NCBI GenBank assembly: GCA_964036295.1
Contig: OZ038465.1
Coordinates: forward strand, 10,485,667-10,549,666
DNA: 64,000 nucleotides
From: Plumapathes pennacea
Taxonomy: Eukaryota; Cnidaria; Anthozoa; Antipatharia; Myriopathidae
Reading direction: 5' to 3'
Below, in pieces: positions 1 to 64,000 of this stretch. The position numbers were made by a program, and so were the translations under genes. The notes beneath the pieces are model-generated. The model was given only the letters and a program-made list of their open reading frames with translations, had not been told where the DNA came from and ran no database searches. The stretch's first letter is position 1. Each line of letters opens with the position of its first letter.

Positions 1-5392
<5,392 letters not shown>

Positions 5393-6573
5393 ATGTTCAT
5401 CAACTCAGTACCAAAGAACAAGGATTTCATGAGCCGTGCAAAAATGTTTCGCGGGCTAACGAGTAAGTAATTGTGTCACTTTTTTAAACTCCCAAAGTTC
5501 GATCCTGGTTGTGTTATGTTTGTGTGAACTTTGATAGCGCATGACACTTAGTATTAGACAGAAGCCCCTGGATGGACCATTTTCAAGTTCTTTTCATTCC
5601 ATGCTCTGGCAAAATAATTTCGCTTTCATTTTTGTATTCTCACTGAACATCCTTTCACTCTAAAGTAAAATGTAAATTAGTTTTACCATTTTGTACCTTC
5701 GCCGTCTTAGCCGAAAACATTAATTAAATATTTAAAATGAAGGATCGATTAGTTCCTTTTGATGTGTGCGCAGTTAGTTTGGGACTAATGTAAATTTGCT
5801 CTGAACAACTAAAAAAGTGCAAAAAAACAACTAAAACGAAAGACTACAAAGGAAAATATATATAAGGCTTTTACTTCTTATATGCTCAGGTCGTAAAAAA
5901 TTTAAAGGATGTTTTTATCGCACGTACAATCACAGAAATAAATAAAAATAAAATAAAAAATGACAAATCAGGTTTTCATAAGCCTATAGGCGATGAATTC
6001 CTTATCAGTGCATTATTCAGCCCGCGTACCGCTGTTTCCGCTATTGGCCTTCTCCAAATCGCTTTTCGCTGTGGTTTCCACGCTTTATTTCCAGAAATGA
6101 TTTAACAGTCAACGTTTTTTCCCCCAAAATCTCCAGAATCCAAAACATGGAAGCGACTTTTCCGAGGCCTGCACAAAATATTTAGGACTGAAAAGAGAAT
6201 GGCAAACGAAGGAAAGAAGTCTCGAGGAAGCAAAGAAACAGATGTAATGACACCGAGTTGTGATTACACTACTATGCTGTGGTCAACATCAAGGGATGCA
6301 CTTCGTCCAATTTATGTGACGGAAATCACTCAGAACTTTCCAGAAAACATCTTTTTGCCTTTCGTTACGGCGAAATATAACTCAAGGCGTGCTAAACACG
6401 CGGAGTCAAGTGAAGGACGGACCGCTAATGGCTTCATGTGCAGCAGTTCCGTGGACATCGAGGAAATCTTCGCCTGGGTTTACGACGATGATGTCACTGC
6501 AGGGCTCCTTCAAAATGCTATTAGCACGAAACAATCAAGCTCCGCGACATGTACAAAGTGTAAATACTGTTAA
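5393..6573 (+). CDS. Hypothetical two-exon basic protein (168 aa), orphan
   Basis: Exon 1 (5393-5462) ends at a GTAAGT donor; exon 2 (6137-6573) follows a CTCCAG acceptor. Joined in phase they give 507 nt, a 168-codon frame with a TAA stop. The N-terminus is very basic (residues about 10-55 include RAKMFRGL, WKRLFRGLHKIFR and EKRMANEGKKSRG). The centre is mixed hydrophobic (EITQNFPENIFLPFVTAKY) and the C-terminus ends in a small cysteine cluster, CTKCKYC. No family is recognised. The in-phase splice and clean length support a real gene, but there is no homology or transcript to confirm it. Another ATG at 5383 is in a different frame and reaches a stop in exon 2. Two short downstream open stretches (6643-6820 and 6902-7070) could be further exons if the TAA is bypassed. 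Confidence 0.4.
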
Positions 6574-7715
6574 TGTGAGATACCATCTTAAAATTTGTTC
6601 ACTCTCACTGACAGGCTAAACCTATTCAGTTTCATTTTTGTGCCAGTGCGGTGAAACAAATAGGTTTTCACAGGCGTGTACTGATCGAAAAAATCGTGAC
6701 GGGCGCCAGACGATAAAATACGGAGTGATCCATGTGAACTGTCAGGACGCGGATGTACGAGCACTTGTTTTAAATTCCAAAGTCCTTGAAAAGCTCCCGT
6801 CGTCTGAAATTTCCGTTTAAACGTGACTACTAGAAATACGATAATCGCATATACCCCCTCACTCTGCCATTGATGGGACTTTTACTTTTGGTAACTCCCA
6901 GTAAGAGTAGCCTTTGTTTTACCGAAATGTTGACTCAATCTTTTCTTCGAACTCAAGTGCTACACGCAAAGGAAGGAGAAAAAGAATGGTGCGTGTTATA
7001 CTTTTGCGTTGAAAAAAGAATCGATTGCGTGACGAAGTACGTATTTCCCACGGTCGGCACGTCAAATTAATTCATACAGTCTGCCAAGCACGTTCTCGAA
7101 ATTTAATACTCAAAGTTTGAAGTTGGTCGGCCGTCGTAGTACGGGAAAAAAGGAACACTGATTTTCTAATTTCGAATTCATAGGCAGTACAATTAAATAG
7201 GCTTCCTGTGCGATTTGTTTCTACTACTGCATGCACCAGACTCAGGCATGCATATTTAATAGGCTCGAATTGTTTTGTATTTGAACCCACTCAAAACAGC
7301 AAAATTTCTCCCAGAATCAAAGCAAAACTTGAACAGTTTACTTCAAATTATACACGGGCTTCAGACCCAGTAATACTTCTAAGGGCTTGTGAACGATTTT
7401 CGCTGCAATCACCGCGTGTCAGATTACAGAAAAATAAGACATCTGACTAAATTATTCAAGACTCCAAGTTCCGATTGCTCTGAGCAAATACGGTAGCCGA
7501 AACTGGCGACAGAAGCGTAGTAAAACAATACTTCGAAGGAAAATGATCAGCATACAGATTTTAATACATTCTTGAAGTGATCGAGTTACAAAATATATAT
7601 TTGTCACGGTGATTGTTCGATTTCCACTGACTAACCTTTGTTGCTTGTCCTTTCTAAATAAGTATCTGAGTTTAACACATAACGGCGTCTGAAGCTCCCG
7701 ATTTGCTTTCAAGCA
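6574..7715. other. Intergenic, no supported gene
   Basis: Only short open stretches are seen. Plus-strand 6643-6820 follows a plausible acceptor and encodes a cysteine-containing segment (CGETNRFSQACTD). Plus-strand 6902-7070 encodes a segment ending VFPTVGTSN. They might be exons of the orphan gene on the left, but no in-phase join was found. Confidence 0.3.
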
Positions 7716-7980
7716 CTGTTCCCTTTGCGGAGTTGTCTGTGTTTCCCGCTTCTGTTCATGTCGCTTTTGGTCGGCATTCATGCGCTGTTGTCTTAATTTG
7801 CGGAGTCTTCTCTTCGGCCCGCTTTTTCTCCTGAAGTTTCCGATTTGGGTTCAAGCGCTGTTCTCTTTGCGGAGTTGTCTGCATTACCCGTTTCTGTTCA
7901 TGTCGCTTTCGATCGGCATTCATGCGCTGTTGTTCGCTCGTTTCACGATTTCGCCTTGCTCGTGCCTGTTCCCTTCTCAT
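7716..7980 (-). repeat. Two degenerate copies of a charged-peptide repeat
   Basis: A segment of about 74 bp at 7716-7790 recurs with roughly 90 percent identity at 7857-7932, 141 bp further on. Read on the minus strand both give Arg/Glu/Gln-rich peptide (for example MNADRKRHEQKR). Charged repeats of this kind precede some transposon-encoded proteins, but no catalytic domain is visible here, so I call it a repeat and not a gene. Confidence 0.45.
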
Positions 7981-8312
7981 TTGAAGACGAGCTTCGCGTG
8001 TGTTTCAAGTTTTTCAGTTAAGTTTTCCATTTTCGTGAACGCAGCTACGATATATTGTTGCTTCGTTCAAATCTAAATGCTTCGTTCAAATCTCATCTCT
8101 AAGTTATTCCGAGTAAAACAACAGGGCACACGTGATCGATCCGGCCTTTGTTATTGGTTAGCGGGGTAACCGCGCCTAAAGTCGTACGCCAGACAGACTG
8201 ACTGACAGACAACGTTAAATTTCGAGATGGCGACAGGCTTGGAGTCCCCAAGTAGGCGGTATAATATTGCTGCATTAGTGTCGTGAGTATTTCCCTCACT
8301 TCGTTCGGGGAA

Positions 8313-8344
<32 letters not shown>

Positions 8345-8741
8345 AGAAAAGAAAAAAGCAATTTGTGCATCTGGCGCAGGCGCTTGAGTGAAAAATATTA
8401 ATCTTCAGTGCGGAGTTTTTTTTAACCCTTCAACTGCCGAGTAATAAAATGCGTTTGTTTTGTTCCGAAACATACTTTCACCGAGCCGTTTTTTTAAATA
8501 TATAAATTACCGTATATAAAATCAAACGCGAGCGCGAAACAAACGAAGGTGTTTTTTTTGGTTGGTGGGGGATTAAACGATCCGCTAAACTTAGTTCTCC
8601 TATAAAGTTCTCCCTTACAATCACTGCCCACAGTCTTTAATGCAAATTCAAGTTTAGTGTAAAACGGGTTTAGTATAAAATTTAGTGTTGCGATAGTAAT
8701 GTTTATATGGCAACAACAACAACAACAAAAAAATTAATTAA
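7981..8741. other. Intergenic with A-rich microsatellite
   Basis: The only structure seen is an A/GAAA-rich run at about 8309-8357 and a short CAA run just before the TTAA element at 8738. No coding signal. Confidence 0.5.
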
Positions 8742-9057
8742 AGGTGAAGTAATACGGGCAACATTTTCTTGCAACTTGTCGCGCAACAAAGTTGCGTAGC
8801 AAGTTGCGGCCTGTTGTTTGCACGTATTACTACCTACGCACGCAACTTGTTTTGCAACAGAATTTCGTGTTGCGAGTTGCGGCAACATGTTGCAAAAAGT
8901 AGAACCTGAGTCTACTTTTTGCAACATGTTGCCGCAACTCGCAACACGAAATTTTGTTGCGTGCGTAGGTAGTAATACGTGCAACACAGGCCGCAACTTG
9001 CTACGCAACTTTGTTGCACGACGAGTTGCAAGAAAATGTTGCCCGTATTACTTCACC
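8742..9057. mobile_element. Long foldback MITE at TTAA
   Basis: Almost the whole 316 bp folds on itself: the left arm starts AGGTGAAGTAATACGGGCAA and the right arm is its inverse, ending TTGCCCGTATTACTTCACC. The arms meet at a short centre near 8905. It is rich in GCAAC/GTTGC repeats. TTAA lies on each side (8738-8741 and 9058-9061), the target-site duplication used by piggyBac-like transposases. No coding capacity. Confidence 0.85.
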
Positions 9058-9061
9058 TTAA

Positions 9062-9595
9062 GGTGATTCCATCGAAAAAGAAATAGTAATTGAATTTTCT
9101 TAAAACTTTGCACAATTAGTAATTACTTCTAGTACATTAAAAAAATAAAATAAAAATAGGGGGTCACCATGAAAAAATAGGCATTTTGATCATCTGGACG
9201 CTTGCCCTGAAACGCCTAAAAACATATTGTAATAGTGATTCAATGATAATATTTCAAAATTGAGTAAAGATATTTTGTCTAAATTTCGATATATCATGGG
9301 GAGTCGTATTTTCTTAAAATACATGAAATAAAAAAGGGGGGTCACCATGCTCGTTTTTGCGCAATTGTCCAGGAAAGGGCGAATTCACTTTAAAATACGT
9401 CTTTCCGAGAGGGGACTGGGGCGAGTTTCAACTTTAAAGGTGGCTGCTTCCACAAGGAACGACAAAAAATAAAACTTATTTGCGTAACGAGTATAAAGAA
9501 CTTTCGATCTTGAAGTTTCGGTGGTTCTTAATGTCCACCATCTCAAAAGTGTTGTGCGCACTAAAGATGCGCAATGCAAAACTAGGGAATCACCT
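9062..9595. mobile_element. Second TTAA-flanked non-autonomous element
   Basis: Terminal inverted repeats GGTGATTCC (9062) and GGAATCACC (ending about 9595) are each bounded by TTAA. The left TTAA (9058-9061) is also the right TTAA of the adjacent foldback. Inside, a run of G followed by GGTCACCATG occurs twice (about 9160 and 9340). No transposase frame is present. Confidence 0.7.
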
Positions 9596-9711
9596 TAAGA
9601 AACAAGTATATAGCATTTCAGACAAAGAACAATCATTTAACGACAACATTCGAAACATTTATTCTTTAAACTATACAAATATACAATGTCTTCATATTAT
9701 AAAACGGTTAT

Positions 9712-9942
9712 TTGTGGCATAAAAATACATCTTTCGTTCGACTTAATAAGAACTTACAGACGAGATCCGCGTTATCTATTCATCGGACATGTCTTCTTTG
9801 TATGGCCTACAAAGAGAAGAATAGAAATCAAACAGCGCGATGCATTAGTCCAGTGTATTATTTATGCTGCACATGTCACTTTAAGAAGCGCGGCCCACAC
9901 AAGCAAATCTGCCCACACGCCAGTATAACAACCAGTGATTAG
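9712..9942 (+). pseudogene. Cysteine-rich fragment, possibly a transposase C-terminus
   Basis: The frame ends in a TAG at 9940-9942 and contains the spaced cysteines RTCLLCMAYKEK, ARC, CCTC and a final GPHKQICP. Pairs of CxxC with a trailing His/Cys resemble the cysteine-rich tail of piggyBac-type transposases, and two TTAA elements lie directly to the left. That link is inference; the N-terminal catalytic domain is absent. It also superficially resembles a zinc knuckle. Confidence 0.3.
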
Positions 9943-9969
9943 GTGTGCATGGCAGTTTTCTGTGGGTGT

Positions 9970-10075
9970 GTAACACTGTTCTGTATGGGCACGTGACACT
10001 GTTATGTGTAGCACGTGACACTGTTCTGTATTGGCACGAGACGCTGTTCTGTACGGGCACGTGACACTGTAGTTC
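9970..10075. repeat. Short tandem repeat (GGCACGTGACACTGTTCTGT units)
   Basis: Four to five imperfect units of about 25 bp built on GCACGTGACACTGT, so CACGTG E-box palindromes recur at about 9989, 10012 and 10060. It lies at or just beyond the 3' end of TOP3A. Confidence 0.7.
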
Positions 10076-10159
10076 GGTGAAGAGTTTCATAAATTCCTCT
10101 CTGCCCAACACTATCCTTACCCACCCTTTCCCTCAGTTCCTCAGATAAGCACAACTTAC

Positions 10160-11300
10160 CCTCTTGCCTGCACGACGTGCACTTTCTTTTCGTCCCTCTC
10201 CTGGGAGGCCCTGGCCCACCACGCCCTCTTGCAGGTCCTCCCCGGCCCCTACCCCTTCGTGTCTGGTCTCTGCTGCTAAAACTCCCAAACGAGGCACCAG
10301 CGTCGTCACTCCACTCGAAGAAGCCGCAACCCTGACCCATGGGCTTAGCGCAGCAGTAGAACTGCCGGCCTTTATTCGGGCCTTCTTTTGACACGGTGCG
10401 CCTGTGGACCGGGACGAGGATTGCACAACTCAGAAGTTTAGTTAGTATTGTACTTACGCGTTGTTGCGTGGTGTTCATGATTCGGGGATGATAACGAAGA
10501 CATTGACTACTAATAATGGTTATTACAACAAGTACGATGATAATGTTGATGCCGTGGATGTTATTGATGGTGGTGATTATTGATAGTGGTGATGATGATT
10601 TGGTTGATAATATTGATGGTGATGATGATTTGGATGATATTATTGGTGGTGGTGATAATGATTTGGATGATATTATTGGTGGTGGTGATAATGATTTGGA
10701 TGGTAATATTGATGGTTGTGATAATGATTTGGATGATAATATTGATGGTGATAATGATTTGGATGGTAATATTGATGGTTGTGATAATGATTTGGTTGAT
10801 AATATTGATGGTGATGATGATTTGGATGATAATATTGATGGTGGCGATGATGATTTGGATGATATCATTGGTGGTGGTGATAATGATTTGGATGATAATA
10901 TTGATGGTTGTGATAATGATTTGGATGATAATATTGATGGTTGTGATAATGATTTGGATGATGATTATTGATGGTGAAGATGATGTGAATGATAATATTG
11001 ACGGTGGTGATAATATTGATAATGATGATAATGATTATGATGACAAATACGACGATAGCGACAGCAATTTACCTGACTGAGGGGTTTCCACACTGGCAAG
11101 CTGGAGCTTCATCTTCAGAGCGTCTGAAACAAGACAAAGAAGCTGATCAGACGTGCACAAAATCAGATATTCAGATAACATGTACACCAAATTTGTATCA
11201 GTATTTCTAATGTGTCACAAAATATAGAATCTGTTCTCCCTTCACCCACCAAACAAAACAACACCCCAAAAAACTAACTACTGACAACGACAAAAAAAAA

Positions 11301-11388
<88 letters not shown>

Positions 11389-14300
11389 TTTCAGCTCAAA
11401 GGGAAAGGTTTGCTGTTTTACCGTGACGTAAAAGAGCCTCCATCATGGTACGATCCCCCTAAAGAAAAGAAAATTGTTTAAACGGATATGCAGGACATCA
11501 CGTCAGTGCTGAGTTTAAGAGTCCATCAAGAATCAAGTCAAACTAAGTCTTGTAAACCAACGCGCGTACTGGAAACGACAAGTTATAAAGGTGTATGCGT
11601 GTGGGTCAAGGTTCAGACAGCCTTTTCAAATCGAAATTCAAGGACTTTTCTTGTCAAGGTCAATTTTAGTCTTTTTCAAAGGCTTAAAATTACCTGTTGA
11701 CCTAACAAAATGTCTAGCATTCTTTAATGATTTTCAGAGGTTTTCCCTGTGCTGTTCCTTGAAAGGCGCTTGACCTGCCACGAACGCAGAGTCAAATTGC
11801 CAGTCGAATCATTGCTGTTCTGATCGACTTAATACCTAAAACATCACGAACGTTTAAGGACTGTTGTTTAAATTCAACGACTTCTCAAGGCATCGTACAA
11901 ATTCAAATGACTTTTGAAACAAGCAGTCAGATTCAAGGACTTCTCAAGAGATTGTACGAGCCCCGTTGGTGTATACAAGTACGTGTTAGCAGCTTATCCA
12001 AGGGCATTTTATCCTTTTCGCCAACTAGAACGCTCACAGTGCTTCAGCCCGCATTAAGTCGTTCACTAACCTTGTGTGTTGGAGTTGAAGGCATTGGAGG
12101 GGCGCAGAGGAGCAGGACCGCCTGTAGGTCTGTTAAACGGCTGGTCTGCATCCGCCCACAGGAAAAAGTCGCAGCCACCCTCTCTCTTGGAACATTTGTA
12201 AAACTGTCGCCCTGCGAGAAGAATAAATGTCCTTTTTTAACAGGTTGTCCCCACAATACCTAAGAAGGAGATCTCCGAAGTTTTGCCTCGCTTAGGAAGT
12301 TACGTTCAGGTTTGGGGTTAGGATTAGTTCAGGGTTAAGATTAGGTTACCTAACCTCCCTAAGCACGGCGAAACCTATGTGATCTCCTTTTGACGGATTG
12401 CAAAGCGCACGCACCAGGGTGTACTAGACCGCACATGTTCATATGTCGTTATTTTTAAAGTTAACCAGGTTACCATGCGCGTAAAAACTGTTCCAAGGTT
12501 ACCATGCGCATAGCAATTGTTCCCAGGTCACCCTGCGCGCAGAAATTGTTCCCAGGTTACCCTGCGCACAAAAAATGCTCTCAGGTTACCCCCGGGTAAA
12601 GGTCGACTTTACTCACCAAGAACTGTGAGATGGTGTAGGCTCGGGGAAATAGTGCTGTATCACCCGTATCATGCCTTACCTCTATTGGGTCCATCTTTCT
12701 TTACTATAAGTTTAACTGCTGCATCACCACACATGCAAACAACGCAGTTCTCGCTTCTATAAAAGAAAGATTTACATGCGGTTTAACTTCATAAAAAATA
12801 GAGCATGTTATCGGAGGGGTTTCGTAAAAACAAAGCCAATTAGCCAATCACAAACGCTGTAAGAAGAAAATTCTAACCGACCAAAAACCAAAGATTGGAT
12901 TTTGCTTCTGTTCCTGAATGACTGCTCAAAAGGTCAAACAAAACATTCTTTACAGTTGTTTTGCTACTACTTACGAGGAGTCTGAGAAGTTAGGCGTGAA
13001 ACCTCTATCTGCAAAGGAAAAAGTAAACCGTTTTTTTCCCCTTCAAATGGCGCCATGCAGCAAATAGAAGAAACCCCCACAGGCTCTTTAGCTAGTAATG
13101 AGTCAGACGATAAAGTGCACCTTAAGTGGAAGCCCGCTATACCCTTTGAGATGAAAGATATGACAACTTGCAGTACGGATACCTTGCTCAAAAAAATGTG
13201 ATGCAACTATATATTCTCAGATAATATAAAGAATCCCTTGTATATATTTTTTTCTTGAACACACGCATCAAGAGTTCCGGCTTTTGGTTGGATCGCACTG
13301 TATTCTGGGTAGGTGGGCTCTGATAAAGTGAGCACCAACTCTACAATATCCGTCATTTTGGATTTCACGCTTGGAGCTCAGTCAACTTCTATCCGTTCCA
13401 AAACGTACACATCTACCAAGCTCTAAGCGTGAAATGTAAAATGGCCGATATTGTAGAGTTGCTGCTCACCTTTCTGAGCCCCCGCACCTACCCAAAATAC
13501 AGTGCGATCCAACCAAAAGACGAAGTTCTGATGCATGTTACTGTATGATTAAGAGAATAATGTAAATTGAGTTCAGTCGGTCAAAGTGCTAAAAAACGCA
13601 GCATCTTTTTCCTTGAACTGTATGAAGAATTGGGGCCATTTCGATCAACTTTTACACTTCAAAGCTCCAAATTGGACCGTCTTTCTATCACCACTTTGAC
13701 TTTGGCCGCAACAGTGTTGGACCTCGGACTGGGACAAAAGTGGATTTTATTGTGTAAGGAAACAGGCCTAATTTTATCGAATTGGCCAAGACTCAAGTCA
13801 AAGGGTGAAAGTCTTAATCTGCGCATACAACCTCGACAACAATAAAGAAAACAAGATAACTGGTTTTGCAGTACTTTGACTGATGGCAGGTTCGGCGCGT
13901 CCCCCATTCCATCCTAAAATCTCTTATTTTTCTGATTTTTAAAGGCTCGTTTCGATTCAGTTTCTGATGGACCAATCGTGCTGAAACATGGAACACTTAT
14001 TTTAAATTTGTACGTGCTCTTTCTTGTGACAGTTCAACTTTTTAAATTTGACTAATTAGTATATTAAGACAAGCGAGAATGTGAAAGAAAAGGTACAAAC
14101 CTGAGGAGCCAGGGTTACTGAAAGATCTGTCTGGCGGCGGTCCCTGGTTAGTTCTTCCTGCAAATAATCCCGAGCCCCTGCCGCGTGGTGGCATGTTTTC
14201 TCGTCCCCGCCCTCGCCCCAGGCTTGCACCTCCAGTAGCCCCGCCACGACCTGGGGCTGGACGAGAAACACCTGATGACCTGCCCCTACCCCTGCCAGGC

Positions 14301-17300
14301 TGGGAAGTGCTCGATCTCCCTGAAGAGCGAATTGATAGGTGATTCAGAGAAGAAGAATCAAAACGGCGCTTTAACCATTCACTTTGATTTCACCTACAAG
14401 CTGCCACGTCCTGAACTGTCATATGAAACCTACTCAAACTTAAGTTGTCGATGAGTACGTTCTAATACAGTGTTCAATTTGTTGTTAGGCGGAGTTTATG
14501 TTTTTGTATCTTTAAGGTTAACTTGGACAGAGAAACATGGCAAAAAAATCAACTTTAAAGAGCTATAAAGAGCGATGTTTGGCCAAAGCGAATTATGGAC
14601 TGTCTTAAGAGGTGATTCACATCAACTTTGGCTGCTGCCAAATGTTTCAAAAGTGGGTAAATTGACAGAGAATTTAGAGGATACCACGAAGAGGGAGTTA
14701 AAACAACATCAAAAGACGTCAGTCTTCTTTACCGAAGGTTTGAAGCACAAAGCTATTCCGGTGAAAATGTTAGAAAAAATAGACAGAAAAACTATAAAAC
14801 TATGAGGGAGACCGGCTTGCTCAATTATTTATCTCATTTTGTTCTGTTTACACTATCTGCAAGTGGCTGATTGCTGAGAATAAAGCGCCTTAGCAGTGAT
14901 TCTTCAGATGTCTGAGATCAGGGTATGGGCACACAATTACGATAACACAATTAACACAATTCTAATGAAATGTACCTGTCTCCGACAAGGAGGGTCTCGT
15001 AAGATCCTTCAGGTCTAATAATTCCCTCAGCATCTCATCACAACCACCAACACAGCCAACATACCTGTGAAGAATATATCATATCTGTCTACACTTAAGT
15101 GAAAGTATATCATTAAACTAAACTGAAATAATACCACGACTTGTTAACGGGTTTTGTAAATTTAAGCTATCATTCGTTTGTTTCTCTTGTGAGTTTAACT
15201 TAGAAGTGGACAACAACTTTCTAAGCGTACTCACTCTGTGGGCATTCCTGGAGGTACAGAGCCTCTCTTGAACTTGAACAGAACTTTGTGCACGTCTCCC
15301 GGTCGACACCGTGGACAGAGAGCTTCATGCACAGAAGTTTCAAGAACAAACTTTGGGAGAAAGATGCAAGCTCTGCACCGAGGGTAGCCAGCGCATCCTA
15401 TGATGTAGCTAAATAGAAGTGGAAATGACTTTAAAGTTAATTCACGTGGGGTATTCACATGCGTTGCTATAAAATTGGCCTCATCATCATCGTCGTCGTC
15501 GCTGTCATCATCATCATTATTACAAGCATCACCACCATCGTTATCACCATTACCTTCATCATCACCATCATCACCATTTTCATCACCATCGTCATCCCCA
15601 CCATCGTCACCATCACCGTCACCGTCATCTTTATCACCATCATTAGAGAACTTAAGCACCAGGACGGGAGAGGACGACGGCATCGTCGGTGAAACAATAA
15701 AACTCATTATAACATAGTCGCGATATAAGTCACGTTCTGATTGGTCGAAGAGCGTGCTCCATAACTTTATCGTGCACGCCCGTGCTCAATAATATGACGC
15801 GATCAAATCGCGACGCGATCCTTTCGACTTTTTCTAGCTTTCCTCGTTTATAAATTAACAGAAGCTTTACAACTAAGAAGAGAATAGCTTTATTTTCCGA
15901 AGAAATTTGTACTACATGAAGTCAAACCGGCACCCAAAGGAAATCAGTAATCAAGTCTGAAAAATTCTGTATTTCAACGGTCGGCACAGGAAATTGTATG
16001 AATCAAAACTCACCTATTTCTCGACGGCTTAATTCTCATGGACTAATTAAATCCATCACAGCAAAGATAAATATCCGTCAAGCCTTCAATGGCGTTCATT
16101 CACTCCGAAAGCCGCTATACTTGCAGTGTTTACAGTACAGTTTGCTGGCAGCTCGAATAACAAACAAGTCCGCTCGGCAAACATTTCCATCTCTTTCGCT
16201 TATGGTGATTGTTTACATTCTTCGACGGGTCACTTTGCTTTTCCAGACCCGCATTGTCTGCTATAGTTCAAGGTGAATCTCACGTTGTTTTGAAGCGGCG
16301 ACTTGAAGCGTTCATCTTCAACAATAAATTGTACCGTTCAAAACATTTACATCGTCACGAATTCCAAATTCACCGAAGGCTGCTGGCTTTCACCACGCCA
16401 GGTTAACAGTACTTTGAGTGTTTTCGTCGATTAAACGACATCTTTTTCATCGACACTCATCAACTTTTAGCTGGCAGAAATGTTAGTAAGTTGTGGCGTG
16501 TTTTCAATCATCCAATGAGAGAGTTTGTTTTGCCTTTTGCGCGTCGAAAGAGAATTTTGCATTCAACCAGAAATGAAAATTTGTTTTCGCTCGTAATTTC
16601 GTGTGTCTATGTTGTAAAAGAATTGGTTCATGCTTTTAGCTGTGCATCTATCGAGTTATGGATGCACTTGGGAAGTTGGGAGAGCACTCGTGAAGCTAGA
16701 GTTGCTCTCGGCTACGCCTCGAGCAACTCTTACGCTTCTCTCGTGCTCTCCCAACTTACCGCGTGCATCCATCACTCGATAGACGCACGCTAAGCATGAA
16801 CCAATTCTTAATTGCAGAAGACAAAAGGCGCACGTGAATATGTGAAATTGACATGATCTCGGGTTGTCGTGCTCTCGCGTGCGACTCCAAATGCTTCTTT
16901 TTTACGTCGTTGTCAGGACGTGGACGACATTTTGAGAAATTACAACAATCGTTCTTTAAGGTGGTGTTACACTGGTCGATTTGCAACGACAATTTGCAAC
17001 GATGCGATGTTGCGCTAAAAATCGTTGAGGTGTAACACCCCATTGCGAACGATTTTTCGCGATGTTTGCAGTGCTGCAACGCGTTGCAAGTTTTTGAAAG
17101 CGATTCAAAAACTTGCAACGCCGTTGCGTGGATTTGGAGCAAATCGGCGTTGCAAATCGTCGTTGCGAATCGACCAGTGTAACACCACCTTTATAGTAGG
17201 AGACGATGAAAGCAATAAAACCTCGGGAAAAAAACGGAACAAACTTGAGCAAACTAAGAATAGGCAAAGTTACAAAGACATAAGGATTACAGAGACACTC

Positions 17301-20300
17301 TTTTTCTGGTTCCTCGCGTTGCCGTTGCCGTCGCCGTCCTAGTTTGCTTAAGCTCCCTACTATCGTCATAACCACCATCGTCACCATCACCCTCAGCATC
17401 GTCACCATCACCCTCAGCATCGTCACCATCACCCTCAGCATCGTCACCATCATCATCATCATCATCATCGCCATCGTCATAGCCATCATCATAACCATCT
17501 TACAGCCAACTTTCCAAATCCCTTTTTATAGGGGAGAAATACAGAGCCTGACAGTTTACCTTCCTTCCTTGGTCTTCTTTAACATCATCTGTTCTACTTC
17601 ACACCGTGGACACAGCCTGACTGGTTCTGAATAACTCCTCTCTGTTCCAAGAACTAAAACAACAACATAATTTCTACTGTCAAATCAGTCCTCGGTGCAC
17701 GCTATCACAAAGGGATACCACATATTGTCTGAGAATAATAAAATACCGTGCAGTAGTTTAAGCTCAGTTTGCGTAAATTCCCAAAATGTGAAACGTTTAT
17801 TCATACATTTAAATGAGACGCACCTTCCGCAACGAACTCCTGAGGGTTGCCAAAATATTCAGATAATGCTTGGTCCAGCTTCACAGCCTTCAACAGCAAA
17901 AGATCAAAAGCAAAAGATCAAAAGCAAACTTCAAAAGTTGGGTACAATTTATTACAATTTTCAAACATCACAAGTGGTGTAAATCATTAATTGCACGAGC
18001 AACTCGTATAACTACTTGTTTATCAATCATGTGACTATAAAAAAAAAGTTCATTGGGATTCAAAATTCAAACAAACTCTCATTTTGAAAGCGCTTGTTGA
18101 TGTCACGGCTTACAACTTTTCACTTCGACATGATCCTAAACACCATCACGGCCAACTTAATCTAACTCTAAGCGTTGGAAAAGCTACAGAAAGTACAAAA
18201 CTTGCTCGCTCTCAGCTAATCAGATTGCAGAAATTTTTATAGTCATACGATAAGTAAATAAATAGCACTGTAATTACTTTGAATATGGCTTTAGAAGCGT
18301 CATCACAAACGACTGCAACGCTGTTTTTTCCCATTTCCTCAGGCGTTGTGAGTAGAATTATGCGAAGAATGTTATCTTTATTTTACCTCTTGTACAGCTA
18401 GAACAAAGTTTTCTTTATATTTCTGAACTTGCTCTTTCAGTACGTCTGAAAAGAAGAGGCACTTTGATCACTATACAGCAATATTCACATAAAGCAAAGA
18501 TTAAACTGGTGTTGTTAAATTTGAAGCAAACGTTATATATATATATATAAGTTGATCGAACTATGTGAAATATTGTACTCATCGTGCAGAAGAACAACAC
18601 TAACCATCCTTGGGTTTCCGACCTTCACAGATGCTGACGAGAAGGAAAAAATGTGATAAAAACTGTCAATTCAAGAAATGAACGCGCGAGAACAACAGTA
18701 GCTACAAACTATCTTACTTTAATTGTTTAGTAACCTTCATAAGTGTACCATCTTATATGCCGTTCTTAAGTTATATCCTTAGTTCAAATATTTTTCAATC
18801 TCTTTCCTGGCAATCTCGCACAAAGTCTAACTGTGTTCCATATACCCACGCTACGTTCAACGTCATACATCATGCTTCTGATTGGTTGACAGTGGTCCTT
18901 ACAGCCTCTGTGATTGGCGGTGCACTTACTTAAATTTTGCTTTTCAAAAGCAAGTCACTAAAAACTGCTCTAAATACACTGACACGAAGTGGCGAGTATG
19001 AGCACCCCTACTTTTTCAAATCAGCTTCCAACTCTGCTCGTAGTCTGGGCTTGGACATCTCAAATCCCATAAGGTCATATCCTGTTGAGCGATTATAAAT
19101 GCAAGAACTCAGGTCCGAGGTCCTATAAAATAGTACATTAGAATACAAGGGGATCTTCACTTGATGCTTTTTAAAATGGCTTACCTTCAAGGTAGGGACA
19201 AGTAACTAAGAATAAGAAGCTTAGAGCTGTAACGGCAGCACAGAGCAGTACCGTCCTTACAATGTAAGTGACAGTGAAACCTCGCAGTTATGAAGCAACT
19301 TAAGCAGTTGCAAGGGATATCCCCCTCTTGAGCTTCAAGCTTTCGTATAGTAAGCGCGAATTGAACCCATGACCTTCAGGATGCCGGAGCGATGTTCTAA
19401 CCATTGAGCTATGAAACCGCATAGGAGCTGATCCAGTGTGCGGTTCAAATATTACATTTGTACAGCTTTTTGACCAAGTGTCAGTGTGTAGCGATGATTC
19501 TCGCGTACTTTTCTCCTCCTTACCTTCAACCAGCCCCATGCCCAGCTGTCCGGGCAAGAACGTGCCATCCTGTTGAACTCCCACATAACTCCTGCTCTTT
19601 ATCGTCTCTATGTGTTCTGCGTGAGTTGCGTCAGTTCCTGAAAACAACGTTACGGCCAAGTCCATTTCACAAAAACCTACGGGGCAATTTTTTTAAACAA
19701 GCGCTGGACCGCGATTAAGAAAGTCCTAGTTTAAACAAGGTTTAAACAATAGCCTTGTTTATCGGACCAAGGCTAAACGTGGTCTTTATAAACCGACGAC
19801 AATCCATGTTCTAGCCCTGGTTTACGAAGCCCGTCCAAACTTCAATTTAGCGATAAACCAGGTTTAACTTAGGCTTTGTAAGGCCCAATTCATTTGGAAA
19901 GTCATCGTTTTCGATTTAATATTTTTTTCCCCCCAAAACTTTGTATACATCATCTTGCCTACCTATGCCATGTTTTTCCATCAGGGCAATGAGATCTGCT
20001 TCAGTCAGCAGTGGTGGCGCACTTGTTTCACCTTCAACCATCTGAAAAGTGCAATAATGACCACCAAGTTACGTGAGTTTTTCCTTATTACTTGGTTGAT
20101 GTCCCCGTGTGTCAACGTGTGTTGTGTCTCGTGTACAGTTGTTAAGAAGCAGGGTGAACAGTGTTCGTTGCGTAAGTGCGAAAACGTAACACGGCAATCA
20201 TAACCTCGATAGAGCTTGGTTGGAATTCTTCGCCTTGTTCATACACTGGGATTATCTGGCAGCAAGAAAGTAGCAAGAACATAACTTTAGCAATGTGGAT

Positions 20301-23300
20301 CACGTGGTCTTTGATACTCCAGGATGACCAAACACGTTTTGTCATTTGTTTTTGCTCCGATGAAGGGCCAGCGCTTGAAAGGTCAGCTTCCACTTCTTTT
20401 ACGGCGTCTACGTTTCATACATTGACGTCGATTCACTATATACAATTCACGGAAAACGATCTAATGTGCATGGAAACCCACCTTGGCATTCCATCTGTCA
20501 TAGGGATAAACGTCCAAGTAGTTTCGAGCAATAATCATCAGTCCTGTTGCTGTGAACTAATTACAAACATCATAATTATGAGCAGATAATTGTATAGGTC
20601 TAGCAATTATGTAACCCTGTGCGTTTGTGGAGCTATACGTTGGGTAGCTTCCCACGGATCTACATCACACGATTGGTAAAGGTTCACCAGGAAAACAACC
20701 ATTAAGGATAACAACCTGTTCTCCTGCAATTTCAATGTCCACAGACGTTTCCCGTCCTTGAGCATCCTAGAAAAGTAAACACGCGCAAAGTTTTCAATAA
20801 CAAATCAAGTTTAGAAAGAAAGGGAGCGCGGTAGATGTCACTAAATTCTTACGTACATGAAGTGCGTTTCGTCTTAGTAAAAAAAAGGCAAAAACATGTG
20901 TGGCTCATACATGAGTATGAGTTATTTTATATGTCAACTTTCTGTGCCCCTTGTAACTCAAGGGGCTGTTTACTTTGACCAAACGTACTTCATGTACGCG
21001 ATAATTCAATGAGGTTTAAAGCAATCTCTTGTAGCGCTATGTTAGCTGCACCTGTAAGAGTCACGTGTTATTGTCATCAGTGTTAAATCTTGTCTGTTGA
21101 CCCACCTGAGAACAGCAGGCCAGGAAGTGTCTGACGACGAATTCATACACTCTCTGTTCATTCCCCTAAAAGCAATTGATTAAAAAACAATCATTTGTAA
21201 ATGCAAGTGATATTGACTAATGTAAGAAACCTGAAATGGAAAAAAAAAAAAAAAAAAAAAAAAAACGTAATTGTTTTGGTTTATGCCTTTGCCAAAGTTT
21301 TTAATTGGTTGAAGGATGTTTTACGGCATTCTCATTGGATCAAGAACAAAAAAACAAAACCAACTACTGTGTGGGCCCCTACGCACCCGTTTTATAACCT
21401 GATGATGTATAAATAAGCCCTAAAATCTGAAATAACATAACATCACGAGCCTCAGGAATGTGTTTTAAATACCAAAACCTTAATATAAAACGTTCTGCAA
21501 ATGCTATGAAAAGCGTTCTTTTCCGAGGTTTCGTTTGGACACCGATCTTGGTTCCTTTTTAGCATGTGCAGTATTTCATGTATAGAAGATTCGCTGTTGC
21601 TGTATGGTGATTAGCTCTTTGACAAATAATGTCTAATTCTCGTTGTTTTATACCTGTAATTCATCTGTGTATTTAGTGGGGTGAATTGGAGGATGGGCGT
21701 TGTCTGTCTTGTTCCCTGCGCGAGGCTGAGGACCCCGGGCCAGCACACCAGCAGCAAATCCTGTAGTCATGCAACACGTTAGAATCCGCTTCACAACGTC
21801 TTGTTTCGTGTGATCCCATTGAAGTTAAACTCGACTCTTGATGAATTCCAGAACGTACCACTGACTAGCTCTTGACAGTGTTATTGTAAAATAAGCGTCT
21901 AGGGAATTTGTTTACCAACCATCCAATACACTACGATGCGATCTAATACAAGACAATGACAGAGTGGAAGTGACCCTCGCAGTTTTGAAGCAACTTAGGC
22001 AGTTGCGAGGATAGCCAGAAAAAATTCTGCACTGAACAAGGCCTTTAACTAAACACCAACCTCCCCAGTTCTGGTCCACTGTTTGGTTTTGCACGAGTGG
22101 CCTCAAGTCAAGAGAAGAAGGAAATATGTTGGTTTCTGTTCGAGGATAACTGATGAAGCTGCAACGAAATAAAACAAGTAATTAGGTAGAATTCTATAGC
22201 AGACATGACACCGATTCAGTTTGTTAAAAAATACTGAAAGTAGTAATGTCCATGCACCTTTAGGAATGAGGTCATCAAGTGAAAACAGCTCCCCAGTATC
22301 CGTCCTAAGATATCTGAATCTCTTCTTTTTGAGTTTTTTTTTTCTTTATGATTCAGGCCCCGTCCACACTACGCCGGATAAATTTGAAAACGCAACTTTC
22401 AACTCTGAAAACGCAAGAAATGTTTTCCGTCCACACTGGAAAACGGATAAAATGTTTCCGGGCCCAAATGTATTGTTATTGCTCTACAAACGTCCCTGAC
22501 AATCTTTGAAACCACTTGACGTGACCACGTGAGTCAGCGTTTTCGAAAAGTTCCGTTTTCAAAATGTTTTTCGTCCACACCAAAACGCAAAGCCGGCGTT
22601 TTCAAATTTATCCACTTTGAAGAGCGTTTTCGAAAAGTTCCGTTTTCGGTGGACAATTTATCCGGATTAGTGTGGACGGTAGGCCTAACCGTAAGAATAA
22701 AGTTGCGTTTTCAAATTTATCCGGCGTAGTGTGGACGGGGCCTCAATCTCGTTAGCCTAAATCATTTCGGCCGCGTGCGATACCTGGTACTTATTTAGCT
22801 AATCTAAAAATAGATTTTGAATAAATTATCGTTGGTCACAGGGTCGATTCTCTTAGACATACTCTCTTACCGTATAATTTCGACAATAATACCTCCCCCC
22901 TCCCCAGAAAAAGATAAGCTCCCTAAATTTTTAAACGCAAAAACCTATGGGCCTATTTTAAGGATTAATCTACAAATACAAACTGAACCAAAGGAACTGG
23001 TCTTCCACTCTATCTATTTATCTGCCTGTCTATGTTATTTAAATGGATCCAAGATGTCGCCAAGATAACCAGACGTCTCACCCTTTAGTATAAAGCTTCT
23101 CTGCTATTTTCATGGTCTCCTTGGCATTAATGTGCAGTTTGCGGGATGCAAGCTTCTCAAGCTCCTGTTACAGAATGAAAAATACGATCAGGCAACAGCA
23201 GTGGTGTCAAACTGTGAATCAGTTTAAGCAGCTTAAGGCATCTGCATTCTGTTCTATTATTTTTCATAACAAAATTTTCGCACTAAGCCTCGCTTTAAAA

Positions 23301-25885
23301 TAGACGCAACATGTATCTCGGAAACATACGGACATACAAACAGAAAGCTTTGAAATAACATTCCAAGAACAACAACAACAACATCATACCACAGTGTCCA
23401 AAGGTAGAGGCCTCCATTTGGTTTTTGGTTTTGACGTTGTTTGTAGCACTCTAGCAGTAGGATTCTTCAAAAAACAAACAAACAAAACAACAAACATGAT
23501 AACGGTAAATCATTTCGTGCGGTCAGTATGTGGTCGGTAAATCCTTTTGTGTGGTCGGTACGTAGTCGGCAAATCATTTGGTGTGGTCAGTACGTGGTCG
23601 GAAAAATAATTTTGTGTGGTCGGTAAAGCACAAGCAGTGTTCGCACATTAAACGCAAACTGGAAACCTTTTCACATTGTTGCGTTTGCATTTGTGCCTCA
23701 CACGTGTCTTGTGCTTGCCTATGATTTTCACACGTGAAAAACATTTTAGGGCTTCAGTGATTCGCGACCCGTTGTATACAACAGAATTTCACAGGTATTT
23801 TATATCCACAATTTATACGTTAGAGCTTTATCAAATATAAATTACTATCACTTCTAGTAGGTCTGTAAGTACATCTGATAGTGTTTGTAGTACAGTTGAA
23901 GTACAATATACTAGTTGCTACTAATAGCCACGTAAAAATCCAGTCCAAACTCAGCTCTACTCACCTCTAAGCACATTTGGTAGAGCACAAGGCAAGCAGT
24001 GTGATGAAACAGTCTGACCCTGCAGTAGAACAGGTCACAGCAAAGGTCAAAGGTCAGATAAACAGCTCAAAAAAGTTAAGAGGTAAGCAGATCAAAATTC
24101 GGCCAGGTCAATGGTCAGCGAACTTTCGTCAATATTGTGGTACAGTGTAGACCATTCAATAAGCACTGAAACGCTACAAAGTATACACTATGCTTCTAAC
24201 TTTTATTTCGTGCTACCGTGTGGCATAAATTGTTCGCAAATTCGTTCCGATTTTCCAAGGATCCGTGAAGATTCGATCCAGTAAAAATATACTACTGCAA
24301 AAAAGATCCACAAAAATTTACTCCATCTTTAAGATTACTGAAATTCAATAAAATTGACTGCAAATACAACCTTCTTCGACGGAACTTGTTCGAGATCCGT
24401 GAAAATTTGTTCCCAGCAGTCCGAAATCCAAATTCACGAAAATTTTGCAATTCACGAGGTTAAACTTCCACGAAAATTTCACGCCACACGGTAAGTGATC
24501 GACACAACAACTCCATTTGTTTCTTACCTCTTCCAGTTGAAGATAATTGTTCCGTCGTCTGTCTGATGGCTCACTGAGAAAGCAAATGACATGTCAAGAT
24601 TGTCACATGCAGCTCATTCGAGGGGCCACAGTTCATACACACACAACATCAGCTAGTGTTTTTCTCTCCTGATTCTTTTAGCGTGGTCTGCAGGTTGTCT
24701 CAGAAAAACCCTATTCCAATGACAAATCCTACATGTTTACATGCAATTATTTTTTCTAAGTACAGTATGCAGGCTTAGTTTGCCACATCATACATACATC
24801 AGTACAATACTTGATGACTACAGTACTATATGCTACAATTAAAACCAACATTACTCATGAGAACAAAAACTCTCAAATAAACATGGAAATAAAACCACAC
24901 TACTCTGGAGTTTGTAAGTTTAAATAAAAATGTACAGAATAGTAAACAGGTTAAAGTAATAATGAACATTAGTATATACCACACAAGTGAATAGTGCTTT
25001 TCACGCGCTCTGATTGGCTCTTCGATCTCGGAATATCAAGTGCTATTCCCGGCGCCTCCCGGCGGCTTCCGGTAAAACAAAATGGCGCGCGAACCCAGTT
25101 TTTGCCCACTTTTGTCAGAAATAAAATAGCTATTTGGGAGTTGGCTAAACTTGTGTGGTATATACTAAAACAATTATTCGCCTCAGTGTCGGTGAATAGC
25201 GGTGGATATTTACCTCGCCGAAACGGCTCGGTAAATATCCACCGCTATTCACCTCTACTTCGACGAATAATTGTTAATTACACACCTTTTATCTTGTAGA
25301 AAGTCTCAGGAATAAATTGCTGCACTTGCTTATACTGCATCACAATAAAAAGCAAGAGGCAGTAAGATAACACAGTACTTAGCTCTATAAGCGAACAAGA
25401 CTTCTGTTGATGTTGTTCAGATTTCCCCACATGAACCTTGGTTTAATTTACCATAAGTTTTTTCACTACACCAATCTACAGTAGTTCTTACAAGCGTCAG
25501 TATTCCATGTATTGTGGCTCCTTAGTGGTGCACGGTATTCTTCAAAAATCTTAAGATCACTGCAACTAATTTTTGTTGCTTCATTTTTCTCATTGAATTA
25601 ATGGAGTCACAAGTCAGTTCAGATCAGAGTAAGTGGACTTTTGAATGCATACATGTATGATAACACAGGTTTCTCTTGCATGCTGTCAGGATATTCTTAA
25701 AAAATGTCAAGCTTGGAGAAATAACATGTTATGACAGAACAGAAAAGCTGACAGTCCTATATTGCAGCAACTTTGCAAAGAAAATTCCAGAACTAAACTG
25801 CAGAGATATGCAATATAATTCAAAATATCACTCACTCTTTCCACAACAAAACCCAAAGTCGGGAACTGACAGCTACCTGCAAGGG

Positions 25886-25918
<33 letters not shown>

Positions 25919-28900
25919 GAGAAAAGGTATGCACTCAATTTGTAACATGCACACAGATGTGAAATGGGCTGCATAAGGTTTATGTAGGAGCCATTCAGCT
26001 CCATTTGTTTTGCTACTTTAGCTGTGATTATGTTAAAAATTATTCTCACCATAACTGATCAGCTGCTCACTGAGATCTTGTGGAAAGACTTTCTGAAGTC
26101 TTAAAGTCTGGAATCTGGTAAATGCTGCACCTGAAGAACAGAATCTGAGGCTTAAAGATGCTTATCCTTTGTCAGTAGACCATTTGAGCATGAACCATTC
26201 ATGTGAACTGCCCTATACACCTGTAAAGTATGTTATGAAATGAAAAAGCCAATGCAAGTCTTGGAAGTGATCATGGAGTTGCCTGGTCCAAGTTGTTGTT
26301 AAATCTAGACCACTCTCCCAAATTAAAATTTCACTCCTTTCACCTTATCGACTGAAAGGATTCTCTACCGGGTAAAATATTTTTGCTTGCAATCAACAGA
26401 ACAGTTTGGACCTAATGTGGGATTCACCTGATTAATGATATGACTGTACTACAGTGTACCTATTCTGAGGTCCAGCTCCATTCTCACATCAACAGCCTCT
26501 GACATCAGTCTGTCTGGTGGTTGAAGATTCTGGCAGGCTCTTGCTACAGATCTGTCAATGTATATTCATATCATCACAGTAATACTTTATAGTGTACTTG
26601 ATGACAGAGGGCTGTTTTGAAACAAGACTAAAATCATCTCTTTGGTAATTGAATATATCTAGGTCTCTGTAAATACAGTTCATATCCATATCATCTGCAA
26701 GTAGACCTGAATGTTAACCCTTTCGCTCCTAGGAGTTGATGTAGTGAGAACAAATCTCACTACATCACTCACTTTTTCTTCTGGAAGAACCTGCATTACA
26801 AACCTGTGTGCAGGGTTAACAAAACCAATAGAAGAAATTTATTGTACAAAATACAAGTTTGCATAGTCAAGGGACATACTTTGTGGGTCCTTCCAGTGTG
26901 TGCACAGTATATATGCAGAGCATCACACTGTACCTAACACTTTTGACCTGTACTACAGTATACTTACTGTGGAGTAATTTCAGAGAATCTTGCTCTGTAC
27001 AGTTGAATGTTTGGCCGAACTAAAAAAAAAAACATTGAAAAGTCACTCAGAGCTGCATGACCATGCAACGCCCTTAGATTTTTGTTCAAGATGTGAAATG
27101 AAAGAAGTTTATACTGGTACAGTACAAACTGCCATGAGAGTTAGCCTGATTTTTAGATGACTCAGCTCTACAGTCCAGAAACCAGGCTGTCGTGAGAATG
27201 TACTTATCAACAGCTGCTTTCATTGGGATGGTCATATTTGTGTTTTCTCTTTGTGCTGAGAGGTCATGGTATCTATCAAGTTTTAAAAAGAGCAGGCTTG
27301 GCTCAGTCAGCTAGTGCACAACCTTCCGAGCAAGATTCACGGTTTGATCCTCAGTGACCGCAACATCTGCTTCTCTCTGTGTCATGTAAAGTGGTTTTGT
27401 AGCTTTAAGTACCCTTAAAACAGAACACTGGCTGAGGCAGGGGGTCTAGGATGCACTATCGGCTTCCATTAATAACAGCCTTTCAGAGCTGACTTTTAAA
27501 TACCTTCTCTAGGCTTGAATGGTGTACACTATATACAGTTATCTCATTTCTGTATGTCAACTAAACTTACCACTGCGACAAACATCAATGATTTCATAAC
27601 CAATGTTCTCTCCTTCTCTGTCACAATCAGTCCACACCACCAAAGCCTGACAACCACGAACCTCTCTCTCCAAAGTTCTCTGGAAGGAAGAAAGAAAAGA
27701 AAATGAAATGGCAGTAATCATCAGCTGTTTTGATTGCTGGATGGGCTTCAAGTGAAATGCAAAGAGAAAGAGAGATTGCTAATATTTTAAGTCTTATAAT
27801 TTTACAGCATAATGTAACTATTGGAGTAGTCTGTTTTAATATTAATAGAGTGCACTTACAATCATGGTTACACAGTACACTACAGTAGTTCTGAAAACCC
27901 ATTTAGGGAAGAACTAATAAAAGATATTTTACTGTGCCAGTACATACTGTACTATACATTTGCTTGAAATCTTGTAAACAGGGGATTTTACTTAGTATGT
28001 GATGTTGATATAGATCTGACAATCTCATCATGAACTTGGCTATGGTTTTTTTCAGAAGCATAATTTATGTAGATATCAAGGAACTGCCTCCATTATCCAT
28101 TTCATCACAGAGTTCTCAAGGTTTACTGTTAGTTATCATTGCATGTGAACCTTGATTGTACATGCCACTAATACTGCACGCAGGATTTCCCTCAGCTTAC
28201 AAAAAATTAATTTCTGACAGTACTATGTACCTTGATCTGTTGATAATTTTCTCCCACAAACTTGACCACAGGAGCATCAAAAAGAGCCACAGGAGAGCAG
28301 CTATACCTGAGAAGAACAAAAGAAATTAGGACAAGGTTACTTACAGGTCTTCAGTGGAAGTTGGAATGATCAAGAATGACTCCTGGAATTATGCAATAAA
28401 GTATTGCAGTATCAGTGTGTATATTTCTAATGTCTGATTTTGGGTCAAAAATTGAATAGTTTTTTTACTGTTTTATAAGTCGACCATCCCTATGTTTCAC
28501 TCGAGAGATAAATGTTCTCACACTCTGGAATCACAAGAAACCATCTGTACATGTGACTATTGATATAAAAAAGATTGTCATTCACCATTTGTTGTGACTT
28601 GATGTAAAATCCATCTCCATTAAATGTCCAGACACTGAGGTCATCACCATTTTGGCATTCTGAAAACACAACAACAACTTTAGACACATGTTTAAAAGTA
28701 CTGTTAGTACCAATGAAAAGGCATAGATCAATTATCAAGATACTGTAAGAATTTCTGAAAAATAAAATTAGATAAATTATGTGGATGAAGACGAAATGAA
28801 GCAATTCCAAATACATACAGGCATGCAATGTATTGACACATGTGCTCCAGCTGATATACTCAGTAACTACATGTAATTCCCACTCCCTACTTTAATATTA

Positions 28901-30137
28901 TGTTCTACTTTCTTATTATTTTTCTCTCTGGACGAGCATAACAATTTTTGGCAGCAGTCTATTCTTGGCAGCTTGTCTGTAGTATATACTAGTAACGATC
29001 AATCACGGTAGTCCAGACAGTTTCTTCTGAAGAATTTGTCAGAAAAATTTACTAGCCTTACAGGAAAGTCTGGTAGCCCCAGGTCGAGAAACAATTGGTT
29101 TCCATTGTGCCCCATGGTAAGTAAACCTGTCCTTCACAATACGTCCCTATACTCTATATGAAATACATACAGTCTAAAGTATACTCACATTATTCAGAAT
29201 GTGGTAGTCAAACTCATAAATCTTATTGAATTTTGAGTATCCTTCACGCTGTAACAGAAAAATGATACGCATCTGAATGCACAATGGTTACATTTGTCCT
29301 TGTAGTGTACCAGCTTGTCACTCAGTTATGGAGTGAAATTTGCTTGGTGCAATTTTATAAAAACTTAATATCAGGGCTTAACCCAAATTCTCTAACAATA
29401 AACAGGATCACTTTCCCTAGATAGAGGTTTCCAAGGAACAGGGAAGGAAACATTATGTTGATTTTTTATACGTGTAGCATGTTAATTATTGTATTAGTTT
29501 CTTACTGTACAGTTAATCAAATTATCTTGTAGACCCTTTTGAGCCAAATGTATAACAGATCCAGTCTCTTATTAAGCCCTGGCCAAATGGACTCCTACAT
29601 CACAAGAATAACATTCAATATTTTCATAGCAAATCTGGCGCGATCCACTCGTGTTGACCATGGCTGGTGGTAAAAACCTTCAGACTTGAATAGAAGTTCA
29701 AGCTCAATTAAAGTCAACCCAAGTTGAGCCAAGTGGGTGGCTCAACGATACCCTAATTAATATTAGTGACCAGTGTTAAGCCCTGGCCAAACGAGATGCA
29801 AGTCAATGCAAGTTTTCAAACTTACATGGACTTGCGTCGACTTGCGTCTCATTTGGCCATCCTTTCGCAAATCAATGCAAGTTTAACTCAAGTCAAGTTA
29901 CTTGCATCGACTTGCGTCCCGTTTGGCCAGGGCTTTAAATGCAATCAACTAGCTGTGTGCAACTGGTCCACACATGCAGCCTTGACTACAGTAGCTGTAC
30001 GCAGCTACACAGTTCAATAAACCTTCAGCAGTGTGCATTTGTATATCTACCCTCGAGACGTTTCCTCTCGACATGATTCTGGAAAGTTCCTTGGCTGCAT
30101 CGTTCTTCTCTGCGACATTCAACACACGAAATGGCAT
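10160..30137 (-). CDS. TOP3A: DNA topoisomerase III alpha, 36 exons
   Basis: Type IA topoisomerase; in animals it works with BLM and RMI1/2 to dissolve double Holliday junctions and also acts in mitochondria. Exons join in phase: 30051-30137, 29189-29248, 28586-28659, 28231-28306, 27571-27679, 26968-27019, 26460-26551, 26050-26130, 25836-25876, 25286-25334, 24528-24573, 23965-24019, 23390-23464, 23082-23164, 22061-22158, 21654-21760, 21106-21165, 20716-20766, 20482-20556, 20205-20255, 19963-20041, 19524-19637, 19012-19081, 18605-18633, 18387-18445, 17824-17887, 17560-17626, 15235-15408, 14976-15064, 14101-14319, 12975-13008, 12680-12756, 12071-12211, 11422-11458, 11073-11123, 10160-10401; about 989 codons against about 1000 in human. 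Visible in order: Toprim start VAEKNDAAK, Toprim acidic motif TDCDREGEN, catalytic tyrosine in ISYPRTETN (exon 15), [15 protein letters not shown], two four-cysteine zinc fingers, an RG-rich linker (exon 30), two GRF zinc fingers (GRQFYKC and GRQFYCC) and the start of a terminal zinc knuckle (KCTSCRQEG). The start is fixed by an in-frame TAG 12 bp upstream, so no mitochondrial presequence is encoded on this exon. The final exon is unresolved: it splices onward at 10160 or reads through to a stop at about 10002. Confidence 0.96.
10590..10972. repeat. GAT-rich minisatellite in TOP3A intron 35
   Basis: Units of about 24-33 bp of the type GATAATATTGATGGTGATGA repeat more than ten times between exons 35 and 36 of TOP3A. 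The plus strand is open in two frames, giving acidic DDNIDG or hydrophobic repeat peptides, but the open frames are a by-product of stop-poor repeat units. Confidence 0.9.
11304..11387. repeat. (AAT)n microsatellite
   Basis: About 28 AAT/ATA units with one AAC interruption, in the TOP3A intron between exons 34 and 35. Confidence 0.95.
12467..12597. repeat. Tandem repeat of about 32 bp
   Basis: Four imperfect units containing AGGTTACCATGCGC and an A-rich spacer ending TGTTCCC, in the TOP3A intron between exons 32 and 33. Confidence 0.75.
13265..13535. mobile_element. Foldback MITE in a TOP3A intron
   Basis: Arms of about 115 bp: the left arm carries CTTTTGGTTGGATCGCACTG and the right arm its inverse CAGTGCGATCCAACCAAAAG, continuing inward through GTAGGTG and CTCTACAATAT. 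It lies between exons 30 and 31. No coding capacity. Confidence 0.85.
15479..15645. repeat. (ATC)n-type microsatellite
   Basis: CATCATCATC and CACCATCATC runs, interrupted, between TOP3A exons 27 and 28. It keeps several frames open on both strands, which explains the Ser- or Asp-rich open frames here. Confidence 0.9.
16617..16810. mobile_element. Foldback element
   Basis: Left end AAGAATTGGTTCATGCTTTT pairs with right end AGCATGAACCAATTCTT. The arms continue through GTGCATCTATCGAG, GGGAAGTTGGGAGAGCAC and GAGTTGCTC to a short loop near 16717. It lies in the same TOP3A intron (exons 27-28) as the next element. Confidence 0.8.
16958..17191. mobile_element. MITE with GGTGGTGTTACACTGG ends
   Basis: Terminal inverted repeats of about 30 bp, AAGGTGGTGTTACACTGGTC on the left and its inverse ending CCAGTGTAACACCACCTT, with GCAACG-rich subterminal repeats. 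T/A-rich flanks (TCTTTAA and TTATAG). Confidence 0.85.
17362..17505. repeat. ATC-rich minisatellite
   Basis: Four near-perfect 21-24-bp units built on CATCGTCACCATCACCCTCA, then (CAT)n, between TOP3A exons 27 and 28. Confidence 0.9.
19268..19437 (-). mobile_element. tRNA-derived SINE
   Basis: On the minus strand the head at about 19355-19437 has an A box (TAGCTCAATGGTTAG) and a B box (GGGTTCAATTC) with tRNA-like spacing and a recognisable arm order. The tail AACTGCTTAAGTTGCTTCAT follows. It sits in the TOP3A intron between exons 22 and 23. A true tRNA is unlikely because the acceptor stem does not close and a SINE-type tail follows. Confidence 0.7.
19682..19892. mobile_element. MITE, family shared with 35122-35359
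   Basis: Begins GGGCAATTTTTTTAAACAAG and ends near TTAGGCTTTGTAAGGCCC. It shares AAGAAAGTCCT, AAACTTCAATTTAGC and ATAAACCAGGT with the element at 35122, same orientation. In the TOP3A intron between exons 21 and 22. Confidence 0.7.
21972..22022 (-). mobile_element. Tail fragment of the same SINE family
   Basis: CCTCGCAGTTTTGAAGCAAC and AGGCAGTTGCGAGGATA match the tail of the SINE at 19268. The tRNA-like head is missing. It lies about 40 bp beyond the donor of TOP3A exon 15. Confidence 0.65.
22356..22742. mobile_element. MITE ending GGCCCCGTCCACACTACGCC
   Basis: Inverted ends GGCCCCGTCCACACTACGCC and GGCGTAGTGTGGACGGGGCC, each flanked by TCA (22353-22355 and 22743-22745). The interior has several GTTTTCAAATTTATCC-like repeats. 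In the TOP3A intron between exons 14 and 15. Confidence 0.88.
23506..23632. repeat. Tandem repeat of about 42 bp
   Basis: Four imperfect units of the form GTGTGGTCGGTACGTGGTCG with an AAATCATTT spacer, in the TOP3A intron between exons 12 and 13. Confidence 0.8.
24044..24056 (+). promoter_or_regulatory. Perfect DR1 nuclear-receptor half-site pair
   Basis: AGGTCAAAGGTCA is an exact direct repeat with 1-bp spacing, the site bound by HNF4/RXR-type receptors. Another AGGTCA lies at 24032. It sits just upstream of the acceptor of TOP3A exon 12, so the match may be chance. Confidence 0.3.
24216..24491. mobile_element. MITE with TA target duplication
   Basis: Ends CCGTGTGGCATAAATT and AATTTTCACGCCACACGG-like inverse, flanked by TA on both sides (24214-24215, 24492-24493), as in Tc1/mariner-type insertions. 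The interior has repeated AAAATT/TTCACGAA motifs. Intron between exons 11 and 12 of TOP3A. Confidence 0.75.
25145..25280. mobile_element. Hairpin element next to TOP3A exon 10
   Basis: CAATTATTCGCC...GTGAATAGCGGTGGATATTT pairs with AAATATCCACCGCTATTCAC...GACGAATAATTG, with a short CTCGCCGAAACGGCTCG centre. It ends within about 10 bp of the exon 10 donor. Confidence 0.75.
27288..27480 (+). mobile_element. tRNA-derived SINE, second family
   Basis: A box TGGCTCAGTCAGCTAGTG and B box GGTTTGATCCT lie about 35 bp apart near 27300-27355, followed by a non-tRNA body (CTCTGTGTCATGTAAAGTGG and further). In the TOP3A intron between exons 5 and 6. Confidence 0.6.
29779..29934. mobile_element. MITE with AGCCCTGGCCAAACGAG ends
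   Basis: Terminal inverted repeats AGCCCTGGCCAAACGAGATG and its inverse CGTCCCGTTTGGCCAGGGCT, with ACTTGCGTCGACTTGCGTC repeats inside. A second start of the same end (TTAAGCCCTGGCCAAATGG) lies at about 29573, so a partial relative abuts it on the left. In TOP3A intron 1. Confidence 0.8.
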
Positions 30138-30572
30138 GGCGCCCAGCTAAAGCAGTCCGTAAACACGATCGAAGCACAGCCTTCATGCAGTAACTGTACG
30201 TCGTACTGTCCACAATGAAGCATGCAAGTTGTTTAAGCAAGTCTCCTCTTTGCTTTTGACACGGGAAACTCAAACATAAACTTGACAATCTCGTCTCCAA
30301 ACTTCAAATTTGCGCCATTTTCTATTTCCCGCGTCTCGCAGAGCACTAAGGGATAGCTATTTACCCCATTGCATTGTGGGCCACATTTTCCAAGATGGCG
30401 TCCAAAACACAGCAAATTCCTTGCAGTATTTTCAAGCAATTTGATTGCATGAACGACTTTAGTACAGGTCAGAAAAAATAGAATCATCAAGGAAAATAGT
30501 TGTTTTTCATTGGGCAGTGGGATTAGCTCGATCGATCCCTGACGGTTGCAATGACAGGACTTTGAAGCAAGC
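30138..30572. promoter_or_regulatory. Bidirectional promoter of TOP3A and the LRR gene
   Basis: The 435 bp between two opposite start codons is GC-richer than its surroundings. It holds AAGATGGCG (30392-30400), the core of a YY1-type site, and GCATTGTGGG just before it. No TATA box is seen, as usual for shared housekeeping promoters. That both genes use it is inferred from spacing. Confidence 0.6.
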
Positions 30573-33500
30573 ATGTCTGTAAACATTTACGGGAGAGCTA
30601 AATTGAACGGACGATCCACTGACTCCAAATCGGGCCGGCCAGTTAAATCAAAGTCAGCCTCTTCAACACCTGCAAGGGAAAGTCGAAGATCAGAAGGAGA
30701 AAAACGAGCGACAAAATCGGCGGTCGCTGGCAAAGAATCGGGAAGGATTAATGTACAATTCATAGTAAGAATGTAACTGAGTTTTAGTTTTTTCCTGTTA
30801 ATTATGATATCATGCGTACTGTACGATGACAAAGTATTATCCCGTTTTGCCCAGTTGGAGCGCTGTCAAGAGACTGTCTGTGCATCCGTGTTTGAAATTG
30901 AGCTCCAAGAGCAACGACTTGAAAACGTGCCAAACCTAAACGAGGTATGTTTCTTCTTGCACTAAGTTAATCATTAGATACAGTATGTAGTTATATATAC
31001 GCAGATCATTTGGAGGACAGAACATTTTCTCTGCTGGGGGAGGTTGAGATACGCATTGGTGTATTACGTCATTCACTAATAGTGATTGATTGATGAATAA
31101 GGCATTTCTTGTTCTTACTGACAGTAGGTGTAGGACTCCAAATGATTCTTTGATATTTTTTGTTAAAACTTGTAGTTCATCAGGCTCAGGATTCTGGACC
31201 TGTCATGCAACAGGATCACGTCAATAAACAACCTGGATAAGACTACAGTAAGTAATTCTATGTTTAGTTCTTAAAGGGACTATGCTGTGCATGTAGCACT
31301 CTTTTGTGTTACAGTGATAAAGTATAGCTTCTGTAGTGCTAAGGGGGAGGAAAGTGTCTATGTCTCGTCAAAAATTCAAGCGGGAGACAGTGACAATAAA
31401 GCCTGATTTTCTAACCCCCAGATATGTAGAGTCCAATTGCTCCTATAAACAAAGTAAAATGGTGAGATCACATCGCCTCACTGTTTTGTGTCTCCAGGAG
31501 CTCAAAGAACTCAAACTGTACTCCAATGAAATCACAGAAATCACTGGCTTAGAAAGGTACAGTAGGGACATGTCTGACAGAAAGAGTTCCACAAGAGAGG
31601 GAATGTCAGTATTCTCCTTTCAGTCTTTCACACCTGGAGAACATCATATTATAATATTATGAATTTGATAACCAAAGGAAAATATGTATTGTTTTCTTTC
31701 TTGGTTTATTGGCAGATTGAAGGAACTGAGTAACCTCCATCTTCAGCACAACAAAATTCAGACAATTGGTAGGTAAACAACTAGACGTAAAAGTTGCTAA
31801 AGGTTAGCAATGAAAATAATACTAATTGTTGTGTGTAGTGCAGCACAATAGAGGGTTTGCACAACGGCCATGTTGTACACCAGGAACTATGAAATATTTT
31901 GCATAACAATAGCTTTTCTTTCCCAGAGGAACAAAACTCTGTTGTTCCTGGAATGCAACATGGCTGCTGTACAAAACCTCTTTACTTTTACTTTTACTAG
32001 CAGTCCATATTTGAACTTCAGCTATTCTCCATTGTTCAGCCTGGAGATCAGCAGCTGAAATCCAGGCTTCATATTTCCAGGCTATGATGACCTAAAGTGT
32101 GATAACTAACTACATGCATGTATGTGCTCCATGTCCTTTGTATTAGGGAAAGGTCTGCAGGTGTTAAAGAAGCTGAAAGTACTGCGACTGGACAACAACA
32201 AGTTGTCTGGTATTGATCACAGAGAAATTGGTTGCTGCTCTCAACTGACAGTACTGGACATCAGCAGCAACAGAATAACGGACATTGCTGTAAGTACAGT
32301 ATTAAAATAATCAGTAGCAATAATAGAAAAAGATTTTATTTGTTTGCTATTATTAAAAGCTAACAAACCCATCAGCCCTGGAAATAAGGAAATGTTCTGT
32401 GTTGTTTTTGTTTTTTGTTCTGGAGAAGGGGGGGGGGGGGTGGGGGAGAGAAGGGGGGGAGGGGTACAGTTAGTAGTAGAAACTTCAACATCCATTTGAA
32501 ATATTTTGAGCATGTCTTGTCCTCTTACTTAGGCACTCAATTCTCTTCCATGCCTTGAAGAACTGGATGCATCAAATAACAGAATTGTCAAGATTCCTGA
32601 TCTTGGAAGATGTAAAAAGGTAACTTTGCACATCTGTGAACAATCTTTCACCTTGAAGCAAGGGATTGCAAAATGAATCAATTTCCTGTTGATTACAAAG
32701 TATGTAATTTCATATAATGATTTTACCATGTATATACTCACTAGTATACCTGAGAAAAATCTTTTCACTCTCAAGTTTAGAAGACAAATTTTCTCAGCCA
32801 AAGAATGGACTGATGGGTTTCTTCGCAGGACAGTACATACATAGCTCAGGCTTTTGCATCAATCAAAAAACTGCATACTTTATGTAATTTTGTACATTTG
32901 TTTGTAATTTTTTGGATGCAGTGCTATATTTCCTTACAAATAACACTTGTCCTGTGGACTCATGTTAATTTGTTAGAATTTTCAAACATTACATACTATT
33001 GTTAATTGAACTCACACGCCAATGATTACCACTACATCTATTACATATTTTGAGTGTGTGGTGTTTCACACTGTACATACTGTACTTGACTGTCAGTGAT
33101 AATTTGTGTCCTTATAAATTTTCACCTATACCTACAAGAGGTGGATATTTCAAGGAACCTATATTTATTACATATTTTGAGTGCATGTGTCTCACACTGT
33201 ACATACTGTACTTGACTGTCAGTGATAATTTGTGTCCTTATAAATTCTCGCCTATAGCTACAAGAGGTGGATATTTCAAGGAACCAGTATATTTATTACA
33301 TATTTTGAGTGCATGGTGTCCCAAACTGTACATACTGTACTTGACTGTCAGTGATAATTTGTGTCCCTGTATATTCTCTCCTAGCTACAAGAGGTGGATA
33401 TTTCAAGGAACCAAATCAGTGAGATGACTGGATTCAAGGGATGCACAAATCTAATGGTAAATTAAGTAGTTATGGATATTTTCTTTCCCAGAAATATTAG

Positions 33501-36500
33501 GGAATCCCCCTTTCTCCCATATTTAGTCTCTTTTAAAACTTTGAGCTTAGAGTACCAGTAGTATTTCTAACTTTCACATATTCGCATCTCTTTGATACAA
33601 AAAGTTTTGACATTGCTTTGAGTACACTGTAAAGTTTTCTCAGGGGTAGTTTCTTTTCTAAAATCTTCAGATTTTGAAGCTAGATCACAACTGCATGTCT
33701 TCACTTAGTTCATTAGGAAAGTTAAGGTAAGTGACTCTAGTTGCCTACACTACATGTACATGCCTCTCTCAAATGTCAGTTAACTTATGAGTAATTTGAT
33801 TGTTAATGGTCACATGGAATCTTCATAGGAAACTGCAAGAACTCTCTGTATCCAACAACAGATTATCGAGGCTCGAGGTTAGTACATACAGTACGTATGC
33901 TATGATTAGAAATTAAATCAATACCTGTTAGCTTATCACAGACCTGGAACAAATATTGCCAGCAATCATCCCAACTTATATGGTACAGTATCTATTAAGT
34001 TACTTGAATGTGGAGTTTACTGGTAAACCAAGATTTACTGTGAGCTGTAGAGTTAACAGCCCACTCTTAGGATTTGTCTTTTGTCTACAAATTTCCCTTC
34101 CCTGAGTTCAAAGAATTACAGTTCCTCTCTCTGGCAAATCCCCTGAGTGATACATAGCAGCTGGGTAAATCAATCCTCTTCTAAGCTAAGGAATGTTTTG
34201 CATTTTGTTAGTGACATCACTTATTTGCATGTCTTCTCTTTCAGCCCTTGTCTGAGCAGTTTCCCTGCTTGGAAATACTCAATGTTACAAATAATACTCT
34301 TTCTTCTTTTGAAGAAGTGGTAAGTTTGTCTAACTTGTTTTGTTATTCCTGGTTATCAAGGGTTGTTTCTTTACAGGGCTGTTCTTGCTCTTACTGTACT
34401 TTGATTCTTTAATGTGTATCAAAAACCTCTTTCAAAGTTTATTTTAATGTGTTGGTCTCCACACATTAGTACAGACTGACCTGCCTGTAGTCTGTTCACA
34501 TGTAGTATAGTAATATTAAACCTTGGTCAAACTTTGTCCATTTGGGATTAGGTTGCAGGTCTATCTGGTGTCTCTGTTGTTGAATTGTATATGGCAGGTG
34601 AGTTTGATGCATGCATTTTTCTTTGCAGAATTTAGGAGGAAAATATGCAAAATTATAATATAATTATTATCAGTTTCTACAAATAAGTATTTCTCTTTTT
34701 ATCATTCATGTCTATGGGTGGCTTTAATACAATGTTAGTGTATTGCTTTTTGTGAGATCCTTACAGTATGTCTGCTGTGTGCATGCAGTTGATATTTGCC
34801 ATTAAATCTGGGTCAAATATACCCAAAAGTGAGGACTAAATGTTACAAGAGAACTCAGTTATCAGCATATGAAATCTAAATCACTACTGTGTGCACTTTA
34901 ATATTATGCTGTTTTTTCCCTTTTCTCAGGGAACCCCTGTATCTCAAGAAATTCACTGAGGTAAGTGCTGGCTGTTTTGCTGAATAATTCCTGGTGTTCA
35001 CTTCTCAAGTCAGCTGTGCCTTATTATAATCAACAGGCATCTCCAGCTTCTACAAAAGATACCTTCTTTGGAAATTGTCGATGGGGTGAGTGAATCCTAA
35101 CCTGTTGTGAAAAAATACTATGGGCTGATTTTTTAAACAAGGTTTAGACCACAGTTAAGAAAGTCCTGGTCTAAACAAGATTAAAACAATGGCCATGCTT
35201 AACGGACAACGGCTAAACATTGTCTGTACAAACCGACTCCGTTCCATGTTCTAAAAATGCAGTTTTCAGTTTGGCTAACCCTGTTTTACGGCGTCTGTCT
35301 AAACTTCAATTTAGCAATAAACCAGGTCTAAGTTTAGGCTTTATTTTAAAAATCAACCCTATGAGTCTTCAGGGTGAAAGGGAACTATTTTGATTTGCTA
35401 CAACTTTGTTTGCCTTTTTAGTCAAGGATGAAAATGAATGCAGTAAAGGAAGAACCAATAAAATCAGTGATTATTGTCCACAGGTGACACTCAAAAGACC
35501 CAGTTCGGCACATGGACGTGCCCCGCCCACCATGAGACCTTTGTCTGCCTCACACAGTGAGAATTGAGTATTTCTGTCAGACATCACGACATCACATTTG
35601 CTCTAGCACATGACAGACCTTTACAGTTGTGGGAAAGCAGCCTTTGATGATTCCTTTTTCTGCTTGCTTGTATTCTTTATATATCCTGTTTGTCCTGTTT
35701 TTCATGTGCAGCACTACTAATCCATCCTGTTTTTCCTGTTTCCATGTGCAGCACTGCAATCTAACCTGTTTGTTTTTCATGTGCAATACTTATCCATCCT
35801 GTTTGTCCTACTTGTATTCCAGTTCTGAGCACAAGACAAGTGGAAGAACAGTTGAAGTCAGCAGTGCAGGAGCAGGCCGCCTTTGAAGCTTCCCTCTCTT
35901 ACAGGTGACGTGATTTACTCTTGTTTTTTTTTTTGTTTTTTTTTTTTTTTTTTTTTCAGCTAATAAGAATCCAAAACAAACATTTTCACGTTCTGATGAT
36001 GAGTAGATTTACAGTACATGACATGTATTCTGACGTAAAGGAAATATACAATCGAACCTAACTTATATGGACGCGCTTCTGAAGACGTTTCTCCAGGGGC
36101 GTAATTGCCACCGCATTGCTCGAAAGCGAAGAGCTAATTCTAGGTACTTCAGCCATCAAACAGGAGCGATTTTGTCGCGAACAACTCAAAAGATTGTCTT
36201 AGCCTAAAACGTATCAAGCAAGTCGTGTTGCGAGTGAATCTTTTCCACTCAGCTTAAGAATGGCAAAACAAAATTCTACCCAATCCGAGGACCAGCATTC
36301 CACTGTACTTTGTGACATGGCAAATAACACAAGCCGTAATAATAATGTACTGTAAGTAAAACATCGAGTGCTATACAAGACCTTTCACTTCCTAATTCCT
36401 CCGTCAGATTCAACACGGTTAGAGACATGGTCTTCTCCTTGCCCCTTGAGCCTCCGGGACAAAACTCACTTCTTCACGAGACGCCAGGTAAGTGTTTAGC

Positions 36501-37174
36501 CCAAGAATTCCCACTGATCCTTGTTTGATCAAGTTTCCCTTTCAATATCTGCGCACGTATTGTGACTTTGAAATGTCTTGTTTTGGTCAGGTAAAGAGGT
36601 AGTTAGACCCAGCAGCTCGGCTTTTGAATCAAGGCCCAACAGTCGATGCAGTAGGTAAGTCTAAATATTGTTTGTGAAGGTAACTATGGTTGTAAGGGTG
36701 GCGTGTGACAGTGATGATGATGATTATGACGACGGTGACGGTGATGATCATGATGATAATGACGATATGGTGGCGATAATGACGACGATGAAGATGATAG
36801 TAGTAACAATGACGGTAGTGATGACGATAATGATGATTATTATGATGATAATGATGACGACGATAGTGACGATGACAACGATGATGATGATGATGATGAC
36901 AACGATTATGAGGATGATGATGATGACGATGATTATAATGATGATGATGATGACGCTGATGACAATGACACCGATGATGATGATGATGATGATGATAATA
37001 ATAATAATGATGATAATGATGATAATGATGATGACGACAATGATAGTGATGACGATGGTGCTGGTGCTGGTGCTGGTGCTGATGATGGTGTTTATTAACT
37101 TGCCTTTCAGCCGTTCCAGGATTGCAGAGGCCCGAGCGTTCGCTTCTGAGCACTTCAGTCCGGATCAAGACTGA
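30573..37174 (+). CDS. SDS22-type leucine-rich-repeat protein, 19 exons
   Basis: Exons join in phase: 30573-30764, 30855-30944, 31176-31247, 31498-31556, 31716-31768, 32147-32289, 32533-32619, 33385-33456, 33671-33726, 33829-33877, 34245-34319, 34552-34597, 34930-34960, 35037-35085, 35484-35556, 35823-35904, 36408-36487, 36591-36654, 37111-37174; 478 codons plus TGA. A basic, Ser-rich head (residues 1-64) is followed by about eleven 22-residue repeats of the LxxLxLxxNxI type (for example LKELKLYSNEITEI, CLEILNVTNNTL) and an LRR-cap-like IPSLEIVDG. The tail is Ser/Pro/Arg-rich (RPSSAHGRAPPTMRPL, SRPNSRCSSRSR). LRRs of this type are protein-binding scaffolds, common in ciliary and phosphatase-regulating proteins; no exact orthologue is named here. 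ATTAAA at 37233 could be the poly(A) signal. The head-to-head arrangement with TOP3A suggests shared expression. Confidence 0.87.
33050..33415 (+). repeat. Three tandem copies of the exon 8 acceptor region
   Basis: A unit of about 124 bp, from the intron into the first 28 bases of LRR-gene exon 8 (CTACAAGAGGTGGATATTTC), occurs three times in a row. Copy 1 has lost the AG, copy 2 keeps CTATAG before CTACAAG, and copy 3 runs into the working exon. Confidence 0.9.
35122..35359. mobile_element. MITE, family shared with 19682-19892
   Basis: Ends GGGCTGATTTTTTAAACAAG and TTTATTTTAAAAATCAACCC are imperfect inverted repeats flanked by TAT (35119-35121 and 35360-35362). It lies in an intron of the LRR gene. 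Confidence 0.8.
36711..37090. repeat. (GAT)n/(GAC)n microsatellite in the last LRR-gene intron
   Basis: Long runs of GATGATGATG with GAC and AAT variants, ending (GGTGCT)n near 37060-37078, directly before the acceptor of exon 19. His- or Met/Asp-rich open frames across it are artefacts of the repeat. Confidence 0.93.
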
Positions 37175-38452
37175 GTAAGGAAACAGAAGGCCAGGCATTT
37201 TTTTTTTATTGATCTGAACATATGAACTGCTTATTAAAAATTTGTGCATTACGTGGTGTATATAAAATATATGTATAGATTCACCTGCCATTTGATCTTT
37301 GTCGTCTGTACGTATTTTCATCCACTCCAAGAAGAGATACGTTCAGTTGAATAGTCAGTGAATTTTGCCAGAGAAGCTCAATATGTGCGATCTTCTAAAT
37401 GATTCCCTTCGGTTGCGATCGAACGAGAAAGTTGTCCATGTACCCATCTGAATCCGATGGACAAGTATGAAGTCAGATGGTGTCCGATAGACAGACTAAG
37501 GAAACGTTAGACATACAGACAAACAGTTAACCAGCAGATGGTGTCAGATAGTATTTGGTAGATACAGTGAGTGAAAATGTCCATGTCGTGCCTACAGGCC
37601 TTTAAAGTGTTGACCAACGGTGTCCGATGGACGGATGTACGAACTGACGTCCATCGGACGTTCTTTTTGGAACGAAGCAACACACAAGTGTCCATATATT
37701 ATCTCTAAAGTAGTGGCCAGACAGACGGCCAACGGTGAAATTAAATTTCAAACCAGTCCGTCGGACTGAGACGGGGTGTATTGGACATGGTTTGGTTTAA
37801 ACTTGAATTTTTCACGGAGATGCACGCTAAGTAACACGAATGTGGATTATGCTGAACGCCGCAAACAATGTGTTGACTGAAGTTTTAAGCGTCTCTTCCT
37901 TCGCCATCTGAAGAGTTAGCGCGTATCAACTTTGCTCTTGCAAAGGGCATATTGCCCACCCCCCCCCCCCCCCCCCCTTTTCATATTCACTTCAACTTGC
38001 CGACGCAGATAATTCGTATAACAAGATCGACCGTTTTTGACACCATCTTGTCCACAGTGTACTTGGTGGGAAAACGCGGGAAAGGTCTGGGTACGATAGT
38101 GCGATCCTAGCGATTCAGTGAATCAGTGTACGGAAACACGTCAGAGTTCACACATGCACATGCGTCCAGAAACACGTGCAAACCAGTTGAAGACTGATTA
38201 AACTGGATTGCTCAAGAAGTTAAACTTGTTCATACATAAAATGTTTGCAACTTAACCACACTTTTGTTGTTCCTGTCTCAACAGTAAGGTATACTAAAAT
38301 CAGAGGGAGGGGATATGCCAAGGTCGGGTTCTGTTACTCTACAGAACAAACTCCAAGGTTTGAAATGTGTTTCCAGTCCGTGGCGTCAAATAATGTTCAC
38401 TAGATGTGGCGTCTTCTGTGCTAAGTTAACTGTACTTAATTTTAACATTTAG

Positions 38453-38604
38453 GCAGCGGCGCTCCCAAGAAGCGCCGAGTTGTTTTTTCGCTCAGAGAAA
38501 AGTGTCACCTGGAAAACATCTTTGGGTATGTCAGACACTACCCCTCAATGAATCAATGCGTTGAAATATCCCAGACGATGGGGGTTCCAAAGGAGTCGAT
38601 CATG
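38453..38604 (+). CDS. Homeobox-like exon (first two helices), copy 1
   Basis: A 152-nt segment between an ATTTAG acceptor and a GTGAGT donor reads KKRRVVFSLREKCHLENIFG then YVRHYPSMNQCVEISQTMGV and ends KESIM. This fits the basic arm, helix 1 and helix 2 of a homeodomain, with the exon ending just before the V-WF position that begins helix 3, a classic intron site in homeobox genes. A possible helix 3 (FRARKTNRARRGMRQGRQ) lies at about 39388-39440, but its tryptophan codon is lost and the phase does not match. No upstream exon was found. Probably a divergent homeobox gene or its remnant. Confidence 0.55.
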
Positions 38605-38961
38605 GTGAGTCACCCCGGTTTAAACGACTAAGAGCGCCGTAAAGTCTGATGAAATCTTTACTGTCTGGAATCTTTTACTTGTCCTGGACTGTAGTCGGTC
38701 TCGATGGAGGTTCGCGCGTGTCTCTCAAAGAAAAGTCATTGTATTTGTAGCGTTGTTATAGGTACATTCACGTACATCGTAAAGATATTGAACTCACGCA
38801 GAATGTAGATCGCTTGTTTTGGATAATCTGAAAATTGACTCTTTGGGTGACGGGAAACAAAACTTTTGTAGATTTCATTCCAAAATCCTACAATTACTGT
38901 TTTCCAATAGTGAACTAAAGTACGTGAACTAAATCAGCGATATTAAGTATCCGTCTTTAAA

Positions 38962-39140
38962 GGCCCGGTCGCACAAGAAAGTTTAGTTGATCATAACTCA
39001 GCATCGAGAGCAATACAACGGCTTCTTCAATGTTTGGTAGCCACTTGCTGTCATAAATTTCTGGTGACAGGCGCTATTTGCACTTCAAATGATATAAATA
39101 TCGATTTTATTGTCGTTAAATTACGAGTGCGACCGGAGCC
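38962..39140. mobile_element. 179-bp MITE with an empty site in the duplicate
   Basis: Ends GGCCCGGTCGCACAAG and TACGAGTGCGACCGGAGCC, flanked by TAAA on both sides (38958-38961 and 39141-39144). The second duplication copy has a single TAAA at the matching place near 49583. Confidence 0.88.
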
Positions 39141-39476
39141 TAAAATACGAAAAATATAACACCAGATTTTCATTCTGCAGTCGAAGACCTTTTCAACGCC
39201 ACGATACGTGTGTTTCCCTAAAATGTAACGCTACCTTTTTCCGAGATGTACGCACCAACTTTTATCTACGGCCAAAAGCAATCAAAAGTGACCTCAAAAG
39301 GTGTATAGTCAGTTCATAACTAAAACACACGCTAAAATAATATACGTACCTTTACTGAACTTTGTTATATTCTTTAGCGCACTCCATTTTTCGTGCGAGA
39401 AAGACTAATCGCGCGCGGCGTGGAATGCGCCAAGGAAGACAACAAAATTCAATAAAGGTGCGTCTGTTCACTTCAT

Positions 39477-39813
39477 AGTTATTCCACTCTGTCCTTCCAG
39501 CTGGTACGATCCAAAGACAGCGTATACCGGCGGAAAGGACACTACACTTTACAATACTCTGCTTCACTGTGAGGCTCATTTTGTGTCAAATATAATTCAG
39601 TCAAGCACTTCTACTTGAGTTTCCGATGGTACATTTTACTCTGTATATCCTCGACTGAAGATACGGTTAAAGATAATCTGGTTATTTCCCGCTGGTACGA
39701 TCGAACTCCATCGTAGCAGTGGGAAGTTTTCAGTCTTGCGGCTGTCCTTCCCGTTGGTACGATTTAGGCACAACCTAATTGGCTTTCGCACTTCAAATGG
39801 AGTCAAGTAGTTG
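39477..39813. other. Intergenic, short repeat of CTGGTACGAT
   Basis: Between the duplication and the next element, TGGTACGATC recurs three to four times (about 39500, 39692, 39755) with CCTTCC nearby. No coding signal. Confidence 0.5.
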
Positions 39814-40422
39814 GGGTGTTACTAAAACGCGAAACAACGAAACAGCGAAACAACGAAACAACGAAACAACGAAACCGCGAAACAGCTAATTATTAACTAA
39901 AATCAACGGTAATAACTAATACCGAGATTATTACGGGGAACAACGAATTCTTAACTAAAATTTACTGCAATAACTATATATACCTATATATGAAGGATGA
40001 TTATTGAACCTATTGGTCAAATAAACAAGCCCGTTGTCATCTGTCTTTGAGCTCTGGTATTTCCGGTATTTCCGGAGTGTTGTAACGCATTCATTCTTTT
40101 TAGTTAAAACAGCATCAAAGAACAGAATACTCTAAGGATAAAATGGCTCCAGAGAAACTCAATCCAGCCCTAGGTATTGTTGTATGAGTCAAATCCATCT
40201 GGGATCTTGTCGTGAAACTAAGGGATTTGAACATACGCAACATGACAACGGGCTTGTTTATTTGAGCAATAGGTCAATAATCATCCTTCGTATATAGGTA
40301 TTAGCTATTGCAGTAAATTTTAGTTGTTTCCCTGTAATATTCTCGGTATTAGTTATTGCCGTTAATTTTAGTTAATAATTAGCTGTTTCGTTGTTTCGCT
40401 GTTTCGCGTTTTAGTAACACCC
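39814..40422. mobile_element. TIR element with 9-bp target duplication (Mutator-like)
   Basis: 609 bp with long inverted ends: GGGTGTTACTAAAACGCGAA on the left, its inverse ending TTCGCGTTTTAGTAACACCC on the right. Subterminal GAAACAAC repeats follow, and inner inverted stretches include TAATTATTAACTAAAAT. AAGTAGTTG lies on both sides (39805-39813 and 40423-40431). A 9-bp duplication is typical of Mutator-like elements. No transposase frame, so non-autonomous. Confidence 0.88.
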
Positions 40423-40714
40423 AAGTAGTTGACGTTAATGCATGGATAATAGAGCGAGTTACCGCTGACCAGCTGGGGTACGAGGGGTGGTCCGCCCCTG
40501 CATTCACAATATCAAACACAAAGTATAAGGGGTTTCTCTCGACACGACTGGTACAAATCATAACGACATTTCCTAGTGACTACAATACAGCAAAAGAGGG
40601 TAAATTCTGGCAAACTACAAGTTTGTTACAGTACGAAACTGCACGTGGCATGAGTTCCAGTAAACGCTTCGTGGCGCTTGAGCACGTGCGAAAGGCGAGA
40701 AACGTGGAGAATAT

Positions 40715-41453
40715 CACAGGCGGCCCAAGCTGATTGACTGTGTGACGTCACGGTCGGGTTTTATAAGCAAATGTATGGGAGATTTTAGTCGATCGATAAC
40801 TCGAAAAATATTGCGAGAATAAAGCTTAGACTTGCTAACCTTGTTGTTGTGGTGGTTTTCTTGCTGCTGTAGCGATTTCAGCGTGTTTCGCTGAATTTTT
40901 CCTCTCTAAGCTGATTGACTGTGTGACGTCACGGTCGGGTTTTATAAGCAAATGTATGGGAGATTTTAGTCGATCGATAACTCGAAAAATATTGCGAGAA
41001 TAAAGCTTAGACTTGCTAACCTTGTTGTTGTGGTGGTTTTCTTGCTGCTGTAGCGATTTCAGCGTGTTTCGCTGAATTTTTCCTCTCTAAGCTGATTGAC
41101 TGTGTGACGTCACGGTCGGGTTTTATAAGCAAATGTATGGGAGATTTTAGTCGATCGATAACTCGAAAAATATTGCGAGAATAAAGCTTAGACTTGCTAA
41201 CCTTGTTGTTGTGGTGGTTTTCTTGCTGCTGTAGCGACTTCAGCGTGTTTCGCTGAATTTTTCCAGGAAAAATTCAGCGAGACATGCTGAAATCGCTACA
41301 GCAGCAAGAAAACCACCACAACAACAAGGTTAGCAAGTCTAAGCTTTATTCTCGCAATATTTTTCGAGTTATCGATCGACTAAAATATCCCATACATTTG
41401 CTTATAAAACCCGACCGTGACGTCACACAGTCAATCAGCTTGGGCCGCCTGTG
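40715..41453. mobile_element. Four-unit element: three direct and one inverted CRE/TATA units
   Basis: Outer inverted ends CACAGGCGGCCCAAGCTGAT and inverse ATCAGCTTGGGCCGCCTGTG are flanked by AGAATAT on both sides. Units of 181 bp start at 40728, 40909 and 41090, with an inverted unit at about 41262-41441. Each unit has a perfect TGACGTCA (40743, 40924, 41105, 41418), then TTTTATAAGC about 12 bp on, and AATAAA later. The units are nearly identical, which suggests recent amplification. Confidence 0.88.
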
Positions 41454-41583
41454 AGAATATGAACATTCCGCAATCCGCGAGAAAATACATTTCTCGTGCG
41501 CTTGCGTTTGAGCTTGCTTCACAAAGTTTACCTTGTGCCGGTCGCTTGCGTTTGCGCTTGTTTTATTTGTGGGAACCAGCCTT

Positions 41584-42243
41584 ATGGCTTCATTTCCACC
41601 TGTGATCACTTTGAATGTTGGGGGATATGTCTACACGACGTCGCTCTCAACTCTAACTCAGTTCCCGGAGTCAATGCTAGGCGCTATATTTAGCGGACGG
41701 TTTGTAGTTCAAAAAGACGGCAACGGCAACTATTTTATCGACCGGGATGGCCCCTTGTTCCAGCATGTCCTGGCCTTTCTGCGAAACGGAGTTCTGGAGC
41801 TACCAAAGAACTTTGAGAAGTTGAATCTACTTCTCAAAGAAGCGGAGTATTACCAAATATTACCGCTCATACAGGCTATCAAAGAGAGAGCACAACAGGA
41901 CCTGGCGTTTACCGAGGTCCTAACTGTGTACGGTCGGCGACATGGAAAAAAGTCGTTTTTGAAAAGTCTGTCTGGAAGTATCCATTCGCTGAAGGAAATG
42001 TTCCATAGCGCAAGCACATTCGCCGACCCCTTTGAAGTTACGGCGTACGACAACCAGGCCGGCGAACGATACACGCAACTAACAGGCAAACTCACCGTAA
42101 AAGAATACCATAAAGCGCCGACTGTGGACTTTGTTCTTTCGATTGCCCAGGCGCATGGTTTTGAAGTTTCAACAGAGCCAAGTGTGAGCTTTACAGACGT
42201 GGAGGACGTCGGCAGTTGTTACTGGGTTTTACGTCGACCCTAG
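41584..42243 (+). CDS. KCTD family BTB/POZ protein, single exon
   Basis: 219 residues. An N-terminal T1-type BTB domain (about residues 6-105) has the hallmark motifs ITLNVGGYVYTTSLSTL, SMLGAIFSG, GNYFIDRDGPLFQHVLAFLR and KEAEYYQI. A C-terminal domain follows, ending CYWVLRRP. KCTD proteins are cytosolic oligomers, many acting as substrate adaptors of Cullin-3 ubiquitin ligases; the motifs are closest to the KCTD6/11/21 branch from memory. The start at 41584 (MASFPPVITLNV) fits the family; an in-frame ATG at 41533 would add a 17-residue hydrophobic stretch and is less likely. The CRE-bearing element ends 130 bp upstream. Confidence 0.92.
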   Translation: MASFPPVITLNVGGYVYTTSLSTLTQFPESMLGAIFSGRFVVQKDGNGNYFIDRDGPLFQHVLAFLRNGVLELPKNFEKLNLLLKEAEYYQILPLIQAIKERAQQDLAFTEVLTVYGRRHGKKSFLKSLSGSIHSLKEMFHSASTFADPFEVTAYDNQAGERYTQLTGKLTVKEYHKAPTVDFVLSIAQAHGFEVSTEPSVSFTDVEDVGSCYWVLRRP

Positions 42244-44199
42244 TGATAATTTCAACTTGGGCAGTATAGCAAATATCCATGACGCCGTCCTTCTGCTATT
42301 CCGATTGAGAAACCGCTATGGTAATTTTGACACTCCTTGCTTTGCAACCCGGAGGGGAGGATGTTAGGCACTCCTCCTCCGGGGGGGGGGGGGGGGGAGG
42401 GGGGGACAGGATATGATTTTAACAGAAATGTGTTCACGTCAAACATTGCACGGCAAATGGAAGAAAACGCCGGCAGAAATCATTGAGACAGAAAGAAAAT
42501 CTCTGAAATAGGGTATACATTTTGAAGTAAGGCCTGAAATGGGGTATAGAAAATCAGATTTTTTGGTCTGAAATAGAGTAGGGGTTTTCAGGACCGGGTG
42601 GCACATGCCTACCCTATTTCAGACCAAAATATGTAACTTTTTTTATCCTGTTTCCAAAATGTACATGTTTTTTTTTTTTACTAAAACCGAAAACAAGCAA
42701 ATGCACTGTCTTTTCCAGATTAAAGAGACAAATCTAGACCCATTTTCAGACTAAAATGCTTGAAAACAACACCCTTTTGCGGCAACACAAATTTGTAGGC
42801 TCATTTATGAAAGGCTACTTCATCTCTCCTTACTAAATTGTTACCTTTTAGAAGACTTTTCATTGGGTCTTTTGGCATTTAAATTAATATTTTCAACACA
42901 ATTTTAGGCTATGGTGTTTTTTCATGTTTATGTACTTTTTCCATAAATTCAGCTGTTGCATTTTAGAGAGATCAATTAAGTTTGTGCTTGCAAGCTGTGC
43001 ACAAAGCTCTGTGCAGCTGCCATCTTTGATTCACCGTTTCAGCAAACTGAAGTGGAACTTTGAGAACTGTAAAAGTGCAAACTGGTAGATGAACCTTGGA
43101 AATTTTTTGCATTCACTTGGCAAACAGACAAGACTTTGCCACAAACTTTGGTCTGCCTATCAATGATGTATTAATTTCCATATAACTAAATATTGTTTCC
43201 AACCTGTCCCTCGTGAAATAAAGCTTGGAATTCCCAGGAATTTCTAGGATATTCCTGGGAATTCCCAGTGAATTTTCATGGTAATGTGGACATGGAACTC
43301 CTAGGAATTCAAAGTAGGCCATTTTACTTGGTAATCATTGGGAATTCTTGAGAATTCTTAGGAATTCCTGAGAATTCCCAGCAATTCCTAGGAATTATTG
43401 AGATTTTTTTTGGGAATCCCTGAGATGAGAATTCAGGTTGCCATAGAAACTTTAGCACCCATAATATTGTGCTCTCTGATTCTACAGGATCCCTTGCATA
43501 GAAATATCAAACAAAACACAATAATTGTCATGAACATACATGTACAATAAAAAAAATTATTCTGCTATTGATAATATTCTACAATATTGATTTGAATGAT
43601 TTGAAAATAAAATTTGTTTTATTGAGCCTTGTCTGTACAGTATTAACAACTGCAACTTATTATTTATATTTGCCAGTGTAGATATCCCTAATTTCCACAT
43701 ATTTTTTTCATCCTGAAATTATCTTGCTACACATTTGGAACTTGGTAAATGGTCTAAAGTGGTAGTGCAGCATACTGCACATGCAGTGTTTTTTGGCTCG
43801 GCATAAAAAACAAAAGTAGTACTTATACAGTGTTATACAGTACATGATAAAAACAGCTGAGCAGTTAAAAAAAAAAAGAAAAAAAACTGCCTATATATGA
43901 ACTAAAACTCAGAAGTTTTGCACTGTATAATTTCAAAGAGGACAAATATTTTGATGTGTTCTTTGGTACAACAACAAAGTTTTATCGTGGCCAATAAAGC
44001 CCGAAGCAACACATAACGGACGAGTTCATTTCATTGTTTTTTCATTTATTTTCATTTGATTCACACACACACATCATTTTTTTATCTTACAAAGCATAAG
44101 AAAGGTAGATTATAGTAAGATTTGGCATTCCTTGTGTTATATAGTTATGCATCTGTTTAACTAATGAAAAATAACCATCAAAGCATTGGGGGAGTAGCC
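42244..44199. other. Intergenic, repeat debris
   Basis: A G-run at about 42380-42400 is followed by short inverted TGAAATAGGGTA/TACCCTATTTCA sequences (42508-42622), probably an old element. A GGAATTCC-type cluster lies at 43208-43405. No gene is seen. Confidence 0.5.
43208..43405. repeat. Cluster of GGAATTCC / CTAGGAATT half-palindromes
   Basis: Within 200 bp the words GGAATTCCCAGG, CCTGGGAATTCCCAG, CTAGGAATTC, GGGAATTC, GAGAATTC and GGAATTCC occur about a dozen times in alternating register. No coding frame. Confidence 0.7.
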
Positions 44200-44910
44200 C
44201 ATTTTCATACAAGAACATGAAATTCCCTAATTGAGATAAATAAATTCTCAAGTTTTAGCAACTTGAGGTCTTTAAAAATTGTATCTGTGTGAGCGTCATA
44301 AGAGTCTTTACTAATAATTCTCATTACTCGTTTTAGGAGAAGAACTAAACGGTTGAGGTTAGAAGGTTGAGCCCCAACCAGTTTTACTCTTTTGATTTGA
44401 CTGTTATTTAATTGAGATTGATATATCAAGTGTTTCCAGCCTTTTCTGTCTAGGTTTAAAAATTATGAAGCTTGATTTTTTGACATTTAGTAAGAGCTTA
44501 ATTTATTACACTTAAACCAGTCACTCAGCTTATTCATTTCACGGTTAATAGAATTGATGAGATAGTTTTGATCTGTGTGCGAGAAAAATGTATTAGTATC
44601 ATCAGCGAATAGAATATTAATATCGAGAATATCAGAAACTATTGCAAAGGTCATTGATATACAGTAGGAATAAAAGTGGTCCAAGAATTAAAACCCCTGG
44701 GGAACACCACGCTTTTTTTTTCATTGAGAACAATTTCCATTATATTGAACATGCAAACTGACATCTTTCTGTGAAATAATCTTTTATCCAGTCAAGAGCG
44801 ACCCCACATATTCCATAATGTTCTAATTTGTCGAACAGGGTGTTAATTAAAGTTATAACCGTATCAAATGCCTTTGATAAATCGAGGGAGATACCTATTG
44901 CATGTTCTCG
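44200..44910 (-). pseudogene. Broken LINE reverse transcriptase, CR1/jockey-like
   Basis: On the minus strand a decayed RT domain is seen: SLDLSKAFDTV at about 44880, then RGVPQG after a stop, then ILFADDTNTF (catalytic ADD) near 44610. Past frameshifts the C-terminal thumb region NLNRLVLLLKRVMRII and HTDTIFKDLKLLKL follows (44429-44205). The same C-terminal pattern occurs in the LINE fragment at 56341. Confidence 0.8.
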
Positions 44911-45951
44911 TTAACGGACGGGACAATCCGCGGATTGCAGGTTGACATATATAGCTTATCTGCAGATTAAATTTGCGGGTCAAATATGCAGGTTAAATTT
45001 GCAGGTTAAACAGTTGCAGATCAAATTTGCAAATCAAATTTGCAGGCTAAAATAAAAGTCCAATTAGTTGAAATACCTTCAATGCCAGCCTTAATAAAAT
45101 CGTATTTCGCTCACGTTCGATGCACTTTTTTCGTGCTATTCGATTGGAGGTCAGTTCGATGCGACTTGGAGCACGCGTGAAAGCTACCGACGGTCTCGTG
45201 GCTATCTCTGTATGACTTGAAGTGGCTTTTTAGGTTTATTCACGTTTTTGACCGTTTTGCGGGCCGTAGAAAGGATTTCGGGTTTTGCCGCCATGTTTGG
45301 AGCAACAAATCATACGTGAGGGGTACCACAGGGCAGAGCAAAGGGCTGCCCCCGGGTACCCCCCACGTACATACCTCACAGTTTGGGTATGCTTGCGGTA
45401 TGTCAACATACCTGTAACATACCTTTGCCATACCTCTAGCATACCTGTTTTAGGTCCTCTGATCTCATGACACTGCTAGCTAAGGGGCTCATTGCTCAGT
45501 GCTATGTTCATTATTGATATAAACTACTTTGTGTCAGTCAAGGTTTGCAAAACCCGGTTGTGTTTGAATTGACCATTTCTCATACGATAAAGTTTCTCAA
45601 GGTACAACAATCAATAAAAAAAACTGTGAGCTAGGAGTTGAAGCTGATCGGATTTTACTTACAGTTCACTCTGAAGAAAATTGCTTCCATTGATATGCAC
45701 AGTAGTGTTGAACTTGATAATCGCCTTTCTATAGTCACTCCCAAAGTACATCAGTAATTGGCACACACAAAGGCAGAGGGATTCCTTTCGGCTTTAACAG
45801 TTGTTTCGTGTTTTAAAGCCAGTTCCTGTGGATTGCCCCTTTCTCAGAAATCACTTTTCCTTTTTGATCCAGTTCGGACTCACCATTAGTGCTTTCATGC
45901 AGAAAAATATCGATGTAAAACTTGCAAAAGTCTGATCGCGACAGCTTCACT
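44911..45951. other. Intergenic with two small tandem repeats
   Basis: At 44955-45055 several copies of TTAAATTTGCAGGT-like words occur. At about 45370-45447 an ACATACC/CATACCT repeat follows a GGGTACC inverted pair (45318-45365). No gene is seen. Confidence 0.5.
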
Positions 45952-46532
45952 CATAGACAGACTAAGGAAACGCTAGACATACAGACAAACAGTTAACCAG
46001 CAGATGGTGTCAGATAGTATTTGGTAGATACAGTGAGTGAAAATGTCCATGTCGTGCCTACAGTCCTTTAAAGTGTTGACCAACGGTGTCCGATGGACGG
46101 ATGTACAAACTGACGTCCATCGGACATTCTTTTCAGAACGAAGCAACACACAAGTGTCTATATATTATCTCTAAAGTAGTGGCCAGACAGACCAACGGTC
46201 AAATTAAATTTCAAACCAGTCCGTCCGACTCAGATGGGAAGTATTGGACATGTTTGTCGAACGTGTCGTGACCGTTACTCCTTCCATGGTTTGGTTTAAA
46301 CTTGAATTTTTCACGGAGATGCACGCTAAGTAACACGAATGTGGATTATGCTGAACGCCGCAAGCAATGTGTTGACTGAAGTTTTAAGCGTCTCTTCCTT
46401 CGCCATCTGAAGAGTTAGCGCGTATCAACTTTGCTCTTGCAAAGGGCATGTTGCCCATCCCCCTTTCCATATTCACTTCAACTTGCCGACGCAGATAATT
46501 CGTATAACAAGATCGACCGTTTTTGACACCAT

Positions 46533-47505
46533 CGGTTTCTTTGATGTTCGATTTCTTGTTATCATTTTCAGGTGGAAAATACACCATTTCGCGTAACATC
46601 CATTGCTTACAGGACGCTATTAATCAACAAACTAAGTCGGTATCCTTAATAGCTACGGTTTAATTTTGAACATTCTACTTGCGCGTGTCTTGATGCGTTG
46701 TTAGGCCATTTCCGAGGTGCATGTTACCTCTTTCAAAACGAAACTTTATTTTTTCGCACTAAGCCTCGTCTTGAAACAGAGGCAACATGCATCTCGGCCA
46801 ATTGGCTGGATTCGGTCATAGTTTGGTTCGATATTTCCATTGGTTATCTAGCTCAATGTAAAATGACCAATGCCTGTCCAGCACACTATAAAGCACGTTT
46901 TACCGCGGGCTTTGGTTCATTATAATTTTCGTTGCCAGACTTTTTTCTCGCGGCTATTCTTCCTTCATGTAGGCCATGCTCAAATGTCCGCGAAAGGGTT
47001 CTCGTAAAAACGCGAGGTGGGATACCACTTATATTTTAAAGCTGGTTCATTTGACAGATATTTAGTTGGACGACACATCTCACCTCATTAGAAAACGAAA
47101 CGAGGCGTTACCCGATTGCCATTGTTCTAAGAAGCCCTTGACAAACTACTGTCCGATTCCGCTGAAATCCCATTGGTTTACGGGAAACAGCAAACGGTGC
47201 CTCCCATCACAGCCGCATCGACCAATAGGAAGACAAATTAAGAATTGAGGCATCCTTATTGGCTCGTGAATGTGTTGACGCTTCTTGTGAAGGAACACCC
47301 GACTGTTGCTTTGCCAGATGATCGTGGCAAACGTTTCACAGCTAGTAAGACTCTTTTGACAGAGATTCACGCGTTGAAGAATGGATCATGGTCACGGGAA
47401 GATTGGTACTTTCTCAGCAGAAGAAGAATTCGTCTCCATCAACACTCATGGAAAAGTTCATTGCGCACCCGAGAAAATTCCAGTACATGAAATTTTCTTA
47501 TCTTT

Positions 47506-47539
<34 letters not shown>

Positions 47540-48506
47540 CTTTTTCTTTTATTTTTCCGTAATGACCCATGTGGATGTCTCGTCTTTCTAAACGAATTGT
47601 TTCTCGTCATATTTGAGTTTACCAATGGAAACTGGGGCTGATCGATTAAAAAACGACGGTCAAAAACTTGACTTTTCTTATTTCACCGATAACCGGCGTA
47701 AAAAATAAAGGCAACACCTCGTCTTTCTAGACGAAAATTTGTTTTCATCAGCTCATCTTAACGAAGGAATCACCCTCATATTACTCACCTTCTGGCCTTT
47801 TTGTGGATGCTACGGATCTGACGCTTCTCTCACTCAGATAAATTCCCGGGTCGGTCCGATTTTGGCGGGACGGCGCTAAATATTTTTCACGGCCGCAGTT
47901 CCAAAGAATGCTTGCATGTTGCACGTCTTTGGATTCTGGTTTAAAGTTCACCAACATGCGAAGCAGCTAATACCTACCCTCTTTATGAGTACGAGAAAAA
48001 TAATTTCGAACGCTTGTAATTATGCGCGTTTCACATTGTGACCCCTACCGACGGTTTATACACTCTTACCGATCGTTTTACTAATTGTCATAGTTGATAA
48101 AAGATTTTTCATTAATCACTAACAACCAGGAGGCCCTGCTGCGAAGGTGAAAATGTGCACTTGTGGCTCATGATGAATTCTTCTATGTGGATGTGTTAAC
48201 CCTTTCACTCACAAGAGTGATGAACTTCAATTGTGCCATTTATCATATTAATTGCTAATATATATTTCAATTTTGGGATCTCAGTTCAAGAGATTTTAGT
48301 GAACATCAAACGGTGCCGAAACTCTCGAAGGGCGCGAGTAGTGCACTCGATCCGAGTCGACAAACAGATTCCACTCCCCAGGATATCAGGTTTTTGAAAC
48401 AAAACATTTTCCATGCACTTTCCCTCTTTAATTCGATTCGACTTTCGCTCGGGAGAAGCCAAATTTTAACAAAATACCGGGTTTATGGTCAGAATTTTCC
48501 AACAGT
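46533..48506. other. Block present only in duplication copy 2
   Basis: Sequence present in copy 2 and absent from copy 1, or lost there. It contains an inverted pair (CCGAGGTGCATGTTACCTCT at 46710 and AGGCAACATGCATCTCGG at 46780), a relative of which lies at 23268-23325, and a long T-run at 47509-47539. No coding region is recognised. Confidence 0.55.
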
Positions 48507-49060
48507 TCTTGTGTCCACAGTGTCCTTGGTAGGAAAACGCAGGGAAGTTCTGGGTACGATAGTGCGATCCTAGCGATTATGTTTCTACACGTCAGAGTTC
48601 ACACATGCACATGCGTCCAGGCACATGCACACGTGCAAACCAGTTGAAGACTTGTTAAAATGGATTGTTCAAGAAGTTAAACTTGCTCATACATAAAACG
48701 TTTGCAAATGAACCACACTTTTGCTGTTCCTATCTCAACAGTTATACTTAAATTAAAGACAATTTACGTTTACAGAAGTCAGAATTTCGGCATAATCGAA
48801 AACACAAGACTATAAAAATCAACAGTAAGACAATCTTTCTTCGGCCTGTCATCCGTGGGCTTTATAAACTGAGTTTTAAAATTTCTTCCCAGTCTCCAAA
48901 CCGAGAGGGCCAGCTTTGACCCAGTTTACCCGGGACAACATTTTTCCCGTGTAAACGCTCCGTAAACTTGACTCGGGGAGGAGGGTGCCCCGTGGCCCCA
49001 GGCCTACTTTTTTTTTTCCATACAAATAGGGCCTTAGTTGTACTTAATTTTGACATTTAG

Positions 49061-49212
49061 GCAGCAAGGCTCCCAAGAAGCGCCGAATTGTTTTCTCGCT
49101 CAGAGAAAAGTGTCACCTGGAAAACATCTTTAGGTACGTCAGCCACTACCCCTCAATGAATCAATGCGTTGAAATATCCCAGACGATGGAGGTTCCAAAG
49201 GAGTCAATCGTG
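49061..49212 (+). CDS. Homeobox-like exon (first two helices), copy 2
   Basis: Same 152-nt length and splice sites as copy 1. It reads KKRRIVFSLREKCHLENIFR then YVSHYPSMNQCVEISQTMEV and ends KESIV. Reading frame and both splice sites are kept in both copies, which hints at constraint or recent duplication. A helix-3-like segment (FRARKTNRARRGMRQGRQ) lies at about 49826-49880, but it too lacks a tryptophan codon (TTTGTTTCGC) and is out of phase. Confidence 0.55.
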
Positions 49213-49910
49213 GTGAGTTACACCGTTATATACGACTAAGAGCGCCGTAAAGTTCTGATGGAGTCTTTACTGTCTGGAATCTTTTACTAGTCCTGGACTG
49301 TAGTCGGTCTCGATGGAGGTTCGCGCGTGCCTCTCGGAGAAAGGTCACTGTAGCGTTGTTATAGATACATACACGTACTATATGTATCATTGTAAAGATA
49401 TTGAACTCACGCAGAATGTAGATCGCTTGTTTTGGATAATCTGAAAATTTACTCTTTGGGTGATGGAAACAAAACTTTTGTTGATTTCATTCCAAAATCC
49501 TAAATTTACTGTTTTCCAATAATTGATCAATGAAGTGAACTAAAGTACGTGAACTAAATCAGCGATATTAAGTATCCGTCTCTAAAATACGAAAAATATA
49601 ACACCAGATTTTCAATCTGCAGTCGAAGACCTTTTCAACGTCACGATACGTGTGTTTCCTTAAATTGTAACGCTACCTTTTTCCGAGATGTACGCGCCAA
49701 CTTTTATCCACGGCCAAAAGCAACCAACTTTATTTTCTCTTTCGTGGCTTCAAGAGGTGCATAGTCAGTTCATAGCTAGAACATACACTAAAATAATACA
49801 CGTACCTTTAATACTGAAGTTTGTTTCGCGCGAGAAAGACTAATCGCGCGCGGCGTGGAATGCGCCAAGGAAGACAACAAAATTCAATAAAGGTGCGTCT
49901 ATTCACTTCA

Positions 49911-50929
49911 TGTACAAGTGCCGGCAAGTGTTCTCGTTCTGAACTGACCCTTCAACTGTTAACGAATTCCCTAGCCTGCGAAAACGGATTTACCGCCTGT
50001 GGCCGAAAAATACCGTCTGCGAAACCAAGCTGACAAACGACTTCCGTAACGTCATATAACATACCAAAAAATCCGTCTGTTTTCACAAGCTACGAAAACC
50101 ACCACGTTCCATTATAGCGGCCGTAGTGTAAAGGTTCAACACCAGACCCCATAATTACGCCAACCACCAAGCCTAAATATGTGTTTCTATTGTAAGACTT
50201 GGTTTAAGAACCGACGCGTTCGACTGCGCAAGGACAGGCCGGAAAAGGAACGCTCCCACTCACAACTACTCTCATGGGAAGCCGTGTCCCGCTTCCGTGG
50301 GTTCCAGGACCCATGATCCAGCCACTCGGTCGAATCGTATTGTATTGAGTACCAGACCCTACAGTCGCCATGGCAATCACGACGCAGCAAAAGGGTTTTG
50401 GATAGCGATGACGCAGACTGACAGAGTGATCGTCCAATCAATTCTTTCAAAGCGTGCTTGTGGTGATAAAGTTCGCATTTATCAGTATTCTCGTTTATTC
50501 GAACGAATAACACAATCTATCTGATGTATTAGCTACTACTAAAGATCACTACGGCATTCATGTAAAGCAGTCTTAGTATTGATGAATTACCGTGTTTTAA
50601 TAAAGTATCTTCTTTCGAATACGATCCCGAAAGTGGAAGCTTGCGAAAACGGACTTTAGTGTATGAGGAGGTTTTTGAGAAGTAAGGCAAAAAGAGAGCC
50701 GAGCTGACAGCGGCATCGCTGCTGATTAGTTTTTGATCGCGCAAAAATTTCATGGATGCGCATTCAGCATTTGCTCACCTATTTATGAATATAGCCAAGA
50801 GCCCATTATCTGGTATTGAATACCAAGAAAGGAAACGGAAACAAAACTACAGTATTCCAAAACAGTGTACTTTGTATCAAGCAAGTGGGAAATGAGACTT
50901 TTCCTTTCATGGAGCAGTCAGTTACATGT
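49911..50929. other. Intergenic, no supported gene
   Basis: Overlapping short open frames on both strands at 50187-50530 do not resemble any family. Nothing else is recognised before the LRR fragment. Confidence 0.45.
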
Positions 50930-51085
50930 TAGATGTTTAACACTTTCATTGCTGATTCCCATTTTCTGGGAATTCTACTCATTGCTGATTCCATTGTAGC
51001 CGAAGTCCAGTTTAGTCAACTTGCAATGACTGTGTTGCAGGGCCTGTCTTGGAAGTTTAACACCTTCATCGCTGATTTTATTGTA
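50930..51085 (-). pseudogene. Orphaned fragment of NLR leucine-rich repeats
   Basis: About two degenerate 84-bp units matching the repeat in the NLR gene at 60460 (GTCAACTTGCAATGACTGTG, AGTTTAACACCTTCATCGCT). They break off at ATTGT 51085, where the retroelement begins; the rest of the broken unit resumes at 55848. Confidence 0.8.
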
Positions 51086-51474
51086 ACGTGGTGTTATAGT
51101 ATAAATCTAGCTAATCTTCCCGTAGTTTGGAAACGAATAAATTAAGTGAATTAGAGTTCTGTTGTTGACACTCGGAAGAGCCCAGGTACCACTGCTAAGT
51201 AAATAGTTACTAAGAGCCTTTAGAATTAGAATTCATTGACTAATTAAATAGCCATTACTTGGTAGAAATAGATTAATCCTGTTGAACCAATATCCATTAG
51301 GTTATTTACGATAGTTAATGCTGAAGGTTCTGCCTGGTCAAATACCTATCTGGGAACCATTATATCCAATTCTACGGAAGAGCAGATGTGCAACCACAGC
51401 TGCGTCCTTGACCCCAGGTAAACCTTTCAGTGTGAACTATCTTATATCAATAACACAACCAGCCAAGTGTTGAG

Positions 51475-52410
51475 ATGTCAGAGCTTCAAAAGGTCAATCA
51501 GGTCACATTGTATAATGTCCAAAAAACTATTACTCTACACCTGCTCCGATGTGCAGAACAACGCTTACAAAGAACTACAGAACAGGCTCAATCAGTTTCT
51601 CGCGAAACGGAACCATTGATTGATTTGACATCAACAGAACTAATCCCAACAAACGAACCCATTTCCCAATCAACCTCACAAGAAACAGAAACACTAGTTG
51701 AGTTAATGACTCTATCTGACGAACGTAATAATACAGAACCAAACACTATGGTAGAGGGAGGTGAACCCAAACCACTGTCAGCAGAAGACGTATTTCGACT
51801 AATGACAGAACAAAACAGAGAAATGCGAGAGCACTTATTAGATCAGGCGAAAATGTTTGCAAACGCAATAGATAAATTTGAACACCCTCCAAAAGATAAG
51901 TTAAAATATAACGGCATCAAACTCCCGAAGTTTAGTGGCGAACTGGACGAGGACGTGAATGAGTTTATTACAAATTACGATCGCGCAGCAAAATTTCACA
52001 AATGGGATAATGATAGAAAGGCAGAAGTCTTACCCCTACACCTGCTCGGAAACGCAAATGTCTGGTTTAATACAACTCCAGATCTTTCTGAAAAATCCTA
52101 TGAAGAGATGGTTGACGCAATGAGACAACAATTTCACTCTACCGCGGACAAAGGGCTTTTAAGACAGAAACTGAACGAACGTAAGCAGTTATTGTCAGAA
52201 ACAGTTACCGCATATGCTGCAGATATTAGGCGCACTAGTAGGCGAATAGATCTGCCACGCACAGAAGCAGTGAACTATTTTATTCAAGGCTTGAAACCCA
52301 CACTAAAGGCATATGTAATGTTACAACAACCAAATACCATCGAAGAGGCGGAGACCCACGCCAAATTGAAAGAGTCAGCGCCAGATCCCACAGTAGATAA
52401 AATGGACTAA
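51475..52410 (+). CDS. Gag-like capsid protein of retroelement
   Basis: 311-residue frame. A Glu/Thr-rich head is followed from about residue 145 by the retrotransposon gag core: IKLPKFSGELDEDVNEFI, LPLHLLGNANVWF, MVDAMRQQFHS and YFIQGLKP. It builds the particle that packages element RNA. It ends at a TAA; beyond that the gag tail continues after the solo LTR. Confidence 0.85.
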   Translation: MSELQKVNQVTLYNVQKTITLHLLRCAEQRLQRTTEQAQSVSRETEPLIDLTSTELIPTNEPISQSTSQETETLVELMTLSDERNNTEPNTMVEGGEPKPLSAEDVFRLMTEQNREMREHLLDQAKMFANAIDKFEHPPKDKLKYNGIKLPKFSGELDEDVNEFITNYDRAAKFHKWDNDRKAEVLPLHLLGNANVWFNTTPDLSEKSYEEMVDAMRQQFHSTADKGLLRQKLNERKQLLSETVTAYAADIRRTSRRIDLPRTEAVNYFIQGLKPTLKAYVMLQQPNTIEEAETHAKLKESAPDPTVDKMD

Positions 52411-52412
52411 GT

Positions 52413-53326
52413 TGATACGAGGGGGAAACTACTCGCTGTGGCTGCTCGGAGAGGTACCAGAGGATCAGGAACGGAGGCCTTCTTCTTTTCCCAACACCAA
52501 TTTATTAACTTCAACTAGAGTTGCAAGTTGCCAACTCTAGAACTAACTGTAAACTCCAATGACAAGGGTGTGCTTCGGCTTAAGTAGTGATGCTTACGTA
52601 CATGACACTTTTGGCCGTCAATCACTACTACGAACCAATGATAGAGTAGCTTACGTCAGAACTTGACTACGAAGCAGCAGATGCTCAATAACATACGCAC
52701 TAAGGAAAAACCTTAACTTTAGCTTTTTAAACTGGTTACGCGTAAACGGAATAAGCTAGATTCAAGAACAGTGGTAAAGTAAATTACGGGCTACTATCCA
52801 GTGTAAAAATTATAAAGTCTTAAGCAGTAAAAACCTAGTAAAAGTACCTAACAACGAATATTAGAAAATCAACATTACGTAATGACGCTGTTCCAGGTAG
52901 GCTCCGCCTCCAAGGAGAGCCAGAACTTGGTCGTAAACAACTTAATGGGATTTTCACACTTTTCCAGGTTAAGTACAAGCTAAACAATAAGGTTAATTCC
53001 AGAAATGCAAATATACGCTAAACTCAGCCAGACTAATTCAAATAACGAACACTTACTAAGCTCTGGCCATTTGTGATTGGCCAAAAGGTAAAAGGTCATT
53101 AGTACTAAAAGTAACAGAACTATCTTTACTTAGTAGCAGGTGTATATTACAATGAATGAAAACTCTACTTAACGTTTGGCTAAAGTGTAAATGGAAGTAA
53201 ATAGTATTAGAATTACGCTGTGCTTTTAATCTAAATAATCGAGTGAGTCGCTAATAGATACCAAGTATTACCCAAAATATAACCCATAAATGTTATAGGA
53301 AAATAGTGGAAATCTCTTCCGTAACA
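52413..53326. mobile_element. Solo LTR inside the gag region
   Basis: 914 bp beginning TGATACGAGG and ending CCGTAACA, the TG...CA ends of an LTR, bounded by AAGT on both sides (52409-52412 and 53327-53330). The gag frame resumes directly on the far side. No internal coding region, so a recombined solo LTR or a similar non-coding insertion. Confidence 0.7.
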
Positions 53327-53330
53327 AAGT

Positions 53331-53724
53331 GATAAACCTGTTAACCAAGAAATCAGAACCCGCAACTATCGCTGCGTACAATCCAATTCAATCAAACCCT
53401 CAACGAGACGACTCGGAAAGCCAAACGCTAAAACGGGAAGACATACTTCAAATCATTCGCCAGGAACTACAACGAACAAACAATAAGCCCGACTTTTCCA
53501 AACCAAAATAGGACTGCACCAAACGCAGGACAGAATCGCCGGACATTTGACGGGAAGCCAATTTGTAACTACTGCCAGAAAGTAGGGTACATTTCGACTG
53601 TATGCCGCCAACATTTAGGACAGAATGGAGATCCGAGAATTCCAAATTCAAATTATCAGAGGAATTCAAATCCTCAAAACCCCGCCTTTCGCCGCGAAAG
53701 TCGACCGTATAATTTAAACTAGCG
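53331..53724 (+). pseudogene. Remainder of gag with decayed zinc knuckle
   Basis: Resumes as INLLTKKSEPATIAAYNP, reaches a stop at 53511, and after a frameshift shows CNYCQKVGYISTVC. This is a CCHC nucleocapsid knuckle with Tyr in the His position. Confidence 0.7.
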
Positions 53725-53817
53725 GGGGTTTCGTATGAGTCGGGGCTATACGAACCCTATAATAGTAATCAAACTGATGAACGACAAACAAACACGAGTA
53801 ACGCACAAACCTTACAC

Positions 53818-54588
53818 ATGGAAACAATTAAAGACTTGGCGGTTAAAAACTCAAAACCCACACGCAGATTGGATACTTTAGAAGCGCATGAAACTACAAT
53901 CCCGAGTAATTTCATGAAAGAAACAGTAGCCAATGCTAGAAGTACTACCTTCAAAGGATACCCCGTTAGATCACTTCAAATGCAAGAAAGAATGAGAAAA
54001 CGAAGGGAACTAGCAAAGAAAGCTGAAGAGATTAAACAGCTAGTATTGGACACTTCTGACGCAACAAACACAGAAATTATCCAAGAACGAAATGTACGTT
54101 TTGAAATGCCAAAGCTGCAAACAGAACCAAGCGATTCTCCTAGTGTTAACACTATCGATATACTACGTAGAAAAGATTGCGTTCCCTTGCTAAAGATTGA
54201 ATCAGACATTGAACCTGAAGTTCACACAATGAGTACCAAAGCTGTTGAGACAACTTCACAAAAGCCTTTAGAATTTGAGTCAATAACGTCCCACGAAGAA
54301 AAGATTGACAACAAAACAAACTTAATTGTGTTTGAAGAACCACGCATCGCAGGCACCGAATTTAAAGTGGAAACCATAGAAACGAAAACCGCAATCGAAG
54401 ACGAAAAACCTGAACTGAATAAGACTGTGGACAGTTATAAAGAAACGATACGTTCAACCGCGCTGAAATCATTCGAGACAATAGTGTCAGGTATAAAATG
54501 TTCAGGATACATGCTTTTATTGGTTTTATTAACAGTGATTCCACTATTATGGAAAGGGGCTATTTGGACTAAGAAAACATGGTCGAGC
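53818..54588 (+). CDS. Retroelement frame with C-terminal membrane segment, unknown
   Basis: A Glu/Lys/Thr-rich frame of about 257 residues (stop at 54609, inside the MITE). Near its end is one strongly hydrophobic stretch, YMLLLVLLTVIPLLW. It contains no recognised domain. The position between gag and protease suggests part of the polyprotein; the hydrophobic helix is unusual there. The last residues come from the MITE. Confidence 0.5.
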
Positions 54589-54591
54589 TTA

Positions 54592-54822
54592 AGCCTGGTT
54601 TCCATATAATCGTCTCTGACGTAAGGATCGTCTCTGTCGCAGAATTTTTTGTCAAGCAATCGGGAAGATTATATGGAAACACTCTTGCGATTGTTTCAAA
54701 CGATCCTTATGTCAGAAGCGACTCGATCGTCCCGATAGAACCATGTTCTATCCTTGCGTCGGAGAGAACCGGAAATGCAGAGACGATCCTTACGTCAGAG
54801 ACGATTATATGGAAACCAGGCT
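54592..54822. mobile_element. Harbinger-type MITE
   Basis: 231 bp with ends AGCCTGGTTTCCATATAATC and its inverse GATTATATGGAAACCAGGCT, flanked by TTA on both sides (54589-54591, 54823-54825). Inner repeats of GACGTAAGGATCGTCTC appear in both arms. A 3-bp TTA duplication is typical of PIF/Harbinger. Confidence 0.85.
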
Positions 54823-54825
54823 TTA

Positions 54826-55229
54826 GAAGTTACAAAGAAGCCAACACCCATCAAATCGGTCAATACTGCCAGTGTACCAAAAGTGATGCTTATATTGTCA
54901 AGAATCAAACACAACATAGTGATGATGAACAAAGACAAGCAGTAAATGCTAAGCAGGGTTCCGACTCAGATGAAAAGGCAAACAGTGAAGATTTATTTAC
55001 AGATTTAACTCAAAATGCTGTTCAGTTCTCAACGCCAGTTAACAATCTCTCGATTGATGGTTCAATTTCTGGAAGAAAATTTTCTTTTCTCATCGACACC
55101 GGCGCTAACGTGAGTACTATCAAAGCGGACGCATGGCGCCAATTGCCACCACCAAAACCGCCTGAACATACTATAGATAACGAAATTCTAGCTTATATAA
55201 ATGACCATTCTATCACCATTCTGGCGTAA
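54826..55229 (+). pseudogene. Retropepsin-like aspartic protease of retroelement
   Basis: The active-site motif FLIDTGANVSTI lies at about 55088-55123, with the flanking FSTPVNNLSIDGSISGRKF typical of retrotransposon proteases. The frame is broken upstream by the MITE and a frameshift and stops at 55229. Confidence 0.75.
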
Positions 55230-55241
55230 ACTCACAGTGAT

Positions 55242-55646
55242 TTGAAAAGACCAGTAATTTTCCAAACCCAGAAGGAAAACGTGGGCGCAATTCAACAGAA
55301 CTTGTTCTTCCGAGGCGTAACACTTGCATTTGTGTTCTTAATGATCTGGAAGTCAGTAATGGATCATAAACGAGTTATTCAGGAATTAAGTTGCTGTAAG
55401 AAATCCCTAAAGTCCAGAAACGCATTCTCAGAACTAAGCAAAGAACTGCAGTGGCTTCTGCGCAAACATGAACGAGAGAAATTGTACACTACTTTCACAT
55501 GGTCTTTAAGTACACAAAAAGTAAGAAATAATGAGAGTGTGCGGAAACAATTGTTCAACAATTGTAACACCCACCCCTGTGACTTCTCAATTTGCCCATG
55601 TACCGAACCTCGTTTGTTAAGTGAATACGACAGAACTTGTTGCTAA
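55242..55646 (+). CDS. Unidentified retroelement frame
   Basis: 134 residues with a hydrophobic stretch (FRGVTLAFVFLMIW) and a cysteine-rich end (CNTHPCDFSICPC). No recognised domain. Membrane segment plus cysteines could suggest a surface-type protein, but this is speculation. Confidence 0.35.
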   Translation: MKRPVIFQTQKENVGAIQQNLFFRGVTLAFVFLMIWKSVMDHKRVIQELSCCKKSLKSRNAFSELSKELQWLLRKHEREKLYTTFTWSLSTQKVRNNESVRKQLFNNCNTHPCDFSICPCTEPRLLSEYDRTCC

Positions 55647-55847
55647 CATACCAACGGAAGTACATATTTTTTGTCGACTAACCACTATAATCTTTGGCGA
55701 AGGACCAATTGAGACATGAGCTTCCAAACCCTCACAATTGTTTTAATTAAAATTTGCACATTTGTTTCGTGAGACTCACAACAAGGTTTGCCGACACTAG
55801 TTTCAAACCAAGTTGACAGTTAGTAATTCAGTTAATTGTATGACTTG

Positions 55848-56340
55848 GAATGACTGTGTTGCAGAGCCTCCTTCAGATGTTTAACACCTTCAACGCGATT
55901 CTATTTTGGCTTCGGTTCAGTTCAGTCAAATTGCAATGACTGTGTTGCAGAGCCTTCTTCAGATGTTTAACACTTCATCGCCGATTCCGTTGTCGCTTAG
56001 GGTCAGTTTAGTCACTACTAGCAATGACTGTGTTGCAGGGCCTCCTTTAGATGTTTAACACTTCATCGCCGATTTCACTTTAGCTTAGGTCAAGTTCAGT
56101 CAATTTGCAATCGCTGTGTTTCAGGGCCGCCCTCAGATGTTTAAAACCTTCAACGACGATTCCATTTCTGCTTAGGTTCAGTTTAGTCAACTTGCAATCA
56201 CTGTGTTTCAGAGCTCCTTCAGATGTTCAACACCGGCTTTAATGCCCATTCCATTGTTGCTTAGGTTCAGTTCAGTCAACTTGCAATCACTAGCTGTGTT
56301 GCAGAGCCTCCTTCAGATGTTTAACACCTTCAACCTACCT
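55848..56340 (-). pseudogene. Degenerate LRR array
   Basis: About six 84-bp units of the NLR repeat (AGCCTCCTTCAGATGTTTAA, GTCAACTTGCAATCACTGTG), with indels that close the frame. It directly continues the fragment at 50930 across the retroelement. Confidence 0.85.
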
Positions 56341-57048
56341 ACCCTTCTAATCTCGATCGTTTAATTATACTTCAGAAGCGCATAGTGCGAATTGCCAACA
56401 AGGAAGGTTATCTAGCTCACACAGACCCAATTTTTTAACAATTAAAAATCCTTAAACTCGAACAAATATATACATTTCAAGTCGGTCAATTTATGTTTTT
56501 GTTTAAGAATCAGTTACTACCCCAGTGGTTTGATGATTATTTTTCACTTTGTAATGAAACTCATAATTACAGCACAAGAAATGCCTGCTTGTTCCACCTT
56601 CCTTTTTGCAGAACTAACATCAGACAATTCTCTATTTATTACCAAGGCCCAAAAATATTTAACTCTTTAGCCATCGAAATTCGTAATTGTACAACTATCT
56701 CAACCTTTAAAGCTAAGCTGAAGAATAGCATTCTCTGTTGAACAACTATCAATAAGCCATTTTCTCTACTACAATGTAACTATTTTTGCTTTAACTGTAT
56801 TTCTGTGTATACCTGCACTTATATATTTAATTTATGAACTGCACTCCTGCACTTCTGCACCGCACTATATAATATATCCCAGTAATTTTAGAGGAAGCTC
56901 AAATGATATAAGCCTCCGGCTTCTTTTTTGAGCTCCCTCACCACACAATAATACAAAGAAAAAAATTATATCAATACGTATATGTATATATTAATTTAGT
57001 AATATAACTGTGTGTGGAAACAAAATAAATAAATAAATAAATAAAAAA
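56341..57048 (+). mobile_element. LINE 3' end inserted in LRR array
   Basis: Plus-strand coding remnant RLIILQKRIVRIANKEGYLA, after a stop QLKILKLEQIYTFQ, then LFKNQLLPQWFDDYF and IFNSLAIEIRN. This is the C-terminal region of a CR1/jockey-type LINE. It ends in a repeat tail (AAAT/AATA)n at 57021-57048, after which the LRR sequence resumes. Confidence 0.8.
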
Positions 57049-57802
57049 TAGTGTTGCAGAGCCTTCTTCAGATGTTTAACACCTTCAACGCCGATTCCAT
57101 TGTTACTAAGGTTCAGTTCAGTCAACTTGCAATCACTGTGTTTCAGAGCCTCCTTCAGATGTTCAGCACCTTTAACGCCGATTCCATTTCTGCTTAGGTT
57201 CAGTTCAGTCAACTTGCAATCACTGTGTTTCAGAGCCTCCTTCAGATGTTCAGCACCTTTAATGCGGATTCCATTTATGCTTAGGTTCAGTTCAGTCAAG
57301 TTGCAATCACTGTGTTGTAGGGCCTCCTTCAGATGTTTAGCACCTTTAATGCGGATTCCATTTATGCTTAGGTTCAGTTCAGTCAACTTGCAATCACTGT
57401 GTTTCAGAGCCTCCTTCAGATGTTTAAAACCTTTAATGCGGATTCCATTGTCGGTTAGGCTCAGTTCAGTCAACTTGCAATCACTGTGTTTCAGAGCCTC
57501 CTTCAGATGTTTAGCACCTTTAATGCGGATTCCATTTATGCTTAGGTTCAGTTCAGTCAAGTTGCAATCACTGTGTTATAGGGCCTCCTTCAGATGTTTA
57601 GCACCTTTAATGCGGATTCCATTTATGCTTAGGTTCAGTTCAGTCAAGTTGCAATCACTGTGTTGTAGGGCCTCCTTCAGATGTTTAACACCTTCAACGC
57701 CGATTCCATTGTCAGTTAGGTTCAGTTCAGTCAACTTGCAATCACTGTGTTTCAGAGCCTCCTTCAGATGTTTAACACCTTCAACGCCGATTCCATTGTC
57801 GG
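57049..57802 (-). pseudogene. LRR array with premature stop
   Basis: Nine near-identical 28-residue repeats (LTELNLSINGIRIKGAKHLK type) in one frame. One repeat has CTATAA in place of the CTACAA codon near 57570, giving a stop that splits the array into 57576-57802 and 57049-57560. The right end is cut by gypsy sequence at 57803. The subtype (IRIKGAKHLKEAL) differs from the main gene's IGVEGVKHLKEAL, so it may derive from a paralogue. Confidence 0.85.
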
Positions 57803-60145
57803 AATCATTTACAGGAGTTCCAACATTCTCATTCCACCAAAGCTGCGCTTGGACACTCTGAGCAAGCTGCACAATTTGCACCAAGGAATAGAGAAAACCA
57901 AGCGTCTAGCAAGGCAGTGCATATTTTGGCCGGGCATACAACTATGACTGGACAGCAAGACCTCTCCCACCACTCGCAGAGGGGGATACAATCCGAATGA
58001 AGAAGAACCCTGAAGCAACGTGGGAACCTGCAATCATTATCGCCAAACATAACACGCCCAGAAGTTATGTAGTCAAAACCAACGATGGCGCGGAGTACCG
58101 GCGAAACCGGAAACACCTGATGAAAACCAAAGAAGAATATCTGGCGCCACCCTGGGACCTGGAGGAGCCTATTGGTGATCCAGTCCTGCAGGAGCCTATT
58201 GGTGATCCAGTCCTGGAGGAGCCTATTGTTGATCCAGTCCGGACGCCTACAGCTCGACGGGAACCGCCGGAGGGCGTGGTTACAGCGTCACCCAACAGGC
58301 CTAACGACAACGGTCCACGTGTCAGCCTTTATGGAAGAGTGATCAAACCAAATCCGAAATACAAGGATTGAACATTGCTTAGTATTCATCTGTTACTGTT
58401 TTCCGGTGCACTGAACTATCATGGACATGATTAGTTAAGAACGGAACTATTAGCCTTTATTTTGTTTTCCTGTTGCCTTTATTTTGATTTCCTGTTGATC
58501 TTGATTATTTCTTATTTTGTATTTATTTAGGAGAGAAGATGTAATATACGATACGATACGATACGATAATCTTTATTTAAACACGATAAGAGTTTAAGCA
58601 TCAGCTTGTGGGGTCGTGTATAAAAACAAATAGTATTAAGCTAATCAGTGAACCTATATTTAAATTATTAATAACTAGTGAAAACTAACATTCCTATAAT
58701 AAATATATAAAAATACTAATAATAATAACAGCAATAACAATAGCGTGCTGGTATAATGTATAATTAATAATATCTAAAATGTTCATTAAAATCTGGGATG
58801 GACTGGGCAGATAAGGCGTTAAAATCTATATTACAAAGTGTCTTTGTTCCTTTGGCCCTTTTCACATACGTTGTAGCAGATAGTGTTTCATCGCAGGATA
58901 AGTGCGCTGAAAGTGCGTTCCAAACTATAGGGCCCCTATGGGCGATAGAGTTTTTCATAAAATAGGTATTGAACCAGGGCACCTTGAGTTTGTTGCTATT
59001 TCTGAAATTATAATTATTATTGGGTCTTTATGTGGGACATGCTGTTCGTTGTTAAATCATGATATAACTTGTACATTAATTTCACTAAACTAGTTTTATA
59101 TATAAAAAATAGGTTGTCCCATTTTGCCGTTCTCAGAACGTCCACTGTAGGCATATCCCATGGGAGATTGAAAATAAGTTTGGCTGCTCTGCATTGTAAG
59201 GATTCTAAAGAGTTGAAATTGTCCTTACAGGTGAAGCCACCCCAGACGGGTATCGCGTACGTTACTGAGGGTAGAATTACTTTAAAATATAAATCTAAAA
59301 GCGTTTGTCTGGGCAGAAATCTGCTTCTTTTGATCATATTTAATTTACTGGCGAAGCTCTTTTTTACTTCGCCAATGTGACGGGACCAAGTAAATTTGTC
59401 ATCAATTGTGACTGCGAGCAATCTGGAGTGTTTGACCCATCGTATTTCATGTGCCCCTAGTGTGAGTTTGTTGAGTGGGCCGATGAAGGAGCCTCGGTGG
59501 AGTAGCATCGCCTCACATTTCACGGGGTGCGGGATCATGGAGTTCGAATTACACCAAGTATACAGCTCGTTGAGCGAATTGTTGAGTAGTTCAGTAACTT
59601 CGTCCACGGAGTCGCCAATACAATAGAGTGTTGTATCGTCCGCATACATAAAGACTGTCCCAGAGGTGACCGCCAGCGGCAAGTCGTTTGTATACAATGT
59701 GAACAAGGACGGGCCAAGGACGAAGCCCTGTGGTACACCGCAGGTCACTTCAGCGTAATCTGACCTTTGTCCGTTTATGGTGGTGTACTGCTGTCTTTGC
59801 CCTAGGTAGTCTTTCAGCCACGATAGTAGACATCCGGCGATTCCAAAACAGTGTTCAAGTTTGCTTATAAGTCTGAGATGTGATACACTATCGAACGCTT
59901 TCTGGAAATCGATGAAGACTACGCCGACAACTTTTTTGGAATCAAGGGCTTTTCTCCAGATCTCCATATTTAATATATGTTAATCACATTGTAATCATTC
60001 ATATTTATTCATGTATATATTATGTTGGACAATCGTGTGAGAGACAGAACTTAAGAGAGACGGACCAGAGAGGGTCGGAGAATAAACGCAGTAGTTATCT
60101 CTAACGAGTTGCTATAGTTCTGTTACGGATGCATGATACACGACA
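57803..60145 (+). mobile_element. Gypsy-type retrotransposon 3' end with LTR
   Basis: Plus strand. The integrase zinc-binding region at 57830-57947 (LRLDTLSKLHNLHQGIEKTK then RQCIFWPGI) is followed at once by the integrase C-terminal region 57997-58371 (APRSYVV-like PRSYVVKTNDGAEYRRN, then a Pro-rich tail with the EEPIGDPVL repeat). The catalytic core between them is missing. The 3' LTR starts TGTAATATA at 58540 and ends ACACGACA at 60145, interrupted by the LINE 58549-59970. The 5' half is lost. Confidence 0.85.
58549..59970 (-). mobile_element. 5'-truncated LINE with reverse transcriptase
   Basis: Minus strand. RT frame 59967-59017 shows FIDFQKAFDSVSH (motif A), GVPQGFVLGP (B) and MYADDTTLY (C); after a break the C-terminal part is at 58982-58764. 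The 3' end is a (GATAC)n tail at 58549-58565. A 7-bp duplication TAATATA (58542-58548 and 59971-59977) marks insertion into the gypsy LTR. Confidence 0.9.
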
Positions 60146-60427
60146 CAGTCAACTTGCAATCACTGTGTTGCAGAGCCTCCTTCAGGGCCCGGTTTTTCGA
60201 AAGCCGATTAAGCTAATCCAGGATTAATGAAATTCTTTCTCTCGGCCTCTCTGCCAATAAACTGCAGAGTTTTGTTCGAAGATGGATTAAAAAGCTTGTT
60301 CCAGCTTAAAAACGCATAAAGGAAGTTGTTGTGGGCGAAACCTTCACATTTGCCGGCATATAAATGACATGAAAGTTTAGACCTAATCCAGGATTAGCCT
60401 AATCGTGCTTTCAAAAACCGCACACAG
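60146..60427. mobile_element. LRR remnant (60146-60184) plus MITE (60185-60427)
   Basis: Forty bases of LRR sequence are followed by a MITE with ends GGGCCCGGTTTTTCGAAAGC and GCTTTCAAAAACCGCACAC and inner ATTAAGCTAATCCAGGATTA / TAATCCAGGATTAGCCTAAT. CTTC flanks both sides. It interrupts an LRR unit just downstream of the NLR stop. Confidence 0.8.
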
Positions 60428-60459
60428 ACTTCCAACGCCGATTCCATTTCTGCTTAGGG

Positions 60460-63400
60460 TCAGTAAGTCAACTTGCAATCACTGTGTTGCAGAGCCTCCT
60501 TCAGATGTTCAACACCTTCAACGCCTATTTCATTGCAGCTTAGGTTCAGTTTAGTCAACTTGCAATTACTGTGTAGCAGGGCCTCCTTCAGATGTTTAAC
60601 ACCTTCAACGCCGATTCCAATGTTACTTAGGTTCAGTTTAGTCAACTTGCAATGACTGTGTAGCAGAGCCTCCTTCAGATGTTTAAAACCTTCAATGCCG
60701 ATTCCATTTCCGGTTAGGTTCAGTTCAGTCAACTTGCAATCACTGTGTTTCAGAGCCTCCTTCAGATGTTCAGCACCTTTAACGCCGATTCCATTGTAGC
60801 TTAGGTCCAGTTCAGTCAACTTGCAATATTTACTGTGCAGCACGGCCTCCTTCAGATGTTTAACACCTTCATCGCCGATTCCATTGTAGCTTAGGTTCAG
60901 TTCAGTCAACTTGCAATATTTACTGTGTAGCAGGGCCTCCTTCAGATGTTTAACACCTTCAACGCCGATTCTATTGTAGCTTAGGTCCAGTTCAGTCAAC
61001 TTGCAATTACTGTGCAGCAGGGCCTCCTTCAGATGTTTAACACCTTCAACGCCGAATCCATTGTAGGTTAGGTTCAGTTCAGTCAACTTGCAATTACTGT
61101 GTAGCAGAGCCTCCTTCAGATGTTTAACACCTTCAACGCCGATTCCATTTCCGGTTAGGTCCAGTTTAGTCAACTTGTAATCACTGTATAGCAGAGCCTC
61201 CTTCAAATGTTTAACACCTTCATCGCCTATTTTATTGTGGCTTAGGTTCAGTTCAGTCAACTTGCAATTACTGTGTAGCAGGGCCTCCTTCAGATGTTTA
61301 ACATCTTCAACGCCGATTCCATTGTTACTTAGGTTCAGTTTAGTCAACTTGCAATGACTGTGTGGTAGGGTCTCCTTCAGATGTTGAACACCTTCATCGC
61401 CGATTGTACTATGGCTTAGGTCTAGTTTAGTGAGGTGCCGAGCGCCTCTGTCATCAATGCTATTGTTTCCTAAGAATAGAGCTGTTGTCTCAGACTTACT
61501 CGTCAGTAGCTTTGAAAACCCAGCAGGACCAATGTTGTTGGCACTCAGGTCCAGGGAACCCGTGAAACTCGACGCAGCGTGGTTCAGTACGAAAGAAATG
61601 GCGGTGCAGTCGGCGTCAGTGACTCCTGATCCACATAGATTGCATGGACGGTCGATATTTCCTGTAGCATCTGTCACAAAGTCCTTATCGTGGTATTCGA
61701 AGAAACACTTTGTGAGCAAAAGATGTTTTTGATCTTCTCGTTCAATGGCTTGAAACATCGCGTCTCGCAATGTAGTTAGTGGGCATTTCGTCCCAACATT
61801 AGCGGACGGCGATAACAGACCTGCGATGAACTGGAGAACCACATTCCATTTCGGATCTGTCACAGCAGATGAAAGAAATAACTCAAAGTCTCCGAGCGTG
61901 AATTGCTTGACAATGTGTCGAGCGGCAAGGAACTCTTGAATGGTTAAATGGAGGAAAATGTACTGTGGACTACATTCCATCTCCTGAGTGACAATTCCAG
62001 GCATTTCATGGATGATGCCACACGACGTCAGGACATCAACGGGGATACCTTTCATTTCATCAAATACCAACTGCCTTTTGTCAATTCCGTGGTACGCCAC
62101 ATCTGATAGTTTATCAATAGTAGCATCATCGAGTGTTGGTTCTCCTCCTGACTTGAAATGCTCTTTGGTAAACAAGTGCACTATGCGGCTGTACAGTGAC
62201 GTTAACGTAGTAGGAAATGTCTCCTCAGTCATGTCCCCTGATTTCTGAAGGCAATAACAGACAAGGAAACAGTTTATGGGAATGTAGCATAGAGCCAAAA
62301 GATCAGGCCTGCTTCTGATGTACTCATTGACTTCCGCGCTCTTCTCAGAGTTGTCTGCGCCGAAATAATTCTCAACATATTTCTCGATCTTTTCCTCGTC
62401 GAATCCCAATACTTCCACAGTTCTACTGTTGTTGATGTCTCGGTCGTGCTGGATGCTTTCTGAAACTTGGTTGGCACGCGATGTCGTGATTACCGTTGCT
62501 TTTGGGAGGAGCTTACCGGTACAAAGTTTGTAGTACAAAGCCTGAACCGGCATGACACTATCGTCGGCGCGATGCATGTATCTCTCAGCTGTTTCCTTGA
62601 AATTTTGTAGATTAAGAGATTCGTCGAAGCCGTCAAAGATCAGCAAAACCTTGTCTGAGGATTCTCCGATTCTCGTGAACGTGGCGTTATCCAGTTCAAC
62701 CGAGTGTGGACTAGAATTGAGAAGGCCACGAAGGCTGATGTCCTGTGTAATCTTGTTGAGCTGTCTAAAGTTCAGCAGGAAGGCATACTCGTACTTATCC
62801 TTATACAGTTGATTGCTAGCCCATCCTCTGATTATGTTTTCACAAAACATTGTCTTTCCAATGCCTGCTCGACCAATCACAAAAATGTTCTTGGGGGTTC
62901 TTTCTTTTGTTAGCGGCTTCACAAGATCTTCGACGTTATCCAGTTTTGCTATGACCTCTTCTGGTTTAGCGTACTGCCACAAATTTCCCTCTCGTTCATA
63001 CAGCTGGTGTTGCTTTAACTTGTGGGAGACTCTTCTGCGATAAAGAATGAGTTTCGTGAAGATCTGATCAAACTCGAAGTCGGACTTATCATGGACAGTG
63101 GAGAAAAGTTTCTTCACCCTTTGGGTTGAATTAAGGATTTTTTTTCGCATGCGATCTTGATAGGACGGTTTAACAAAACGGCAACATTCAAAGAGAAATT
63201 CCAAAACCGATAAGACGAGGAACACAAAATTCAAAACTGATATCACCGTTATGTTCGCAGCCAGTCGGTCTCTGTACTTGTCTCGACATGCAACAGTCGT
63301 GATATTCAAACTGCTGATGGTGTTGGGGCTGCAAATGAACACCTCAGGAATACTGAAAATGTCGTCTGTTGGATTTGTTACCCAGCCCACGATGACAAAT

Positions 63401-63813
63401 GACGCAAAAGAGATGGTTCTGAAAGCAATCTGTGCAATGTAAATCCTCCGAATTTTTGGGCGCCTGAAGAGCGGAATATCAGGCGGTGGGCAGTCTCTAT
63501 TGTAATAGGCATAGGAAATGTAGAATATCCACAAACAAGCCACAAAGCCTATCGCAATGGACCTATGTTTAAAAACATACGGATAGTGCTGGTCAGAGTA
63601 CTGTTGAAAACACAGCGTGTTAATGTAGGCATCTCTTCCCTTTAACTCCGGTTGTCCCTCATTCTCGCACTTGAATTGTTCCGTAAACTGATCACCAATC
63701 TTTCCCGAGATGAAGGCGGACGTAATGAAGAATAAAACGAGCAGGAAGGTGCCCCAATGATTCTGCGTGCCAGTGAATTCTTTGAACGCGCCCAAAATGG
63801 GGGAAGGATCCAT
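60460..63813 (-). CDS. NLR: four-TM channel-like domain + NACHT + LRRs, 1117 aa
   Basis: Single uninterrupted frame. Residues 1-20 form a short tail. Four hydrophobic segments lie at about 20-38, 86-104, 123-146 and 186-210. The loop between TM1 and TM2 has Cys49 and Cys68, and the loop between TM3 and TM4 has Cys161 and Cys176 with NxT sites; the TM2-TM3 loop is short and basic. This is the layout of innexin/pannexin-type large-pore channels. NACHT follows: Walker A GRAGIGKT (about 314-321), Walker B LLIFDGFDE (about 390-398) and the TTSRA sensor. About eleven 28-29-residue LRRs (LTELNLSYNGIGVEGVKHLK type) fill the last 340 residues. NACHT-LRR proteins are innate sensors that oligomerise on ligand binding. 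The frame ends abruptly in a repeat (CKLTY, stop) through a small deletion. More LRRs lie beyond, so the natural C-terminus was longer. The repeat number may vary by unequal crossing-over. Confidence 0.92.
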   Translation of the reverse strand: MDPSPILGAFKEFTGTQNHWGTFLLVLFFITSAFISGKIGDQFTEQFKCENEGQPELKGRDAYINTLCFQQYSDQHYPYVFKHRSIAIGFVACLWIFYISYAYYNRDCPPPDIPLFRRPKIRRIYIAQIAFRTISFASFVIVGWVTNPTDDIFSIPEVFICSPNTISSLNITTVACRDKYRDRLAANITVISVLNFVFLVLSVLEFLFECCRFVKPSYQDRMRKKILNSTQRVKKLFSTVHDKSDFEFDQIFTKLILYRRRVSHKLKQHQLYEREGNLWQYAKPEEVIAKLDNVEDLVKPLTKERTPKNIFVIGRAGIGKTMFCENIIRGWASNQLYKDKYEYAFLLNFRQLNKITQDISLRGLLNSSPHSVELDNATFTRIGESSDKVLLIFDGFDESLNLQNFKETAERYMHRADDSVMPVQALYYKLCTGKLLPKATVITTSRANQVSESIQHDRDINNSRTVEVLGFDEEKIEKYVENYFGADNSEKSAEVNEYIRSRPDLLALCYIPINCFLVCYCLQKSGDMTEETFPTTLTSLYSRIVHLFTKEHFKSGGEPTLDDATIDKLSDVAYHGIDKRQLVFDEMKGIPVDVLTSCGIIHEMPGIVTQEMECSPQYIFLHLTIQEFLAARHIVKQFTLGDFELFLSSAVTDPKWNVVLQFIAGLLSPSANVGTKCPLTTLRDAMFQAIEREDQKHLLLTKCFFEYHDKDFVTDATGNIDRPCNLCGSGVTDADCTAISFVLNHAASSFTGSLDLSANNIGPAGFSKLLTSKSETTALFLGNNSIDDRGARHLTKLDLSHSTIGDEGVQHLKETLPHSHCKLTKLNLSNNGIGVEDVKHLKEALLHSNCKLTELNLSHNKIGDEGVKHLKEALLYSDYKLTKLDLTGNGIGVEGVKHLKEALLHSNCKLTELNLTYNGFGVEGVKHLKEALLHSNCKLTELDLSYNRIGVEGVKHLKEALLHSKYCKLTELNLSYNGIGDEGVKHLKEAVLHSKYCKLTELDLSYNGIGVKGAEHLKEALKHSDCKLTELNLTGNGIGIEGFKHLKEALLHSHCKLTKLNLSNIGIGVEGVKHLKEALLHSNCKLTKLNLSCNEIGVEGVEHLKEALQHSDCKLTY

Positions 63814-64000
63814 GTCTTGATTGTACTAACCAGTATGAAGGAAACAATTTGGCGGCTGAGAACGTCTGTCTGGTGTGGGAAGAACAAGTGGAGTGCAACT
63901 AAGTGAGCTCGCTTATCGTCAATTGATTTTTCATGCTACTGATATCCCAAAATGCTAGAGAGGAACATAGAACACAACATAAAGATAAAGAATGGATTGT
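63814..64000. other. Upstream region of the NLR gene
   Basis: 187 bp upstream of the NLR start to the window edge. Other-frame ATGs occur but no upstream in-frame extension. No promoter element recognised. Confidence 0.4.

Follow-up and report, generated by a model that had tools for sequence, protein, structure and literature searches.

Receptors of the NLR class usually carry a death-fold domain at the amino terminus, the effector position in known NLRs, although such a domain is not obligatory. In plants, the resistosomes formed by ZAR1 and other CNLs are oligomerized NLRs that form their own membrane pore, built from a coiled-coil that inserts upon activation, and the integrated decoys of plant NLRs illustrate that an added domain can also be a sensor. 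A four-TM large-pore module followed by leucine-rich repeats (LRRs) is found in the LRRC8 volume-regulated anion channels, which to our knowledge contain no NACHT. Innexins and pannexins possess two cysteines per outer loop, and Connexin 23/GJE1 has only two cysteines in each of its loops.

Innexins and pannexins share an arrangement of four TM helices and two outer loops (PMC8769644). Connexins are reported in chordates only by two surveys (PMC8769644, PMC6391747), with one unconfirmed sea urchin transcript as the sole exception given for connexin-like proteins in non-chordates (PMC8769644). Connexin 23/GJE1 is described as a highly diverged connexin (PMC7455182, PMC10008584) and is a named exception to the CX4CX5C pattern of loop 2 (PMC7066803). 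In 2016, NACHT-LRR receptors with three to five amino-terminal TM segments, forming one clade by their NACHT, were described from sea anemone transcriptomes (A. pallida, A. tenebrosa, A. buddemeieri and C. polypus and, by citation, N. vectensis and A. digitifera; PMC5094078); the main text of that study assigns the TM part to no family and uses the word 'connexin' 0 times.

The window analyzed here, a stretch of 64,000 nucleotides from Plumapathes pennacea, contains an open reading frame on the minus strand (60460–63813) encoding 1117 amino acids plus stop in the standard code, with a TAG in frame at 63826–63828, 15 bases 5′ of the ATG. We refer to it as connexin-NLR, and all features given below lie on the same strand. 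Residues 1–215 (63169–63813), and thus the amino terminus of the window copy, form a connexin-like four-helix membrane domain defined by profile matches and hydropathy, followed by a linker between TM4 and NACHT that is delineated by its position between the domains (residues 216–309; 62887–63168).

The NACHT domain (residues 310–486; 62356–62886) was matched by Pfam with E = 2.4e-29 and exhibits the Walker A motif GRAGIGKT at residues 314–321 and the Walker B motif VLLIFDGFDE at 389–398. An NLRC4_HD2-like helical region (residues 622–714; 61672–61950) was detected below the Pfam cut-off (E = 2.7e-5; 25.1 bits versus 33.1), and the bulk of the LRR array (residues 791–1117; 60463–61443) was evident from its repeats and from 11 LRR_6 stretches, providing the carboxy-terminal leucine-rich repeats expected of an NLR. 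These matches corroborate the sequence-only reading in its claim of an intact Walker A/B NACHT and LRRs. No death-fold family was present among the 18 Pfam families matched by the window copy at E ≤ 10. The single-frame layout proposed in the same reading holds for the membrane domain, NACHT and LRRs of the 1117-residue frame, but 60460 is no clean end of LRR coding, as degenerate repeats of the same kind continue along the minus strand at 57051–57863 (interrupted by one in-frame stop and probably outlying repeats of the array), 55844–56343 (probably its continuation) and 50930–51097. Around the 3′ end of the frame, an inverted-repeat search of 59950–60480 yielded no pair, and a gapped self-comparison afterwards revealed inverted ends.

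A first genome search recovered four paralogues of the same layout, and a search with a second query yielded 21 matches including the window locus and these four. Nine copies, the window copy among them, each combine the membrane domain and NACHT in one uninterrupted frame of 994–1371 amino acids from stop to stop. Because the paralogues share this layout in long uninterrupted frames, the window frame is not a chance frame. Walker A is present in all nine long copies and the Walker B pattern in all but L049. Identities of the connexin-type part and of the NACHT part are correlated across the nine (r = 0.84, permutation P = 2e-4), showing at the level of sequence comparison that the two modules were inherited jointly, with the membrane part diverging faster than NACHT (32% versus 69% identity between the window copy and L007).

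Many copies are broken. Before counting, L019, L021, L028 and L030 were left out of alignment A2 as interrupted or partial, and L001, L026, L013, L024, L031 and L011 as repeats of included loci. Five short open frames of 227–254 amino acids (L015, L016, L023, L027 and L029) were considered as stand-alone connexins; they are more likely truncated copies, because they are located in a cluster full of connexin and NACHT fragments, a NACHT-linker remnant follows L015, and the dN/dS values of short-frame copy pairs range from 0.63 to 0.96 (n = 4).

The hydropathy profile of the window copy displays four hydrophobic peaks, at residues 21–39 (TM1; 63697–63753), 85–103 (TM2; 63505–63561), 124–142 (TM3; 63388–63444) and 190–208 (TM4; 63190–63246), with an inner loop and an amino-terminal tail of 20 residues each. 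The alignment adds conserved Y125 and R132 columns in TM3 and an invariant E205 in TM4. Based on hydropathy and on the alignment of a profile from five copies, the tail (residues 1–20; 63754–63813) stands where the connexin amino-terminal helix would be, position 4 of that profile aligning to position 4 of Cx26 (6uvr_A). The predicted outer loops contain the cysteine pairs 49/68 (loop 1; 63610–63669) and 161/176 (loop 2; 63286–63333), with 18 and 14 intervening residues, respectively, and loop 2 carries the N-glycosylation sequon NIT (residues 170–172). The helices, the short tail and inner loop, and the two cysteines per outer loop at these spacings are thus as initially read from the sequence.

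This architecture is maintained across the family: four hydrophobic peaks were obtained for 9 of 9 long copies, with tails of 17–26 residues, and the four loop cysteines are kept in the 17 aligned copies (shifted by two residues in one). The PDB alignment and the copies place the kept cysteines at the first and third cysteine of each connexin loop and lack the middle one, so that each predicted outer loop has two cysteines versus three for connexins and the hallmark set of six is reduced to four. As the middle cysteines of Cx36 pair with each other (C62–C236; PMC10008584), this loss amounts to one disulfide.

A membrane-domain profile built from the 17 copies (239 positions) was searched against PDB sequences, with Cx43 as the best match (E = 2e-15, profile positions 13–220 of 239) and every one of the 34 distinct sequences below E = 10 being a connexin. 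An identity as innexin, pannexin, LRRC8 or CALHM was rejected, as none of these occurs among the 34 matches; they are likewise not among the best 25 of the 30 Pfam families matched by the 17 copies. The earlier five-copy profile had identified Cx43 (2e-7) and Cx26 (6e-6), with 34 of 36 PDB matches at E < 10 being connexins and the other two at E values of 1.1 and 2.1. Where the 17-copy profile is aligned to Cx43, both show a CY motif at the position of the third loop 1 cysteine. The large-pore-channel-like domain of the sequence-only reading was therefore right in kind, and shares one reading frame with the NACHT-LRR part, but its family is connexin and not innexin, pannexin or LRRC8.

At a threshold of E ≤ 1, 12 of the 17 copies matched the Pfam Connexin family (PF00029), with E values down to 3.6e-11 but just 0.18 for L012, and the next families were matched by 2 of 17; the window copy alone gave no Connexin match, nor did four other copies at this threshold. 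When eight copies were scanned singly, three exceeded the Connexin cut-off, including L002, a near relative of the window copy (34–38% identity), with one of the three in an intact frame. Among 16 genome matches five were above the cut-off, one passing only with its neighbours and one in an intact frame, and four of these five places are broken or short frames (254–523 amino acids). L022 combines Connexin (39.0 bits, cut-off 31.3) and NACHT (2.9e-28) in a single frame. Pfam matches of the window copy to Ni_hydr_CYTB (0.036) and Tetraspanin (0.065) were regarded as noise, and an NCBIfam scan of the copies gave nothing useful (best 0.0029, one copy). Protein databases were searched with the window domain among long proteins (630 candidates) and short ones (274), and with the alignment of 17 copies (3170), with 0 matches; we do not conclude absence from protein databases, because cnidarian proteins may be scarce in the collection.

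Homology of the membrane domain to connexins is well supported by these profile comparisons. Could an unrelated four-helix domain instead resemble connexins by convergence in helix number and cysteines? The window copy by itself has no significant match, two hallmark cysteines are missing, and a single-sequence AlphaFold model of residues 1–235, calculated without alignment, does not single out connexin; with a pLDDT of 49.8 and a pTM of 0.29 this model is too poor to use, and its 71 Foldseek matches at E ≤ 10 (0 at E ≤ 0.001; CD20 first, pannexin 1 second, connexin 22nd) were not taken as evidence. However, four helices with two cysteines per loop should favour innexins and pannexins, which the PDB matches do not contain, whereas the matches are connexins throughout, the best nearly end to end, and the curated cut-off for Connexin is exceeded at five genome places, of which one needs its neighbours to pass. 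We consider convergence very unlikely.

Compared with connexins (PF00029; Cx43, Cx26, Cx36), the copies are alike in their four TM helices, short amino-terminal tail, first and third loop cysteines and collinear match, and differ in lacking the middle loop cysteines, in their fusion to NACHT-LRR, in the loop 2 sequons and in their hexacorallian origin. Placement in Hexacorallia is indicated by the mitochondrial contig; a GFP search meant as a clue to the species gave 0 matches here and in the control genomes alike, and is thus uninformative. Connexin 23/GJE1 is similarly a diverged connexin, but a stand-alone protein of vertebrates. LRRC8 shares the order of four TM helices and LRRs, and innexins and pannexins share four TM helices with two outer loops; unlike the connexins, none of these turned up in the PDB search at E < 10, and LRRC8 is not known to carry a NACHT.

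A connexin-type domain might serve as a mere membrane anchor or localizer of an ordinary NLR that signals via other proteins. Membrane-bound TMD-bearing NLRs have been proposed (PMC5094078), and the fast divergence of the membrane part and the decay of many copies would fit such a role. For anchoring, however, one helix without conserved cysteines would suffice, whereas here four helices and four loop cysteines are kept in copies with just 16–34% identity to the window copy, and the module's family is one of channels. We thus regard a pure anchor as rather unlikely.

Loop 2 sequons are present in 8 of the 9 long copies, with 15 sites versus 5.0 in shuffles, and are missing in 5 of the 17 copies. 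N-glycosylation is held to block gap junctions in chordate innexin homologues (PMC8769644). The sequons thus favour a putative undocked hemichannel over a docked channel. They argue against true gap junctions, formed or regulated by the receptor, that would pass an immune signal or close on infection; homology to gap-junction proteins and the CY motif common with Cx43 would agree with such cell–cell channels, which we nevertheless judge highly improbable.

The reading that best accommodates these data, at about an even chance for both of its parts taken together, is that the membrane domain is a divergent connexin-type amino-terminal effector of an anthozoan NLR family and that connexin-NLR builds or gates a connexin-type pore of its own. 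The domain would reside in the cell membrane with both ends cytosolic, two disulfides between the loops would tie the outer loops together, and sugar chains on outer loop 2 would prevent docking to a neighbour cell, leaving a single-membrane hemichannel. Binding of a cytosolic ligand by the LRRs would turn NACHT oligomeric, and the oligomer would assemble the pore or open it to ions and small molecules such as Ca2+ and ATP. Pore formation and its gating by NACHT are what we infer here. Weighing against this reading are the two lost hallmark cysteines, the copies that do not match Connexin or have no loop 2 sequon, the many broken copies, and the fast divergence of the membrane part, with dN/dS as high as 0.96 in one pair of short-frame copies. 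Known NLR oligomers are mostly not hexamers, so connexin and NLR symmetry may not fit. Such a receptor would be an animal counterpart of the pore-forming plant resistosomes without a separate effector; the likeness is in the proposed principle only, as the helices here appear membrane-spanning from the start and connexin-related.

The same module could instead act as the input, with the connexin-type pore or loops sensing an extracellular state (Ca2+, damage, contact or a symbiont) and relaying it to the NLR. The conserved outer loops, the sequon-rich loop 2 and the precedent of plant integrated decoys point this way, but the LRR array already provides a sensor and the membrane domain occupies the effector position of known NLRs, making an outside-in sensor clearly unlikely. 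A self-gated pore remains our preferred reading.

The sequence-only reading knew of no described NLR with this architecture, a claim that does not hold, since TM-bearing anthozoan NLRs were in print in 2016 (PMC5094078). Both groups are NACHT-LRR proteins with clustered amino-terminal TM segments, the four helices of the window copy falling within the three to five described, and the window family is probably the same, as judged from the published description. In contrast, the connexin identity of the membrane part appears new, because the surveys reported no non-chordate connexins.

If true, a hexacorallian connexin relative would move the origin of connexins back towards the eumetazoan root, or else horizontal transfer would be needed. 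Possibly, though doubtfully, a connexin-type pore module already existed in the cnidarian–bilaterian ancestor and survives in hexacorallians as an NLR effector, in the form of NACHT-gated hemichannels, with the same module, conceivably already as an immune pore, having given rise to the gap-junction connexins of chordates. For the anthozoan TMD-NLRs, published by 2016 or before, the connexin-type reading offers a concrete, testable function: through their connexin-related front end, the receptors might on their own open a pore in the membrane when danger is sensed. If this is true, an animal immune receptor carries its own pore, and sensing and membrane permeabilization become testable in one gene.

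The window copy occupies a single frame of 1,117 residues (60460–63813, minus strand, standard code), with an in-frame TAG 15 bases upstream of its ATG. Pfam placed a NACHT domain at residues 310–486 (E=2.4e-29), 11 stretches matching LRR_6 and, below its cut-off, an NLRC4_HD2 region, bearing out the sequence-only reading that NACHT and LRRs share one frame. The four N-terminal hydrophobic helices it had described were recovered as hydropathy peaks (residues 21–39, 85–103, 124–142 and 190–208), and the two cysteines proposed for each predicted outer loop are found at positions 49 and 68 (loop 1) and 161 and 176 (loop 2). Residues 1–235 taken alone gave no Pfam family above noise and, against the PDB, nothing below E=1.

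Downstream of the gene and on its strand, three blocks of degenerate LRR repeats of the gene's own type lie within 50930–57863 (−), indicating that the LRR array was probably once longer and has been split by insertions. An element of about 230 bp (60190–60420), which resembles a small DNA transposon, lies just past the stop codon and adjoins a stray LRR fragment. Its 37-bp inverted ends agree at 89% when compared with gaps allowed; the inverted-repeat tool listed no pair for it. The same downstream region holds frames resembling the gag and protease of a Ty3-type retrotransposon, as well as a separate frame for reverse transcriptase (51475–55229 (+) and 59017–59967 (−)). Elsewhere in the window are frames with a BTB_2 domain (41533–42243 (+), E=6e-20) and a GRF zinc finger (10002–10868 (−), E=2.7e-15).

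The genome searched comprised 290 Mb in 24 contigs, the window sitting on a contig of 27 Mb. With the window domain as query we obtained four paralogues (E 1e-25 to 1e-4), and the most distant of these as query returned 21 matches, the earlier places included. Nine copies, the window copy among them, have the membrane domain followed by NACHT in an uninterrupted frame of 994–1,371 residues from stop to stop, and a further 1,330-residue frame (contig C3, 3525463) combines a sub-threshold Connexin match with a NACHT match. Among the 100 NACHT matches scored, from 183 candidates in the genome, 16 have a connexin-type match no more than 2 kb upstream. Aligning the membrane domains of 17 distinct copies, the others 16–34% identical to the window copy, showed that Y72, Y125 and E205 do not vary, nor do three of the four cysteines. 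The remaining one, the first, aligns in 16 copies and sits two residues further on in locus L012. The connexin–NACHT set is a real, conserved family.

A profile of five copies matched Cx43 best in the PDB (2e-7), and all but two of its 36 hits at E<10 were connexins. For the 17-copy profile the Cx43 match reached 2e-15, spanning profile positions 13–220, and all 34 distinct PDB sequences at E<10 were connexins. Pannexin and LRRC8 gave zero matches at this threshold, though their chains are present in the PDB, and neither did innexin or CALHM, of which the PDB also contains chains, match there; the absence of innexins is a useful control because they share the helix number and the two cysteines per loop. 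Among the best 25 of 30 Pfam families, Connexin was hit by 12 of the 17 members at E≤1, its best value being 3.6e-11; CD20, Tetraspanin and a poxvirus family were hit by two members each. When eight members were scanned singly, three exceeded the curated Connexin cut-off of 31.3 bits (L020, 43.7; L022, 43.0; and L002, closely related to the window copy, 34.6), L003, L005 and L018 scored E 8e-5 to 4e-6, L012 reached 0.18 and L015 had no Connexin match. The single frame of L022 carries both Connexin (39.0 bits) and NACHT (2.9e-28).

Of 18 candidates for PF00029 across the whole genome, 16 matched at E≤1 and five of these exceeded the cut-off, one of them only together with its neighbours; all five loci had already been found by the paralogue searches, and L022 is the sole one in an intact long frame. 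Weak partial matches (E 0.008–0.2) fell at C3:27130267, C2:12810645, C11:11560326 and C7:17388217, and no ordinary stand-alone connexin was recognised among the best matches of this six-frame, exon-by-exon search. For the family, homology to connexins is well supported; for the window copy it is transitive, through its relatives.

In the alignment to Cx43, the loop 1 cysteines correspond to the first and third connexin cysteines, as do those of loop 2, and neither loop has a counterpart of the middle one. GJE1/Cx23 likewise has two cysteines per loop. A passage of PMC7066803 names it as departing from the usual loop 2 pattern. Given the Cx36 disulfides listed in part of PMC10008584 (C55–C242, C62–C236 and C66–C231), the absent pair would correspond to a single disulfide, leaving the other two complete, a predicted pattern that makes structural sense.

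Pairwise identities of the connexin and NACHT parts correlate across the nine long copies (r=0.84, permutation P=2e-4), which fits a single fusion of old date whose two parts were inherited together. NACHT is better conserved than the connexin part (69% vs 32%, window copy against L007). Simple Nei–Gojobori estimates of membrane-part dN/dS for 16 pairs, several with dS near saturation, were 0.33–0.66 between long copies (n=4), 0.28–0.75 for pairs with a broken copy (n=6), 0.57–0.58 for long with short-frame copies (n=2) and 0.63–0.96 between short-frame copies (n=4). These values fit a constraint of weak to moderate strength, together with decay in a tandem cluster.

That cluster (C3:3455000–3504500, loci L037–L041) contains many whole and partial connexin-type domains, and several of its open frames, of just 227–254 aa, stop soon after TM4; these frames could represent either NLRs in decay or short proteins resembling connexins. 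Among the long copies L049 (C2:35942000–35951900) diverges most: its Walker A is normal, but the Walker B pattern used found no match in it, and its NACHT is only 22–28% identical to those of the others. Among the 100 scored of 183 NACHT candidates, twelve matches on one strand, spaced by about 19–30 kb, form a fairly regular tandem array at C11:11433098–11728077, and a second one-strand run of twelve, several with identical scores, lies at C3:4492215–4966581.

Contig C24 is the mitochondrial genome (17,711 bases). By reading, its genes are all on one strand, a LAGLIDADG-like frame interrupts cox1, and nad1 and nad3 separate the two parts of nad5. ARAGORN found two tRNAs, with anticodons CAT and TCA, the latter reading as tryptophan in the cnidarian mitochondrial code. 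This combination of features is typical of Hexacorallia and most resembles that of sea anemones.

Loop 2 carries an N-glycosylation sequon in eight of the nine long copies (P=0.0045 vs shuffles), with 15 sites against 5.0 in shuffles, a count that 0 of 10,000 shuffles reached; over all 17 aligned copies, 12 have one and five lack it. In chordate innexin homologues, N-glycosylation prevents gap junction formation, according to the abstract of PMC8769644. This effect counts against a junctional role of the connexin-type domain, and together with the sequons it leads us to prefer an undocked hemichannel. The domain might instead act solely as an anchor, sense outside-in or serve at junctions after all. 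Under the hemichannel reading, which builds on the observed homology, fusion, conserved cysteines and sequons, NACHT switching would open or assemble the channel. We infer the topology, oligomer, pore, ligand and gating, and a pore function is plausible.

The earlier statement that no NLR of this architecture had been described did not hold: N-terminal TMD-NLRs have been known since 2016 from actiniarian transcriptomes, where passages of PMC5094078 report TM segments in 8 of 35 NLRs, with three to five such segments at the N-terminus, and group the full set of 15 TMD-NLRs into a single clade by NACHT. These transcriptomes support the architecture in relatives; the support does not extend to the window gene itself. 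In Exaiptasia, Vibrio infection was accompanied by down-regulation of a TMD-bearing NLR, as described in part of PMC7654579. The word connexin is absent from the main texts of both papers and from main-text passages of a survey of cnidarian pattern receptors (PMC8260672). In the sections concerned, one connexin survey reports none outside chordates bar one unconfirmed sea urchin transcript (PMC8769644), and a second likewise reports none (PMC6391747). No report joining connexin with NACHT, NLR or cnidarians was found in the portion of the open-licence literature covered; some anthozoan proteins may already carry a Connexin plus NACHT label from automatic database annotation. The connexin–NLR is already known as an architecture and appears new as a connexin relative outside chordates. 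It also appears new as a candidate self-contained immune pore, a reading that is directly testable.
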